Source of the DNA: Tenacibaculum sp. | GTDB lineage: Bacteria > Bacteroidota > Bacteroidia > Flavobacteriales > Flavobacteriaceae | Reading direction: 5' to 3' | DNA length: 64,000 nucleotides | Assembly (NCBI GenBank): GCA_020629275.1 | Contig: JAHDDQ010000002.1 | Coordinates: forward strand, 1-64,000 | In this document: positions 1 through 64,000 of the stretch, piece after piece | How the letters are laid out: each line of letters starts with the position of its first letter | Numbering within the stretch: the stretch's first letter is position 1 | Position numbers and translations under genes: made by a program | Notes under the pieces: model-generated | What the model was told of the DNA's origin: nothing | What the model saw: the letters and a program-made list of their open reading frames with translations, nothing else | The model's database searches: none

Positions 1-3000
1 AGGTGTAGAAAAAGTGGGAATCTATGATGATTTCTTTGAATTAGGAGGGCATAGTATATTGGCTACACGTTTAGTTTCTATGATTCGTAAAGAACTAGAA
101 AAAGAAATAGCTATTCGAGATGTATTTGAATATACTACGGTTTTTTCTTTAGGAACTCATGTGTCAGAGCAGTCTAAAGGAATTTTATTACCAGCAATTG
201 TTGCAGAAGAACGTCCAGAACGTATTCCACTGTCATTTAGTCAAGAACGTTTATGGTTTTTAGATGAAATGCAAGGTACTTTAGGATATCATATGCCAAT
301 GATAATGCGATTAGAAGGTACTTTAAATGTTAATGTCTTAGAACAAACATTTAAAATGATTGTAGACCGTCATGAAGTATTACGAACTAATATTTTATCT
401 GAAGAAGGTTACGGTTATCAAAGTATTATGAGTAGCAATGATTGGTCATTAACTCAAGAAACTATATCCGAGAATAGTTTAGAAGAAAATTTAGAAAAGT
501 ACTTATTAATACCATTCGAATTAGCTAAAGATTACAAACTAAGAACTTGTTTATATAATTTAGGAAATGATAAATATGTATTGGCTTGTGTCTTTCATCA
601 TATAGCAAGTGATGGATGGTCCGAAGACATTTTAATAAATGAACTTGTAACAACATATAGTATTTTAGAGTCAGGTAATGAGGTAGCACTTCCAGAATTA
701 AATTTACAGTATGCAGATTATGCTATTTGGCAACGAAAATATTTTGATGGAGAAGTACTGGAAAATCAATTATCGTACTGGGAAGAAAAATTGAAAGGAG
801 TAAGTACGCTTTCATTACCAACAGATTATGGTCGTCCTTCAGTTAAAAGTACAGCAGGAGATTATGTTTCTTTTGGATTAGATAAAGAATTAAGTACATC
901 ACTTAATGAATTATGTGAACAAGAAGGAGTAACACTTTTTATGTTATTATTATCAGCATTTAAAGTACTTTTATACCGTTATAGTGGACAAGAAGATATT
1001 TGTGTTGGAACTCCAATAGCTAACCGTACTCAAGCAGAGTTAGAAAGTATGATCGGTTTCTTTGTAAATACATTGGCATTACGAAGTGATTTAAGTGGAG
1101 ATCCAAGTTTTAAAGACTTCTTAAATCAATTAAAAGCAACTACATTAGAAGGATACGATAATCAATTAGCACCTTTCGAAAAAGTAGTAGACCGCGTAGT
1201 TACTACTCGAGATATGAGTACAACACCATTATTTCAAGTAATGCTTATCTTACAAAATACAGGAGATAATAGTTCAACTACAGCATCAAAAGGAGACGAT
1301 ATTGGATCAAGTAATCTTAGCATTTCAGAATATGAGTTTGATGCTATTATTTCTATGTACGACTTATCATTAAATATATCAGAAAGCGATGAAGGGATTT
1401 CATTAGAGATGTTATATGCTACTTCTCTGTTCGATAAAATTACTGTTGAAAGAATGCTAGTTCATTTTGAAAAAATACTGAAAAGTATAATTAGTAATGT
1501 TAATCAGCCTATTGATCGATTACCAATGCTAACAGAACAAGAAGAGCATAAGTTATTAAATGTGTACACAGCAACCAAGGTCGATTATATAAACCATAAA
1601 ACAGTTTTAGAGCTATTTTCAAAACAGGTTAAAAAAGCCCCAAAAGCGATAGCTATAGTTTATGAAGGAGAGGAATTAACCTATAAAGAATTAAACCAAA
1701 GATCAAATCAATTAGCTAGATACCTACAAAATAAAGGTGTACAATCAGATACCTTAGTAGGAATCTGTATGGAGCGTAGTTTAGAAATGATGGTTGGGAT
1801 TTTAGGTGTACTAAAATCAGGAGGTGCTTATGTACCTATCGATCCTGCATATCCAAAAGATAGAATCGATTATATCGTTGAAGACACAAGTACTCAGCTA
1901 ATATTGAGTAGTTCAGCAAGCGAAAAAGTTTTAGGCAAACAAGAAGGAATAACAACAGTACCTTTAGATGTTAGCTGGAACGAAATTGCTGGTTTCTCTT
2001 CAAGAAAATTGAACAATACTATTAGTCAGAACGACTTAGCCTACATTATCTATACCTCAGGAAGTACAGGAAAACCAAAAGGAGTAATGATTGAACATGG
2101 AAACATGTTTAACTTAGTTAGTTGGGGAATAAGAAATTTTGAAGATTCATTAAACTTAGGAATGTTGGCAAGCACTTCTATTAATTTTGATTTGTCAATT
2201 TTTGAACTCTTTGTTACGTTATCTTTAGGATCTAAAATTTATTTAGTAGACAATTTACTTTCTTTAGTAGAAGACACTGAAGCATCTGTTTCAATTATAA
2301 ATACAGTACCAAGTGTGTTACTAGGGTTATTAGAAGCAGGCAGTATTCCGAAAACAGTACGAACTATAAACTTAGCAGGGGAACCTTTGTTACCAAGTTT
2401 AGTAAATCGTATTTACGAAGAGACTTCAGTAAGACAAGTATATGATTTATACGGTCCGTCCGAAGCTACAACTTACAGTACATTCACAAAACGTTCACCA
2501 AATGGTGTGCAAACTATAGGTAAACCAATAGCCAATACCAAAGCGTATATTACAGATTCTGAAATGAATTTAGTAGCAATAGGCGCTGTTGGAGAGTTAT
2601 GTATAGGTGGAAAAGGAGTCGCCAGAGGGTATCTCAATAGAAAAGAGTTAACTGAAGAAAAGTTTGTAAATAGTCCATTTAGTACAGGTGATACATTATA
2701 TAAAACAGGCGATTTAGTACGATGGTTATCAGATGGTACTTTAGAATATTTAGGCAGAAAAGATAATCAGGTTAAAATTCGAGGTTATCGAATAGAGTTA
2801 GGTGAAATAGAAAGTGTTTTATCACTATTACCTAAAATTAGTCAGAGCTGTGTCTTAGCTAAAGAAGATTCAATAGGTAACAAACGTTTAGTAGGTTACG
2901 TAGTTGCTGAAGGAGAGTTGGATAAGTTAGCACTTCAACAGGAATTAAAAGCTAGTTTACCAGATTACATGATTCCTAAGATTTGGGTTCAGTTGGAAGA

Positions 3001-4174
3001 AATGCCGTTAACAGCTAATGGTAAATTAGATAGAAAAGGATTGATAGACCCAGACAGTTCAGATTTTTCAACAGTTGAGTATGTTGCACCAAGAAACGAA
3101 GAAGAGGAGAAACTAGTGAAAATTTGGAGTGAATTACTAGGGATAGAAAAAATTGGTATATATGATGATTTCTTTGAGTTAGGAGGTCACAGTTTATTGG
3201 TTATAAAACTAGTATCTCAAATTAACGAAGCATTCGATTCTAATATTAATATTGTTAATATTTTTGAATATCCAACAGTTGTAGAACTTATAGAAAATAT
3301 GACAGCGAAGGATAAGGATATTGATGTTAATTTATTGGTTGCACTGCAAGATAAAGGAAGTCAAAAACCAATATTCTTAATGCCACCAGGTGGAGGACTT
3401 TACAACTGTTACGTAGATTTAGTAAGAGCGTTAGGAGAAGATCAACCAGTATATGCATTCCAGTGTCCTGGTATTAACGGAAAACTACCAGTTTCAGAAT
3501 CTATCGAAGCAATGGCTACAGACTTTATTGTAGAACTTCAAAAAGTTGATCCTAAAGGACCGTACAGATTAGGAGGTTATTCTTTTGGTGGTGTTGTAGC
3601 TTATGAAATGGCATTACAATTAAGAGCAAAAGGATTTGAAACTGAGGAATTGATCATGTTTGATAGCACCTTATTGGATACACATACCGAAGAAATCGAA
3701 AATAGAGACGAGATATTTAGAGAGTTTTTACTTGAACAAATGGAAGAGTTAGTTGCTGAAGATTTTGATTTATCAACGTTAAATCTTGAAGGAAAAACAA
3801 AAGAAGAACAATTGGATGCGGTTTGTAAGTTGGCCAAGGAATCAGATGTTCAGGTTGTTGAAGATGAAGTAAGAGGATTTTTTGATGTTTCGTTTACTAA
3901 TGAAAGCTACCCATACATTATAAGAGATGAAGAAAAGCTAGATACAAACGTTACATTGTTTAAGGCGATGTACATGGAATCTGAATCAGAGGACGATAAA
4001 ACTGATAAAATTCCAAATACAGAGTATGAGGAGTTTGATTATGGATGGAGTAATTACACAAATAAAGAAGTTACCATACATTTAATACCTTCGACTCACT
4101 CAGAACTTTTAGATGAAGAACATATTGAAAAAGTTTCAGATTGTATGAAAAATATAGAAGAAGCTATTTCGTAA
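1..4174 (+). CDS. Nonribosomal peptide synthetase, C-terminal part (PCP-C-A-PCP-TE), 5'-truncated by window edge
   Basis: The frame is open to the window edge, so this is the last module of a longer synthetase. Counting from the first possible start (GTG at 14): a PCP with FFELGGHS near residues 7-14; a condensation domain with HHIASDG near 195; an adenylation domain with YTSGSTGKPKG near 680 and YGPSEAT near 813; a second PCP with FFELGGHS near 1053; and a thioesterase with GYSFGG near 1187 and a late THSELL histidine. The terminal TE means product release happens here. My reading of the ten-residue A-domain code is DLFNNALTYK, which from memory matches codes reported for alanine. The next gene, 35 bp downstream, is a hydroxylase, so the peptide may be hydroxylated. 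Substrate is inference; domain order is direct. Confidence 0.95.
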   Translation, partial: GVEKVGIYDDFFELGGHSILATRLVSMIRKELEKEIAIRDVFEYTTVFSLGTHVSEQSKGILLPAIVAEERPERIPLSFSQERLWFLDEMQGTLGYHMPMIMRLEGTLNVNVLEQTFKMIVDRHEVLRTNILSEEGYGYQSIMSSNDWSLTQETISENSLEENLEKYLLIPFELAKDYKLRTCLYNLGNDKYVLACVFHHIASDGWSEDILINELVTTYSILESGNEVALPELNLQYADYAIWQRKYFDGEVLENQLSYWEEKLKGVSTLSLPTDYGRPSVKSTAGDYVSFGLDKELSTSLNELCEQEGVTLFMLLLSAFKVLLYRYSGQEDICVGTPIANRTQAELESMIGFFVNTLALRSDLSGDPSFKDFLNQLKATTLEGYDNQLAPFEKVVDRVVTTRDMSTTPLFQVMLILQNTGDNSSTTASKGDDIGSSNLSISEYEFDAIISMYDLSLNISESDEGISLEMLYATSLFDKITVERMLVHFEKILKSIISNVNQPIDRLPMLTEQEEHKLLNVYTATKVDYINHKTVLELFSKQVKKAPKAIAIVYEGEELTYKELNQRSNQLARYLQNKGVQSDTLVGICMERSLEMMVGILGVLKSGGAYVPIDPAYPKDRIDYIVEDTSTQLILSSSASEKVLGKQEGITTVPLDVSWNEIAGFSSRKLNNTISQNDLAYIIYTSGSTGKPKGVMIEHGNMFNLVSWGIRNFEDSLNLGMLASTSINFDLSIFELFVTLSLGSKIYLVDNLLSLVEDTEASVSIINTVPSVLLGLLEAGSIPKTVRTINLAGEPLLPSLVNRIYEETSVRQVYDLYGPSEATTYSTFTKRSPNGVQTIGKPIANTKAYITDSEMNLVAIGAVGELCIGGKGVARGYLNRKELTEEKFVNSPFSTGDTLYKTGDLVRWLSDGTLEYLGRKDNQVKIRGYRIELGEIESVLSLLPKISQSCVLAKEDSIGNKRLVGYVVAEGELDKLALQQELKASLPDYMIPKIWVQLEEMPLTANGKLDRKGLIDPDSSDFSTVEYVAPRNEEEEKLVKIWSELLGIEKIGIYDDFFELGGHSLLVIKLVSQINEAFDSNINIVNIFEYPTVVELIENMTAKDKDIDVNLLVALQDKGSQKPIFLMPPGGGLYNCYVDLVRALGEDQPVYAFQCPGINGKLPVSESIEAMATDFIVELQKVDPKGPYRLGGYSFGGVVAYEMALQLRAKGFETEELIMFDSTLLDTHTEEIENRDEIFREFLLEQMEELVAEDFDLSTLNLEGKTKEEQLDAVCKLAKESDVQVVEDEVRGFFDVSFTNESYPYIIRDEEKLDTNVTLFKAMYMESESEDDKTDKIPNTEYEEFDYGWSNYTNKEVTIHLIPSTHSELLDEEHIEKVSDCMKNIEEAIS

Positions 4175-4209
4175 TAAAAGCATTACACAAACACTAAAAA
4201 AACAACCAA

Positions 4210-5142
4210 ATGAAAATACCAAGAATTAATAACATAACAGAGGAAAAATTTATTGAAGAATATATTGTAGGAAATAAACCAGTTATTGTAACTGATGGCA
4301 TGGAAAACTGGGATATGAGTAAGTTTACACCTGAGTATTTTAAAGAAGCTTTTGGCGATGAGAAAGTACAGGTGTACGATGACCTATTTAACTTACAAAA
4401 CGTACAATCTTTAAAACAATATATTGATACCAATTTCTATAGAAAGGAAGAAGACGGTTTGTCAGATCAATATATGAGATGGTACACCAAATTGAAAGAA
4501 GTAGATTATTATTGGTCAGATCAAGTTTTTGATGCATTAAAAGGAGCTTGGAGTCATCCGTATTTTATTCCTAATACCTCTTTAGTAATTCCTAGTAATA
4601 ATAATGCAGAAGAAAGAGTAGTTAATGAATTTCGTTACCCTTACAAAGGATTATTTATTTCAGGAAAAGGGTCAAGAACAAGATTACATAAAGATCCATT
4701 TACTAGTAATGCAGTTTTATGTCAGTTTTATGGAGAAAAGAAGATTTATTTATTTGACCCAAAGAAAGAATCTAGTGTAATGAAAAATGGAGAGTTTGTA
4801 GATGTTAAGAATCCTGATCATGATAAATTTCCTGACTATGCAAGCATAACACACGACTATGAAGATACATTGTCTCCAGGTGAGATCGTATTTTTTCCTT
4901 CAGGTTGGTTTCACGATGTAACTTCTGAGTCTGATAGTGTTTCTATAACATGGAATTTCGTTCACCAAACACAATTAAACACAGTTTGTAAGCATATTGC
5001 ACAAAATCCAGACGATAGTCAGTTAGAGATCGCTAAATTCTTCTTAAAAGATGAAATTAAAGAAAATGCAAATGCTAGAGATATTATACTGTTCTTAAAA
5101 AAGAAATTTAAAGGAGCAAAAAGACAAAAAACACAAGTTTAA
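4210..5142 (+). CDS. JmjC/cupin_8-type Fe(II)/2-oxoglutarate hydroxylase, NRPS tailoring candidate
   Basis: A 310-residue cupin-like protein of the kind that hydroxylates amino-acid side chains using Fe(II), 2-oxoglutarate and oxygen. The metal triad is visible as TRLHKDPF (His-x-Asp) near residue 160 and a second histidine in PSGWFHDV near residue 236, with a downstream SITWNF strand typical of the fold. It starts 35 bp after the synthetase stop and is followed by a strong terminator, so the two genes probably form the end of one operon. Beta-hydroxylation of a carrier-bound residue or of the finished peptide is likely but not shown by the sequence. Confidence 0.85.
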   Translation: MKIPRINNITEEKFIEEYIVGNKPVIVTDGMENWDMSKFTPEYFKEAFGDEKVQVYDDLFNLQNVQSLKQYIDTNFYRKEEDGLSDQYMRWYTKLKEVDYYWSDQVFDALKGAWSHPYFIPNTSLVIPSNNNAEERVVNEFRYPYKGLFISGKGSRTRLHKDPFTSNAVLCQFYGEKKIYLFDPKKESSVMKNGEFVDVKNPDHDKFPDYASITHDYEDTLSPGEIVFFPSGWFHDVTSESDSVSITWNFVHQTQLNTVCKHIAQNPDDSQLEIAKFFLKDEIKENANARDIILFLKKKFKGAKRQKTQV

Positions 5143-5161
5143 ACACTTGATTTTTAACTAT

Positions 5162-5192
5162 AAAAACCATCATTATTAATGATGGTTTTTTT
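5162..5192. terminator. Terminator hairpin, bidirectional
   Basis: A 12-bp stem (AAAACCATCATT with AATGATGGTTTT) and a 3-nt loop, followed by T residues. It lies between the convergent hydroxylase and sensor-kinase genes and could serve both. Confidence 0.85.
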
Positions 5193-5221
5193 ATGCAATT
5201 AAGTTAAATCTTCAATATTTA

Positions 5222-7390
5222 CTACGATAATCTTCCAAAACGTTCTTCAATTCTTTTGAAGAAATACGACGTGTTTTTAATTCCTACTGCATTCGCTATA
5301 TTTTTTTGAGTTTCTGTAGGATTTTCTTCCAATAAAGTTCGAGCCTTCTGTAATCTTGCTTCCATAATAATATCTTTAGGAACCTGTCCTAAAAGACTTT
5401 TTAATTTTCTGTTTAATGTACTTTTCGACATATTAAAATGCTCAGCTATAGTATCAACACCAAAATTAGGAGTATGCATGTTTTCAGAAATAAATAGATT
5501 CAAATTATCATTGAATTTTTGAGCAAATTTATTTAAGTTTTCTTTATCCTTTTCATCTAGCTGTTCATCAAAACTCTTAATTGTGTCATAAGATTGAAAA
5601 GCCTGTTTAAGATGTAAGAGTAATTCCTCTTTAACAAACGGTTTATTTAAGTAACCATCAATTCCTAAACGAAGCATATTTAATTTACCTGCTTTATCTG
5701 TTCTTGCTGTCAGTACTATTATCGGAGATTTTATTTGTTGCTGCTTTATGTTTTCTACGAGTACTTTACCATCCATAACAGGCATCATATAATCAGTAAT
5801 AATAACATCAAATGTATTGTCTTGCAAAATACGTAAGGCTTCTTCACCGTTTTCGGCTTCAGTTATATGATAATCTCCAAGAATACTAGCAATATAATTA
5901 CGCATTTGTTCATGATCTTCTACAATTAAAATTTTTCTACTCGTTTTTTTAGAGTATTCATGGTACGCTGTCTTTTTAGCTTCAATTAATCTGTTAGTTT
6001 TTTCAATTTCATAAGAAGCGAAATTAGTAGTATTGTACTGTAAGAAATCATCTTTAATTTTTATACAAAAGTTAGTGGATACATTAGGAATACTTTCCAC
6101 CGTAATCGAAAAATTGTGTGCCTCAATAATATTTTTTGTAAAAAATAAACCAATTCCGCTCCCTTGACTTTTAGTAATATGATTTTCAGACTGATAAAAT
6201 CGATTAAAAATTTTATCTAAATCCTCCTCAGGAATACCAATGCCATTATCAATAACAGCAATTGTTAAACAATGCTGTTTAAAATCAGCCTTCAAAACTA
6301 CGGTACCACCTTTAGGAGTAAACTTTAAAGCATTGTTTAATAAATTATTTATAGATTTTGAGAATAGATATCCATCAATAGAAAAAGATATATTTTGGAT
6401 GTTGTTCTCGAATGTAAATTGTATGTTTTTTGTATCAAATAAGCTCTTGAAATTGGTATAATGTTTTGTCAAAAAAGTAGAGACATCTTCTTGTTTTGAA
6501 TTTAATTTGAGAACCTTCTCATCAATCTTCCCCAAATCCATTATATTATTTATTAGCGAGTGTATTTGATCAGATTGTGATTTAATAATATCAATTTTAT
6601 CGAGAGTAGCTTCCTTATTATCATTCAGGTTTATACCATCTGCATGTCCTTGAATTAGTGTTAAAGGAGTTCTAATTTCATGCGAAAGATTTACGAAAAA
6701 ATGAGACTTAAAATCGTTGAGTTCTTTTAACTCCTTTTGTTGTTTTTCTAACAAGATTTTATCTTTTAAGGCTTTTTCTTTTTCTAATTTTAGTAATTCT
6801 TCATTTTTCTGATTAATTCTTTTAAAGTAATTAACTAATAAAAAAATGGCAATGAAAAGATTAAATTGTTGTTCTACTAAATAAGCTCCTTTATCAAATC
6901 CATATAAATTATAGTATGTGTAAGGCAACGTAAATAAAAAGAAGCTTATTAAGAATATAATTATAGGGATATAAATTTTTCTATACAAAGAAAGAGCTAA
7001 AGGAGGTATTATTAATAAAAAGTATTCACCATAATATTCAGGCCTTATAATTAAAGAAAAAATAGTAAAATTCATTAAACCTGTAGATAAGAAGATGAGC
7101 TTAGCAGTTTTAAAGTATTTTATTTTATTTAAGTATATAGTAGAAAATAGCAAAAAGATGGTGAAATATTGTAAAGTAAGTGCATAAGTATTATAAAACT
7201 TAAAGTTGTTTTTTCCAAAAAATAACACAACGAGATCTCTTATTAATCCTATGTGCAATATCAGAAAAATAAGATTTCCCCAAACTAAAGCGTATGTATT
7301 TAAAAGTCTTATTCTTTTGTTTACGTCTACATCGAGTGTATTACACACGCCACAATTAATAAGTCCATTATAAAACGTTCTAATAGCCAT
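5222..7390 (-). CDS. Membrane hybrid histidine kinase/response regulator with AraC-type output domain
   Basis: A complete two-component pathway in one 722-residue chain. Roughly residues 35-190 form six or seven membrane helices, then comes a short coiled coil. The HisKA box is SHEIRTPLTL, the ATPase has NNALKFTP, DNGIGIPEEDL and GSGIGLFF, the receiver domain runs from KILIVEDH with the phospho-acceptor in ITDYMMPVMDG, and the C-terminus is an AraC helix-turn-helix (MSKSTLNRKL; IANAVGIKNTSYFFKRI). Typical Bacteroidota hybrid sensors have a large periplasmic sugar-sensing domain. This one has only a compact membrane sensor, so it probably senses something in or near the membrane. It faces away from the synthetase and is divergent from the secreted protein at 7593. 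Confidence 0.93.
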   Translation of the reverse strand: MAIRTFYNGLINCGVCNTLDVDVNKRIRLLNTYALVWGNLIFLILHIGLIRDLVVLFFGKNNFKFYNTYALTLQYFTIFLLFSTIYLNKIKYFKTAKLIFLSTGLMNFTIFSLIIRPEYYGEYFLLIIPPLALSLYRKIYIPIIIFLISFFLFTLPYTYYNLYGFDKGAYLVEQQFNLFIAIFLLVNYFKRINQKNEELLKLEKEKALKDKILLEKQQKELKELNDFKSHFFVNLSHEIRTPLTLIQGHADGINLNDNKEATLDKIDIIKSQSDQIHSLINNIMDLGKIDEKVLKLNSKQEDVSTFLTKHYTNFKSLFDTKNIQFTFENNIQNISFSIDGYLFSKSINNLLNNALKFTPKGGTVVLKADFKQHCLTIAVIDNGIGIPEEDLDKIFNRFYQSENHITKSQGSGIGLFFTKNIIEAHNFSITVESIPNVSTNFCIKIKDDFLQYNTTNFASYEIEKTNRLIEAKKTAYHEYSKKTSRKILIVEDHEQMRNYIASILGDYHITEAENGEEALRILQDNTFDVIITDYMMPVMDGKVLVENIKQQQIKSPIIVLTARTDKAGKLNMLRLGIDGYLNKPFVKEELLLHLKQAFQSYDTIKSFDEQLDEKDKENLNKFAQKFNDNLNLFISENMHTPNFGVDTIAEHFNMSKSTLNRKLKSLLGQVPKDIIMEARLQKARTLLEENPTETQKNIANAVGIKNTSYFFKRIEERFGRLS

Positions 7391-7592
7391 AGTATACTTT
7401 CAAATTTTAAAAAATCAAATATTACAAATAAATCAACTATTTGGAAGATACAATTTAAGTATGAATCAAATAGTCATTTTTTGAATCAAATGGTTGTTTA
7501 ATGAAGTGAAATAACAGTTTTTGAAACATTTAAAGGTCAGATTGAACATAATTTTGTGAGGTAATTATTTAATAGAAATTAATATAATATTC

Positions 7593-10500
7593 ATGGGAAC
7601 AAAATTATTTTATGTATTGCTATTTATAACAAGTTGTGTTTTTGCTCAATTTCCTACAAACGGATTAATAGCACAGTACGGCTTTGAAAATGGTAATCTT
7701 TTAGTTGATGGGGCAAACGGACAAAATTTCACACAAACAGGAACAGCGCTTGTTGAGATTAATGACCGCTTTGGAAACCCTCCTTCTAGCGCAATAACAC
7801 TAAATGGAGATTATCTTAAAAGATCTGATCTTAGTTTTGGAGATTATGTAAGCTATAGTTTTTGGATAAAAACATCTTCAAGTTCAACAACTAGAAAAGT
7901 TATTATTGATGACAGCAATAGAAATCAGACTAATGCTAGTACGTGGGTAGGAACTCGTATTTCCGAGCTGAACGGAATTGTTAGAGCTTCAATTAGATAT
8001 CGATGGAGAGATAGTGCAGGAGGACTAACTTACGACGGTATTAGCGCTACTAGTACAACAGATATTTCTGATGGTAAATGGCACCATATTGTAGTATTAA
8101 TTGAATCTAGAACTTTTGCAGGAAGTTCTAATTTTGGAACTAGAAGTAGTATAGAAGTTTTTATAGATAAACAAGCTGATGGGGCAGCAAATAGGCAACG
8201 TAATAGAGCTAGTTTTTCTCAAAGAATAAATGTTAACGGTGATGTAACTATTGCTAACGATAGAACTAATACATTAAGCAACGCAGAAAGATATGATGGA
8301 AGTATTGATGATATTTTAATTTATGGGAGAAAATTGAATACTACTGAAATTCAGAGTATAGCAGATGCTAATAGTTATTGCTTTACTCCAGTAAATTCTA
8401 TAATATCAGTCCCATCTACAACAGAAACCACCGCCACAGTAGATGTAGCAAGTAATGGAAATGTTTATGACATAGCATATCATAAAACTTCTGAGCCTTT
8501 TAGTAATGCCATTATCGTTTCAAATATAATGAGCGGAACATCGATTTCACAAGTGAATTTATCTGGATTGGATATTTTTACAGAATACCAGCTTTATATT
8601 CGTCAACAATGTACGAATACTACAGGGTGGTCAACACCAATAAGTTTTACCACATCAAGATTGGTTGGAAAAATATATGTGAATAAAAATGCGACAGGTT
8701 TAAATAACGGAATTAATTGGACCAATGCATATACAGAGCTTTCAGATGCTTTAAATGTAGCTGAAGACAATGAAGAAATATGGATAGCAGGAGGTACTTA
8801 TAATCCACATCCTACGGATAGAAGTATATATTTTACCATTTCCAAAGAGAACTTAAAATTATATGGAGGTTTTGCAGGAACTGAAACTCAAATTAGTGAT
8901 CGTATGTTTGGAACAAACGAAACGATTTTATCTGGAGATTTGCAAGCTAATGATGTAAATACCACAGAGTATCTTTCTAATTATAACAATACTACGCGAA
9001 ACGCAGATAATAGTTATCATATTATCAACATACAAAACACAGGTCAAAATTTATTGTTAGATGGTTTAACAATAAGTGATGCCCACAATAATTTAAGCAC
9101 AACAGAGCGTGGAGGAGCAATAGTAAAGCATAAAAACGTAGCTATATTATCATTAAATAACTGTATCGTGAAAAATAATGTTAGTAGAAATGATAATGCA
9201 GGTTTAATAGCAGAATTCGAATTATATTTAGTTATAAGCGGTGCTAATGCTGGAACTATAAACGGTGGTAATGGAGAATTAAATATAAAAAATTGCGAAT
9301 TTACAGGCAACATGTCTCGATGGGGATCTGGTTTATACAGTTTTGTAAGAGCAAACTCAGATATTCAAATAACAATAGCGAATACTTTATTTAATAAGAA
9401 TATTGCAGGAGATTTAAATAACACATCTGCAAGAGGACTTGCAGGAAGTGCCATGTGGCTAAGGAACATAAGTGGGAACAATACGTCATCTCTAGATATA
9501 GATATTATTAATTCAACTTTCGTAAACAATAAAGATACAGGGACACAACAATCACTAAATAATTTTACACGAGCAACAGTAGCATTAAGTCAATCAACTA
9601 CCAATACAACACCTTCAAATGCTGTAGTAAGTAATTGTATATTTTGGAATAATAAGTCTGCTGGGAATACGGTAGTAAGATCTATAACAGATGTCTATAA
9701 ATTTCCAATGAATACGCTTCAAGTAAATAACTCTATAGATGAAGCTAACTTCAACGACGATAGTATAAGTACAAAAGTAAATACAAGTAATTCTAATCCG
9801 TTATTTGTAGATATGGTTAATGATAACTTTGCACTACAGTTTGGTTCACCAGCTATTAATACGGGAGATAATACTAAAGTTCTTCAAGGAAATGATTTAG
9901 CGAATAATCCTAGAATTTTAAATGCTACTGTTGATATGGGAGCTTTTGAGTTTTTAAGTAATTCATGGACTGGGGCAATTGATAATGATTGGTTTACGGC
10001 AGCCAATTGGAGTAAAAATGTAATCCCTTCTAATTCAGATGCTGTTTATATTCCTCAAGGGTTAACAAATTATCCAACAGCTTCAGGAGCGGTTACTGTA
10101 GGAACTGTAGATATTGCTTCTGGAGGAAGTTTAATAGCGCAAGGAAATTTTACAGGGAATGTTACGTACAACAGAAACTTACCAACTAGTAATTGGTATA
10201 TGATAGCTTCACCAGTTCTAGGACAGGATATTGATGATTTTGTTACTTCTTCTTCTTTATTACAAGGAACAGGAAACAACTTAGGATTGGCAACATATAC
10301 TACTTTAAATGGTACGTGGAACTATTATCAAGACGGAACTTCGAGTTCAGCAACTTTAGATACAGGTAAAGGATACTCGGTTAATAGTAATAAAGTCTCG
10401 GGCGACGTTTCTTTCACAGGAAATTTAAATACAAATGATGTAATCCTTAGCTTAACAACAACAGGAAACGGGTTTAATTTAGTTGGAAACCCATACACTT

Positions 10501-11438
10501 CTTATATTAACAGTACCGCAATATTATCAGGCAGTACGGCAGCTTTATCTAGTCAAACACTGTGGGTTTGGGATCAATCTGCTAATGCTGGTACAGGAGC
10601 TTATATAACCAAAGTTGCGGCAGATAATTTTCAAATTGCTCCAGCACAAGGATTTTTTGTGCAATCAAATGGATCTGTAGGAAATTTAGTAATTAATAAA
10701 ACATTTCAAAATCATCAAACTACCAGTACATTTTCAAGAGGTTACATAGCAGAACGACCAGAACTACACTTAAACTTGAAAGATGGAACTAATGATTTAG
10801 AAACTAAAATTTATTTTATAGATGGAACTTCTAGAGGATTCGATAACGGATACGATGGAGTGCTATTCGGAGGCGTAACTAACGATACCGCTATTTACAC
10901 CAAATTAATAACAAACGATAAAGATGGAAAATATGCTGTTCAATCGTTACCGAATAACGAATATGAAACCATGCGTATTCCTCTGGGGGTTAACGCAGCA
11001 TCAGGTTCAGAAATCACTATCTCAGCAGAAACACTTCATTTACCTGAAGGAATTAACGTGTATTTGGAAGATGTGCAAAACAACTCTTTTACGCTATTGA
11101 ATTCAGAAACAAGTTTTAAAGAAAATCTTACGGAAGATATAAATGGTGTAGGGCGCTTTTACATTCACACTCGTTCAGGGATTTTAGATGTTCCTTCAAC
11201 TACAAAGGCAGCTATAAATATGTATATGAGTTCTACTAGAAACCTGAGAATAATTGGAGTTACTGATGTGTCAAAGTTAGAAATATATACAATACAAGGA
11301 AAACTAATGTACAAAACAGAACTCGCAAATAAAGGAGTGAATGATGTTTTATTAACAGAAGGTTTAAGCACAGGGGTTTATATAATAAAGTTAAATACAG
11401 AACAAGGAAGCTTAACTAAAAAAATCGTTTTAAAATAA
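7593..11438 (+). CDS. Large secreted LamG / fibronectin III / beta-helix protein with type IX sorting domain
   Basis: A 1281-residue exported protein. The start gives a clear signal peptide (KLFYVLLFITSCVFAQF). Residues about 25-255 look like a LamG/concanavalin-like fold (SYSFWIKT, WHHIVVLIE, DDILIYGR), about 265-355 like fibronectin type III, and about 355-790 like a right-handed beta-helix with polymorphic repeats (INAYTELSDAL region to VDMGAFEFLS). The last ~75 residues, ending KGVNDVLLTEGLSTGVYIIK then SLTKKIVLK, are a type A C-terminal domain that directs secretion through the type IX system to the cell surface. A carbohydrate or matrix target is likely from the LamG part, but no catalytic residues can be assigned. 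Confidence 0.9.
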   Translation: MGTKLFYVLLFITSCVFAQFPTNGLIAQYGFENGNLLVDGANGQNFTQTGTALVEINDRFGNPPSSAITLNGDYLKRSDLSFGDYVSYSFWIKTSSSSTTRKVIIDDSNRNQTNASTWVGTRISELNGIVRASIRYRWRDSAGGLTYDGISATSTTDISDGKWHHIVVLIESRTFAGSSNFGTRSSIEVFIDKQADGAANRQRNRASFSQRINVNGDVTIANDRTNTLSNAERYDGSIDDILIYGRKLNTTEIQSIADANSYCFTPVNSIISVPSTTETTATVDVASNGNVYDIAYHKTSEPFSNAIIVSNIMSGTSISQVNLSGLDIFTEYQLYIRQQCTNTTGWSTPISFTTSRLVGKIYVNKNATGLNNGINWTNAYTELSDALNVAEDNEEIWIAGGTYNPHPTDRSIYFTISKENLKLYGGFAGTETQISDRMFGTNETILSGDLQANDVNTTEYLSNYNNTTRNADNSYHIINIQNTGQNLLLDGLTISDAHNNLSTTERGGAIVKHKNVAILSLNNCIVKNNVSRNDNAGLIAEFELYLVISGANAGTINGGNGELNIKNCEFTGNMSRWGSGLYSFVRANSDIQITIANTLFNKNIAGDLNNTSARGLAGSAMWLRNISGNNTSSLDIDIINSTFVNNKDTGTQQSLNNFTRATVALSQSTTNTTPSNAVVSNCIFWNNKSAGNTVVRSITDVYKFPMNTLQVNNSIDEANFNDDSISTKVNTSNSNPLFVDMVNDNFALQFGSPAINTGDNTKVLQGNDLANNPRILNATVDMGAFEFLSNSWTGAIDNDWFTAANWSKNVIPSNSDAVYIPQGLTNYPTASGAVTVGTVDIASGGSLIAQGNFTGNVTYNRNLPTSNWYMIASPVLGQDIDDFVTSSSLLQGTGNNLGLATYTTLNGTWNYYQDGTSSSATLDTGKGYSVNSNKVSGDVSFTGNLNTNDVILSLTTTGNGFNLVGNPYTSYINSTAILSGSTAALSSQTLWVWDQSANAGTGAYITKVAADNFQIAPAQGFFVQSNGSVGNLVINKTFQNHQTTSTFSRGYIAERPELHLNLKDGTNDLETKIYFIDGTSRGFDNGYDGVLFGGVTNDTAIYTKLITNDKDGKYAVQSLPNNEYETMRIPLGVNAASGSEITISAETLHLPEGINVYLEDVQNNSFTLLNSETSFKENLTEDINGVGRFYIHTRSGILDVPSTTKAAINMYMSSTRNLRIIGVTDVSKLEIYTIQGKLMYKTELANKGVNDVLLTEGLSTGVYIIKLNTEQGSLTKKIVLK

Positions 11439-11465
11439 AGATAAAATAAACTGGTACATCATATC

Positions 11466-11639
11466 ATGAAAAATAATACAGAAAATATAATAAAAGAAGA
11501 AATCACAAGAAAAGAAGCCTTGAAGAAATTAGGGAATTACGGAAAATATACAGCATTAACAGCATTAGGAACCTATTTAATATTAAACCCTAAAAAAGCA
11601 CAAGCAGCATCACCAGAACCTCCTGGAGGAGGGTTTTAA
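11466..11639 (+). CDS. Small peptide (57 aa), hydrophobic centre, Pro/Gly tail
   Basis: A short frame 28 bp after the large secreted protein. It encodes a charged N-terminus (EEITRKEALKKLG), a hydrophobic stretch (YTALTALGTYLILNP), then KKAQAASPEPPGGGF. The shape recalls small flavobacterial proteins that begin with a TRKEALKK segment followed by one membrane-like helix. No RNA or processing signal is evident. It may be a tiny exported or membrane peptide belonging to the secreted-protein unit. Function is unknown. Confidence 0.6.
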   Translation: MKNNTENIIKEEITRKEALKKLGNYGKYTALTALGTYLILNPKKAQAASPEPPGGGF

Positions 11640-11756
11640 CCTATGAAGTTTACCTGTGTTGATATGACGATATTACAGATGTATTACCACAGGTATTTTA
11701 CTTATAATTAGGAAAAACAGTATTAAAATCAATTATTAATCTTAAAATTTAAAATT

Positions 11757-11975
11757 ATGACAAGGAGTATTAAAAACCTTAAAGGAATTAAAGAATTATC
11801 AAATTCTAAATTAAAACAAATTTCAGGAGGTACATTACCTACAGAAGATTTGCAAACCTATACATGTTGGGATAACGAAGGTGATTATCAATCACAGATT
11901 GATGTATCTGGAGGAGGTACAACATGCGTGTACAACTCAGTAAAAGAAACAGTAGTTGTAGGTTCAAGAGGTTAA
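11757..11975 (+). CDS. GG-leader peptide, bacteriocin/RiPP-like precursor (72 aa)
   Basis: The N-terminal half (IKNLKGIKELSNSKLKQISGG) has the look of a double-glycine leader as used by C39-type processing exporters: amphipathic, with hydrophobic residues spaced as L-x3-L-x2-I and ending in GG near residue 25. The core is 47 residues with two cysteines (TCW, TCVY) and several glycines. It is followed about 100 bp later by a second GG-type peptide. No exporter or modifying enzyme lies nearby, so the machinery would have to be elsewhere. Antibacterial activity is not shown; signalling or a surface role is also possible. Confidence 0.65.
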   Translation: MTRSIKNLKGIKELSNSKLKQISGGTLPTEDLQTYTCWDNEGDYQSQIDVSGGGTTCVYNSVKETVVVGSRG

Positions 11976-12079
11976 ATAAAGTTTTGTTTAACCAAGAAAA
12001 TAATGAGTATCAATTGTAATACTATGTTCACATGATCCCCTAATTTTTAAATTAATTATTAACCATAAAAATTCAAATC

Positions 12080-12322
12080 ATGTTAAAAAACATTTTAAAA
12101 CTAAACGGAATTCAGAAATTAACGATTAAACAATTAAAAGAAGCTAAAGGAAGTGGAGGAGCAGTTGGTGTTATTAGTGGTATTGAAACTGTTCCTGTTG
12201 AAGAAGAAGAGCCAACAGTATCTCAATGGAAATTTAGATGTTATTCCCCTGGAACAAGCTCTCCGTATTATAATTCAAACACAGATTTATCGAGTAGAGG
12301 ATATATTTGTTATCCTGTGTAA
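12080..12322 (+). CDS. GG-leader-like peptide (80 aa), MLKxIL family
   Basis: Begins MLKNILKLNGIQKLTIKQLK and continues EAKGSGG, a leader of the same type as the preceding gene. It closely resembles the leader of the unlinked peptide on the minus strand at 50492-50662. The core has two cysteines (FRCYSPG and GYICYPV) that could form a disulfide or ring. A Rho-independent terminator follows directly. The leader is recognised by pattern only; the core has no known match that I can name. Confidence 0.6.
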   Translation: MLKNILKLNGIQKLTIKQLKEAKGSGGAVGVISGIETVPVEEEEPTVSQWKFRCYSPGTSSPYYNSNTDLSSRGYICYPV

Positions 12323-12353
12323 GGATATTTAATTTATAAGTAAAAACTATAGC

Positions 12354-12393
12354 AAAAACACATATTTATCTTACGGGATACATATGTGTTTTT
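12354..12393. terminator. Terminator hairpin
   Basis: A 12-bp stem (AAAAACACATAT with ATATGTGTTTTT) with a 16-nt loop, between the GG-type peptide gene and the convergent WYL regulator. It probably ends transcription from both sides. Confidence 0.75.
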
Positions 12394-12415
12394 AGTTTTC
12401 TAAAACGCGATTGTT

Positions 12416-13426
12416 TTAATCATCAATGGCTTTATATCTATTTTGAGCATTTTGTAGCTTGTACTGGATTTGTTTTCTAAGTCTTTCAGGTTTTATAATC
12501 TCTATGGAATCTCCATAACCAAGTAACATTCGCTCTAACTCAAAATTAATTTTCACAAAAATATTAAAGATAACACCATCTTCGGTATGTTCAATTAATC
12601 GTTGAGACTTATGAAAAGGTTTAGTAATAACATAAGGTGCATGTTGTTTCTCAATCCAAAACTGTACGCGCTGTGGTCGAGAATTAGGAACGGTAGCACC
12701 AACAACATCTTTGTAAAATTTATCACCATCAATCTCATAATCGATATACGTAACTTCCAACATAGTTTCAATGGCATGCATTCTGTCAAGAGCCAACGTA
12801 ATGTATTTACCTTTTACACAAGCCAATAAAAACCAACGATTGTTATACTCTTTAATTAGTTGAGGATGAATAATCATATCTGCTGCATTCCTTGCCTTAA
12901 ACGACTGATAAGTAACTTTAATCACATTTTTGTGTTGAATAGCGCTGTACAAAGGATCGATAAAATGCAATCCTTTCAATTGTTCATTTTTATCTAAATG
13001 AATAATCGCTTTTTTATCTTTTTGTGAAGAATATACCGAATCTTCTAAGCGTTGTAAAACACCATCCATTTCTTTGAATAGTGAAAAATCTTTAAACTGA
13101 CGCAAAACTTGAATAGCATCATTCATAATTTTCACATCATTCTCTGTTACAGGAATATTCATGATTGAATATCCGTCTTCAGCATAACGATAATATTTTC
13201 GATTATATACTTCAATAGGCGCATTATACCCCAATTTATCACTTCTCATCATCTGAATATCCAGTTGTACAGTTCGTTTACTAACATAAACATCCTTTCC
13301 TTCGTATTCATATAAAGCATCGGAACACGCTTCAATTAAATCATCTAAAGTCCATTTACGCATGGTATTTCGTAAGCATTGATCTATAGTTTTATACCGA
13401 ATAAGTGCATTTTTATTAGATGCCAT
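12416..13426 (-). CDS. WYL-domain transcriptional regulator
   Basis: 336 residues: an N-terminal winged-helix region (about residues 1-85, with SKRTVQLDIQMM), a linker, and a WYL ligand-binding domain at about 160-250 (VIKVTYQSFKAR, HPQLIKEYNNRWFLLA, ALDRMHAI) followed by a C-terminal extension. WYL regulators often sense nucleic-acid ligands and control DNA-damage or defence genes. It overlaps the HD-domain gene by 11 bp, so both are one operon. That operon is divergent from the rtcB operon at 14242-15812, whose promoter carries a repeat-like element at 14129-14190. It is the best candidate for the regulator of the RNA-repair genes, by context only. Confidence 0.85.
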   Translation of the reverse strand: MASNKNALIRYKTIDQCLRNTMRKWTLDDLIEACSDALYEYEGKDVYVSKRTVQLDIQMMRSDKLGYNAPIEVYNRKYYRYAEDGYSIMNIPVTENDVKIMNDAIQVLRQFKDFSLFKEMDGVLQRLEDSVYSSQKDKKAIIHLDKNEQLKGLHFIDPLYSAIQHKNVIKVTYQSFKARNAADMIIHPQLIKEYNNRWFLLACVKGKYITLALDRMHAIETMLEVTYIDYEIDGDKFYKDVVGATVPNSRPQRVQFWIEKQHAPYVITKPFHKSQRLIEHTEDGVIFNIFVKINFELERMLLGYGDSIEIIKPERLRKQIQYKLQNAQNRYKAIDD

Positions 13427-14048
13427 GTAATAATTGATTTAGTTCTCTCTGTAAATTTTCCTTAGCATTTTTTTCAAAGGAGGTAATAAATACAGCAGTC
13501 TTATAAATGTTTTTTTTATTGATAAAATGTTGTAACACCTTAATGCGACCCTTTTTGTATATAAAATCAGGGACCAATTTATACTCCTTTCGTATCAACT
13601 GTGAATATTCTTGGTATATTTCTTCTGATTGCCCCAAAATGGCTAAATCAAAATCAATTAAAAACTTAGAATCGTTAAAATTACTCTCGTGTGTTTTAGT
13701 AGCAATAATTTGTTCATGAATATTATGAAGTTGATTTTGTGAAAGCTGTAATTCAGACAGTACTTTTATTGCCAAATCAGCACTTTTTTCTTCGTTATCC
13801 TTTTTCCAAATATTATAAATGATATCATGATAAAAAATAGAAAATGCAACGATGTTAGGATTTTCTAATTGTTCATAATGAAAATCAAAATAATCAAACA
13901 GTTCTTTTAAATGCTTTAAATTATGGTAAGCCCTGTGTTTTTCAGAATACTTTTTCTCCAAACTATTCCATAAATGATCTACTAACGATGTATTTGAAGT
14001 ATGAGTTTCTAAAAGTGTATAAAAGCGATTTTTTAATTCCTTTTTCAT
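13416..14048 (-). CDS. HD-superfamily metal-dependent phosphohydrolase
   Basis: 210 residues with the pattern of the predicted HD phosphohydrolase family: a first histidine cluster in AYHNLKHLKEL, the HD pair in IFYHDIIYN, a later His in TKTHESN and an Asp in IDFDLAILGQ. The substrate is unknown for this family. Upstream partner of the WYL regulator (11-bp overlap) and divergent from an rtcB operon, it could hydrolyse phosphate ends of damaged RNA or a signalling nucleotide; this is inference from context. Confidence 0.78.
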   Translation of the reverse strand: MKKELKNRFYTLLETHTSNTSLVDHLWNSLEKKYSEKHRAYHNLKHLKELFDYFDFHYEQLENPNIVAFSIFYHDIIYNIWKKDNEEKSADLAIKVLSELQLSQNQLHNIHEQIIATKTHESNFNDSKFLIDFDLAILGQSEEIYQEYSQLIRKEYKLVPDFIYKKGRIKVLQHFINKKNIYKTAVFITSFEKNAKENLQRELNQLLHGI

Positions 14049-14128
14049 GAAGATTTAAAATTAAGGAGTAGTACTCCACTATTATATATGTGTAATTATT
14101 TCTATAAAAATGATAAAATAATTTTAAG

Positions 14129-14190
14129 TACGCAAAAACATTGCGCAATATGATTCAATATTTGCAGTGTTATTATGAAAAAGATATCGT
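14129..14190 (+). promoter_or_regulatory. Promoter/operator of rtcB operon, copy A of a two-copy element
   Basis: Contains TACGCAAAAA, TGCGCAAT, a -7 box AATATTTG at 14157-14164 and GTTATTATGAAAAAGAT just downstream. The same blocks in the same order and spacing occur at 35346-35407 in front of the permuted tRNA cluster. No TTG is found at the usual -33 distance; the CGCA-rich block sits there instead, which suggests an activator-dependent promoter. Confidence 0.7.
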
Positions 14191-14241
14191 TAGAAGTGGG
14201 AAAAACTATGAAAAGTAAAAATTTAAAAGAAGCTAACAAAC

Positions 14242-15812
<1,571 letters not shown>

Positions 15813-16224
15813 TTAGATAAATAAAATAATTAATGTCATAAAAAGTATTTTAGGGTTAAGATAAAAAAAGAATAGTTATGCAAGTAAAAAGAGGAACACT
15901 GTATTAAGTTTTAATAAATAATTTAATATAAAAATAAGTATACTTTAGAACAGATGAAAAATGGTGAGCGATAATTGTTTATTTAGATATGCTTTCATAC
16001 AACAAAAATTAATGAGATAGTTTTATAAGAATTACTTCTGTACATAGAATATGCTGAAAAATTTAATTTAAGTTTTATAAATTCTGTAGCGCCTTTTTAA
16101 ATGAAAATACGAAAACAAGTAATTCAATTATCGATTCAAATAAGGCGAATATGCACTCTAAGAAATAAAACGATACAATTTTTAATACTTTTAACCATAA
16201 TTTCAATTTTCACATATATAAATC
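15813..16224. other. 412-bp intergenic gap with no recognisable gene
   Basis: AT-rich, with many stops in all frames. I see no clear terminator, RNA structure or promoter match, only short frames without coding character. The promoter of the 16225 operon is presumably in its 3' part. Confidence 0.5.
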
Positions 16225-17394
16225 ATGAAAAAAAGCCTTTTTACTTTATTCTTAACCATATTAAGTATAACAACATATGCGCAATCTTCTTCTGAAGTAT
16301 TAGTTTTAAGCGCAATTGTAAAAGACAAAGTAATTCCTAATGCTGAAGTAATTTTCCAGAAAAATGGAGAAGCCTCGATAACTAAGTATACTAATACTTC
16401 TGGAAAAGTAACAATTCCTAGTAAATATGTAAACGATGCAGAGGTAGTAATGATTATTAAAAAACAAGGATATTCTTCATTGGTAACGAAATGTTTATGT
16501 AATGGTTTAACATATGCTATTAGTCCTACAATGCAAGAGTTGGATGGAATGCGTATAGTATTAAGTTGGGATAATTCTCCTCAAGATATCGACTCACATT
16601 TATCATACGCAGGAGGTTACGTGTGTTATCATAAAAAAGAAGCTTCTCAAGCTAATTTAGATGTAGATGATACCGATGGTTACGGACCGGAAACTATTAC
16701 AATAACAAGAAAAGAACAGGGCAAGAAATATGTTTATGCAGTGCACAATTATTCAGACAGAGAACTCACTAATAACTCAAATCTTTCTAATGTAAGTAGA
16801 GCAAAAGTTTTTATTTATATAGGAGATACACTTATTAAAACCTACATAATGCCTAGAGGAAAGAAAGGAACTATATGGATTCCTTTTTTGATTGATGAAA
16901 TGGGGAATATTGTAACTGTAGGAGATTTTAAAAATGCAAGTACATGGGAAGGAGTACGTACCATTCTTAGAAATTATAGATTTGATGGTGATAATTCTGT
17001 TGTGTCAAGTTCAGATCGAAAAGAATCAATAAAAGTAAATAGAAAAGGAGAGCAAGAATATCATGCTGGAAATCTAGAAACTGCAGTATCACTTTATCAA
17101 AATGCTATTGAATTAAATCATAGAAATGGTCAAGCATACAGCAATTTAGGACTAGCATTTCAAAAGCTAAACAAAGAAGCGGAAGCTTTATGGGCTAATA
17201 GAAAAGCTATCGATTTAGCAAATGGAAGTAAAGCTCATGTTGTTAGAGCGAGTTCATATTACAATATTGCCAGAATTTATGAAAAGAAAGAACAATGGCA
17301 AGATGCATTACAAAATTTTAAATATGCTAAACAAAATAGAGCACACAGCGCTTATGATCGTGGAATAGCAAGAATGACAGCTAAATTGAGATAA
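16225..17394 (+). CDS. Exported YfaP-like/TPR protein
   Basis: 389 residues with signal peptide (FTLFLTILSITTYAQS). About residues 25-100 resemble a carboxypeptidase-regulatory-like beta-sandwich. About 105-245 carry a domain starting MRIVLSWDNSPQDIDSHL that resembles the YfaP (DUF2135) type found in surface proteins, and the C-terminal 110 residues hold TPR repeats (EYHAGNLETAVSLYQNAIEL; AYSNLGLAFQKLNKEAEALW). The start was chosen because it gives the signal peptide. The stop overlaps the next start by one base, so it is translationally coupled to a polysaccharide deacetylase and probably acts in the periplasm. Confidence 0.75.
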   Translation: MKKSLFTLFLTILSITTYAQSSSEVLVLSAIVKDKVIPNAEVIFQKNGEASITKYTNTSGKVTIPSKYVNDAEVVMIIKKQGYSSLVTKCLCNGLTYAISPTMQELDGMRIVLSWDNSPQDIDSHLSYAGGYVCYHKKEASQANLDVDDTDGYGPETITITRKEQGKKYVYAVHNYSDRELTNNSNLSNVSRAKVFIYIGDTLIKTYIMPRGKKGTIWIPFLIDEMGNIVTVGDFKNASTWEGVRTILRNYRFDGDNSVVSSSDRKESIKVNRKGEQEYHAGNLETAVSLYQNAIELNHRNGQAYSNLGLAFQKLNKEAEALWANRKAIDLANGSKAHVVRASSYYNIARIYEKKEQWQDALQNFKYAKQNRAHSAYDRGIARMTAKLR

Positions 17395-18527
17395 TGAAAA
17401 AGGTTGGTAAAGTATTTATATTTAGTTTTTTGGTATTCCATACTTGTTTTTCTTTTGGATTCATACAAAATAAGAATAATAGTGAATGGCCTTACATTAT
17501 AAATTCAGATAAGAGTTTTGATATTGCATCAAAATGTGAAATGCTTGTTTTTGTAGAAATATTTAATGAGTATGATATTATACCAGAAAATTCATATGCT
17601 AAGATATTAGGTGTGAAAAATAGCTACAATATTTCTATCGAACGTTGGAAAAGAGAGACGAAAAAAAGAATTCTTTTCAATTTTAAGCAATTATCGAAAG
17701 AATCTTTACAAGATGTTATAAAGGTGAGCAGTATAAACTCTTGGGAAGCCATTTCAAAAGTTGAGATAGAGAAAGTAATTGAAAATGACTTGAGAAACTG
17801 GTACAAGAGCACAAAATTATTTTATAGAAATTATATAAAAGAACAGTTAAGATTAGCGGCTTTATACCCAAGAATAACTAGTGAAATTCTACAGTTATCG
17901 GAAAATGAAATTCAAGGGTACAATTTTGCTGACAAGAATTTTCTGCTAACTTTTGATGATGGTCCTACTAAAGTTAACGGGAATACGGACAAATTAATTG
18001 AAATACTTGACACACATAAATTAACAGGTATGTTTTTTGTTTTAGGTGATAATTTAGAGAAGAGATATAAAGCATCTTCAAAAAGTAACTTGAGAACTCT
18101 TTATAAAAACCACAAAGTGTATTCACATGGAAAAGTTCATAAGTCACATCAAAGATATTCATCTTGGAGTACATCTATTAATTACACAAACGCCTTAATT
18201 AATGAAGTATTTGATGTTAGAAATGAAAATAAATTTGTGTATTTCAGGCCTCCGTATGGTCAGAGAAATAGAAAGGTGACACATTATCTTGAGACTAAAA
18301 AAACTAAATTAATTTTTTGGAATATAGATTCTAGAGATTGGAGTTCTAAGTTAAATGCAGAACAGGTAGCAACCCGTCAAATAAAATTAATGCTATTATG
18401 GAGAAAAGGAATTTTATTATTTCACGATATTCATAGAAAAGCACAAAAATCTGTTCCTATAATTCATGAATATTTCAAGAACAATACAATTAATTGGTTA
18501 AAATCTAATGAAGTAACTTTTGAATAA
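17394..18527 (+). CDS. Polysaccharide deacetylase (NodB-type)
   Basis: 377 residues, N-terminal signal or anchor segment, then an alpha-helical linker and a NodB domain from about residue 180. Family motifs are present: LLTFDDGP (catalytic Asp and metal Asp), YSHGKVHKSH (metal histidines), VYFRPPYGQR, NIDSRDW and LLFHDIH. It would remove acetyl groups from an N-acetylated cell-wall or capsule sugar outside the cytoplasm. Coupled to the preceding YfaP-like gene by a one-base overlap. Confidence 0.88.
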   Translation: MKKVGKVFIFSFLVFHTCFSFGFIQNKNNSEWPYIINSDKSFDIASKCEMLVFVEIFNEYDIIPENSYAKILGVKNSYNISIERWKRETKKRILFNFKQLSKESLQDVIKVSSINSWEAISKVEIEKVIENDLRNWYKSTKLFYRNYIKEQLRLAALYPRITSEILQLSENEIQGYNFADKNFLLTFDDGPTKVNGNTDKLIEILDTHKLTGMFFVLGDNLEKRYKASSKSNLRTLYKNHKVYSHGKVHKSHQRYSSWSTSINYTNALINEVFDVRNENKFVYFRPPYGQRNRKVTHYLETKKTKLIFWNIDSRDWSSKLNAEQVATRQIKLMLLWRKGILLFHDIHRKAQKSVPIIHEYFKNNTINWLKSNEVTFE

Positions 18528-18620
18528 AAGTAACAATTAAAGGATATACTAATACTTCATATTGACGTCAGATTTAAAATAAAATTGTAAGAAATACATA
18601 TTAAAATCAAATATAAGTCT

Positions 18621-19781
18621 ATGCAAAACGAGCAAGAAATAGTAATCAAAAATGCACTAAGATTTTTTAAAAGAGGAGATTATTCTTTAGGATATAGAAC
18701 AATGCTAGATGCTGCTTTGCATACAGATACAAATTATGTTTATAAAGAAATGCTAGCATTTGTTGAGATGTATGAAAAGGAAGATTCAGAAGATAAATCT
18801 CAATTATTTCCTGAACTAGAAAAATGTGCAGCTGTTATTAGTGAAATATCCATAGATAATACTAATCTCCTAGGGAAGACAATTTTAAAAGGAGAAGGGT
18901 TAACTAAAGAATATAATAAAGGACGTTTTGTTTTAGGTCCCGTAGATGTAGAATTAAAGAAAGGTGACATCTTTGGGTTAGTAGGAGAAAATGGAAATGG
19001 GAAGACCACATTATTAACCATTTTAGGCTATTTAATTCATACTTCTTCAGGAACATTAAATTTTTCATTCTCAGAAGAAATTAAAGACGATTATGATCTA
19101 AAATCTAAACTGGTATACATTCCTCAACGCACAGGAGTTTGGTACGGAAGTGTTATCGATAATTTAAAGTTTTCATTGGTACACCATGGAGTAACAGGAG
19201 AAAAAAATGATCTTTTAGTACATATGATGATAGCCCGTTTTGGATTATGGAAGTATAAAGATTTAAAATGGAAGGAATTGTCGTCAGGTTATAAAATGCG
19301 TTTTGAACTAGCTAGAACATTACTCAGAAAACCAGAAATAGTTTTGTTAGATGAACCTTTGGCTAATCTCGATATTTTGGCACAGCAGGTAATTTTGGAA
19401 GATTTAAAAATGCTAGCAAAATCACATGTAAACCCAATAGCTATGGTTTTTTCTTCTCAGCAATTGTACGAAGTTGAAAAAATATCAGACGATGTAATTT
19501 ATTTACGAAACGGAAAACCTTCAGAAGCACTCGATCTGGAAGATAAAGAAGAAGCTACCTTAGTAATAGAGTTAGATTCTGTAAATACAAGAGATGCTAT
19601 AGAACATTTATTCAGTAAAGGAGAACTCGAAAAAATAGAATATAATGGAGGTGTTTATATTTTATATTTTAAACAAAACGTGACATTCAATGATGTACTA
19701 ACAATCATTACTAAAAATGAATTTAGTATTCAATACATAAGAGATATCTCAAAATCTACACGTCGCTTTTTTGTTTACTAA
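18621..19781 (+). CDS. ABC transporter ATP-binding protein with N-terminal extension
   Basis: 386 residues. An extra ~80-residue acidic helical segment precedes a standard ABC ATPase: Walker A GENGNGKTTLL, Q-loop YIPQRT, signature ELSSGYKMRFELAR (LSSGY rather than LSGGQ), Walker B IVLLDEPLANLD. About 80 residues follow the ATPase core. The next gene, 17 bp on, encodes a multi-span membrane protein that is the likely permease. Export of an envelope component or peptide is plausible; substrate unknown. Confidence 0.88.
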   Translation: MQNEQEIVIKNALRFFKRGDYSLGYRTMLDAALHTDTNYVYKEMLAFVEMYEKEDSEDKSQLFPELEKCAAVISEISIDNTNLLGKTILKGEGLTKEYNKGRFVLGPVDVELKKGDIFGLVGENGNGKTTLLTILGYLIHTSSGTLNFSFSEEIKDDYDLKSKLVYIPQRTGVWYGSVIDNLKFSLVHHGVTGEKNDLLVHMMIARFGLWKYKDLKWKELSSGYKMRFELARTLLRKPEIVLLDEPLANLDILAQQVILEDLKMLAKSHVNPIAMVFSSQQLYEVEKISDDVIYLRNGKPSEALDLEDKEEATLVIELDSVNTRDAIEHLFSKGELEKIEYNGGVYILYFKQNVTFNDVLTIITKNEFSIQYIRDISKSTRRFFVY

Positions 19782-19798
19782 TCTTCAATATACTAGCC

Positions 19799-21535
19799 AT
19801 GAATTACATAAAAAAACTTAATAAATATTTAATCGAACACTTTCCAACAATATGGAATACACGTTTAGTATGGATGGTAGGTATTGCCATGCTTGTACAT
19901 ATTGTGTTTTTTATTATGGGATACACTTCTGTAAATAGTCAAAAAGATATAGCATCAAGATATAGCTTAGAATCTTTTTATTTCAGTAGCTCAGTTGTCT
20001 TTATAGGAATACTAACATCAATAATCATAATACTAATCTGGATTATTTATTACTTAAAAAATAATGCATTTAAGAATTTATACCGCCTAAAAAAAGGAAC
20101 TCTTTTTCTTCAATTCAGCATTATAATATTTATAATTTTTATCAATATTACTCAATTTTATTCGTTTAGTTCTGGATTAAAACTTAAAATAAAAAGCTCT
20201 TACGATTGGGAAGTTATAGATAAGGATATAAAAGAATTTAATAAGCTATCGGTTTTCTTATTGAAAAAAAAGAGCGAATATAGGATAGATCATAAAATGT
20301 ATCCCGCACCTTTTCCATTAGAAAGTTCAGATGATAAATATGAAAGGCTCGGAAGAACTATAGATACCACAAAAGCATATTTTTTATATAGAACTTATTA
20401 TTATCAGTTCTATAAACTAGATCACGATAAAATAGCCGAAGACTTAAAGGAAAAACCTTACAAAGAGATAAATGAGTCACATAATTTTGCGTACAGGGAA
20501 GTTTTTGATGTAAAAGAATACAAACACTTAATAGCAGGATCATTATTAAATTATTCAGGTATTTTGTTTAGACATGGGCAAGATGATTTAGAAAAAAAAG
20601 AAAGAATTCAATTCTTTGAAGAACAGCTAAATAAAAGAGATGAAAACGTAATCAAAGAAAATATTAATGCGTTTTACAAATTAGCTCAAAAGTATGATAT
20701 AAAACATAATTTAAATACCAAAGACTGGTTGTCTCTTATCAATACCGAAAATAACTACTTATTTAAAGAGCCAATATTAGATTATAAACCTAGCGACAGA
20801 GACAAAGAAAGACTAAAAGAAGACTATTACAGAACAGTGCCTACAACGGATACTGTAAGTCTTCTAAAAAGAAATAAAAAAGAATTGATGATGTTGAAAC
20901 GTTATCCAACTACTAAAGACGGAAACAGCGTTTTAATACCAAGAAGTAAATTAGAATATTTTTCAGAAATACCATATTGTGATTTAGGTAGATTAGATTA
21001 TTTCTTTAAAAATACACATGAAGCTTATTTTGGGAAGCCTCAAAAGGAAATTTTATACGGAATCATAATCATTTCTTTAGTTATTGGATTACTACTATTC
21101 TTATTTAAAGTAACAGATATTAAAACAATACTACTGAGTATAGTAAGTGGAAGTGTACTACTTGTTATAATAACTATTTTGATAGAATACTTATCTTACT
21201 TTAAAGATTACGTAGGAAAAACATATATAGAAATAACTGTTTTTCTAATATTTGGGCTAGGTATTTTAACAGCGTCAATAATTTCTTTCAGAATGAGATG
21301 GAACAAATTAATCACGGCAATCTTATTCTCATTAGCTGTATTTATAATTCCATTAATTTTTGTCGCGCTAACAGGGTTGTATTCTCGATACATAAGAGAC
21401 ACTTATGAAGTAAGAAAAGATGAATTTTTAATTTGGTTCGACGATTATGGTTTTTGGGTAGTAATATTAATTTGGATTCTTTGTATTGCTCTATTTACTG
21501 CTCCAATACGAAAATGGAAAGGGTTACCTAAATAG
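19799..21535 (+). CDS. Multi-span membrane protein, likely permease partner of the ABC ATPase
   Basis: 578 residues: three membrane helices in the first ~130 residues (AMLVHIVFFIMGY; VVFIGILTSIIIILIWIIYY; FSIIIFIIFINIT), a ~270-residue soluble loop with helical, charged content, then five or six helices from about residue 415 to the end (IIIISLVIGLLLFLF and onward). The layout, with a large extracytoplasmic loop between two membrane parts, fits an ABC-2-like exporter, but I see no named permease motif. Assignment as permease rests on the 17-bp distance to the ATPase. Confidence 0.6.
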   Translation: MNYIKKLNKYLIEHFPTIWNTRLVWMVGIAMLVHIVFFIMGYTSVNSQKDIASRYSLESFYFSSSVVFIGILTSIIIILIWIIYYLKNNAFKNLYRLKKGTLFLQFSIIIFIIFINITQFYSFSSGLKLKIKSSYDWEVIDKDIKEFNKLSVFLLKKKSEYRIDHKMYPAPFPLESSDDKYERLGRTIDTTKAYFLYRTYYYQFYKLDHDKIAEDLKEKPYKEINESHNFAYREVFDVKEYKHLIAGSLLNYSGILFRHGQDDLEKKERIQFFEEQLNKRDENVIKENINAFYKLAQKYDIKHNLNTKDWLSLINTENNYLFKEPILDYKPSDRDKERLKEDYYRTVPTTDTVSLLKRNKKELMMLKRYPTTKDGNSVLIPRSKLEYFSEIPYCDLGRLDYFFKNTHEAYFGKPQKEILYGIIIISLVIGLLLFLFKVTDIKTILLSIVSGSVLLVIITILIEYLSYFKDYVGKTYIEITVFLIFGLGILTASIISFRMRWNKLITAILFSLAVFIIPLIFVALTGLYSRYIRDTYEVRKDEFLIWFDDYGFWVVILIWILCIALFTAPIRKWKGLPK

Positions 21536-21608
21536 GTTTTGTTTTATCTGTAAAGTGATTTTATTACAATTATAAATGGATCACTTTAACAATGAATATT
21601 ATAGTATT

Positions 21609-22606
21609 ATGAAAAGTATTTGGTGTAACAATACGTTAATTGGAGTTATTTTATTTTTTATAGCTACCCACATTAGTTATTCTCAAAGTATTTTAAATGA
21701 GTTCCGTACGTTAAAAAGTAGAGTGCTAAATAACAATAATGTAAATTATTACTATTGGTCAGATGATAAAATAAATAGTCATAAGGAAGATGAAAATAAA
21801 GGAACATTACTTGGAAGTTACAAAGATTTCATTATTGATTCTATTCAAATAAAGCCAGAGTTCATTGGCGATTTAAATAATAATGGAATTAAAGATGTTT
21901 TTACCAAATACAGAGTCAACTATTTTAATGCGAAAGATACATACAATTACTATGGACTAATTGAATTAGAAGGGAAAGATGTTAAAGTTATAAGTTACCT
22001 AAATGACTTTTTTTTGAATATTGAACCAGAGAGTGTTGAGGTAAAAAACGATACGATAGTATTCAATAAAACAGTTAACTTCCATGGAACTTTAGGAGAT
22101 CTATCTCATGAGTCATCTATTACCATTAGTTCAGAAAATATTTTTAAAATAACTTCTAAATGTGGAATTAACAACATGAAAAATATGAATATTTTAAAGA
22201 TTCTATTGATGCTGTAAGAACTAAGGGAATTAACAGTTTTGCGAATAAAACACAAAACGAATACTATGAAAATGAAGACTTCAAAATTGAATGCAGTTTA
22301 TCAGGGTGTAATTATTTAATCCTTTCAATGAGTATTCATTATAAAGGAAATAAACTATATGATTTTGAAAATTATAAAGAGACATTCAAAATTTTGGAAT
22401 TTTTACAAACCAATACAAGATTCAAAACTATCTATACGAAAATAGAAAAGGTATTATTTGATAAGTACGAAGAAAATAATTTCAAAATAAATTATAAACA
22501 ATTATACGAGGTTAATGAGAACGAAAAATTTTATTACTCACAACCAACATCATCAGATGGAGGTTCACATTCTATAGAGTTTAATTATTTCATTAATTAC
22601 AAATAA
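21609..22606 (+). pseudogene. Exported protein of unknown function, frameshifted in an A5 run
   Basis: The first part (from ATG at 21609, giving signal peptide IGVILFFIATHISYSQ) is open to a stop at 22217. The protein visibly continues in the -1 frame: after the A5 run at 22179-22183 the other frame reads KYEYFKDSIDAVRTKGINSF and stays open to 22606. The full product would be about 330 residues, with a GDLNNNGIKDVF segment. One inserted or missing base restores one frame, so this is a recent mutation, a sequencing error, or less likely programmed slippage. Function unknown. Confidence 0.7.
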
Positions 22607-22716
22607 AGGATACAGAGGAGGAATTTAATATTAGTTTAATCTAAGAAATAACTAATTATAATTTAAGCAATACTCTATTCAGAATAATAAATTACTTCAA
22701 AAAACAATGAATAACT

Positions 22717-23307
22717 ATGAAACTAATTAAAATCGTAATTATTGCAATCTTGCTATATTCATGCGACAATAATATGTCAAAATACAAGCAAGAAATAGAA
22801 CTTTGTTTTAATAATTATATGAAGCATTTGGTAAATAAAGAATTTGAAGAAGGATTTAATTACATGCCTAATGAGTTATTCCAATATATTTCTAGACATA
22901 GATTAAAAGGAATTTATGAAGAAACATACAAAGATGATGTATTCGACATTACGTTATATAATCCAGAAGTAAAAGGAATAGAAGATTCCATAAAAATAGA
23001 AGATAAATATTATGCTATACTTTCATTTAAGGAAAGAACAGATTTTAAAATTAAGACAGATAATAAATCTCAGGAAGAGAAAGAACAGGAAATAAAAGCA
23101 TTAAATAAATCCTTTAAAAAGACATTTGGTTATTTTAATGTAACGTATCGAGATGAGAGTACTACTTTTGAGGTAAGAACAGAAAAAAGAGCTTGTGCAA
23201 TTTTAAATGAAGAATCAAAAGCAGACTGGAAGTTTTTAATACTAGAGAAAGATAATCTATTATTACAAAAACTAATTCCTAAAAAGTTATTCAATGAATT
23301 ATGGTAA
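22717..23307 (+). CDS. Predicted lipoprotein, unknown function
   Basis: 196 residues with a lipoprotein signal (IVIIAILLYSC, Cys 16 as lipidation site) and a mostly helical, charged remainder. The first helical part (ELCFNNYMKHLVNKEFEEGF) resembles the start of NTF2-like small lipoproteins, which is only a suggestion. It overlaps the next gene by 14 bp, so they are one unit. Confidence 0.7.
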   Translation: MKLIKIVIIAILLYSCDNNMSKYKQEIELCFNNYMKHLVNKEFEEGFNYMPNELFQYISRHRLKGIYEETYKDDVFDITLYNPEVKGIEDSIKIEDKYYAILSFKERTDFKIKTDNKSQEEKEQEIKALNKSFKKTFGYFNVTYRDESTTFEVRTEKRACAILNEESKADWKFLILEKDNLLLQKLIPKKLFNELW

Positions 23308-23740
23308 AAATTTCATTTTAAAGTTTAAAAAACCTTTAATTTTATTCATCACCATATTTATTACCACTTTTACACAATCGTATTGGTCTATGTATCAATT
23401 TAGAAATAAAATATCTAGTAGTTGTATAACCTGTGGTTTCTTTCAAGATGTGTTTTTTGGAGCTTTAATTTTTAGTATTCCATTAATAGCTATATTTTTA
23501 GTAGTAAATAAAATTAAAAAACTCAGTTATCTTAAAATAATAATTAAGATGATTTTCGTGTTATTTTTTTGGTTTAACTTAAATATGATGACTTTCCAAG
23601 ATAGAGAGAGTTCATGGAGTACTTATAGTTTAGCAGATGAAATATACTACACAATATTGTTTTCAAAATACATACTAACAATCATCATGCTCGTATTGTT
23701 ATTCTTAGAATACAAAATAAACCTAAAGTATTCATCTTAA
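23294..23740 (+). CDS. Four-helix membrane protein, unknown function
   Basis: 148 residues with about four membrane segments (LILFITIFITTFTQSYW; DVFFGALIFSIPLIAIFLV; IIIKMIFVLFFWFNLNMMT; KYILTIIMLVLLFLEY) and a CITCG pair of cysteines between the first two. Overlaps the lipoprotein gene upstream by 14 bp. I do not recognise it. Confidence 0.65.
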   Translation: MNYGKNFILKFKKPLILFITIFITTFTQSYWSMYQFRNKISSSCITCGFFQDVFFGALIFSIPLIAIFLVVNKIKKLSYLKIIIKMIFVLFFWFNLNMMTFQDRESSWSTYSLADEIYYTILFSKYILTIIMLVLLFLEYKINLKYSS

Positions 23741-23902
23741 TAAACACATTAAATTAGATTAATTTTTTTGAATTAATACCAAGCAATTAAGGGTAAAGAG
23801 AACATTTATAAGTACCCATTATTTGATTATAGATAATATCAATTTAGAATGATCTAAAAGGATAGGTTTAATTAATAAGTTTGATTTAAGTAATCAATAT
23901 AA

Positions 23903-26218
<2,316 letters not shown>

Positions 26219-26249
26219 ACAGTTCAAATAAAGTATTAAATAATATAGA

Positions 26250-26387
26250 AAGAGGCTGTCTGAAAAAATAACTTCAAAGTATCATCACGAAAAATTTTAA
26301 TTCTGAGGCAATCTTAGTATTAAGAACTTACTTTTAAAATATTCCTTATTTTATTCGGAATACCGAGTTTTAGACAGCTTCTTTCTT
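26250..26387. repeat. Intergenic repeat with inverted ends, copy A (left border of RNA-repair island)
   Basis: Ends are imperfect inverted repeats (AGAGGCTGTCTGAAAA and TTTTAGACAGCTTC), about 137 bp in all. Starts 32 bp after the katG stop. Copy B, in the same orientation, is at 37606-37741 directly after the slipin gene. Shared blocks include GAGGCTGTCTGAAAAAATAA, TTTTATTCGGAAT and TTAGACAGCTT. It may act as a long terminator hairpin, a MITE-like remnant, or both. Confidence 0.8.
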
Positions 26388-26470
26388 TTTTTATAAAAAA
26401 ACAAAAACTACAATGTCACTATCTTTAAAGGCATTATAAACTACTAAGTTGAAAATTAATAACTGAAAAA

Positions 26471-26503
26471 TTTGCAAGTTTCATCGTTTTTCTTGCATCT
26501 TTG
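26471..26503 (+). promoter_or_regulatory. Bacteroidota-type promoter for the S24/S26-like gene
   Basis: TTTG at 26471-26474 and CATCTTTG at 26496-26503 with 21 bp between, matching TTG-N20-TAnnTTTG in all but one base. The gene starts 85 bp downstream. Confidence 0.6.
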
Positions 26504-26587
26504 CAATAGTTCATTGAAATGGTTCTCTCATATTTTGTGAGATATGTAACACAATAATGCGTTACATAATTTATAAAATATAAAAAT

Positions 26588-26875
26588 ATGAATTGGAAAA
26601 TTCAAAAACTGAATGATGGTGAAACCATTATTTCAAAAGAACCAGGTAATTCTATGTTACCATTACTAAAATCAAAACAACCAGTTAAGCTAATGCCAGT
26701 TCATTGGTCAGCATGCGAAATTGGAGATATTGTATATTGCAAAGTTCGTGGAAACTGCTTTACACATTTAGTAAAAGGTAAAAATGATAAGAGAGGATTG
26801 TTAATTGGTAACAATCATGGTAGAATTAACGGATGGACTAAAAATGTATATGGAATAGTAGTGGAAATACTATAA
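26588..26875 (+). CDS. S24/S26 peptidase-like small protein
   Basis: 95 residues with the beta-fold pattern of LexA/signal-peptidase-type domains: PGNSMLPLL (Ser position), then IGDIVYCKVRG, FTHLVKGK, LLIGNNHGRINGW and a closing GIVVEIL. There is no DNA-binding domain and no membrane helix, so it is neither a complete LexA nor a normal signal peptidase. The usual catalytic lysine is not certain; the HLVKGK segment is the best candidate. First gene inside the left border repeat. It might sense single-stranded nucleic acid or process another protein of the island; both are guesses. Confidence 0.7.
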   Translation: MNWKIQKLNDGETIISKEPGNSMLPLLKSKQPVKLMPVHWSACEIGDIVYCKVRGNCFTHLVKGKNDKRGLLIGNNHGRINGWTKNVYGIVVEIL

Positions 26876-26964
26876 TGCCATGGGCATTTTATAAAAAATA
26901 CAATCATAGAGCGTTTAATGCTCATATATTTTATAAATTAAATAACAAAACAAAAATTTAACCT

Positions 26965-27030
26965 ATGACAATATTAAAATTCACATATCAGGACGCAAAA
27001 CAGCGACTTCGTGAGTTGTATTTTAGGTGA
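26965..27030 (+). CDS. Very short ORF (21 aa) before a terminator
   Basis: Frame MTILKFTYQDAKQRLRELYF-Arg, 90 bp after the S24/S26-like gene and 20 bp before a strong terminator. It may be a leader-type peptide; it resembles the other short frames of the island only in being basic, ending in an aromatic-rich tail and preceding a terminator. Confidence 0.3.
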   Translation: MTILKFTYQDAKQRLRELYFR

Positions 27031-27050
27031 AAATTCACAGTATAAAAAGT

Positions 27051-27090
27051 AAAAGCGTCCAAAATTAATTTTTTGGACGCTTTTTTTTAT
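27051..27090 (+). terminator. Terminator hairpin with GCGTCCAA stem
   Basis: AAAGCGTCCAAAA pairs with TTTTTTGGACGCTTT, then a T8 run. A related stem (GCGTCCAATT) is at 33374-33412. Confidence 0.85.
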
Positions 27091-27248
27091 AAAAAACTTA
27101 AAACCCGAAACCTTCTTTGAATCGTGTAGTAAAAAGCATACATAACAAAGTATCAGTCAATTAATAAATCTGCAATATGTGGACAGGGAATCTACTGTCT
27201 TGTTTTTGTTTAAAATACTGGTATTCAGTAAAATAAAATCGATTTTTA

Positions 27249-27280
27249 TTTGTGTAATTCAAAAACACGTTATAAGTTTG
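27249..27280 (+). promoter_or_regulatory. Strong Bacteroidota promoter
   Basis: TTTG at 27249-27252, 20-bp spacer, TAAGTTTG at 27273-27280: an exact consensus match. Drives the short ORF at 27323 and, if the terminator at 27431 is read through, the operon that contains rtcB paralogue 2. Confidence 0.75.
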
Positions 27281-27322
27281 CATCGCAATTAAGCAACAAA
27301 ACAATTTAAAAACGAAGTAACA

Positions 27323-27406
27323 ATGTTAAAATCAAAATTCAACATTAGTACAGCAGCAGAACTAGGTTCTAGTGTACATACGCTTCGCGACTTTCTTCAT
27401 AAGTAG
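27323..27406 (+). CDS. Short leader-type ORF (27 aa)
   Basis: Begins MLKSKFNISTAAELG and ends HTLRDFLHK. It sits between a consensus promoter and a Rho-independent terminator, with the next gene 133 bp downstream. This promoter - short ORF - terminator - operon layout is that of an attenuator, although no run of a single regulatory codon is present. May instead be a genuine small protein. Confidence 0.4.
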   Translation: MLKSKFNISTAAELGSSVHTLRDFLHK

Positions 27407-27430
27407 ATTATAAAATTACATTACATATGA

Positions 27431-27463
27431 AAAGTCCGAAGCCCAAAAGTTTCGGATTTTTTT
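27431..27463 (+). terminator. Terminator hairpin (possible attenuator)
   Basis: AAGTCCGAA pairs with TTTCGGATT, followed by T7. Located between the short ORF and the rtcB-containing operon. Confidence 0.8.
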
Positions 27464-27538
27464 ATACACTTTTCTCAAGTAATCGTTGAGGTAACAAATT
27501 ATATCCGAAAATTAATGAATAGTTAAAAAATATATTCA

Positions 27539-28225
27539 TTGAAACCAGCGCATATAAAAGAACAAAGACGAAAAACTGTTCGAAATATTCGAAAAAGGCA
27601 ACGAGCAATTTATCAAGAAATTAAGGAGTTAGGATATAAAAAATTAGAAGAACCTATACGACACGGTTGGTTTAAAGAAATTGTACTAACTGAAAATATA
27701 GAACGCTATAAAAATAAAATATACATTCAAGAATTATACGATTGTATAGAAAAAAGTTTTTGGGGCAGAACAAAAGAAGAGGCCGATAAACAATGGTTTT
27801 GTCAAATTTCAAAATTTTTAATCTATCGAGATTTTCCAACAATTTCTAAAAAACAATTTAACAGATTAACATATAAAGCACAAGCTATGTGCACAATATA
27901 TTCATACAGAGACGAAAATAAGAAGCTAAGAAAACGATTTTATGTAAGAATTCCGAAAGGAACGTATAGAATAAAATATACAAGAGCATACATAACACAC
28001 TCTAAAAGAATAGATCCAGATCTAGAAAGTGAGGCAGATCTTTTAGAACAACAGTTATACAAGAACGGTTATTATAATATTTGGCAAGACAGTTATTGGA
28101 AAAATTACTGGAGAAGACTTAGTGAACAAAAACAAAAGATGCAAATAAGAAAACAGTTAAATGCTCTTAAACAATATCCATTAACGGATATTATTAATGA
28201 AAAAATATCATGGGAAAAAAATTAA
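27539..28225 (+). CDS. Basic protein of unknown function, first gene of the rtcB-prfH operon
   Basis: 228 residues, starting with TTG; the only upstream ATG (27514) runs into a stop within three codons. The N-terminus is strongly basic (KEQRRKTVRNIRKRQRAIYQ), followed by aromatic-rich segments (IRHGWFKEIVLTENIERYKN; SFWGRTKEEADKQWFCQIS) and a Tyr/Arg-rich centre (KGTYRIKYTRAYITHSKRID). It overlaps the rtcB start by 16 bp. RNA binding fits the composition and company. I do not recognise the family and see no catalytic motif. Confidence 0.7.
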   Translation: MKPAHIKEQRRKTVRNIRKRQRAIYQEIKELGYKKLEEPIRHGWFKEIVLTENIERYKNKIYIQELYDCIEKSFWGRTKEEADKQWFCQISKFLIYRDFPTISKKQFNRLTYKAQAMCTIYSYRDENKKLRKRFYVRIPKGTYRIKYTRAYITHSKRIDPDLESEADLLEQQLYKNGYYNIWQDSYWKNYWRRLSEQKQKMQIRKQLNALKQYPLTDIINEKISWEKN

Positions 28226-29601
28226 AAGGAAAAGACCTAATCAATCTAGGCTTTCCAAAAAATAACAGCATAAACATCGCCTTAGGGCAAATTAATAGAT
28301 ATCGTAAAAGAGAAAAGAAAGAACGTATTCTCGAAGAAGCAAAGCAAGTATTATTAGCACCAGAAAAATATAAAGGAAATGCTATTTGGGGTAAAGTAGC
28401 AGAAGGGTTGGTAAAACCTGTAGAAGTACAGTTTCATAAATTAAGGAACACGAGAGCGCCTTTTAGTATTTACGGGGAAAACGAAATAGACGATATAGCA
28501 AAATATCAATTATACGACGCTTTAAAATTACCAATAGCAAAACAAGGAGCTTTAATGCCCGATGCACATGCAGGTTATGGTTTACCAATTGGAGGTGTGT
28601 TAGCTACAGAAAATGCAGTAATTCCTTATGGTGTAGGTGTAGATATTGGTTGTAGAATGTGTTTAACAGTATACCCGGTAAAAGCTTCTTATTTGAAAGG
28701 GAAACAGCATCAATTGGAAAATATATTATCTGAACATACCAAATTTGGAATGTATGAAACACATAAAATAAAACATGATCATGAAATATTTGAGCGAGAT
28801 GAGTTTCAGGATATTCCGTTATTAAAACGTTTAAAAATAAAAGCTTATAATCAATTAGGAACGTCAGGAGGAGGTAATCATTTTGTTGAGTTTGGAATAG
28901 TAAACATCACCGATGAGAAGAATGAATTTCAACTTCCAATAGGCGATTATGTGGGGTTATTAACACACAGTGGAAGTCGTGGACTTGGAGCGAATATTGC
29001 GAAACACTATACCTATTTAGCTACAAAACAATGTCCGTTACCGAAAAATGTACAGCATTTGGCTTGGTTAGATATGGATACACATGACGGACAGGAATAT
29101 TGGTTAGCGATGAATTTAGCAGGTGACTACGCAAAAGCTTGTCACGATAATATTCATAAACGAGTTGGAAAACTGTTGGGCTCTAAAGCAATTGCTAAAA
29201 TTGAGAATCATCACAATTTCGCATGGAAAGAACAAGTAAACGGAGAAGAGTTAATAGTTCATAGAAAAGGCGCAACGCCAGCTAATAAAGGAGCATTAGG
29301 TATTATTCCAGGTTCTATGACAGCACCAGGATATATTGTTCGCGGTTTAGGGAATTCAGAAAGTTTAAACTCAGCTTCACATGGAGCAGGAAGAAAACAT
29401 TCTCGAAGAAAGTGTAAAGAGAAATTTACTAAAAGCGATATCAAACATCAGTTAAATATGAATGGTGTGAGTCTTATAGGAGGTGGAATTGACGAAGCTC
29501 CAATGGCTTATAAAAACATAAAAAAAGTCATGGCGAATCAGCAAGAGTTAGTTGAAGTTTTAGGAACATTTACACCGAAGATTGTACGAATGGATAAATA
29601 A
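28210..29601 (+). CDS. rtcB2: RtcB-family RNA ligase (paralogue 2, RtcB2/PrfH-associated type)
   Basis: 463 residues with the ligase motifs GVGVDIGCRMCL, GTSGGGNHFVEF, LTHSGSRGLGAN, NHHNFAW and SHGAGRKHSRRK. It shares the fold with the ligase at 14427 but differs in every loop, so it is a separate lineage and not a recent duplicate. The downstream prfH gene identifies it with the RtcB2-PrfH type of rRNA/tRNA repair operon. In that pair, as published, PrfH frees nascent peptide from ribosomes with a cut decoding centre and RtcB2 re-ligates the RNA. It overlaps the basic protein gene upstream by 16 bp. Confidence 0.93.
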   Translation: MGKKLKGKDLINLGFPKNNSINIALGQINRYRKREKKERILEEAKQVLLAPEKYKGNAIWGKVAEGLVKPVEVQFHKLRNTRAPFSIYGENEIDDIAKYQLYDALKLPIAKQGALMPDAHAGYGLPIGGVLATENAVIPYGVGVDIGCRMCLTVYPVKASYLKGKQHQLENILSEHTKFGMYETHKIKHDHEIFERDEFQDIPLLKRLKIKAYNQLGTSGGGNHFVEFGIVNITDEKNEFQLPIGDYVGLLTHSGSRGLGANIAKHYTYLATKQCPLPKNVQHLAWLDMDTHDGQEYWLAMNLAGDYAKACHDNIHKRVGKLLGSKAIAKIENHHNFAWKEQVNGEELIVHRKGATPANKGALGIIPGSMTAPGYIVRGLGNSESLNSASHGAGRKHSRRKCKEKFTKSDIKHQLNMNGVSLIGGGIDEAPMAYKNIKKVMANQQELVEVLGTFTPKIVRMDK

Positions 29602-29727
29602 CTTCTCCAGATATTAAGCGAAGTTGATTAGACATAGAAATTTAGGTAGATAAAAATCAATAGAATAAAACTGTATTGAAAAAATGAATTCTAAATCGAA
29701 TGCTATTACGATGAAGCGGTAGCAAAA

Positions 29728-29762
29728 GAAGTAATCTGCTTATTAAAAAAACAGATTACTTC
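29728..29762. repeat. Palindromic intergenic element
   Basis: GAAGTAATCTG pairs with CAGATTACTTC over an A-rich loop, inside a stretch (ATGAAGCGGTAGCAAAAG to CGCTCCTCGCAATAAC) that recalls REP-like intergenic repeats of flavobacteria. Lies in the 217-bp gap between the ligase and the nucleotidyltransferase. Confidence 0.55.
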
Positions 29763-29818
29763 GCTCCTCGCAATAACAGTAAAAAAATGGGAGCAGATAA
29801 AAAATCATTGCAATAAAA

Positions 29819-30379
29819 ATGAAAATTATGGGAGCAAATCATAACATAAAAAGATACGGAGAATTATGGCCCGATTACCGAATAGAATTAGGGCTTAAAA
29901 TATTAGAAAAATTAAAACAATGGATTGTAATATCAGGAGGATGGGCTTGGCATTTTATGTCAGAGATAAATCATAAAGAATACAAACACGCACATGATCA
30001 TAAAGACATTGACATTTTTGTAAATCCTAAAAATGTAGGAGTAGTGATGCAGATTCTTTTAGAAGAAGGATTCGAAAAAGTATGGACACGTTACGATCAT
30101 TTACCAAGCAAAGAAAATTTTAGACGTTATGAAAAAGTAGAATGGTTAGACATAGGAAGAGAAGTACGAACAACTATCGATTTCTTTGAATCAAAAACAG
30201 TTGAAAGTATCCAATCCAACGGATGGAATGTTGTAGCACCTAAAACGTTATTAAGTTATTATAGTAATATTCATTCTAGCGATAAATATTGGGCAGTTAA
30301 AACAGCAGTTAAACTTTTAGCAAAAGGTAAAAATCCAGTAGGAAATCCGTTGTTATCAAAAAATCCATTAGGAAAATAG
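29819..30379 (+). CDS. MNT-fold nucleotidyltransferase-like protein
   Basis: 186 residues. ISGGWAWHFMSEI followed by HDHKDIDIFV gives the G-G-x-A/H...D-x-D pattern of polymerase-beta-like nucleotidyltransferases, with a third acidic residue in RTTIDFFES. Such enzymes add nucleotides to RNA ends, proteins or small molecules. It is placed 5 bp before prfH and 217 bp after rtcB, so mending or priming RNA ends before ligation is a reasonable proposal. From memory, comparative studies of RNA-repair loci have noted a novel nucleotidyltransferase linked to diverse ligases; whether this is that family needs a profile search. Confidence 0.75.
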   Translation: MKIMGANHNIKRYGELWPDYRIELGLKILEKLKQWIVISGGWAWHFMSEINHKEYKHAHDHKDIDIFVNPKNVGVVMQILLEEGFEKVWTRYDHLPSKENFRRYEKVEWLDIGREVRTTIDFFESKTVESIQSNGWNVVAPKTLLSYYSNIHSSDKYWAVKTAVKLLAKGKNPVGNPLLSKNPLGK

Positions 30380-30384
30380 AAAAA

Positions 30385-31077
30385 ATGGAAACAAAAATAA
30401 TACAGTTAACAGCAGCCAAAGGTCCATCAGAATGCGCATGGGTAGTTGCTAAAGTGTTAAAGATATTTTTAAAAGAAGTAATTCAAAATAAGATTGAATA
30501 TAAAGTTATTCATAAAGTTAACGGTTTAGAAAACGGAACAGTTCAATCCGTAACTATTGAATTAAAAGGAGGTCAATTGACGACCCTTTTAAGTAATTGG
30601 ACAGGAACAATTCAATGGATAGGAACATCAACTTTTAGAAAATATCATAAACGAAAGAATTGGTTTATTGGTTGTTATGAATTGGATATATGTGAAGAAA
30701 ACGCAATTTCAGAGCATGAAATTCAATTTCAAGCGATACGAAGTTCAGGACCAGGTGGGCAACATGTAAATAAAGTAAGTTCTGCAATACGCGCAAAACA
30801 TATACCAACTGGAGTTCAAGTATTAGTTTCAGAAAGTCGGTCGCAGCATCAAAATAAAAAAATCGCACGACAACGATTAAAAGAAAAAATAACGAATCAT
30901 AATACCAATCAGTTAAAAGAATCTATTAAGAATGAATGGGAGAATCACCTAACATTACAAAGAGGTAATCCAGTACGAGTTTTTAAAGGTTCAGATTTTA
31001 AACAGCAAAAAACAGAAAAATCATTCAAAACAAAACGTAATCAATTAAAAAATGATCTACGTAAACAGTTAGAATAA
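30385..31077 (+). CDS. prfH: Peptide chain release factor H homologue
   Basis: 230 residues. The catalytic loop RSSGPGGQHVNKVSSAIRA carries the GGQ motif that enters the peptidyl-transferase centre and hydrolyses peptidyl-tRNA. No stop-codon-reading domain 2 motif (PxT/SPF) is present, as expected for PrfH. The C-terminal half is basic (SQHQNKKIARQRLKEK). Known PrfH proteins act on ribosomes with damaged 16S decoding centre together with RtcB2. Spacing of 5 bp from the nucleotidyltransferase indicates co-translation. Confidence 0.92.
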   Translation: METKIIQLTAAKGPSECAWVVAKVLKIFLKEVIQNKIEYKVIHKVNGLENGTVQSVTIELKGGQLTTLLSNWTGTIQWIGTSTFRKYHKRKNWFIGCYELDICEENAISEHEIQFQAIRSSGPGGQHVNKVSSAIRAKHIPTGVQVLVSESRSQHQNKKIARQRLKEKITNHNTNQLKESIKNEWENHLTLQRGNPVRVFKGSDFKQQKTEKSFKTKRNQLKNDLRKQLE

Positions 31078-31146
31078 TTGAATGTCATTACAAGTGAAGG
31101 GAGACAATCTATTCCTTTGATGATTTGTAATATAAAAAGAAAACAA

Positions 31147-31677
31147 ATGGGAACATTAGCAAATAATTACATTTTTAAAGCATTAGATGCATATCCGTAT
31201 GACTTGGAAGAAACTATAGAAGCATTAACATATGCACTAGCGTATGAAGATAAAAATATAGTAGCATTAGGATTAATGGGACGTATTTATGCCGAGAAAT
31301 TATACGATTATGAAAAAGCAAAAGAATATTATACAGAAGCTTTAGCTGAAAACATTAACGCCTTTCATATTTACCCACATTACATAAGTGTATTATTATG
31401 GAATGAAGATTATGATGAAGCAAGTAAGCTAATAAAGTTTGCCTTAACAATTAAAGGAGCAGATAAAGCTGTATTGTACGTATGTAAATCACAATTACAT
31501 GAGCAAAAAAAGGACTATAAGAAAGCATTAAAAACATTAAAAAAAGCAAAAGAATACACGTATAATACTGATTATTTATATGTGATTGATAGAGAAAAAG
31601 AACGTATAAAGGGAAAGTTGCCAAAAAAGAAAGAAGAAAAGAGTAAAAAGAAGAAGTCTAAAAAGAAAAGGAAATAA
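31147..31677 (+). CDS. TPR-repeat protein with lysine tail
   Basis: About 176 residues from the ATG at 31147 (a longer frame from TTG at 31078 exists, but its first 23 residues lack character). Four or five helical hairpins of TPR type (LEETIEALTYALAYEDKN; YDYEKAKEYYTEALAEN; EDYDEASKLIKFAL; KDYKKALKTLKKAKEY) precede a tail that is nearly all Lys/Arg/Glu. The tail suggests nucleic-acid or ribosome binding, and the TPRs suggest a scaffold for the repair enzymes encoded around it. Confidence 0.75.
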   Translation: MGTLANNYIFKALDAYPYDLEETIEALTYALAYEDKNIVALGLMGRIYAEKLYDYEKAKEYYTEALAENINAFHIYPHYISVLLWNEDYDEASKLIKFALTIKGADKAVLYVCKSQLHEQKKDYKKALKTLKKAKEYTYNTDYLYVIDREKERIKGKLPKKKEEKSKKKKSKKKRK

Positions 31678-31702
31678 CAGTTTAATTTTAAAATAGAAAA
31701 AG

Positions 31703-32017
31703 ATGAGAAGAGAAATTTTGAAACGATTTTTACAAGGAACAGACCATTCAGGAAGATTTATTGTAAAATCTAAAGTCACAGGAATCACATATTTCATAGA
31801 ACCTATAGATAATGGAAAACCAGATAAATTATGGGGAGATCTTGATCCGGCTACAAAAAAGTTAACAGGAGATTATGGAAACGTAAGAAGAGGTGCTGTA
31901 AAAACATCAGAGTCTATGATTACTGAAGAAAATGGCTTTGTTAATATTCGCACGTTCAAAGGAAGTCCTTTAGGTGAAATAGACCGTAGAGATAGGATTT
32001 ATGAAATGGAAAACTAA
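31703..32017 (+). CDS. Small protein of unknown function in the RNA-repair operon
   Basis: 104 residues, compact and soluble, with segments GRFIVKSKVTGITYFIEPI, KLWGDLDPATKKLTGDYG and FKGSPLGEIDRRDRIY. No motif I know. It lies 25 bp after the TPR gene and 50 bp before the exonuclease gene, so it is part of the same transcription unit. Confidence 0.65.
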   Translation: MRREILKRFLQGTDHSGRFIVKSKVTGITYFIEPIDNGKPDKLWGDLDPATKKLTGDYGNVRRGAVKTSESMITEENGFVNIRTFKGSPLGEIDRRDRIYEMEN

Positions 32018-32067
32018 TTTTGAAAATTATGTAATGAATACATAGTTTTAAAGAAATCGAAGAAAGT

Positions 32068-32613
32068 ATGAAAAGAAACAAAATTATAATAATAGACTTA
32101 GAAGCTACTTGCTGGAATGGAAAAATTCCAGCAGGTCAAGTTAATGAAATCATAGAAATAGGAATTTGTATTTTAGATACAAACACGGGAGAAATTTATA
32201 AAAATGAAGGAATTTTAATAAAACCAGAACGATCTAAGGTGAGTCCTTTCTGTACTGAGTTAACTACAATAACTCAAGAATTATTAGATAAAGAAGGAAT
32301 TTCTCTTAAAGAAGCATGTAATATTCTTAGAGAAGAATATAACCCGAAACATTATGTTTGGGCAAGTTATGGTCAGTATGATTTAAACATGCTTAAAAAG
32401 CAATGTAAATTTAGAGGAATAGAATATCCGATGTCTCAAGAGCATATTAATGTGAAGGAGCTTTTTACAGAAGTAAAAGGAATATCAAGAAAAGTTGGTA
32501 TGAAAGGAGCATTAGGAATGTTAAATATTCCTTTAGACGGAACACATCATAGAGGAATTGACGATGCAAGAAATATTGCTAAAATTTTAAATTGGTGTTT
32601 AATTAACAAATAA
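32068..32613 (+). CDS. DEDDh 3'-5' exonuclease (DnaQ/ERI-1-like)
   Basis: 181 residues with all exonuclease motifs: Exo I IIIDLEATCW (Asp-x-Glu), Exo II ASYGQYDLNML (Asp) and Exo III GTHHRGIDDARNIA (His and Asp). The length and the EATCW form are those of the RNA-trimming ERI-1/KapD branch rather than the polymerase III epsilon subunit. In this operon it could trim damaged or extended 3' ends of tRNA or rRNA before ligation. A terminator follows 10 bp after the stop, so it ends the repair operon. Confidence 0.87.
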   Translation: MKRNKIIIIDLEATCWNGKIPAGQVNEIIEIGICILDTNTGEIYKNEGILIKPERSKVSPFCTELTTITQELLDKEGISLKEACNILREEYNPKHYVWASYGQYDLNMLKKQCKFRGIEYPMSQEHINVKELFTEVKGISRKVGMKGALGMLNIPLDGTHHRGIDDARNIAKILNWCLINK

Positions 32614-32623
32614 ATAAACTGAG

Positions 32624-32652
32624 AAAAAGACTCCATAGCATGGAGTTTTTTT
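32624..32652. terminator. Terminator hairpin after the repair operon
   Basis: ACTCCAT/ATGGAGT stem with 3-nt loop (32630-32646), A-rich before and T-rich after, so it can serve the convergent membrane-protein gene too. Confidence 0.8.
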
Positions 32653-32671
32653 ATTAGAATACCAGTCCGAT

Positions 32672-33031
32672 TTAACTAATATATCCGTGTCTTCTTAAAA
32701 TCATTAAAGTAATAGGAAATATGATTAGTAAGATTAAAATCATAAATTCTAAAGAATGTAAAACAATTCTAGCTTTATTATTTTTTTTGAAATCTTTTCT
32801 AAAGTAAAAGAAATTTAAGATTCCAATAAAAATATAAAGGAAAATAAATAATGCTTTACCGTTTTCGCCTAATTTAGAATTTGAAATAAAAGCATCAAAG
32901 AATAATACTATATTAAATCCTAATAATCCAGAAAGTGTAACAATAGATAATAAATAAGGGAATTCATCTTTTGATGGAGTATTTAAAATTAAATTATAAA
33001 TTAAAAAGAATAGTTTTCTGTAAATATTCAT
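32672..33031 (-). CDS. Four-helix membrane protein of unknown function
   Basis: 119 residues with membrane segments YLLSIVTLSGLLGFNIVLFF, KALFIFLYIFIGILNFFYF and EFMILILLIIFPITLMIL plus an N-terminal hydrophobic piece. It is the only minus-strand gene inside the island and separates the protein operon from the tRNA array. No family recognised. Confidence 0.6.
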   Translation of the reverse strand: MNIYRKLFFLIYNLILNTPSKDEFPYLLSIVTLSGLLGFNIVLFFDAFISNSKLGENGKALFIFLYIFIGILNFFYFRKDFKKNNKARIVLHSLEFMILILLIIFPITLMILRRHGYIS

Positions 33032-33238
33032 ATGAGTTTACCTGTAAAGAAATAATTTATAATCATAATATGTGTTTTTTCTAAAGAAAAATCCTACAAA
33101 TATGATTATAAATATTAGAAAGATAGAGCCCTTATATCTTTAAAAACAGGAATCTATTATGTTATAAAATAAATTTAGTGTAATCAAAAGCAGGATAATT
33201 TCATTCTTTAGTCGTAATATTGCATTATTAATTAAGAA

Positions 33239-33346
33239 ATGAAATTAAAAAATATACATATTAATAAGCAGTTTGAACTTTGTTCATATGATTTTCGCCC
33301 AAGTATTTTGCGAAAAGGAGGCTATGTATATCAATTTCAACAATGA
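33239..33346 (+). CDS. Short ORF (35 aa) ahead of a terminator
   Basis: Starts MKLKNIHINKQFELC and includes SYDFRPSILRKGG. A TAATATTG box lies about 20 bp upstream, and a strong terminator begins 28 bp after the stop. It belongs to a set of short basic ORFs, each with its own terminator, seen only in this island (26965, 27323, 33239, 33728; compare 36306). Confidence 0.35.
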   Translation: MKLKNIHINKQFELCSYDFRPSILRKGGYVYQFQQ

Positions 33347-33373
33347 TTTAAGTAAATTATAATACGAAATAAT

Positions 33374-33412
33374 AAAAAAAAGCGTCCAATTTTAAATTGG
33401 GCGCTTTTTTTA
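33374..33412 (+). terminator. Terminator hairpin with GCGTCCAA stem
   Basis: AAAGCGTCCAATTT pairs with AAATTGGGCGCTTT (one G-T pair), then T7. The stem core matches the terminator at 27051-27090, suggesting that the short-ORF units were duplicated. Confidence 0.85.
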
Positions 33413-33513
33413 TGAAAAAAATGTAAATAAATAATATTTGACTAAGTAAAATTAAAATAAAGATAGAAAACTGAAAACAATTGAGAGACAGACTTTTGTG
33501 TATAATGTTCGTA

Positions 33514-33558
33514 ATCCGTTAAAAAACGGATAGGATATGTATTGCTTAAAAAAAGCAT
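33514..33558. other. Two small hairpins in a non-coding stretch
   Basis: ATCCGTT-AAAA-AACGGAT at 33514-33531, a perfect 7-bp stem with AAAA loop, and TTGCTT/AAGCA at about 33542-33557. No gene lies between 33412 and 33727. This may be part of a small structured RNA. Confidence 0.4.
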
Positions 33559-33595
33559 AACAAGCTGATAAACAAATAAATATATTTAAAAATAA

Positions 33596-33626
33596 TTGTA
33601 TAATTAAAAAATACATTTCATATTTG
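33596..33626 (+). promoter_or_regulatory. Bacteroidota-type promoter
   Basis: TTG at 33596-33598, 20-bp spacer, CATATTTG at 33619-33626 (7 of 8 consensus). Drives the short ORF at 33728; read-through would enter the tRNA array. Confidence 0.6.
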
Positions 33627-33727
33627 CATCGTCAAAATGAATGACACAGTAGAAATAAAATAGAGAACATTTTTTAAAAAGTAGTAGACATAAAATAATT
33701 TATTTTTTAGAATAAAAATAAGATAAA

Positions 33728-33856
33728 ATGAAAGAATATTCGCAACATAACATAGCATATCATTTAGAATTTCGCTCGCCGAAGTTTGATTTACTACTAT
33801 GTAATGAGGATGATTTTATTTTTAAAAAGGAGAGATATCATGAGTATATAAATTAA
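33728..33856 (+). CDS. Short ORF (42 aa) just before the tRNA array
   Basis: Begins MKEYSQHNIAYHLEFRSPKF, continues with an acidic DLLLCNEDDF segment and a basic end. It sits between a recognisable promoter and a terminator whose T run ends 13 bp before the first tRNA gene. Could control read-through into the tRNA cluster or be an independent small protein. Confidence 0.35.
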   Translation: MKEYSQHNIAYHLEFRSPKFDLLLCNEDDFIFKKERYHEYIN

Positions 33857-33877
33857 TAGTATATATCAAGATAAAAT

Positions 33878-33909
33878 AAAAGCATCTCCTTAAAAGAGAT
33901 GCTTTTTTT
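33878..33909 (+). terminator. Terminator hairpin upstream of the tRNA array
   Basis: AAAGCATCTC pairs with GAGATGCTTT, followed by a T run. The first tRNA starts at 33922. Confidence 0.8.
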
Positions 33910-33921
33910 ATGCAATTAAAT

Positions 33922-33994
33922 GACAAGGTGGCTGAATGGTGAAGGCAGCAGACTGCAAATCTGTTTTTTATGAGTTCGAATCTCATTCTTGTCT
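33922..33994 (+). tRNA. tRNA-Cys (GCA)
   Basis: Canonical cloverleaf: acceptor GACAAGG with TCTTGTC (6 pairs and one G-T), anticodon stem GCAGA/TCTGT with loop CTGCAAA (T33, anticodon GCA), T-arm ATGAG-TTCGAAT-CTCAT. No encoded CCA. Confidence 0.85.
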
Positions 33995-34037
33995 CGATGA
34001 TTTAAGTAATCTCAAACAGATTTTGAAATTAAAAAGA

Positions 34038-34120
34038 GGAAGTGTTGAGCTATTAATTGGCTCGCCAGACTGTAAATCTGGTCTTTAAAAAGCTTATAGG
34101 TTTGAGTCCTATCACTTCCA
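34038..34120 (+). tRNA. tRNA-Tyr (GTA)
   Basis: Acceptor GGAAGTG/CACTTCC perfect, D-stem GAGC/GCTC, anticodon stem CCAGA/TCTGG with loop CTGTAAA, long variable region typical of bacterial Tyr, T-arm ATAGG-TTTGAGT-CCTAT. Discriminator A. Confidence 0.87.
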
Positions 34121-34124
34121 TAAA

Positions 34125-34198
34125 AGCTCTTTTAACTCAATTGGTAGAAGAGTTGGATATAAGTCTTATCTAGTTTTGGTCCGAATCCTAGATGTAGT
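34125..34198 (+). ncRNA. Degenerate tRNA-like element
   Basis: A D-arm is clear (AACTC, then AATTGGTAGAA, then GAGTT), the anticodon-like stem is GGATA/TATCT with loop TAAGTCT, and a T-loop-like TCCGAAT follows. The acceptor strands pair in only about 3 of 7 positions. Position 33 of the loop is A, not the near-universal T. It may be a decayed tRNA or a specialised tRNA-like RNA. Confidence 0.5.
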
Positions 34199-34206
34199 AT
34201 AAAATT

Positions 34207-34279
34207 GGTTCATTGTGGTTAATGGCTAACCTTCCCGACTGTCTCTCGGGAGATACGAGTTCGATTCTCGTATGAACCG
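34207..34279 (+). tRNA. tRNA-Asp (GTC), with pyrimidine at position 37
   Basis: Acceptor GGTTCAT/ATGAACC perfect; D-stem GGTT/AACC; anticodon stem CCCGA/TCGGG with loop CTGTCTC, giving anticodon GTC but T at position 37 where a purine is expected; T-arm ACGAG-TTCGATT-CTCGT. Confidence 0.8.
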
Positions 34280-34284
34280 CAAAA

Positions 34285-34357
34285 CTGGGAAGATAACGAT
34301 TGGTTGTTTACCTGCTTTGGATGCAGGAGGTTGTAGGTTCGAATCCTACTTCTCAGA
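34285..34357 (+). tRNA. tRNA-Pro (TGG)
   Basis: Acceptor CTGGGAA/TTCTCAG (one G-T), anticodon stem CCTGC/GCAGG with loop TTTGGAT (anticodon TGG), T-arm GTAGG-TTCGAAT-CCTAC. Six bp after the Asp gene. Confidence 0.83.
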
Positions 34358-34383
34358 CTAAACTCTAGAAAGGAGTGTGTATA

Positions 34384-34455
34384 ATGACTTTGGATTGTAC
34401 GATGTAATTTCAATGGCTGTGAAAGAGAAACAGTACAATCCGAAAGTCATTTTTA
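34384..34455 (+). ncRNA. Long hairpin with tRNA-anticodon-like inner loop
   Basis: ATGACTTTGGATTGTAC (34384-34400) pairs with GTACAATCCGAAAGTCAT (34433-34450): 17 pairs and one bulge. Inside is a 5-bp stem TTTCA/TGAAA with a 7-nt loop ATGGCTG. T5 follows, so it could be a terminator for the tRNA-Cys-to-Pro cluster or an independent structured RNA. Confidence 0.6.
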
Positions 34456-34524
34456 AATTCTAATAAAGGAGATTATAGATAAAAGAAAAAATAAGTTGCT
34501 CTAAATTATTAGTAAATAATTAAA

Positions 34525-34608
34525 GCCAGGAATGGTGTAATTGGTAGGCATACTAGATACAGAATCTAGTATCATCAAGGTTTGAGAGTTTGAGTCTTTT
34601 TTCCTAGA
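34525..34608 (+). ncRNA. tRNA-Leu(CAG)-like element lacking T33
   Basis: 5' strand GCCAGGA and D-arm TGTAATTGGTAGGCA resemble tRNA-Leu. Anticodon stem CTAGA/TCTAG has loop TACAGAA: anticodon CAG, but A at position 33. The variable region is long, the T-arm is GAGAG-TTTGAGT-CTTTT with G-T pairs, and the acceptor pairs in 5 of 7 positions. Confidence 0.55.
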
Positions 34609-34639
34609 CTATTGAGAAGATTTTTTTTCTCTAAAAGAT

Positions 34640-34731
34640 AAATCTGTGATGTAATGGTTAGCATGCAAGATTCTGATTAAAAGTCATCCATTATGGATGA
34701 TGAGAATATAGCTCGAATCCTAGAGTCAACC
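34640..34731 (+). ncRNA. tRNA-Gln(CTG)-like element with extra hairpin
   Basis: D-arm GTAATGGTTAGCAT and CAAGA-TTCTGAT look like tRNA-Gln with anticodon CTG. The 3' side of the anticodon stem is replaced by a longer structure: ATTCT/AGAAT outside and TCATCC/GGATGA with a 5-nt loop inside (34684-34700). A T-loop-like CTCGAAT follows but its stem is poor. Confidence 0.45.
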
Positions 34732-34759
34732 TATAAATCGCTATAATAAATTATAGGTT
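34728..34759. terminator. Hairpin closing the first tRNA cluster
   Basis: AACCTATAA/TTATAGGTT, 9 bp with a 14-nt AT-rich loop, overlapping the end of the Gln-like element. No clear T run, so termination is uncertain. Confidence 0.4.
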
Positions 34760-34840
34760 TGATAATGAGTTATTTATTTTTCAAGCCAAGATTTTTTCAA
34801 TCTTTAAAAAGAAGAAAAATCGTTAATAAAAAAAGGAATT

Positions 34841-35326
34841 ATGAAAATTACGCAGCAAAAATGGAGAAATTTTAAAGGTAAAGTATTTGACGAATCAGTA
34901 ACTGAAATTATCGAAAATGCTATTGTAAGAGAACAACGGAAAGGATATCGTCTAAAAATTTGTGTAGGTTCAGATTCTCAGGGGTATAAGTCACATATTG
35001 AATATGCTACAGCAATTGTGGTTTTAAGAGAAGGGAAAGGAGGGTTTATGTTTATGAGGAACTATAAAGGAACAAAAGACATACAAATTAAAGAACGTAT
35101 GCTTAAAGAAGTAGCTATGTCTGTAGAAGTAGCATATGAACTATGTAACATATTAGACAAATATGGTGTTGACTTAGAGGTTCATGCTGATATTAATACA
35201 AATCCAAAGTTCGAATCTAATGTAGCATTAAAAGATGCTATGGGATATATTTTAGGTATGGGCTTTAAGTTTAAAGCAAAGCCTTATGCATTTGCTAGTT
35301 CATCTTGTGCAGATAGTGTAGTATAA
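34841..35326 (+). CDS. RNase H-fold protein, YkuK/DUF458 type
   Basis: 161 residues. Strand-rich start with acidic residue (LKICVGSDSQGYKSHIEYATAIVVL, Asp in GSDSQ) and a second acidic strand (LEVHADINTNPKFESN) fit the ribonuclease H-like fold of the YkuK family. Biochemical function in that family is not settled; nuclease or Holliday-junction-type activity has been proposed from the fold. It is placed between the two tRNA clusters and just before the promoter of the permuted cluster, so action on tRNA-like RNAs is a reasonable hypothesis. Confidence 0.75.
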   Translation: MKITQQKWRNFKGKVFDESVTEIIENAIVREQRKGYRLKICVGSDSQGYKSHIEYATAIVVLREGKGGFMFMRNYKGTKDIQIKERMLKEVAMSVEVAYELCNILDKYGVDLEVHADINTNPKFESNVALKDAMGYILGMGFKFKAKPYAFASSSCADSVV

Positions 35327-35345
35327 TTTTAAAAATATTTTCTAC

Positions 35346-35407
35346 TACGCAAAAAGAGTGCGCAATGGAGTTAAATATTTGCAGCGTTATTATGAAAAAG
35401 ATGTCGT
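35346..35407 (+). promoter_or_regulatory. Promoter/operator of the permuted tRNA cluster, copy B
   Basis: Same block order as at 14129-14190: TACGCAAAAA, TGCGCAAT, AATATTTG (-7 box at 35374-35381), GCAG, GTTATTATGAAAAAGAT. By eye, four fifths or more of 62 positions agree. Expected transcription start near 35388-35392. Confidence 0.72.
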
Positions 35408-35441
35408 AACAAGGGGAGAATTGTGAAGAAAGAAAAAGTAG

Positions 35442-35470
35442 CCTCATTACAACGATGGATTGTGATGAGG
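35442..35470 (+). ncRNA. Strong hairpin at the start of the permuted-cluster transcript
   Basis: CCTCATTACAA pairs with TTGTGATGAGG (11 pairs, one G-T) around a 7-nt loop CGATGGA. No T run follows, so this is an RNA structure and not a terminator. Confidence 0.6.
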
Positions 35471-35482
35471 TAGATTAAAGAA

Positions 35483-35689
35483 AACTCTTTAGTTTAAAAG
35501 GAAGAGCTGTGGTAAAAGATTTAGACTAAACTGTGGAGTGATTGGATGATGTTGTTAGTGATGTATTTGCTAATGAATAGATTTTGCACAAGCACCGGAA
35601 TCAACAGGATTGAAAGTAGGGAAGTACATTTAGAGCCAATCTGCTTTACGTAATTAAAGAGTATCAGTTCGAATCTGATAAGAGATACA
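35483..35689 (+). ncRNA. tRNA-like element interrupted by about 130 nt
   Basis: 5' part: acceptor strand AACTCTT, TA, D-stem GTTT/GAGC with loop AAAAGGAA (35483-35507). 3' part: T-arm ATCAG-TTCGAAT-CTGAT and acceptor strand AAGAGAT then ACA (35663-35689). Acceptor pairing 6 of 7. Where the anticodon arm should be is a long insert with nested stems GTAAAaG/CTTTAC and GATTGG/CCAATC. Canonical order, unlike the three elements that follow. Confidence 0.5.
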
Positions 35690-35897
35690 AGTTCATTGAA
35701 AAAATAAAGAGTGTCATTATGAAGATAAATAACAACGGATGAATCTGTTCAATAATGAAAAAGATTGTTTCGCTTCCACTTATAATGATAAGAAAAATAT
35801 CAAGCTAGTCTTGTTGTGTGTTTCTGTATAGCACCATTGTATATATACTTACAAATATTGTATCAGATATGTATATGCAACTTGACTTGAAGGTTTT

Positions 35898-35919
35898 GAT
35901 TATTTACCAAAAAATAATC
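35898..35919 (+). other. Hairpin just before permuted element 1
   Basis: GATTATT/AATAATC, 7 bp, loop of 8. It ends four nt before the 3' strand of the anticodon stem of the next element, and could mark its processed 5' end. Confidence 0.4.
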
Positions 35920-35923
35920 TCAC

Positions 35924-36000
35924 ACTATAGGTCGCGGGTTCGAATCCCGTCATAAACTCATAGTTTATGTAGTTCAGTTTGGTTAGAACAATAGATTTCA
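35924..36000 (+). tRNA. Circularly permuted tRNA-like gene 1 (junction in the anticodon loop)
   Basis: Order in DNA: ACTAT (anticodon stem 3' strand), AGGTC variable loop, T-arm GCGGG-TTCGAAT-CCCGT, acceptor 3' strand CATAAAC at 35951-35957, TCA then TA, acceptor 5' strand GTTTATG at 35963-35969, TA, D-arm GTTC...GAAC, A, ATAGA (anticodon stem 5' strand), TTTCA. Acceptor pairs 7 of 7, D-stem 4 of 4, T-stem 5 of 5 with one G-T, anticodon stem 4 of 5. Anticodon identity depends on how the halves join and is not assigned. Confidence 0.7.
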
Positions 36001-36083
36001 GAGTTCGTGGGTTCGAATCCCACTCCCGAAAAATCGGGATGGCAGAGTGGTCAAATGCGTTGGACTGAAAATCCAATAACTCT
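36000..36083 (+). tRNA. Circularly permuted tRNA-Ser-like gene 2 with GAA anticodon (junction in the variable arm)
   Basis: Order in DNA: AGAGTT (variable-arm 3' strand), C, T-arm GTGGG-TTCGAAT-CCCAC, acceptor 3' strand TCCCGAA, AA, acceptor 5' strand ATCGGGA at 36033-36039, TG, Ser-type D-arm GCAGAGTGGTCAAATGC, anticodon arm TTGGA-CTGAAAA-TCCAA, T, AACTCT (variable-arm 5' strand). Acceptor 6 of 7, T-stem 5 of 5, anticodon stem 5 of 5, variable arm 6 of 6. The body is that of a serine tRNA but the anticodon reads Phe codons. Confidence 0.75.
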
Positions 36084-36105
36084 CAGGCACTTTTATGTCT
36101 GTTTT

Positions 36106-36187
36106 TAGCACAGGTTCGATTCCTGTCAAGGCCACCAAAAATAGGCCTTGTAGCTCAGTTGGTAGAGCACTACACTCATAATGTAGG
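36106..36187 (+). tRNA. Circularly permuted tRNA-Met(CAT)-like gene 3 (junction in the variable loop)
   Basis: Order in DNA: TAGC, T-arm ACAGG-TTCGATT-CCTGT, acceptor 3' strand CAAGGCC (36127-36133), A, encoded CCA, AAAATA, acceptor 5' strand GGCCTTG (36144-36150), TA, D-arm GCTC-AGTTGGTA-GAGC, A, anticodon arm CTACA-CTCATAA-TGTAG. All stems are perfect: 7, 4, 5 and 5 pairs. The encoded CCA sits inside the gene, upstream of the 5' half. Confidence 0.8.
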
Positions 36188-36305
36188 ATATCCAAAACTT
36201 GTGAATAACAGGTTCTACTTTTAGATGGTAGTTTTTTAAGCACATCACCTTGTAAAACTGATGAACAAAATGAAGTATTGTTAATGAGTTTATTTATAAA
36301 CACTC

Positions 36306-36425
36306 ATGAAAATACCAGATAAAATGTTTAATGTTAAAATTAGATGTAAACCTTTTAGAAGTCAATTGGTAGTAATTTTAAACGATCAATCCATTTCTGA
36401 AATTATACATCAACATTTAATATGA
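36306..36425 (+). CDS. Short ORF (39 aa) between the array and slipin
   Basis: Starts MKIPDKMFNVKIRCKPFRSQ and continues with LVVILNDQSISEII. Amino-acid make-up is plausible for a protein. It lies 80 bp before the slipin gene. A loose FRS/FRP pattern is shared with the ORFs at 33239 and 33728. Existence uncertain. Confidence 0.35.
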   Translation: MKIPDKMFNVKIRCKPFRSQLVVILNDQSISEIIHQHLI

Positions 36426-36504
36426 TAATTTGATCCGTAGGTTTAGGAGCATTTTCAATACTTCATTTTAAAAAAATAAAAAGAAAAATTTAAATAAAAA
36501 TAAG

Positions 36505-37605
36505 ATGAAAAGAGTTAGAATCCTTAGAGGAAAAGTAGGGTTAGTGTTCAGGAACGGTAATTACCAAAAGATAATTAAAGAAGGAGTACATTGGTTAGGT
36601 TTTAATCAACAAGTAGTTGTTTACGATAAGTCAAGTCAATTTCACCCAACAATTGCAACCGAAATTTTATTACGAGATGAAAAATTAGTAGACATGCTAG
36701 AAGTGGTTGAAGTAAAAGATACAGAGTTAGTATTAGTTTACGAAAATGAGAACTTCAAAACGGTATTACAATCAGGGAGATATATGTATTGGAAAGGGCT
36801 TATAAAAAGAGTCTTTACAAGAGTAGATATTAGTAAAATTGAAATTACTGAAACGATTAATAAAGCACTATTATCAAATTATGAAATTGCAAAATACATA
36901 AGAACTTTCGAAGTATTCTCATATGAAAAAGCCATTTTATTAATAGATGATGTGTATAGGCAGATATTAACAGGAGGTACGTATAGGTTTTGGAAAAACA
37001 ATACTTCCGTTAAGATTGCTAAAGTTGATACGCGTCAGTTACAATTAGAAATTACTGGTCAAGAATTGTTAACTAAAGATAAAGCTAACATTAGAGTTAA
37101 TTTTTACACAAATTATAAAGTTAAGAGCATTGAAAAAGCATTATTGTATACTAAAGATTATGAAAAACAATTATATGTAGCAATGCAATTAGCATTACGA
37201 GAGTATATTGGAACTTATACGTTAGATGAATTATTAGAAAATAAAGAAGATATAGCTAAAGCAGTTTTAATTGCAACAAAAGTGGTTGCTGAGAAACTAG
37301 GAGTTGTAATTGTAAGTTGTGGAATTAGAGATGTGATTTTACCTGGTGATATGAAAGAAATTATGAATCAAGTATTAGTTGCACAAAAGAAGGCACAAGC
37401 TAATATTATTACAAGGCGAGAAGAAACAGCATCTACAAGAAGTTTATTAAATACCGCTAAGTTAATGCAAGACAATGAGATGTTATATAAGCTGAAAGAA
37501 ATGGAATACGTAGAAAAGATTGCAGACAAGATTGGTGAAATTACCGTTTCTGGAAATGGGAATATGGTAAAACAATTAAAAGAACTTTTTGCTGCAACTA
37601 AATAA
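36505..37605 (+). CDS. SPFH/Band-7 (slipin) family protein
   Basis: 366 residues. Two beta-rich N-terminal repeats of about 80 residues (RGKVGLVFRNGNYQKIIKEG; DTELVLVYENENFKTVLQSG; SYEKAILLIDDVYRQILTGG) lead into a Band-7 domain (ITGQELLTKDKANIRVNFYT; GTYTLDELLENKEDIAKAVL) and a C-terminal coiled coil (QVLVAQKKAQANIITRREET). No membrane helix is seen, so it may form soluble oligomeric rings. SPFH proteins are scaffolds, and from memory Band-7 proteins have been reported next to RtcB together with a tRNA-like RNA. It is the last gene before the right border repeat and probably binds the array RNA or the repair enzymes. Confidence 0.88.
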   Translation: MKRVRILRGKVGLVFRNGNYQKIIKEGVHWLGFNQQVVVYDKSSQFHPTIATEILLRDEKLVDMLEVVEVKDTELVLVYENENFKTVLQSGRYMYWKGLIKRVFTRVDISKIEITETINKALLSNYEIAKYIRTFEVFSYEKAILLIDDVYRQILTGGTYRFWKNNTSVKIAKVDTRQLQLEITGQELLTKDKANIRVNFYTNYKVKSIEKALLYTKDYEKQLYVAMQLALREYIGTYTLDELLENKEDIAKAVLIATKVVAEKLGVVIVSCGIRDVILPGDMKEIMNQVLVAQKKAQANIITRREETASTRSLLNTAKLMQDNEMLYKLKEMEYVEKIADKIGEITVSGNGNMVKQLKELFAATK

Positions 37606-37741
37606 AAGAGGCTGTCTGAAAAAATAACTTACGAGCGTTATTATGAAAAAATAATTTTGAAGTAATCCTGAAGTCAAGAGCTTACATTCAAAAGGTTTCT
37701 TCATTTTATTCGGAATTTTAATTTTTTTAGACAGCTTTTTT
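37606..37741. repeat. Intergenic repeat with inverted ends, copy B (right border of RNA-repair island)
   Basis: Same orientation and ends as copy A at 26250-26387 (GAGGCTGTCTGAAAAAATAA at the left, TTAGACAGCTTTTTT at the right). It begins directly at the slipin stop codon. Interior similarity is moderate, so the copies are old relatives, or the ends are conserved for function as a terminator. Confidence 0.8.
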
Positions 37742-37761
37742 AATATGGCTAATCTTTATAA

Positions 37762-38802
37762 CTAACGAATCATGGTTAAAATTTTAGTTGATAGTTCAAA
37801 TACATTCCTATTCTTCTGGTTTGTTAAAATAACAATGCAAATATTGTCTTTATTGAACCGTTGAACCAAGCATTCATAATTACCGCTAGAACCATGATGC
37901 GATTGTTGAATTAAAGTGTCATTTTCCCAGGTACAATTCCCTAGTGGCGACTGTATGTGTTCACCTTCTTTTACAGTTTTAGACAAAAACTGCAACGATT
38001 TTTTACTGATAATTTTATGATTAGCCAACAACGAAAACCAGCGATACAAATCTTTGGTATCTGAAGTAAACAGAACATGTTTTGCTTTTAATTTATAAGG
38101 GTCTTCTTTAAAATCACGATTAAAAGGAACAGCCATGTTTTTTTTATTACTAAAAGGAAATTCGTTTTGAAGTTTAATATTTTTCAAGCCATTTGGAGTG
38201 AAAATATTTTGAGTCAAATAAGTTTCAAAATCTAGTTTAGAGATATTCTCAATTATTCTAATTAATAAAATAGGACTAGCATTAGTGTATAAATAATCTG
38301 TACCAGGTGTAAAGGCTAAAGAAGAAGTATTCACAATTTCTTTGAAGAGTAATTCATTTGTTGGTAAAATCCCCTTACCAAAATAATTTCCCCAGTTAAT
38401 TTTAGGCAAACCACTAGCATATTGCAATACGTTTTTTATGGTAATACTTTTACCCCAAGTAGGTAAATTAGGGATAAATTTGCTAACAGGATCATTTACT
38501 TTAAGCAGATTTTTTTCTTTTAATTGCATAATAGCAACAGCAGGGAATTCTTTGTAAATAGACCCAATCATAAACTGGTGCTTGGTATTCAAAGCACTAT
38601 TCTTTGTGGCGTCTACAAATCCGTAAGAGTTTTCATATATAACGCTATCATTTTGCATCACTAAAACATTACCATTAAAGGAATTTTCGAAATGAGATTT
38701 CTTCAATAATTCATCAATTTTATTATTTTGAGAATACAGGTTAAAAATTGAAATGAATAAGAGCCAACTATAAATAAAACTTTTTGTACGCAATAACTTC
38801 AT
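37762..38802 (-). CDS. Exported serine hydrolase, class C beta-lactamase fold
   Basis: 346 residues with signal peptide (SFIYSWLLFISIFNLYSQ). Catalytic motifs of the family: SIYK (S-x-x-K) in MIGSIYKEF near residue 81, YTNASP (Y-x-N) near 172, and HHGSSGNY (H-x-G) near 296. Members include D-aminopeptidases, esterases and penicillin-binding-like hydrolases; the substrate cannot be predicted. Divergent from the FG-GAP protein. Confidence 0.85.
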   Translation of the reverse strand: MKLLRTKSFIYSWLLFISIFNLYSQNNKIDELLKKSHFENSFNGNVLVMQNDSVIYENSYGFVDATKNSALNTKHQFMIGSIYKEFPAVAIMQLKEKNLLKVNDPVSKFIPNLPTWGKSITIKNVLQYASGLPKINWGNYFGKGILPTNELLFKEIVNTSSLAFTPGTDYLYTNASPILLIRIIENISKLDFETYLTQNIFTPNGLKNIKLQNEFPFSNKKNMAVPFNRDFKEDPYKLKAKHVLFTSDTKDLYRWFSLLANHKIISKKSLQFLSKTVKEGEHIQSPLGNCTWENDTLIQQSHHGSSGNYECLVQRFNKDNICIVILTNQKNRNVFELSTKILTMIR

Positions 38803-38886
38803 AATTTATATTAGTTTTTATTTAGACTTTTAATAGAGACTTTTGTTACAAAAGGTTTTATTATTTTTAACCTCTAAATTAACAAT

Positions 38887-40092
38887 ATGAAGAAGCATCT
38901 TACGGGGTTATTTATGGTTGGTATAATGTGTTGTTCAGCACAAAATGGTAAGTACAGTTTTAAATTCAAAGAAACTAAGATTATACCTGTAGGAGACTCT
39001 GCAAATAAATTTTTTGATTACGACTTAGACGGTGATTTAGATCTTATAATTTCTGGATATAATAATGGATTAAGAAACGGAACCAATACACATACTTTTT
39101 TATACAAGAATGATGGATTAGGGAATTTCACTAAAGACATCAATGGTAAATTTATGGGAGTAGAGTATGGTAGTATTGATGTCGCTGATATTGATAAGGA
39201 TGGCGATTTGGATGTAGTAGTTACTGGTCAAGATCTTAAAAGAGGATCTGAATCTGTAATAGAAATTTATAAAAATACCAAAGGATCTTTTAAAAAAGTA
39301 AAAAGCATTAAGCCTTTATATCAACAGGGATATTCTACTTTTGCAGGTTTTATTAATGCAAATAACGATGATTATCCAGACTTGTTAATAGAAAGAGATA
39401 ATTCTATAGAAGTATATATCAACAGGAGGAGTAATTTTATGCTGCGCAGTAAATTAGAAGGAATCGATAGAAATTTTGAATATGGAATTGTGCCTTTTGA
39501 TATGGATAGCGATGGCGATGATGATGTTTTAGTACAAGGAGAAATGGAGTCCAATTTTACTACTAAGACAATATTGTTTCAAAATAATAAAGGAAAATAC
39601 TCAGCTATAGACAACATATTCAAAAACACAAATCAAGGGATTATACTAAAGGTAGATGTTGATAATGATGGGGATGAAGATATATTTATGTCTAATGTAG
39701 GTAATCTGGAGGACGATTTAGGTGTTAAAACGTCTCTTTTCTACATGAATGAAAAAGGAACTTTTAAAGAAAAAAGAACCCATATAAAAGTGTATAATTT
39801 AGGCAAAGCACATTTTGTTGACCTTGATAACGATGGTGATAAAGATTTAATTATCATGGGAAACAGAAGGAAAATAAATAAAGCCAACGAATCTGAAGAT
39901 GTAGTAGATATTTACTTAAATACAAAGGGAATATTTAAATTATACAAGCAAAAAGCATTTCCGTATTTAAGTCAAGGATCAATTAATTCTGCAGATATAG
40001 ATGGCGATAAAGACCAAGATATATTAATAACAGGTTATAAAGGAAGTGATACTCCTAGGACTGAATTATACATAAATGAATTGATTAAATAA
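38887..40092 (+). CDS. Exported FG-GAP/VCBS-repeat protein
   Basis: 401 residues with a short signal peptide (LTGLFMVGIMCCSAQ). At least six calcium-binding repeat loops of the type DxDxDGDxD are visible: DYDLDGDLDLII, DIDKDGDLDVVV, DMDSDGDDDVLV, DVDNDGDEDIFM, DLDNDGDKDLII and DIDGDKDQDILI. These build a seven-bladed integrin-like propeller. There is no type IX sorting domain at the C-terminus, so it is likely periplasmic or surface-held by another route. Role unknown; adhesion or binding is typical. Confidence 0.85.
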   Translation: MKKHLTGLFMVGIMCCSAQNGKYSFKFKETKIIPVGDSANKFFDYDLDGDLDLIISGYNNGLRNGTNTHTFLYKNDGLGNFTKDINGKFMGVEYGSIDVADIDKDGDLDVVVTGQDLKRGSESVIEIYKNTKGSFKKVKSIKPLYQQGYSTFAGFINANNDDYPDLLIERDNSIEVYINRRSNFMLRSKLEGIDRNFEYGIVPFDMDSDGDDDVLVQGEMESNFTTKTILFQNNKGKYSAIDNIFKNTNQGIILKVDVDNDGDEDIFMSNVGNLEDDLGVKTSLFYMNEKGTFKEKRTHIKVYNLGKAHFVDLDNDGDKDLIIMGNRRKINKANESEDVVDIYLNTKGIFKLYKQKAFPYLSQGSINSADIDGDKDQDILITGYKGSDTPRTELYINELIK

Positions 40093-40114
40093 ATAATTTA
40101 AATTTAGAACAAAA

Positions 40115-42238
40115 TCACTTTTCTTTTTTTAATTGAATACGTTTCCTAGTAATATCAACCTCTAAGACCTTAACAACAACTTGCTGTTGTAAGCTTACAA
40201 TGGCATTTACATCGTTCACAAATGTATCCGATAAATTTGAAATATGAATTAAACCACTTTCTTTAATACCTATATCTACAAAACATCCGAAATTAGTGAT
40301 ATTGTTTACAATACCAGGCAATACCATCCCTACATGTAAATCTGTAATAGTTTTTACATTATCATCAAAAGAAAAGGCCTTTGCTTTTTCTCTAGGATCC
40401 AAACCTGGCTTCTCTAATTCTTTTACAATATCCTTTAAAGTTGGAAGACCAAAGTCTGGGGTAACATAATTAGTTAATTTGATGTTTTTTAGTTCTTTAG
40501 TGTTTCCAATTAATTCTTCAGTTTGTAATCTTAAATCTTTAGCAATTGTTTTTACTAATTTATAACTTTCAGGATGAACACCAGAATTGTCTAAAGGGTT
40601 AATACCTTTTTTTATTCTAAGAAAACCAGCAGATTGCTCAAAAGCTTTACCACCTAAACGTGTTACTTTTTTAATATCATTTCTCGTTTTAAAAACACCA
40701 TTTTGATTACGATAAGTAACAATGTTTTCTGCCAATTTCGGACCAATTCCAGAAACATAACTTAGTAAAGAACTACTAGCAGTATTTATATTTATTCCAA
40801 CTTTATTCACACAATGTTGAATTACAGTCTCTAGTGATTTCTTCAATTTAGTTTGGTCAACGTCATGTTGGTATTGGCCAACACCAATTGACTTTGGATC
40901 TATTTTTACCAGTTCAGCCAAGGGATCTACTAAACGGCGACCAATAGAAACGGCTCCACGTACTGTAACATCATGATTGGGAAATTCATCACGAGCTATT
41001 TTAGATGCAGAATAAATAGAAGCACCAGCTTCGTTAACAACAAATATTTCCACATTGTTATTAAAAGAACAATTCTTAATAAAATGTTCTGTTTCCCTAG
41101 AAGCAGTTCCATTTCCTATAGAAATAGCTTCTATATTGTATTTTTTAACCAAATGCTCAATACTATATTGAGCTTCCGAAATTTTATGTTGAGGTGCGTG
41201 CGGAAAAATAGTTTCGTTGTGTACTAATGTACCTTGTTCATTTAAACAAACTACTTTACAACCAGTTCTAAAACCAGGATCTAAAGCCAGAACTCTTTTT
41301 TCGCCCAAAGGTGCGCCTAATAATAATTGCTCCAAATTTTTTGAGAAAACATTTATAGCAGCTTCATCAGCTTTCTCTTTAGCATTGTTTAGAGTTTCTG
41401 TTGTTAAGGAAGGTAATAATAAACGTTTGAAAGCATCATCAATAGCTAATTGAACTTCAGCACCACATTCATTATTGTTTTTAATAAGCTTTGCATCTAT
41501 TTTTTCTAGCGTACGCTCATTATCAATCTCAATCTTAAAACGGATGAACCCTTCTTTTTCAGCTCTTAGAATAGCAAGTAGCCTGTGAGATGGGATACGA
41601 TTTAAACGCTCCGACCAATCAAAATAATCTTTAAATTTTAATGCTTTTTCATCTTCTTTTTTAGTTTTCACAACTTTGGTTGTAATTGAAGCAAAGCGTT
41701 CTAATTGATATCGTATTAAGTTACGAATATCAGTACGTTCGTTAATCCATTCAGCAATAATGTGTCGAGCACCTTCTAACGCTTTTTCCTTAGATATTAT
41801 TTCTGAAGTTATATATTTTGAAGCAACATACGTAACATTATCGGTACGTTGACTCATTAGTATTTTAGCCAAAGGTTCAAGTCCGTTCTTACGAGCTGTT
41901 TCTGCTTTAGTTTTTCGCTTCTTTTTATAGGGTAAATAAATATCTTCCAAAGAAATTGAATCTTCAACATTTTGAATTTTAGTTCTCAACTCTTCAGATA
42001 AAACGTTCTGCTCTTCTAGAGATTTTAAAATTGTCTTTTTTCTTTTTTCTAAGGTTTCAAATTGTTCTTTATATTTTACTATTTCAGCAATTTCAACTTC
42101 ATCTAAATTTCCAGTTCTTTCTTTCCTATACCTAGCTATAAAAGGAATGGTACAATCTTCATTTAACAATTCAACTGTATTGGCTACAGATTTTTCTGAA
42201 AGATTGGAATGAGAAGTTATATAATTTAGAAGTTGCAT
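40115..42238 (-). CDS. tex: Tex-family RNA-binding transcription accessory protein
   Basis: 707 residues with the Tex domain order: helical N-terminal part (FIARYRKERTGNLDEVEI), YqgF-like RNase H fold (VLALDPGFRTGCKVV), tandem HhH (ASSSLLSYVSGIGPKLAENI) and a C-terminal S1 RNA-binding domain (GMVLPGIVNNITNFGCFVDI). Housekeeping nucleic-acid-binding protein of full length; start fits the family. Confidence 0.93.
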   Translation of the reverse strand: MQLLNYITSHSNLSEKSVANTVELLNEDCTIPFIARYRKERTGNLDEVEIAEIVKYKEQFETLEKRKKTILKSLEEQNVLSEELRTKIQNVEDSISLEDIYLPYKKKRKTKAETARKNGLEPLAKILMSQRTDNVTYVASKYITSEIISKEKALEGARHIIAEWINERTDIRNLIRYQLERFASITTKVVKTKKEDEKALKFKDYFDWSERLNRIPSHRLLAILRAEKEGFIRFKIEIDNERTLEKIDAKLIKNNNECGAEVQLAIDDAFKRLLLPSLTTETLNNAKEKADEAAINVFSKNLEQLLLGAPLGEKRVLALDPGFRTGCKVVCLNEQGTLVHNETIFPHAPQHKISEAQYSIEHLVKKYNIEAISIGNGTASRETEHFIKNCSFNNNVEIFVVNEAGASIYSASKIARDEFPNHDVTVRGAVSIGRRLVDPLAELVKIDPKSIGVGQYQHDVDQTKLKKSLETVIQHCVNKVGININTASSSLLSYVSGIGPKLAENIVTYRNQNGVFKTRNDIKKVTRLGGKAFEQSAGFLRIKKGINPLDNSGVHPESYKLVKTIAKDLRLQTEELIGNTKELKNIKLTNYVTPDFGLPTLKDIVKELEKPGLDPREKAKAFSFDDNVKTITDLHVGMVLPGIVNNITNFGCFVDIGIKESGLIHISNLSDTFVNDVNAIVSLQQQVVVKVLEVDITRKRIQLKKEK

Positions 42239-42429
42239 ATAAAAAAATGTTAAAGGGGGTTCAAATATAAGAAACGAACTGAGTTGGTTTTGTTAGAATT
42301 TACATAATATGTTACTATTATGTTAATAGCATATGAAGTTTTTGATTTATAATGAATCATGTTTCAGTAAAATAATATTTGTGCTTAATATTGCAGCTTT
42401 TAATTAAAAATAAATAATCCCTAAAATAA

Positions 42430-42864
42430 ATGAAACATAAAAATCAATTTCTATTTTTTTTTTCATTTTTAGCATTAGCAACAACAGCGCAGGTTAAAAA
42501 TAAAAAAAACACAAAGGAAATAACGCAATTAAGAGGACGCACTACAGATCACAGCATATTTTTAAACACTGCATTTAATTCTTCTTGTGGCACTTTGTCA
42601 AATTCAGATGAATCCAATATTAATTCTATGAAGTTTAAAGTAGTCCCTAATCCTATTGAAGGGGATTATTTTGAAATAAAGATGCCACCTAAAATGACAA
42701 AAGTAAAAGTGAAAATAGCCTCAATTTCAGGTCAAATAATAAAGGAAAAAGAAGTTTTTAGATCAGACTCGAACGTTTTTGTTGGAGATTTAGCCAAAGG
42801 GTTATACTTGGTACAAATTAATTCAGGTGTAGAAGAATTAATACTTAAAATTATTAAAAAATAG
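42430..42864 (+). CDS. Small exported protein that is almost only a type IX sorting domain
   Basis: 144 residues: signal peptide (FLFFFSFLALATTAQ), about 45 linker residues and a type A C-terminal domain (FKVVPNPIEGDYFEI; KVKIASISGQIIKEKEV; LAKGLYLVQINSGVEEL). Sorting domains normally sit at the end of a large cargo. Here the cargo part is nearly absent. The next gene, 12 bp on, is a large exported protein without such a domain, so the two may act as a pair or be a split gene pair. Confidence 0.7.
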   Translation: MKHKNQFLFFFSFLALATTAQVKNKKNTKEITQLRGRTTDHSIFLNTAFNSSCGTLSNSDESNINSMKFKVVPNPIEGDYFEIKMPPKMTKVKVKIASISGQIIKEKEVFRSDSNVFVGDLAKGLYLVQINSGVEELILKIIKK

Positions 42865-42876
42865 AGACCTTAGGTT

Positions 42877-45876
42877 ATGAAAACATATATACAAATTATA
42901 CACCTATTTTTGGCGATAATGTACTTTCAGTTTGGTTTTTCACAAAAAACAACAACACAAAATAAAAGAAAGAGTACACAAGATCTTGTAATAGTTAGTG
43001 AGGAAAATAAAACATTAAGTCTAAACGCAAGTCAGTTATTATCAAATCAAACGATACAATGGCAAGAATCTTTAAATAATAGGGATTGGAATGATATAGA
43101 AGGAGCAGTAGAGAATAATTATGAAGTTACTTTGGTTAATTTACCAAAATATTATCGATCAATTATAAGAGAAGAAAATTGTGGTGAATTTTTTAGATCG
43201 GATATTGTTTCTGTATTTGCTCCAGAACCGACAGATAAATTATTTTGGTCAGACCCTAATACTTGGGAAACTTTAGAAAAGCCAAAAGAAGGTGAAAGAG
43301 TCGTAATCCCGAGTGATAAACACATTTATTTAGATGAAAACACTCCAGATTTAGGAGACTTAATAATTTTAGGAACACTAGAGTTTGAAAGACAAGATTT
43401 ATCTCTTACGGCAAAGAGTATTTTAGTAAATGAAGGAGCATTAATTGTAGGAGAAAATAGAAAACCTTTTATCCATAAGGCTATTATTACATTAAATGAT
43501 ACTGATTTGGAACATAATGTAATGGGACAAATGGGAACACGTGGTATTATTGTTGTTGGTGGTGGAAAATTAGAACTACATGGTAAATCACCAGAAATAG
43601 CTTGGACAAAAATTAATGAACATGCTGAAGACAGAGCTACAAAGCTAATCTTAGCAGAGCAAGCAGATTGGAATGCAGGAGATGAAATCGTATTAGGTCC
43701 TACCGATTTTTATGAAGCAGCCGATGGGAAATCAGTTAGTCAGCGTATGGAAATTACTAATATAAACTTAAAAGAAGTTGATTTAAATACAGCAATAGAA
43801 GCTTTTCATTGGGGAAAATTACAATATGCTACTACAAACGGTATGAGTTTAATTCCAGATGATTTGGTTGGCTCAACAACTGTCCCAAGAGAGTTTTCTT
43901 ATGATATAGATTATAAGAACCCAAATATTTTAGACCAAAGAGCACCAGTAGGGAATTTAACCAGAAATATTGTAGTAAATGCACCTAATGATGAACAATG
44001 GCAAAATGAAGGTTTTGGAGTACATATTATGATTATGCCTTCAGCAATAGCTCATTTAGATGGAGTGGAAATAAAAAGAGGAGGACAAAGAGGAAGAGTG
44101 AGAAGGTATCCGTTCCATTGGCATATGTTAAGTTATAGAGGAACAGAAACTTTAGGAGACGCAACAGGCCAATACATTCAAAATTCTACCATTAATGAAT
44201 CTAAAAATAGAGGGATAGTAGTACATGGTACTAATGGAACTTTGGTTAAAAACAATATTATTTATAATGTTAAGGGGCACGCTATTTTTACAGAGAATGC
44301 TGTAGAGCGGAGAAATACTTTTGAAAAAAACTTAATATTAAAGGTTAGAAATCCAGAAACACAATACGCAATTAAGAAACACGAGCTAGAAGGGTTTAAT
44401 ATTGGTTCTTCAGGCTTCTGGATAAGTAATCCAGATAATATTACCATAAATAATCATGTGGCAGATTCAGAAGGTACGGGGTATTGGATAGCGCTTCCAA
44501 CAAGACCTTTTGGAGAAAGCTCGGAAGTGCTTTATACAGATGGTGAAATAATGAATCCTAAAAGAATGATGTTTGGAGTGTTTGATGATAATACAGCTCA
44601 TACGTGTAGAGGAGACGCTTTACATCATGATCATGGAGAAATAAATGAAGAAGGTAAAGTTGCTGTGGGTAATTTGAAATATTATTTATGGGATTCTACA
44701 GGAAGAGACGTTATTTGGCCAAGAACTACTTGGCAAAGATATTCCATTAGAAATTTTAGCGGTTGGAAAAGTAATTCTGCAATATGGCATCGTGCATCAT
44801 ATGGAAGTACAATTCAACCAGTTTCTGCCGATAATGTAGATATATCCTTTGCAGGCTCTGGAGATAGAGGGTTAGTTATAGGTGGATTAGTAGTAGGTAG
44901 AAGTTTAAACCATGAGCGAAATAGTTCATCATACAACAACCTTTATGTCAGACCAGCTTTTGCTACATATCATCACACATTTAGTATGATGGGTAATATT
45001 ATTGTTAATTTTCCTGCTACGGATGGTAAAAAATCAGGTGCTTTTTCAACGGTAGATTTATATCTACGCCCCGTAGAAAAAGGGCATTGGTTAAGTTTCG
45101 ATAATAGATTAATAAATAGTCACCCAGGGGTAAAACTCACGGCTAGTGAATCAAATACATCGGCATCGGGAGCAGATCCCTTAGATCCTCATTTCAATTT
45201 AGCAGGAGCTATTTGGGACCCACAAGGTATTTGGGGACCTCAAAATAATTATGTAGTTTTCGATAGACCTTTTTATACACATGGGCATCAAGTTGAAATA
45301 ATATTACCCAATACAGAAATTAGTGGAGGGGTTAGTGTTTCAGGTCCTTTTTACGGATTGCAGGATTACGTTGTAAAACACTCTGATGGTACTTCAAGAG
45401 ATTTAGCAGGGAAAAAATTTATAAGATACACTAACGACCTAAATGAAGTTGATTCATTTACATTAAATCAAAATAGTAGTCCTTTGTTACAGAATATGAA
45501 AGATTGTGCAGCTCAAAAAGGAGGTGTATACGAAGTTGATTTTGTAAATCTTGAAGATGTTTATGATGTTGAAGTACGAGCAGATAATTTTTTAACAGAG
45601 AGTGATGAATTGGTAGTAGCGTTTGAATTCAGCGGATCTAAAAATGCAAAAGTATCAAGTAAAATACCTTTTACAAATAAAACAGTTCACGAGTATGTAG
45701 GTGTAAATAGTTTTTTAGAAGTACAAGAATCAGATACAGAGGTATATTGGCAAGATAATGCAAATAATAAAGTTTGGGTTAAAATGAAAGGTGGTAGAAT
45801 GAATAATGATTTTAATTTAATTTTTTGGGAAAAAAATGTCTATCAAAGTTTTACAATAAAAATACAAGAACAATAA
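42877..45876 (+). CDS. Exported G8-domain / beta-helix protein (CEMIP-like)
   Basis: 999 residues with signal peptide (IIHLFLAIMYFQFGFSQ). From about residue 125 there is a G8 domain (LFWSDPNTWETLEKPKEGERV... LGDLIILGTLEF), then a parallel beta-helix region with GTRGIIVVGGGKLELHG, PFHWHMLSYRG, NRGIVVHGTNGTLVKNNIIY and a His-rich HHDHGE segment. This order resembles CEMIP/TMEM2-type proteins that bind or cut hyaluronan. It lacks a recognisable type IX sorting domain; the short gene just upstream has one. A polysaccharide target is inferred. Confidence 0.8.
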   Translation: MKTYIQIIHLFLAIMYFQFGFSQKTTTQNKRKSTQDLVIVSEENKTLSLNASQLLSNQTIQWQESLNNRDWNDIEGAVENNYEVTLVNLPKYYRSIIREENCGEFFRSDIVSVFAPEPTDKLFWSDPNTWETLEKPKEGERVVIPSDKHIYLDENTPDLGDLIILGTLEFERQDLSLTAKSILVNEGALIVGENRKPFIHKAIITLNDTDLEHNVMGQMGTRGIIVVGGGKLELHGKSPEIAWTKINEHAEDRATKLILAEQADWNAGDEIVLGPTDFYEAADGKSVSQRMEITNINLKEVDLNTAIEAFHWGKLQYATTNGMSLIPDDLVGSTTVPREFSYDIDYKNPNILDQRAPVGNLTRNIVVNAPNDEQWQNEGFGVHIMIMPSAIAHLDGVEIKRGGQRGRVRRYPFHWHMLSYRGTETLGDATGQYIQNSTINESKNRGIVVHGTNGTLVKNNIIYNVKGHAIFTENAVERRNTFEKNLILKVRNPETQYAIKKHELEGFNIGSSGFWISNPDNITINNHVADSEGTGYWIALPTRPFGESSEVLYTDGEIMNPKRMMFGVFDDNTAHTCRGDALHHDHGEINEEGKVAVGNLKYYLWDSTGRDVIWPRTTWQRYSIRNFSGWKSNSAIWHRASYGSTIQPVSADNVDISFAGSGDRGLVIGGLVVGRSLNHERNSSSYNNLYVRPAFATYHHTFSMMGNIIVNFPATDGKKSGAFSTVDLYLRPVEKGHWLSFDNRLINSHPGVKLTASESNTSASGADPLDPHFNLAGAIWDPQGIWGPQNNYVVFDRPFYTHGHQVEIILPNTEISGGVSVSGPFYGLQDYVVKHSDGTSRDLAGKKFIRYTNDLNEVDSFTLNQNSSPLLQNMKDCAAQKGGVYEVDFVNLEDVYDVEVRADNFLTESDELVVAFEFSGSKNAKVSSKIPFTNKTVHEYVGVNSFLEVQESDTEVYWQDNANNKVWVKMKGGRMNNDFNLIFWEKNVYQSFTIKIQEQ

Positions 45877-46023
45877 GATTAAATTTTAAAATATGAATAT
45901 TCAAAAAGCATATTCTTGATTGTTATAGTAGTTCAAGTTAAAATATTCTTTTTAAAATATTTAATGTAATTACGTTTCAGTATATAAAAAATGTAAGTGA
46001 TTTTGTTCACTTGTATTTTTTTA

Positions 46024-46926
46024 TTAAAAAAAGATATCTTGTGCTGCTCGAAATGTATTCGCGTGAGCATTTACAATAATTTTTAAATCTTCAGAATACC
46101 CACCGCCCATACTACACATCACAGGAATTGAATGATCGTAGCATGTTTGTAAAACATATCGATCTCGTTCTTTACACCCTTCAATAGAGACACTTAATTT
46201 ACCAAGTTTATCACTTTCTAGGATATCTACACCACACAGATAATAGATAAAGTCAGGTTTTTCTTGTGTAATAAGCTTAGGTAAAGTTTCCTTTAAAATA
46301 TTTAAATAAGCAGTATCAGAAATATGATTCTCTAAATGAATATCTAAGTCAGATTGCTCTTTATGAAATGGATAGTTAGATTTTCCGTGCATAGAGAACG
46401 TAAATACACTAGGATCATTTTGAAAGATTTCAGCTGTTCCATTTCCTTGGTGTACATCTAAATCAATAATTAGAATTTTGTTAGCTAATCCTTTTTTTTG
46501 AATATACTTTGCACCAATTGCCTGATCGTTCAACATGCAAAAACCTTCACCTCTATTGGTAAAAGCATGATGTGTTCCGCCAGCAATATTCATCGCGATC
46601 CCATGTTGAATTGCAAATTCACTAGCTTTCATTGTGCCATCTGCAATTACCATTTCTCTTGCTATTAGTTGTTCTGTAAGCGGAAAGCCTATTTTTCGTT
46701 CTTCTTTCTTAGAAAGTGTGATATTTAGCAAATCGAAGAAATATTCTGGATCATGAACCGAAAAAAAGTGCTTGTTATTAGGGATTTCTGGTTCAAAAAA
46801 ATTTGCCCCAACACAGGTTCCTTCAAAAAGGAGCTGTTGGGGCAATACATCATACTTATCCATTGGAAACCTGTGCTTTTCAGGTAATGGATGATTGTAA
46901 ATAGGATGATAGGCGATTTTTAACAA
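46024..46926 (-). CDS. Histone-deacetylase-family protein (AcuC/HDAC-like)
   Basis: 300 residues with the deacetylase metal site: [35 protein letters not shown] (Asp-x-His) and [17 protein letters not shown] (Asp), plus GGGYSED near the end. Bacterial members deacetylate acetoin-utilisation proteins, polyamines or other acetylated amines. The stop codon of metG overlaps its start by 7 bp, so the two are co-translated. Confidence 0.88.
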
Positions 46927-48980
46927 ACCTGTCCGCCGTTTTGAATTTCTTGTTGTGGTTCAAGGAAGGCTAATTTACCATCTACAGTATCTGTCATTAA
47001 AATCATTCCTTGACTTTCAACACCGCGAATCTTTCTTGGGGCTAAGTTACATAATACAGTTACTTGTTGTCCGACAATATCTTCTGGTTTAAAACTCTCA
47101 GCAATACCAGAAACGATGGTTCTAACATCTATACCTACATCTACTTTAAGTTTCAATAATTTTTTGGTTTTTGCTACTTTTTCAGCCTCTAAAATAGTAC
47201 CGATACGAATGTCCATTTTAGTAAAATCATCGAATTCAATAGTGTCTTTCTGTGGTTCTACTGTTTTGTTAGCAGCTTCATTAGCTTTTTTAGTAGCCTC
47301 TAACTTTTCCAATTGTATTTCGATAATTTTATCCTCAATTTTAGAAAATAATAATTCAGCTTTTCCTTCTTGTATTTTATGATCGGCAGCTAATAAAACA
47401 TCTTTTTCAGAAACTTCATTCCAGGTTAAACTACCGTCAATATTTAAGATTTGTTTTAGTTTAGCAGAAGTAAACGGTAAAAAAGGTTCACTTAAAACAG
47501 ATAATGCAGTAGCTATTTGTAAAGCAACATACATGATCGTTTTTACACGTTCCTCATCTTCTTTAATAAGTTTCCAAGGCTCTTCATCTGCCAAATATTT
47601 ATTCCCTAAACGGGCAACATTCATTAATTCCTGTGAAGCTTCTCTAAAACGATAACGTTCAATAGATTTAGCAATAACATTAGGAAACTGTTGTAATTGT
47701 TCTAAAACGTCTTCATCTAATTCAGTAAAATCGTTAGGAGTAGGAATAACTCCGTTATAATATTTATTAGTTAATACTGCAACTCTATTAATAAAATTAC
47801 CAAAAATAGCAACTAATTCATTGTTGTTTTTTGCCTGAAAGTCCTTCCATGTAAAATCATTATCCTTACTTTCAGGAGCGTTTGCTGTTAAGGTATAACG
47901 TAAAACATCTTGTTGATTAGGAAACTCTTCTAGGTATTCATGTAACCAAACTGCCCAGTTTTTAGATGTTGATAATTTATTTCCTTCTAAATTTAAAAAC
48001 TCGTTAGCAGGTACATTTTCTGGTAAAATAAAATCACCATGGGCCTTTAACATTGAAGGGAATATAATACAATGAAATACAATATTATCTTTACCAATAA
48101 AGTGTACTAATTTTGTGTTCTCGTCTTTCCAATAATCTTCCCAGTTTTTACCTTCACGGGCTGCCCATTCTTTAGTAGCGGAAATATAGCCAATAGGTGC
48201 ATCGAACCAAACATACAAAACTTTTCCATCAGCACCTTCTACAGGAACAGGAATCCCCCAATCTAAATCACGAGTTACTGCTCTTGGGCGTAAACCATCA
48301 TCAATCCAAGATTTTACCTGCCCTAAAACATTAGGCTTCCAATCTTTTTTATGTCCTTCTAAAATCCATTTTCTTAAGAAATCTTCATGTTTATCTAAAG
48401 GTAAAAACCAGTGCTTTGTTTTCTTTAATGTTGGTATATTTCCAGTAATGGCCGATTTAGGATTAATTAAATCTGTTGCATTATGGCTAGTTCCACATTT
48501 TTCACATTGATCTCCATAACTTTCCTCATTTCCACACTTAGGGCATGTGCCAATAACAAAACGATCTGCTAAGTATTGATTAGCCTCTGCATCGTATAAT
48601 TGTTCAGAAACTTCTTCTATAAACTCACCATCATTATACATTTTAGTAAAGAACTCCGAAGCAGTTTTATGATGGATTTTGGCAGAAGTACGTGAATAAT
48701 TGTCAAATGAAATACCAAAGTCTTCAAAAGATTGTTTAATAATTGTATGATATTTATCAATAATATCCTGAGGACTTATGCCTTCTTTTTTAGCGCGCAT
48801 TGGTATTGCAGCACCATGCTCATCCGATCCACAGATGTAAGCAACATCATTACCAGTTAATCGTAAAAAACGCGCATAAATATCACCAGGCACATAAACT
48901 CCTGCTAAATGACCAATATGAATTGGGCCATTAGTATAAGGTAACGCAGCTGTAATAGTATATCTTTTTGAAGAACTCAT
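46920..48980 (-). CDS. metG: Methionyl-tRNA synthetase
   Basis: 686 residues. Charges tRNA-Met. Class I motifs PIHIGHLAG (HIGH) near residue 20 and [10 protein letters not shown] (KMSKS equivalent) near 335; zinc knuckle [19 protein letters not shown]-terminal tRNA-binding OB domain ([17 protein letters not shown]) from about 575. Full length for the dimeric bacterial type. Ordinary chromosomal gene, though it is the enzyme that would have to recognise the permuted tRNA-Met-like RNA of this window. Confidence 0.96.
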
Positions 48981-49089
48981 TTACTTGTATTTTTGAAACC
49001 ACAAAAGTACAAAACCCGCTTATATTTTGTTACTTTTACGAGAATTAGATTTTCCTAATTATTGGTATAACGTATTATAAGATTTAATT

Positions 49090-50073
49090 TTGAAGCAACT
49101 ATTTATACAATTATTTATTTTTTTATTTTCTACATCGATTTTTTCGCAAGCAAAACCTATGGAATTAATAACACCGCCGTATTTGAAAAAAGGAGATACT
49201 ATTGCTATGGTAGCTCCAGCTGGAATTTTAAAAAATAGGAAACGTGTTATGGATGCTGCTAAGAATTTAGTAGAAAGTTGGGGCTTGAAAGTAGTTTATG
49301 GAAAGCATATGTTTAGTAAGTCACATCATTTTGCTGGAACTGATGAACAGCGATGTCAAGATTTTCAAGATGCTTTAGATAATCCTAATATTAAAGCAAT
49401 ATGGAGTGGAAGAGGCGGATATGGTTCTGTTAGGATTTTAGATAAACTAGATTTTTCAAAATTTAAAAAACAGCCAAAATGGATAATTGGATATTCCGAT
49501 ATTACTGCTTTTCACAGTCATATCCATAATTTAGGTGTAGAAACACTTCATGCAATGATGGGATCGAGTATGCAAGATAAACCAGAAACTATTGCAGAGA
49601 CAATAAATACATTTAAAAAAGCATTATTTGGTAAAGAATTAAATTACACAATAAAAACGTCAAAGAGTAATACTAAAGGGAAGGCAACTGGAGAATTAGT
49701 TGGAGGGAATATAGCCATTCTAGCTTCCTTACTAGGATCTAAAAGTCAAATATCAACAGAAGATAAAATTTTATTTATTGAAGAAATAGGCGAGTATAAA
49801 TACTCAATAGATAGAATGTTACAGAGTTTAAAAAGAGCTGGGTATTTTTCAAAGGTTAAAGGTGTAATTGTTGGTGATATGACTAAGATAAAGAAAAATA
49901 CAACACCTTGGGGAAGTTCTATTGAACAATTGATTTTAGATATTTTACCTAAAGATATTCCTATATTGTTTAATTTTCCTGCAGGACATGAGCCAGATAA
50001 TAGAGCATTGATTTTAGGAAGGAAAGTAGTGTTGAATATAGAGAATAAATATTCTTCAATTATTTTCAATTAG
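49090..50073 (+). CDS. LD-carboxypeptidase (S66/MccF family), exported
   Basis: 327 residues. Starts at TTG, which yields a signal peptide (LFIQLFIFLFSTSIFSQ); the next ATG at 49159 would lose it. Family motifs: IAMVAPAG, SGRGGYGSVRIL with GYSDITAFH (Ser nucleophile region) and FIEEIGEYKYSIDRML (Glu); catalytic His in FNFPAGHEPDN. Cuts the L,D bond in murein tetrapeptides during recycling. Confidence 0.87.
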   Translation: MKQLFIQLFIFLFSTSIFSQAKPMELITPPYLKKGDTIAMVAPAGILKNRKRVMDAAKNLVESWGLKVVYGKHMFSKSHHFAGTDEQRCQDFQDALDNPNIKAIWSGRGGYGSVRILDKLDFSKFKKQPKWIIGYSDITAFHSHIHNLGVETLHAMMGSSMQDKPETIAETINTFKKALFGKELNYTIKTSKSNTKGKATGELVGGNIAILASLLGSKSQISTEDKILFIEEIGEYKYSIDRMLQSLKRAGYFSKVKGVIVGDMTKIKKNTTPWGSSIEQLILDILPKDIPILFNFPAGHEPDNRALILGRKVVLNIENKYSSIIFN

Positions 50074-50099
50074 GCATACAACAATAAACCTAAGGTAAA

Positions 50100-50459
50100 A
50101 TGGCAATCCATAATGATCTTGGAAATAGAGGAGAAGAGCTCGCTGTAGCTTATCTTATAAAAAAAGGGTATTCGATTCTTGAAAGGAATTATCGATTTAG
50201 AAAATCTGAAATAGATATTGTTGCGAAGAAAAATGAAGTACTAATTGCTGTGGAGGTTAAAACAAGATCTTCAAACTATTTTGGTAACCCAGAAGATTTC
50301 ATTAATAAGAAAAAAATACAATTACTCATTTACGGAATGGATAATTATATTCATGAACATGATCTGGATATTGAAGTTCAGTTTGATATTATCTCTGTTT
50401 TAAAAGAAAAAGAAACTTACAAAATTGAGCATATAGAAGATGCTTTTTTATTTTTCTAA
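50100..50459 (+). CDS. YraN/UPF0102 family endonuclease-fold protein
   Basis: 119 residues with the restriction-endonuclease-like core: NRGEELAVAYLIKKGY, then SEIDIVAKKNEVLIAVEVKTR (Asp, Glu-x-Lys). Function in the cell is not established. Followed by a terminator hairpin shared with the convergent GG-leader gene. Confidence 0.88.
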   Translation: MAIHNDLGNRGEELAVAYLIKKGYSILERNYRFRKSEIDIVAKKNEVLIAVEVKTRSSNYFGNPEDFINKKKIQLLIYGMDNYIHEHDLDIEVQFDIISVLKEKETYKIEHIEDAFLFF

Positions 50460-50462
50460 AAA

Positions 50463-50485
50463 AAGCGAGTTTAAAAAACTCGCTT
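50463..50485. terminator. Bidirectional terminator
   Basis: AAGCGAGTTT/AAACTCGCTT with a 3-nt loop, between the convergent yraN-type and GG-leader genes; A-rich on the left and moderately T-rich on the right. Confidence 0.8.
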
Positions 50486-50491
50486 AATTGT

Positions 50492-50662
50492 TTAACAACC
50501 TTTTTGTCTCATGCATGCATCAAACTGATCGTAATCTGAGAGATAAGCTATATTACACACATCAAACATAATTTCGCAAGGAACTCCTCCTCCATTAATA
50601 GATTGTAATTTGTTTTTCTCTAGTGTTTTTACACCATCTAAATTTAAAATACTCTTTAACAT
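50492..50662 (-). CDS. GG-leader peptide (56 aa), MLKxIL family
   Basis: Frame MLKSILNLDGVKTLEKNKLQ, continuing SINGGG, then a 30-residue core with four cysteines (VPCEIMF, VCNIAY, DACMRQ and a terminal GC). The leader is a close relative of the peptide at 12080 and ends in a double glycine as used by C39-type peptidase exporters. Four cysteines with a C-terminal Cys suggest disulfide-bonded or cyclised product. It has its own terminator and no exporter beside it. Function unknown. Confidence 0.65.
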   Translation of the reverse strand: MLKSILNLDGVKTLEKNKLQSINGGGVPCEIMFDVCNIAYLSDYDQFDACMRQKGC

Positions 50663-50752
50663 AATTTATTAATTTTCATTTATCTAAAAATAGTAATAAT
50701 TAGTTCTTTAAAATAAGAAGAGAAGTTAAAATGATGTTAAGAATTGGTTTTA

Positions 50753-51253
50753 TTATTCGTGAGTCTCAAAAATATTTTCTAAAGCCTCTTTTAAATCACT
50801 GAATTTTGATTGTTTTGTGCCACTATCTATGTAAGTAAACAATCCATTTTTATCAATAATAAAATAAGAAGGATATACTTGTTTTTTATTAAACACTTCA
50901 CTTACATCCATTGCAGAATAAGCTGTTTTAAACTTGAGTTTTTTATGACTAAGGAATGTTTTTAATACTTCTTTTCGTTCTAAAGCAGGAGCAATAAACA
51001 AAATATCATTTCTGTTTTCATACTCATCAACTAATTTATTGAGTAGCGGAATATCAGTTAAGCATGGTAAACAGGAAGTAAACCAAAACTTAAAAACGAC
51101 AATCTTATTAAGAATGTCGTTTTTAGTAAGCTTACTACCGTCGGTAAGCCATAGTTTAAATTCTGGAATAGTATCTCCTATTTTATAATTCTCTTGACTA
51201 AAAGAGGTAAAACTTGTAAAGAGAAATAGTATTCCAAGAAATAAGTATTTCAT
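50753..51253 (-). CDS. TlpA-like thioredoxin-fold protein, exported
   Basis: 166 residues with signal peptide (LFLGILFLFTSFTSFSQ) and redox motif FWFTSCLPCLTDI (C-x-x-C) near residue 58. Periplasmic thiol reductase. Three bp after the larger TlpA-like gene, so they form one operon. Confidence 0.88.
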   Translation of the reverse strand: MKYLFLGILFLFTSFTSFSQENYKIGDTIPEFKLWLTDGSKLTKNDILNKIVVFKFWFTSCLPCLTDIPLLNKLVDEYENRNDILFIAPALERKEVLKTFLSHKKLKFKTAYSAMDVSEVFNKKQVYPSYFIIDKNGLFTYIDSGTKQSKFSDLKEALENIFETHE

Positions 51254-51256
51254 TGG

Positions 51257-52648
51257 TTATTTTTCAGCAGTTGCGTTCTGAAAGAAATCTTTTACATCTT
51301 CTATAGTATTTGGTACAGCAACTATTTTTTTATCTTTATCTAATATAAAGTAAGTAGGAGTTGCTTCAATTCTGTACGTCTGCACTGTTTCGTTTTTAAA
51401 TCTGAACTCAGGGTGTGTACCTTTAACATTGTGCCAATTATAAAGTTTATTTTTTGCCCAAGAATCAAAATCTAAACTATTCTTTTCTTCAATAGCAAAA
51501 CCAATAACAGAAGTCGTTTTGAATTCTTTCATAAATTCATGTACTTCAGGAATTTCATTTACACAGTGTCCACATTGCGTACTCCAGAAGATTAATAAAT
51601 AGTTTTCACCGTCATTTAATGTTGCTAGTGATAAATCTTTTCCATCTTCTTTCCATGAAAAATCTGGAGCTACTCTTCCTACAGAAGCATTTAACTCACC
51701 TAATTTCTCATTTTTAAATTTCTCACTCTGTAAATCTTGAGGTAATTTGCTGTAGTATTTATCGAAAGCTGCATCTACAATTTCCGAGTTTCTAGCATTA
51801 GTAAAGCGAGTGATTAAATACTCTAATACTTCCTTTTTTACTTTATCACCCTTAATAATTTTCATTAACTTATCAACAGATTCTTGATACAGTTTTTGTT
51901 GTAACGCTTGTTTTTCTGCAATGTTTAAGTAGAAAACATAATTGGTTACCTTATCAATTATAAAAGAAGAGTTGTATAATACTTTGTCAGAAAAGTCTAC
52001 ATTTTTAAAAAAAGAACTAATCACATGTTCAAGGTATTCTTGAGTATTATCAAAAGCAGAAGAAGCATTAGGAGCTTTAGATGCTTTAATAAATGTATTC
52101 ACCAACATTCCTTCTGATTTTCCTTCATAAATATCCTGCATATCTTCTTGAGCGTTAACCGCTTTTTTATAAGCTTTTTTAGTTTTTTTAGCATCGTTTT
52201 TCAAGTATTCAACTTGTAAAGAATCAATGGTATGTTGTGTAAGTGCTAATGCTTCAGAATATTCTCGGAAAATTTTATTTTCTCTAGATTTTAAGAAAAA
52301 AACTGTTTCTTCTGGGTATTGAGGCTCGAAAATAAACTCAACGTTTTCTTTATTAAAGAAAAAATCAATAAAACCAGCACCACTATTTCTGTAGGTAACT
52401 CTATAAGATCCTGTTGGTGCATCTTCAGGTAGGCTTAACTCAAATCGACCTACTTTTTGAGTACCCCCACCGATATTTACATCTTCAAACTGAATGGTTG
52501 AGTTACTAATGAACTTTTGTTTTGCGCCTTCAATTCTATATAAGATAACCCAGTCACTTTCTTCTGGTGGAGTCATAGTCCCTTTTACAGAAAATTGGGC
52601 ATTAGCAATCGATGTTACAAATATTAATATAGTAAGTATTTTTTTCAT
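51257..52648 (-). CDS. TlpA-like disulfide reductase with N-terminal DUF4369-type domain
   Basis: 463 residues: signal peptide (ILTILIFVTSIANAQ), a beta-sandwich N-terminal domain (residues about 20-115), a long helical linker and a C-terminal thioredoxin domain with WSTQCGHCVNEI (CGHC) near residue 358 and cis-Pro in IEATPTYF. Typical Bacteroidota architecture for outer-periplasm thiol chemistry. Operon with the smaller TlpA-like gene. Confidence 0.88.
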   Translation of the reverse strand: MKKILTILIFVTSIANAQFSVKGTMTPPEESDWVILYRIEGAKQKFISNSTIQFEDVNIGGGTQKVGRFELSLPEDAPTGSYRVTYRNSGAGFIDFFFNKENVEFIFEPQYPEETVFFLKSRENKIFREYSEALALTQHTIDSLQVEYLKNDAKKTKKAYKKAVNAQEDMQDIYEGKSEGMLVNTFIKASKAPNASSAFDNTQEYLEHVISSFFKNVDFSDKVLYNSSFIIDKVTNYVFYLNIAEKQALQQKLYQESVDKLMKIIKGDKVKKEVLEYLITRFTNARNSEIVDAAFDKYYSKLPQDLQSEKFKNEKLGELNASVGRVAPDFSWKEDGKDLSLATLNDGENYLLIFWSTQCGHCVNEIPEVHEFMKEFKTTSVIGFAIEEKNSLDFDSWAKNKLYNWHNVKGTHPEFRFKNETVQTYRIEATPTYFILDKDKKIVAVPNTIEDVKDFFQNATAEK

Positions 52649-52769
52649 CGTTAATAAGGGATTTATTTAATATTCTGTTTATGTTCTGGTTACCATTATT
52701 CAATAAGCATACCAAAATTACTATTTCTTATTTAATTTGAGTACTTTACACTAAATTTTCTTTAGTGTA

Positions 52770-53564
52770 ATGAAACTCAAAAATAAAATAGTTTGGATTA
52801 CTGGAGCGTCCTCTGGTATAGGAAAATCCCTAGCAATTCAACTTTCAAGCCAAAATACAAAATTAATATTATCTTCAAGAAATGAAAGTGCTTTAAATGA
52901 TGTAAAGGAATTATGTGCTTATAAAAGCAATATTGAAGTACTGCCGTTAGATTTGGAAAATTATGAGAGTTTGCCAGAAAAAGTGGTTGAAGCATTACGC
53001 CTATTTGGAGATATAGATATTCTAATAAATAACGGTGGTATTAGTCAACGATCTTTAGCAGTAGAAACCAGTATAGCTGTAGATGAGCGTTTAATGACTG
53101 TAAATTATTTAGGAACTGTTGCGTTAACAAAGGCTTTACTACCATATTTTATTTCCAAAAAGCGAGGACATTTTGTGGTTACTACGAGTATAGTAGGTAA
53201 GATAGGAACACCATTAAGATCGAGTTATGCTGCGGCTAAACATGCTTTACATGGTTTTTTTGATAGTTTAAGAGCAGAAATTCATGATTATAATATTAAA
53301 GTTACGTTGGTTTGTCCTGGATTTGTAACTACAAATGTTTCTAAAAATGCACTTACTGGAGATGGAAGTGCTCAAGAGGTAATGGACAAAGCGACTGCAA
53401 ACGGAATACATCCTGATAGATTTGCTACGTTAATGATTAAAGCTATAGAAGGAAAAAAAGAAGAAGTATATATAGCAGGTGCTAAAGAAAAATTAGGAGT
53501 TTATGCAAAACGGTTTTATCCAAAATTACTTTCTAAAATGTTACGTAAGCTAAGTGTTACTTAA
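52770..53564 (+). CDS. Short-chain dehydrogenase/reductase
   Basis: 264 residues. NAD(P)-binding ITGASSGIGKSLA, NNGGISQRS, catalytic Ser in TTSIVGKIG, YAAAKHA (Tyr-x3-Lys) and VCPGFVTTN. Classical SDR; substrate unknown. Its end overlaps the convergent gene at 53557 by 8 bp. Confidence 0.92.
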   Translation: MKLKNKIVWITGASSGIGKSLAIQLSSQNTKLILSSRNESALNDVKELCAYKSNIEVLPLDLENYESLPEKVVEALRLFGDIDILINNGGISQRSLAVETSIAVDERLMTVNYLGTVALTKALLPYFISKKRGHFVVTTSIVGKIGTPLRSSYAAAKHALHGFFDSLRAEIHDYNIKVTLVCPGFVTTNVSKNALTGDGSAQEVMDKATANGIHPDRFATLMIKAIEGKKEEVYIAGAKEKLGVYAKRFYPKLLSKMLRKLSVT

Positions 53565-53913
53565 AGAAATCAATAGCTTCAAAATAATTTATTATGGCTT
53601 CTTTCATTAACACACTTTGTTCGCCTGGTTTTAAACTCGGTAACTCAGTTAATGTTTTATAGTGTGGCCAACCTTCGTCATCAAAATAATCAAACTCATA
53701 ATATCCGTAAGGTTCTAATAATTTACAAATGGCAATGTGCATTAAATTTATCTTTTCATCTTTTTTAAATTTACGCTGTCCTTGCCCCAATTCTTGAACA
53801 CCTATTAAGTAAATTACAGCATCAAGATTTAATTCATCTCCTTCTGCAAATTGACTTGATAATGATGAAATTAAAAAATCCCACTTTTCTTTTAAGTTAT
53901 TAACTTTAATCAT
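53557..53913 (-). CDS. Conserved hypothetical protein (118 aa)
   Basis: 118 soluble residues, mainly helical, with a recognisable YLIGVQELGQGQRKFKKDEK segment and a DYFDDEGWPHYKTL segment. It looks like a widespread small flavobacterial protein, but I cannot name a function. It overlaps the convergent SDR gene by 8 bp. Confidence 0.75.
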   Translation of the reverse strand: MIKVNNLKEKWDFLISSLSSQFAEGDELNLDAVIYLIGVQELGQGQRKFKKDEKINLMHIAICKLLEPYGYYEFDYFDDEGWPHYKTLTELPSLKPGEQSVLMKEAIINYFEAIDFFK

Positions 53914-53978
53914 TCGTTTATTAATTGAAAAAGCAAAGATACAAACGAGTTAATTATATTTGTTTAAATTTTTTGAAT

Positions 53979-54509
53979 ATGAATACTTTCGATATTATCA
54001 TAGCTGCGTTATTACTTTTTGGCTTTGTAAGAGGTTTACTAAAAGGTCTTTTTGTAGAAATAGCTTCTTTGGTTGCATTAGTCGCTGGTGTTTACGGAGC
54101 TATTCATTTCTCTTATTTTTTAGGAGATTGGTTGAAAGACAGTTTAGATTGGGATGAAAAGTATATAACTTTAATGGCTTTTGCAGGAACATTTGTGGTT
54201 ATTATACTTGTTATAGCATTATTAGGGAAAATTCTTACAAGAATAGCTGACTTTGCTTCACTAGGAATATTGAATAAAATTTTAGGTGGTGTTTTCGGAG
54301 CTTTAAAGATAGGGTTGATTCTAAGTGTTGTCTTTATTTTCTTTGGAAAAATGAATGATACTATTCCTTTTGTAAACCAAGAGAGTTTGAACGAATCTAT
54401 TCTCTATGGTCCAGTTAAGAAAATTGCACCTATGATTTTTCCATCTATTATAAGAGGAGAAGAAAATAATAATCAAGAAGAAAAAGATAATGAGAAACAG
54501 TCAATTTAA
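53979..54509 (+). CDS. CvpA-family membrane protein
   Basis: 176 residues from ATG 53979. I chose this start because a TATATTTG promoter box at 53955-53962 lies inside the longer possible frame (from 53925) and because MNTFDIIIAALLLFGFVRG is the family N-terminus. Four membrane helices follow (LVALVAGVYGAIHFSYF; FAGTFVVIILVIALLGKIL; GALKIGLILSVVFIFF). CvpA proteins affect envelope stress and colicin V production. Confidence 0.85.
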   Translation: MNTFDIIIAALLLFGFVRGLLKGLFVEIASLVALVAGVYGAIHFSYFLGDWLKDSLDWDEKYITLMAFAGTFVVIILVIALLGKILTRIADFASLGILNKILGGVFGALKIGLILSVVFIFFGKMNDTIPFVNQESLNESILYGPVKKIAPMIFPSIIRGEENNNQEEKDNEKQSI

Positions 54510-54535
54510 AGCTATTCTCTATCACACAAAAAAAT

Positions 54536-54570
54536 AAAAGCATCTTGATTTATAAATCAAGATGCTTTTA
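54536..54570. terminator. Bidirectional terminator
   Basis: A perfect 17-bp palindrome without spacer (AAAAGCATCTTGATTTA and its complement) between the cvpA-like and carbonic anhydrase genes. Confidence 0.88.
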
Positions 54571-54592
54571 TTTTAATAACTCTAATAATTGA

Positions 54593-55222
54593 TTATACCA
54601 TAGTTACTTTACCTGTATGTAGAGAGTATACGCCACCAACAATAGAAATTTCACCATTGTCTTCCATTTCTTGTAAAATGTTACTCTTTTCTCTAATTCT
54701 ATCGATAGTTAGTTTTACATTATTTTCTACGGTTTGCGCCACAAATTCTTTATTAGAAGAATCTGTTACACCTTCAACTTGTTCAGAAGATAATTTAACC
54801 GCAGGTATAATATTATCTAACATAGCAGTAATATTTCCTAATTCAACACCGTCACAAGCAGCTTTAACTGCGCCGCAACTTTCATGACCCAATACGAAAA
54901 CTAGCTTACTACCAGCAACAGCACATGAATATTCCATACTTCCTAAAATATCCACGTTTTCAAAATTACCAGCCACTCTAGCTACAAAAATGTCACCAAT
55001 AGTTTGATCAAAAACTAATTCTACAGGTACACGAGAGTCTATACATGATAAAATTACTGCTTTTGGGAATTGGCCTCCAGTAGTTTGCGCTACTAAAGTG
55101 TTAACATCAGAAGCAGTTATATTATTAGCTGCATAACGACTATTCCCTTCTAATAAATCTTGTAACACAGATTTAGGTGTTAAACTTGTTTGTAAATCTT
55201 TGGTTATAGCTGTATTTCTCAT
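54593..55222 (-). CDS. Beta-class carbonic anhydrase
   Basis: 209 residues. Interconverts CO2 and bicarbonate. Zinc ligands in SCIDSRVPVE (Cys, with catalytic Asp-Arg pair) near residue 60 and GHESCGAVKAA (His, Cys) near 116. Encoded 7 bp after a SulP transporter and followed by a terminator; the three genes 54593-58735 look like a bicarbonate uptake and use unit. Confidence 0.92.
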   Translation of the reverse strand: MRNTAITKDLQTSLTPKSVLQDLLEGNSRYAANNITASDVNTLVAQTTGGQFPKAVILSCIDSRVPVELVFDQTIGDIFVARVAGNFENVDILGSMEYSCAVAGSKLVFVLGHESCGAVKAACDGVELGNITAMLDNIIPAVKLSSEQVEGVTDSSNKEFVAQTVENNVKLTIDRIREKSNILQEMEDNGEISIVGGVYSLHTGKVTMV

Positions 55223-55229
55223 TATAATT

Positions 55230-57095
55230 TTATTTGTTTTTAATGGTTTGTTTAACCCACTCTAAACAGTCAGAGAAGGTTTTAAATATGTGTGAATTTG
55301 AGACTAAAGCAGGGATAATGCCAATTTTTTCCATCATGTATTTAGGTTGTTCTAAAACATCAACAAAAAGTACATGGATACCACTTTGTTTCAAATCAAT
55401 TAAAATATCTTCTAAAGCAAATAAACCAGATTGGTCTACATAAGGCATTCTTCCCATTCGTATGATTACTATTTTAGCAGTGTCAGGAATTTGTTTCGCT
55501 AACTGCTGAAAATTACTTGTAGATCCAAAAAATAAAGGTCCATTGATGTGCTTTATAAATACTTCATCAAAAAGTTGTTCAGGAAAATCAACTTCATCTT
55601 CCCAAGCTTTTTCTTCTTCTTCTAACTTTCTAACATCCGATCTTTTAGCGGTTACATCACCAATTTTTTTCATAAAGATTAATGAAGCGATTATCAAACC
55701 GATTCCTACAGCATAAACTAAATCCCAAAATGTAGATAATAAAAGTACCACAAGCATTATAATTACTTCTGAACTCACTCTAAACGGACCTAGTTTTACA
55801 TCTTTAGGTAAGTTTGGAATTGCACGAAGTCCTTTATAATCCATTACGCCAATACCAACAGTTATAAGAACACCAGCTAAAACAGCTGCAGGAATCTTTG
55901 AAGCGATAGGCCCCAAACCTAGTAAGATAATTAATAGCATGGTACCAGCTATCATACCAGAAAGTTTTGTCTTTCCTCCAGATTTTATATTTACAACAGT
56001 TCTTATTGTAGCACCAGCACCTGGAATACCTCCAAATATTGCAGCAATACTATTTCCGATTCCCTGACCAACTAATTCTTTATTAGGTTTATGCTTAGTT
56101 TTTGTCATATTATCTGCAACGACAGAGGTTAATAGTGAATCTATAGCTCCTAAAAGTGCTAGCGTAAACGATGTAAATATGAAAGGTTTAATGCTAGAAA
56201 AGTTAAAGGTTGAGAAAATTTCTAGTTTAGGAACAGGAAAACCACCTGGAATTTCTTCTATAGGACGATAGTTGATATTGAAAACTAGTGCTATTACCGT
56301 CATAACAACCAGTGCAACTAATGTACTAGGAATAGAAGTTGTAATTCTTTTAAACAAATAGATAATCAGAATGGTTCCGAGTGCTAATGCTAATTCAATT
56401 AAACTAATGTTTTTTAAAGCTCTTGGAAGTACTTTAAGTGTTCCCAATACACCAGAAGATTCTTTACCCGCTAATGTTTTTGCTTCTTTTAAAATGCTAG
56501 CATCGGTTATTTCATTAGAACGTTCAATAGTTCCTTGAAAGTTTTCTAAAACTAAAATGCCTTGACCTGCCTCATCTTTTAAAATATTCTGAAGAATAAT
56601 TTCTTGTGCTTTTGGTTTAAAGTTTTCAACATAACTTACATCTTCTTTTGCATAATAACCAATAGAAGGTAAAATTTGAGTTACTAAAATAATTAAACCA
56701 ATAGCAGTCATAAACCCTGAAACAACAGGATACGGAATGTAGCGTATGTATTTACCAAATCCTAAAAGGCCCAAACCGATTTGTAATATACCAGCCAATA
56801 AAAAAATAGTTAGAATGGTAGGTAAAGCTTGTTCTACATTTCCATCATTAGCAGCTATTATTGTTCCTATAACAACCATACTAACTGCTGTCATAGGAGC
56901 TGTTGGTCCAGAAATTTGAGTTGATGTTCCTCCAAAAAGAGAAGCGAAAAATGCTATTAAAATTGCTCCGTATAAACCTGCACTAGGTCCTAAACCAGAA
57001 GAAACTCCAAAAGCTAATGCTAATGGTAAAGCTACTATACCAGCGGTAATACCTCCAAATAAGTCTCCTTTAATATTGGTAAAAAGATGTTTCAT
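55230..57095 (-). CDS. SulP-family anion transporter with STAS domain (1)
   Basis: 621 residues: SulP membrane core (GITAGIVALPLALAFGVSSG; GTSTQISGPTAPMTAVSM; IGNSIAAIFGGIPGAGATIRT) with a ~60-residue insert around residues 150-215, and a C-terminal STAS domain (VIIRMGRMPYVDQSGLFALE). With carbonic anhydrase directly downstream, bicarbonate or carbonate-coupled transport is more likely than sulfate. Confidence 0.9.
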   Translation of the reverse strand: MKHLFTNIKGDLFGGITAGIVALPLALAFGVSSGLGPSAGLYGAILIAFFASLFGGTSTQISGPTAPMTAVSMVVIGTIIAANDGNVEQALPTILTIFLLAGILQIGLGLLGFGKYIRYIPYPVVSGFMTAIGLIILVTQILPSIGYYAKEDVSYVENFKPKAQEIILQNILKDEAGQGILVLENFQGTIERSNEITDASILKEAKTLAGKESSGVLGTLKVLPRALKNISLIELALALGTILIIYLFKRITTSIPSTLVALVVMTVIALVFNINYRPIEEIPGGFPVPKLEIFSTFNFSSIKPFIFTSFTLALLGAIDSLLTSVVADNMTKTKHKPNKELVGQGIGNSIAAIFGGIPGAGATIRTVVNIKSGGKTKLSGMIAGTMLLIILLGLGPIASKIPAAVLAGVLITVGIGVMDYKGLRAIPNLPKDVKLGPFRVSSEVIIMLVVLLLSTFWDLVYAVGIGLIIASLIFMKKIGDVTAKRSDVRKLEEEEKAWEDEVDFPEQLFDEVFIKHINGPLFFGSTSNFQQLAKQIPDTAKIVIIRMGRMPYVDQSGLFALEDILIDLKQSGIHVLFVDVLEQPKYMMEKIGIIPALVSNSHIFKTFSDCLEWVKQTIKNK

Positions 57096-57154
57096 TATAA
57101 GTTAGATTGAAAAATAATAATAATATTTAATAAACTTAAGCCATTTGATAGCAA

Positions 57155-58735
57155 TTAGCTAGCTTTTGGAGTCAATTTAAAAAACTCAATGAAACTATCA
57201 GGGTTTTCAACAACACCGCGTTCAGAATATAGTTTAATGTCTATATTTTTTTCTTTGGCTTTGAATGCGAAATCCTCTAAAATTTCAATAATATCGTTAT
57301 CAAGATAACGTGTTTTTCTTACGTCTAATTCCAAGTATGTACCTTCTGGGAGTCTATCTAATTCTTTTAAAATTGCTCCTTTGTTAAAGAAAGTAACTTC
57401 TTCAGCAAAAGTCATCTTTATTTTATGGTTTCCGTTACTCTTGTCTTCTATGTGTAAAAAGTGAGAGTTTTGATAACTCTTTATCAATATAACAACGATT
57501 CCAACGGCTAACCCTAAGCCAATTCCTACCAATAAGTCAGTAAAAACAATACCAACAACAGTAACAACAAAAGGAATAAATTGTTTCCATCCTAGTTGGT
57601 ACATCTTTTTGAATAATGCTGGTTTAGCCAATTTAAATCCAACAACTAATAATATAGCTGCAAGTACAGATAATGGAATTTTATTTAAAAGGCCTGGTAT
57701 AAGAATTACAGAGATTAAAAGAAGAAAACCATGAATAATAGCTGACATTTTACTTTTACCGCCTGATTGAATATTTGCAGAACTTCTAACGATTACTTGT
57801 GTTATTGGTAACCCTCCAATAAGACCAGAAATAATATTACCAGTTCCCTGAGCTAATAGCTCACGGTTTGTAGGCGTAACATTTTTGTCTGGATCTAATT
57901 TATCTGTAGCTTCAACACATAACAATGTCTCTAAACTAGCGACTAATGCAATTGTAAATCCAACAATCCATATTTCAGGGTTTGTAATGGCAGCAAAATT
58001 AGGAAACTTAAACTGACCTAAGAAAGAATCTAGTGTGTCAGGTACTGGAACACTAACCAAGTGCGAAGCTTTAATTCCTAAAGATTCATTTCCTTGTGTG
58101 ATTAAATAAAAGATAATACCTACAGCAACAGCAACCAAAGGCCCTTGTATAAGCTGAAAAATTTTTGCTTTTTTAGAAAGAACTTTTTCCCATAAAATAA
58201 GAATTCCCAAACCTAATACACCTACAATTGTTGACCCTAAGCTTATAAAATTGACAGATTTGAATATCTCTGAAAATGTATTTTCACCATCGATTTGAGC
58301 AAAAGCAAAATCACCTTCAGGATCGGCATCATACCCAAAAAAGTGAGGTATTTGTTTTAGAATTATAATAATTCCTATACCTGTGAGCATTCCTTTTATT
58401 ACAGAAGAAGGAAAGTAATAACCAATGATTCCAGCCTTTAAAAAACCAAAAATTAATTGAATAATTCCACCTAAAACAACAGCAACTAAAAAGTTTTGAT
58501 AACCTCCAAGTGTTCCTATGGCAGTTAATACTATAGCTGCTAAACCAGCTGCAGGACCACTTACTCCTATTTTTGAACCACTTAAACCTCCAACTACAAT
58601 TCCTCCAATAATCCCTGCGATTAAACCAGAGAATAATGGCGCACCACTCGCCAATGCAATACCTAAACATAGAGGTAATGCTACAAAAAATACCACTATA
58701 CTAGCGGGTAAATCACTTTTAATTGTTTTAAACAT
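57155..58735 (-). CDS. SulP-family anion transporter with STAS domain (2)
   Basis: 526 residues: compact SulP core (SIVVFFVALPLCLGIALASG; GSKIGVSGPAAGLAAIVL; GNIISGLIGGLPITQVIVRS) and a short STAS domain (LELDVRKTRYLDNDIIEIL). Only 59 bp separate it from the first transporter gene. The paralogues differ in length and linker, so they probably have different affinity or substrate. Confidence 0.9.
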   Translation of the reverse strand: MFKTIKSDLPASIVVFFVALPLCLGIALASGAPLFSGLIAGIIGGIVVGGLSGSKIGVSGPAAGLAAIVLTAIGTLGGYQNFLVAVVLGGIIQLIFGFLKAGIIGYYFPSSVIKGMLTGIGIIIILKQIPHFFGYDADPEGDFAFAQIDGENTFSEIFKSVNFISLGSTIVGVLGLGILILWEKVLSKKAKIFQLIQGPLVAVAVGIIFYLITQGNESLGIKASHLVSVPVPDTLDSFLGQFKFPNFAAITNPEIWIVGFTIALVASLETLLCVEATDKLDPDKNVTPTNRELLAQGTGNIISGLIGGLPITQVIVRSSANIQSGGKSKMSAIIHGFLLLISVILIPGLLNKIPLSVLAAILLVVGFKLAKPALFKKMYQLGWKQFIPFVVTVVGIVFTDLLVGIGLGLAVGIVVILIKSYQNSHFLHIEDKSNGNHKIKMTFAEEVTFFNKGAILKELDRLPEGTYLELDVRKTRYLDNDIIEILEDFAFKAKEKNIDIKLYSERGVVENPDSFIEFFKLTPKAS

Positions 58736-58789
58736 GTAAAATAATACTTTAATTAGCCTTTGAGAAATGCTAATACGTTAAACTTAATT

Positions 58790-59113
58790 TTAAATAAACG
58801 ATAGTGTTAAACTCAAGTATTTTGGTGGTGGAGACTCTAATTTTTTATGAACAGATGCATATTCTTTTGAAAGATAAACTACTTCTTGTACATTTTCAGA
58901 AATACTATGTATAGTTCTTAGGGTATTCGTATGAAGAAGTTTGATTTCTAGGTTTTTTGTAGTCTCGGTTTCCTCACCTTCCATGTCTTCTTCAATATCA
59001 TTGATCGTTAATGATATATCACACTTGTTTTCAGTTAGACTAAAATAGGTGGGAAGGATAATAGCTGAAAGCAATACAGCTATTAATGAATATGTATAAA
59101 TATTCTTAATCAT
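58790..59113 (-). CDS. Small exported or membrane-anchored protein, unknown
   Basis: About 107 residues from the ATG at 59113, which opens a signal/anchor helix (YTYSLIAVLLSAIILPTYF). The longer frame from TTG adds only nine residues. The remainder is acidic in its first part (NDIEEDMEGEETETTKN). Sits between the SulP and bat groups and belongs clearly to neither. Confidence 0.5.
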   Translation of the reverse strand: MIKNIYTYSLIAVLLSAIILPTYFSLTENKCDISLTINDIEEDMEGEETETTKNLEIKLLHTNTLRTIHSISENVQEVVYLSKEYASVHKKLESPPPKYLSLTLSFI

Positions 59114-59169
59114 ACAAAAAAATGAATCGTAAATATACAATAACTGAATGTTGGTTTTGCTAAAAATAA

Positions 59170-59931
59170 CTAAAAATCATTTAATAGCTGTATTTCATTT
59201 GTGTGTAACCAACCTATTTTTCCATCTATTAAACGTATTTTATTCCAGTTGTCGACCTTATCAAGAACAAAAACCTTAGTGCCTTCGTGTAAAACGAATG
59301 CTTCATCAGCTCTTTTAGTTGGTTCGTTTTTTACTGAAACTTCTTCTGTAAAAACGATAGCTTCAATTGTTTTTAAGCTACTATTATACTGTTGAAAGCT
59401 AACAATAACACTTAATAATAAAAGAATTAATGATATTGAACTAGTTGTGAAAAAGAGTCTTTTTTTAAGAGGAGTTTTTGAAAAGTAGTACATTAAAAAT
59501 AACATAGCTGTTATAAATGAAAAGACAATACTAAATATAGCCCATCCATTGTAGGTAAATTTGGTAAGGAAACGATCGTTGAATTTTTGAAATACAGATT
59601 TAGGCAATTCTTCAATTCGATCTAAAGCAAGTCTTTTAGCAAAAATTAAATTATTTTTAGCATCTTCATTTAGAGGATCTAATTTTAATGCTTTTTCATA
59701 ATTATAAATGCTGGGTGCTACGCTATTTAATTTATAATAGCAATTTCCTAGGTTGTAGAATAACTCTGAAGATACTGATCCTGTCGCTACAATATCTTCA
59801 TAGCGTTTTATGGCTTCTTTGTAAGATCCAGCTTTGTATAATGAATTTGCTTCTTTAAATAATTCTTCAGAATCTTGAGCATATATAGTGCTCGAAACAC
59901 ATACAAGTAAATAAAATATATATTTTATCAT
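59170..59931 (-). CDS. batE: Aerotolerance protein BatE-like (TPR + SH3)
   Basis: 253 residues: signal peptide, TPR repeats (FKEANSLYKAGSYKEAIKRY; ELFYNLGNCYYKLNSVAPSI), two membrane helices (about 130-175) and a C-terminal SH3-like domain ending in GKIGWLHTNEIQLL. Last gene of the bat operon, overlapping batD by 4 bp. Confidence 0.85.
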   Translation of the reverse strand: MIKYIFYLLVCVSSTIYAQDSEELFKEANSLYKAGSYKEAIKRYEDIVATGSVSSELFYNLGNCYYKLNSVAPSIYNYEKALKLDPLNEDAKNNLIFAKRLALDRIEELPKSVFQKFNDRFLTKFTYNGWAIFSIVFSFITAMLFLMYYFSKTPLKKRLFFTTSSISLILLLLSVIVSFQQYNSSLKTIEAIVFTEEVSVKNEPTKRADEAFVLHEGTKVFVLDKVDNWNKIRLIDGKIGWLHTNEIQLLNDF

Positions 59932-61700
59932 AATTGTTTGTCTAGTAACGTTATAATTTGCTTTGCCTTTTCGTACTCTTCATTCATTTGCACATTTGTT
60001 ATTGGTGTATATCGTGCAAAATCACAATCATTTAAAACTTCAATGAAGCTAGATATTGTTGCGTTGTCAACATTTTTACTCTGAAGTAATTCAGTGATTT
60101 TTTCTCGACTAATCTCAGAAGTTTCTACTCCTAGCTTGGCTTTAAGGTAATTATGTAGTGCTTGTTCTAAAGCTTCATAAAACTGCTCTTTATTACCTAG
60201 TTGTTTTTGAGCTTTAGATAAGTACTTCTTGGCTAATTTATCTGCTTTTCTTTGTTTATTCCCTAAAATATCAGCATTTTTCTCTTCATTCTTTTTATTG
60301 ATTAGTATAACAACAGGAATAGCGATTAAGGGAATGAATAATAAAATATAAAATAAAGTAGAGGTAAAGAAGTCGGTATTCTTTTGTGATGAAAAAGAAG
60401 TAGAGGTTTGTATATATCTAAAATCGTTTCCACTAGTTTGGACCTCTTGCTTTTCTATAACTGTAGTAGTATTTAACTCCTTACCTTCAAGGACATCTAC
60501 AAAGATTTCATCAGTAGTAATGGTGTGATATTTTTCATCTTTAGGGTTAAAGTATGAGAATTCTGTTTTTGGAATTTTATATTTTCCTTTGTATTCAGGA
60601 ACTATGGTATAGGTATCGGTAACAGAACCTGTTAGTCCAGATGAGGTTATGCTAACTTTTTCTTTTCGTTCTGGTTGGTATACTTCTAACTCTTTAGGTG
60701 TTTCAATAGTTGGAAGTTCGAATAACTTTAAATTCCCTTTACCTTTTACTGTTATTTTAAGCTGTGAAGATTCATTTGCTTTCAAGCTATTTTTACTTGC
60801 ATTAAGACTGTATTTAAAATCACCAACAGCTCCTGTAAAACTTTCAGGTTTATCTTGGATTGGTAAATTTTGAGCCATAATTGTTTTTCGAGCTGAAGTA
60901 TATTCTTTTCGAACTTGGCGAGTAATAGCATTTCCAAAGAAATCGCCCCTACCAGTAGGAACAGCAACTACAATATCCATTTTCATAGGATCGATTGTTA
61001 ATTTTCCAGATTTGGTTGGGATTAATAAAGCTTTATGTAATACAGCATACCTATATTGCTCACCGTTATACATTGCTGTTTTTACTTGTGAACCATTTCT
61101 CTTTATTTCTTGATTCCAAAAGCCACTGTATTGAGGAGATTCAGTAATAGCATTATCATAAATTCCCACGTTATTACTAAAATATAAACGATACTCTACA
61201 TAAATACCTTCACCTACATAAGGTTGGTATTCTGAGACTTCAGCAACTAAATGAATATTCTGTTCAGCAATATAGTCTGGGTCATTTGGGTTTTTAGGTA
61301 CAGCAACAGCACTAGTTACAATGATTTTTATGGGGTCAGATTTTATAGTTTCTCCATCAATTTCGATCTTCGCTGAAGGAATGCTAAATTCTCCTTTTCT
61401 TTTTGGCTTTATGATGTACGTATAGGATTGAGAAAAACTTACTTTACCATTAACCCAAGATTGACTTACAGATTGACTTGGACCACCAACAATTTTAAAA
61501 TTCTTAAAATTAGGAGGAGTAAAATGATCGCCTCCCTGTTTATTAATTGCAAATTCTATACGTAAACGTTGGTTTAACCCAAGTTTGTTTTTACTCACAG
61601 TAGCTGATAATTTAGCTTCTTGAGCAAAAATAGAACTAGAAATAAGGGCTATAAGAATAGTAATATAATACTTCACCTGTTGATTACATTTATTAAACAA
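59928..61700 (-). CDS. batD: Aerotolerance protein BatD
   Basis: 590 residues: signal peptide (ITILIALISSSIFAQ), several immunoglobulin-like beta domains (LSATVSKNKLGLNQRLRIEF; VSQSWVNGKVSFSQSYTYII) and one membrane helix near residue 450 (STLFYILLFIPLIAIPVVIL) followed by a cytoplasmic helical tail. Family length. Operon order batA-B-C-D-E on the minus strand. Confidence 0.9.
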   Translation of the reverse strand: MFNKCNQQVKYYITILIALISSSIFAQEAKLSATVSKNKLGLNQRLRIEFAINKQGGDHFTPPNFKNFKIVGGPSQSVSQSWVNGKVSFSQSYTYIIKPKRKGEFSIPSAKIEIDGETIKSDPIKIIVTSAVAVPKNPNDPDYIAEQNIHLVAEVSEYQPYVGEGIYVEYRLYFSNNVGIYDNAITESPQYSGFWNQEIKRNGSQVKTAMYNGEQYRYAVLHKALLIPTKSGKLTIDPMKMDIVVAVPTGRGDFFGNAITRQVRKEYTSARKTIMAQNLPIQDKPESFTGAVGDFKYSLNASKNSLKANESSQLKITVKGKGNLKLFELPTIETPKELEVYQPERKEKVSITSSGLTGSVTDTYTIVPEYKGKYKIPKTEFSYFNPKDEKYHTITTDEIFVDVLEGKELNTTTVIEKQEVQTSGNDFRYIQTSTSFSSQKNTDFFTSTLFYILLFIPLIAIPVVILINKKNEEKNADILGNKQRKADKLAKKYLSKAQKQLGNKEQFYEALEQALHNYLKAKLGVETSEISREKITELLQSKNVDNATISSFIEVLNDCDFARYTPITNVQMNEEYEKAKQIITLLDKQL

Positions 61701-61781
61701 AAACGAGCAAAAATAACTAATTTTTTTATTGTTAAAATTAATTGAATTTCAAGAGTTGTAGTCTTAATATTTTATTAATTC

Positions 61782-62594
61782 TTACCAATCCTTTTCTTGT
61801 TTTATTTTTTTGCCTTTCGATTTTTTAACATTCATTTTCTTTTGTGTTTTCTTTTCCTCGTTATTTAAATTTTCTAATAACTGTTTCATTTGCTGAGGAG
61901 TCATCTTACCTGGTTGAGGTTTAGGCTTCTGGTTTTTATCCTTATCTTGTTTGTTTTGCTGTTTTTTATCTTGATCTTTTTTGTCTTTAGGATCTTTATC
62001 ATTGTCTTTTCTATCTTTGTCGTCGCCTTTTTTATTATCTTTCTTCTGTTCGTCTTTTTTATCTTTTTCCTTGTCCTTATCTTTATTTTTTTGATTCTTC
62101 TTATCTTTATCCTTATCGTTTTTCTTATTTTGTTGCTGCTTTTTTAATTCTTTTTGTGCAGCTGCAAGATTGTAACGAGTTTCATCGTCTCCAGGATTAT
62201 TACGCAGTGCATTTTTATAAGCATCAACGGCTTGTTGATATTGTTTCTGCTCCATCATAGCATTTCCTATGTTATGATAAGCTTCTGCCTTTTCAATTTT
62301 ATCAGTAGCAGTTTTAGTAGTTAGTTCATATTGAGAAACTGCTTCTTTATAATTCTTGTTCTGATATAATGCATTTCCAAAGTTATAGCTAGCTTTATCG
62401 TAAGAACTATTCTTGCCTAAAGCTTTTCTGTAAGATATTGAAGCCTCATCAAACTTTTCTTTATTATATAATTTATTTCCTTCTCTTAATAAAGAACGGG
62501 CTTCTCTTTGTAATTTTATAGTGTCTTGTTGTGCTGAAATTTTTATTGAAAAAAATACGAGTACAATTGCTACAAGTTCTACTGTTGTTTTCAT
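61782..62594 (-). CDS. batC: Aerotolerance protein BatC-like (TPR with Lys/Asp-rich tail)
   Basis: 270 residues: signal peptide (TVELVAIVLVFFSIKISAQ), three or four TPR repeats (FDEASISYRKALGKNSSYD; YHNIGNAMMEQKQYQQAVDA), then about 100 residues almost entirely K, D, Q and N, and a short conserved end. One bp after batB. The low-complexity tail is common in flavobacterial BatC. Confidence 0.87.
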   Translation of the reverse strand: MKTTVELVAIVLVFFSIKISAQQDTIKLQREARSLLREGNKLYNKEKFDEASISYRKALGKNSSYDKASYNFGNALYQNKNYKEAVSQYELTTKTATDKIEKAEAYHNIGNAMMEQKQYQQAVDAYKNALRNNPGDDETRYNLAAAQKELKKQQQNKKNDKDKDKKNQKNKDKDKEKDKKDEQKKDNKKGDDKDRKDNDKDPKDKKDQDKKQQNKQDKDKNQKPKPQPGKMTPQQMKQLLENLNNEEKKTQKKMNVKKSKGKKIKQEKDW

Positions 62595-62595
62595 T

Positions 62596-63636
62596 CTAAT
62601 CTTTTTTTTCGTTAAATAAATCTACTTTCTTTAACCATTTTGTTTTTCTTTCGAAGAAGAAAATATCAATCAAAAGGAACAAAAAACCGATACCAACAAG
62701 CCATTGGAATTGATCTTTATAGTCAGAGAATTGTTTGGTTTCAAATTCACTCTTTTGAGCATTCGTTATTACCTTTTCTATAGCTTCAACAGGTACTTCA
62801 GTTTTGTTACCATCAATATAATCTCCGTTTGCAGCGTTAGCAATACCTAATAAAATATCTGGTTTACGCTGTGTAATTACGGTTTCTCCTTTTCTATCTT
62901 TTTTATAACCAATAAGTCCGCCATTTAACTGTATTGGAATAGGACCTCCTTTTTCGGTACCAACACCAATAGTATATACTTTCACACCTTCATTAGCTAT
63001 GTTCTGAGCTATTTGTTTTGTTTCTTCTTGATGGTCTTCACCGTCAGAAATAATGATAAGAAATTTATTGGTCTGTTCTTCTTTATTATAATAAGATTTA
63101 GTCAAATTTAAAGCTTCATTTATAGCTGTTCCTTGACTAGAAACCATATCTGGATTCGCATTTTGCAAGAACATTTTAGCAGCAGCATGATCTGTTGTAA
63201 TTGGTAATAAAGGGTAAGCATTACCCGCGTAAATTATAATACCAACTCTATCGCTTCCTAATTTATCAATGATTTTTGAAATGATTTGCTTTGATTTTTC
63301 TAATCTATTTGGTGCTATATCTTTAGCTAGCATGCTTTTAGAAACATCTAATGCGAATATTACGTCAACACCTTCTCTTTTTACAGTTTGAAGCTTTGTT
63401 CCCATTTTCGGATTAGCTAGGGAGACGATTAAAAAAGACAGTCCAAAGATTAAAAACAAAAGCTTTAATACTGGCTTAAACGTAGATACATTAGGGGCTA
63501 GTTTTAATAACAATTCTTGGGTAATGAATTTTTTTTGTATTCTTTTCTTCCACCATAAAACCAAAAGAAATATTACAACTAATACAGGTATAATTGCAAA
63601 AAAGTAAAAATATATTGGTTCTTCAAATTTGTACAT
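62596..63636 (-). CDS. batB: Aerotolerance protein BatB (VWA domain)
   Basis: 346 residues: two N-terminal membrane helices, a von Willebrand A domain with MIDAS motif FALDVSKSM near residue 91 and IIISDGEDHQEET, and a C-terminal helix (WLVGIGFLFLLIDIFFF). Pairs with BatA in the Bat complex. Confidence 0.92.
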   Translation of the reverse strand: MYKFEEPIYFYFFAIIPVLVVIFLLVLWWKKRIQKKFITQELLLKLAPNVSTFKPVLKLLFLIFGLSFLIVSLANPKMGTKLQTVKREGVDVIFALDVSKSMLAKDIAPNRLEKSKQIISKIIDKLGSDRVGIIIYAGNAYPLLPITTDHAAAKMFLQNANPDMVSSQGTAINEALNLTKSYYNKEEQTNKFLIIISDGEDHQEETKQIAQNIANEGVKVYTIGVGTEKGGPIPIQLNGGLIGYKKDRKGETVITQRKPDILLGIANAANGDYIDGNKTEVPVEAIEKVITNAQKSEFETKQFSDYKDQFQWLVGIGFLFLLIDIFFFERKTKWLKKVDLFNEKKD

Positions 63637-63666
63637 AATCTGTTAAGCGGTATAAGTATTTATTCG

Positions 63667-64000
63667 TTATATAAAACTTTTAAATAATGTGTTTTTGAGT
63701 ATAAATTCTAGTAATAAAAATATTCCAGCAAGGAATACCCAAAAGCGATATTTTTCAGTGTAATTATAATATTTAAATTCTTCTATTTTGGTTTTCTCAA
63801 GCTTATCTATTTCATCATAAATAGCTTTAAGTTTAGCGTTGTCGGTAGCCCTAAAATACTCTCCTTCTGTTTGAGTAGCTATAAATTGTAGGAGCTTTTC
63901 ATCTATTTCGACTTGTTGATTACGGAATGATAATTTCCCTGTTCTTGGATCTTTCGCCCAAGGGAAAGGAGCCATACCATTGGTTCCTAATCCTATTGTA
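63667..64000 (-). CDS. batA: Aerotolerance protein BatA, C-terminal part (gene continues beyond window)
   Basis: The frame is open to the window edge. The visible part reads GLGTNGMAPFPWAKDPRTG, then LQFIATQTEGEYFRATDNAK and a final membrane helix (FWVFLAGIFLLLEFILKNT), as in the C-terminal third of BatA VWA proteins. First gene of the bat operon seen here. Confidence 0.88.
   Translation of the reverse strand, partial: TIGLGTNGMAPFPWAKDPRTGKLSFRNQQVEIDEKLLQFIATQTEGEYFRATDNAKLKAIYDEIDKLEKTKIEEFKYYNYTEKYRFWVFLAGIFLLLEFILKNTLFKSFI

Follow-up and report, generated by a model that had tools for sequence, protein, structure and literature searches.

The window, by which we mean the whole stretch of 64,000 nucleotides of Tenacibaculum sp. 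DNA that was analysed, carries between 26.5 and 37.6 kb an RNA-repair island that brings together RtcB, PrfH, a TPR protein, an exonuclease, tRNAs, a PF04308 protein, an array of permuted tRNA-like units and a Band-7 protein. Reading along the forward strand, on which all of the following features lie, one meets the RNA ligase RtcB (28210..29601; Pfam PF01139), a putative nucleotidyltransferase (29819..30379) that matches no Pfam family and has a weak NCBIfam match (E 5.9e-4), peptide chain release factor H, PrfH (30385..31077; TIGR03072 above cut-off), a DEDD 3'-5' exonuclease of the RNase_T type (32068..32613; Pfam and NCBIfam), an array of tRNAs in ordinary order, called by ARAGORN as Cys, Tyr, Asp, Pro and Leu (33922..34609), and an RNase H-like protein (34841..35326; Pfam PF04308). 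Downstream of the permuted array comes the Band-7/SPFH (slipin) protein, 366 residues long (36505..37605; Pfam PF01145), whose best named match, among the matches listed, comes from an uncultured Tenacibaculum with 80% identity. The N-terminal third of this protein (36505-36920) lies outside its best Pfam stretch (140-307) and resembles repeated short segments ending in G..FW.

Beside the ordinary tRNA array, three stretches (34130-34200, 34646-34740 and 35590-35692) look like odd or degenerate tRNAs that ARAGORN does not call, one of which has an additional hairpin separating the anticodon arm from the T-arm. Far upstream of the island, the window holds a divergent WYL-domain regulator on the reverse strand (12416..13426; PADLOC WYL models) and, on the forward strand, a second, divergent RtcB-family protein (14427..15812; NCBIfam RtcB matches below their cut-offs). 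Of ten proteins compared with the PADLOC defence models, just two gave matches, namely the WYL regulator and the exonuclease. A phage or viral origin was considered and rejected: viral contigs showed no Band-7 relative, phage records showed no match, and the setting is that of a Bacteroidota chromosome.

Three permuted units within a probable larger RNA

The array spans 35924-36187 and consists of three units, each of which runs, in the order of the DNA, from the T-arm to the 3' acceptor strand, a short linker or cap, the 5' acceptor strand and the D-arm. A preliminary description of the locus had claimed this permuted order for three consecutive units, and it is indeed present where it was placed, with T-arm and 3' acceptor strand coming first in all three. 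The description had also stated that the halves complement one another at the breaks, and this holds for each unit. Unit 1 (35924..35995, forward strand) is closed by an anticodon stem, ACTAT/ATAGA, with four of five pairs, and is devoid of an anticodon loop; its acceptor strands, CATAAAC and GTTTATG, are joined by the cap TCATA. Unit 2 (35997..36084, forward strand; pattern scanner) has a class-II body closed by the variable arm AGAGTT/AACTCT, and an anticodon arm that reads TTGGA[CTGAAAA]TCCAA. Unit 3 (36104..36187, forward strand; pattern scanner) keeps an intact Met(CAT)-like anticodon arm and is opened in the variable region; its 7-bp acceptor, CAAGGCC/GGCCTTG, encloses a linker, ACCAAAAATA, that encodes CCA. 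The acceptor pairings of 7/7, 6/7 and 7/7 that had been reported are correct as counts, but the 7-bp stem of unit 2, with its 2-nt linker, cannot form: the acceptor of that unit is a stem of 6 bp capped by 4 nt, TCCCGA-AAAA-TCGGGA.

Once rotated back into ordinary order, all three units are called as tRNAs by ARAGORN (Glu, Phe and Met), against none of 600 shuffled versions (200 mononucleotide shuffles per unit), and so pass the comparison with shuffled sequence that had been proposed as a check; unrotated, none is called in the window. The ordinary tRNA model of Rfam yields partial or rearranged matches, at 36040-36126 and 36144-36200. With R1, a covariance model of our own built from 65 sequences, unit 1 scores 73.7 bits, the window itself being among those 65, while unit 2 (35997-36064) scores 42.0 bits and unit 3 (36104-36174) 54.2 bits.

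The extent of the element appears to be greater than first reported. The array sits within a conserved stretch that we read as a single RNA, from about 35365 to 36469, which would start at a palindromic operator-like element, TACGCAAAAAGAGTGCGCA (35346..35364, forward strand), and end at an inverted repeat. A promoter-like TATTTGCA lies 3' of the operator-like element, at 35376-35383. A conserved 5' domain (35798..35918, forward strand), folded by RNAalifold from 65 sequences, comprises an outer CAAG/CTTG helix, a hairpin of the GUGUU/AGCAC type and a GUAUA hairpin. The 3' domain (36238..36469, forward strand), delineated from the sequence and from RNAalifold on the window with 14 relatives, contains a CATCA/TGATG hairpin at 36243-36263 and a closing helix in which AAAATGAAGTATTG (36267-36280) faces CAATACTTCATTTT (36456-36469), a perfect 14-bp inverted repeat in the window.

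Within the window, the core pattern of the operator occurs only twice, at the 35346 site and at 14131. The second copy, TACGCAAAAACATTGCGCA (14129..14147, forward strand; pattern search), is followed by a 62-codon frame (14242-14430) located between it and the divergent RtcB-family gene. The stretches 14129-14200 and 35346-35420 display the same operator/promoter-like module, and the WYL regulator adjoins the first of them; taken together, this suggests that the rtcB-family gene at 14427 and the structured RNA are under one regulon, the WYL-domain regulator being a candidate for binding of the operator. In the 5' stretch of the RNA, positions 35404-35415 read GTCGTAACAAGG, which we take to be identical to the decoding-site region of 16S rRNA; the idea of an rRNA mimic was dropped, as the string is seen in none of seven close relatives (L025-L031) and is probably there by chance.

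Conservation and covariation upstream of Band-7 genes

Relatives were collected via the Band-7 protein: the best 80 of at least 533 named relatives, together with the window and seven further relatives, gave 88 regions, in which the scanner sought a T-arm, at least six of seven acceptor pairs and a D-arm, on the same strand as Band-7 and no more than 1300 nt upstream of it. One or more permuted units lie 5' of the Band-7/slipin gene in 81 of these 88 Bacteroidota regions and in 74 of the 80 named loci (the best 80 of at least 533), with one to three modules per RNA and 148 units altogether; when doubtful units are removed, 136 remain, still distributed over 81 of the 88 regions. Among the genera given by record names are Tenacibaculum, Winogradskyella, Aquimarina, Kordia, Maribacter, Dokdonia, Chitinophaga and Fulvivirga. 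Broken tandem tRNAs are ruled out as the source of this pattern, since 140 of the 148 units have no normal-order alternative; none of the eight exceptions falls in the window, whose units are without normal-order partners.

In 63 of the 81 first units of these RNAs, the break falls in the anticodon stem and four or five of its five pairs are present, against 127 of 1539 slid positions, units not having been preselected by that stem. Later units often keep the anticodon arm intact and, according to the scanner, are opened in the variable region. The earlier argument, that three differing break points speak for a non-accidental origin, is supported. An origin by chance can be excluded, because the units are kept in 81 of 88 regions (the named ones among them being the best 80 of at least 533) and because they covary.

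Covariation was measured on 65 units, in which standard pairs make up 97.8% of the permuted structure, a percentage inflated by a selection made partly on pairing; 20 of its 21 pairs are altered on both sides, in 331 cells. The covariation score is 0.673, when shuffled alignments have a mean of 0.208 (none of 500 as high) and slid versions reach at most 0.186. The comparison of related genomes for compensatory base changes, which the preliminary description had put forward, comes out in favour of the permuted structure. Without prompting, RNAalifold recovers from the 65 sequences both the permuted module and the three helices of the 5' domain. ARAGORN calls as tRNA all of 69 rotated units, none of 69 after shuffling, 32 of 68 when the halves are mismatched, and one of 69 in native order.

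Seven regions escaped the scanner. In two of them (L031 and L042) a unit can be recognised by eye, L031 scoring 61.8 bits with R1; for three (L076, L107 and L108) the upstream sequence is shorter than 500 nt; in the last two (L100 and L104), the operator and Band-7 are present with no permuted RNA between them. What we read by eye in these last two loci, within some 170 nt upstream of Band-7, is the succession of an operator, a Tyr-like tRNA gene and Band-7. The operator core pattern, located 166-171 nt 5' of Band-7 in L100, L104 and L107, is found in 58 of the 88 upstream regions (which include the best 80 of at least 533 named relatives), at least two of these matches (L039 and L112) looking like chance.

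For the best 80 of at least 533 named loci, scanning of the minus strand returned no match, and 30 other matches were found on the plus strand of the flanks, which by our reading are mostly junctions of tandem ordinary tRNAs. Within the flanks examined of the same 80 loci (again the best of at least 533), the RtcB query finds a match in only 46, while a homologue of the WYL regulator is present in 28 and one of the PF04308 protein in seven. In a genome of the same genus (L009 / L032, G015:C1:946484-946732), an 83-codon remnant of Band-7 lies 3' of an rtcB frame, the RNA and most of Band-7 not being seen.

Matches to covariance models were rejected as a measure of distribution. Below its cut-off, the YrlA model matches seven of 14 control genomes, R1 matches 136 of the 148 genomes of the order, and among six R1 places that were inspected, three (G024, G052 and G042), scoring as high as 66.5 bits, turned out to be tandem ordinary tRNAs; the best YrlA match outside Band-7 loci, 37.5 bits in G024, corresponds to tandem ordinary tRNA-Thr genes. 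At the two top R1 places (G070 and G087; 76.6 and 75.1 bits), permuted units accompany a Band-7 homologue of 56% identity, and ordinary tRNAs are absent. A further place, in G053 (L124, G053:C1:2023900-2026500; R1 67.0 bits), has permuted units according to both scanner and R1 and no ARAGORN tRNA, and a Band-7 homologue is absent from the 2.6 kb examined, so that the tie to Band-7 is not absolute; this is perhaps another setting of the same RNA.

Likeness to known tRNA-like RNAs

The YrlA model of Rfam (RF02553) matches positions 35904-36017 over its whole length, with 39.3 bits (E 7e-7) for a gathering cut-off of 69, and unit 3 at 36109-36168 with 34.8 bits; its best relative is the homologous unit of G003, at 56 bits, also below 69. 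According to the Rfam consensus, YrlA comprises, as does a unit of the array, a T-arm, a capped acceptor hairpin, a D-arm and a closure at the position of the anticodon stem. The array differs by scores that remain under the cut-off and by its one to three modules, some with full anticodon arms, embedded in a longer conserved stretch, and the outer YrlA stem fits the RNA of the window poorly. The preliminary description knew of no bacterial case beside an RNA ligase; as regards topology this does not hold, for YrlA is encoded with rtcBA in the rsr-yrlBA-rtcBA RNA-repair operon of Salmonella (passages of PMC7790460 and PMC8394870). In published accounts, YrlA mimics tRNA and acts as a tether for Rsr and PNPase (passages of PMC8394870), and it was proposed to inhibit an anticodon nuclease that leaves it uncut (passages of PMC7790460). 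While the partner in YrlA systems is Rsr, the protein encoded beside the array is a Band-7 protein, and a Ro60/TROVE gene was found in none of 39 genomes, including that of the window (89% complete), the control search matching one of 14. Having the topology of YrlA without its partner, the array is not filed here as a Y RNA.

In 2016, Burroughs and Aravind reportedly linked SPFH/Band-7 RNA-repair gene clusters with a cognate tRNA-like RNA. Going by that definition, we do find here a tRNA-like RNA adjoining Band-7/slipin in an RNA-repair gene cluster. The association of Band-7 with a tRNA-like RNA in repair systems would then be known already, and the RNA of these authors is very probably the one that contains our array. 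Titles and abstract beginnings in the literature gave no paper on a permuted tRNA-like RNA beside Band-7, from which we do not claim its absence from print.

The RtcB2-PrfH repair module, in which RtcB and PrfH come together as they do in the present island, guards against colicin E3 and not against colicins D and E5 (passages of PMC9223846); band-7 and SPFH are not mentioned in that article. A 2023 paper on RNA permutations deals with ribozymes, 5S rRNA, group II introns, tmRNA, rRNA, SRP RNA and tRNA genes, and its relevant passages name no permuted tRNA-mimic array (PMC10085705). Permuted tmRNA is, like the array, a bacterial RNA that has its 3' acceptor strand ahead of the 5' strand, and it is processed into two separate RNAs (passages of PMC10085705); the corresponding two-piece model, RF04321, gives a weak match of 23.2 bits, below its cut-off of 47. 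Circularly permuted tRNA genes are described in red and green algae and in Thermofilum (passages of PMC3978253), where, as in the array, the 3' half comes first, the intervening sequence is short and breaks occur in the anticodon loop and elsewhere; the transcripts of these genes are circularised via a BHB motif and matured, whereas the array has mostly short caps and many anticodons unsuited to their body.

Outside Bacteroidota, slipin homologues were found in nine records of a plasmid collection, and in each of the five that were examined, tRNA-like elements lie no more than about 400 nt 5' of slipin. The leader of Subdoligranulum is permuted, with T-arm, capped acceptor and D-arm (36.3 bits). 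Those of E. coli and Citrobacter combine a T-arm with a capped acceptor-like hairpin, have no clear D-arm and score weakly (17.9 and 16.3 bits). Burkholderia and Photobacterium possess elements in normal order (L116:5590-5710 and L117:5635-5770), in one of which a GAAA tetraloop, by our reading by eye, replaces the anticodon loop. In none of these five records did the pattern scanner itself detect a permuted unit 5' of slipin. Across these homologues, the tRNA shape is kept and the order is not.

What the modules may do

Of 136 units, 84 have acceptor caps 3-5 nt long (the 52 tetraloops include 12 GNRA and nine UMAC), and stems capped so tightly would probably not accommodate a discriminator base together with CCA; linkers beginning with NCCA number eight in 142, unit 3 of the window included. 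In the 69 units with an open stem, the 5' anticodon strand is followed by TT in 25 and by mixed pairs of bases in the others, and the 3' strand is preceded by C in 32 and by A in 22: these flanking bases do not form an anticodon loop. Among the 66 units with a perfect anticodon hairpin, by contrast, U33 is present in 64 and R37 in all, the commonest anticodons being TTT (18) and CAT (14), with the stop-reading TTA and TCA in one unit each. As in a circularly permuted tRNA gene, the 3' half precedes the 5' half and the two complete one tRNA; consistency of the anticodon with the body, judged for the Leu type, is not found, a Leu anticodon being carried by only five of 21 Leu-type bodies. Many units would misread if they were used as decoders.

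The preliminary description had envisaged permuted tRNA genes matured by RtcB: the breaks would be cut, RtcB would make a circle, and RNase P and 3' enzymes would open the acceptor linker to release functional tRNAs. That the rotated units are complete tRNAs for ARAGORN, that RtcB and the exonuclease belong to the same island and that the linker of unit 3 encodes CCA are in keeping with this pathway. We nevertheless think it quite improbable, in view of the short caps, the rarity of NCCA linkers, the missing loop bases of open-stem units, the discord between body and anticodon, and the E. coli and Citrobacter elements, which lack a full body; of the possibilities put forward at the time, we prefer the other, in which the RNAs are decoys or scaffolds resembling tRNA. 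We would give similarly little credence to the view that bacteria have here their first circularly permuted tRNA genes, in the form of at least some units and most notably of unit 3, which has a 7-bp acceptor and an encoded CCA; upon RNA damage, RtcB would circularise the cut transcript and release emergency tRNAs with unusual anticodons. Still less should be expected of functionless, degenerate remnants of a tRNA array. The ordinary array and the odd remnants do adjoin the permuted one, and tandem ordinary tRNAs can mimic permutation in the scanner and in R1, as the 30 flank matches illustrate, yet covariation, by which we take this reading to be refuted, conservation across families and the scarcity of normal-order alternatives all oppose it.

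It seems likely, as far as sequences can tell, that the array does not represent clustered tRNA genes but forms part of a large structured non-coding RNA with tandem tRNA-mimic modules. Each of these would fold as a tRNA body, joined to the long RNA by way of the anticodon stem in unit 1 and of the variable region in units 2 and 3, its acceptor end being closed by a cap, and it is this mode of joining and capping that would place the DNA in circularly permuted order. Array and flanking domains would form one transcript, induced together with repair genes (rtcB) upon RNA damage; its binding partners would be the Band-7 protein or enzymes that handle tRNA, and its several tRNA-shaped surfaces may recruit, gate or bait enzymes that act on tRNA, such as RtcB, the exonuclease or tRNA-cutting toxins. 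For a scaffold, unit 1 together with the 5' domain would be required; for a bait, it would be the anticodon loops of the later units. An action of this tandem tRNA-mimic RNA with Band-7 in RNA repair is the mechanism best supported at the level of sequence, where the permuted topology, its location 5' of Band-7, the operator common with an rtcB-family gene and the helix order of YrlA are apparent alongside conservation and covariation. The modules probably arose from two tandem copies of one tRNA gene which, losing their outer halves, would have left a 3' half, a spacer and a 5' half; this would account for complementary acceptors and for linkers that resemble spacers, as in CTTCCCC-GCAAAATTTATCATTAAAAAT-GGGGAAG. 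Several findings count against a mimic: the U33 and R37 of later units exceed the needs of a mere scaffold, and unit 3 of the window has the 7-bp acceptor and encoded CCA of a real permuted pre-tRNA. The YrlA score below its cut-off, the low specificity of covariance matches, the place in G053, the RtcB matches in only 46 of the 80 loci (within the flanks examined) and the lack of the RNA in L100 and L104 weigh on the same side.

A special case of tRNA mimicry, to which we attach a modest probability, is that of a decoy or bait: the modules would be sacrificial substrates or inhibitors of anticodon nucleases (toxins, phage-triggered), sparing the real tRNAs, and cuts in their loops would be harmless or resealed by RtcB. 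The canonical anticodon loops of later units fit this role, and so do the two leading anticodons, TTT and CAT, both of which belong to tRNAs cut by known anticodon nucleases: PrrC cuts tRNA-Lys. VapC cuts tRNA-Met (passages of PMC7790460). The absence of any anticodon loop in unit 1 and the wide variety of anticodons argue the other way, as does the fact that fragments of YrlA were undetected in Salmonella, YrlA being no substrate of that nuclease (passages of PMC7790460).

With the tandem tRNA-mimic RNA as the preferred reading, a well conserved and probably large RNA that has no Rfam family of its own becomes tied to bacterial RNA repair, and mimicry of tRNA by permutation is suggested to recur with a second protein partner, Band-7 in place of Ro60. 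The occurrence of permuted and normal order upstream of slipins in different phyla constitutes a natural experiment, indicating that it is the shape that matters and not the order. The function of slipin and of a tRNA-shaped RNA in repair operons becomes testable in common bacteria, as the E. coli slipin leader is found in 1624 of 5426 complete genomes; it bears no RNA annotation in the one genome examined. In Citrobacter, rtcR is divergent from slipin. The E. coli slipin leaders (L113:7690-8010 and L118:6001-6321) come with a sigma-54-like promoter, TGGCAC-N-GC. In Anabaena, loss of the repressor TrcR raises expression of the slipin alr0740 42-fold and that of rtcB 77-fold (passages of PMC10272220).
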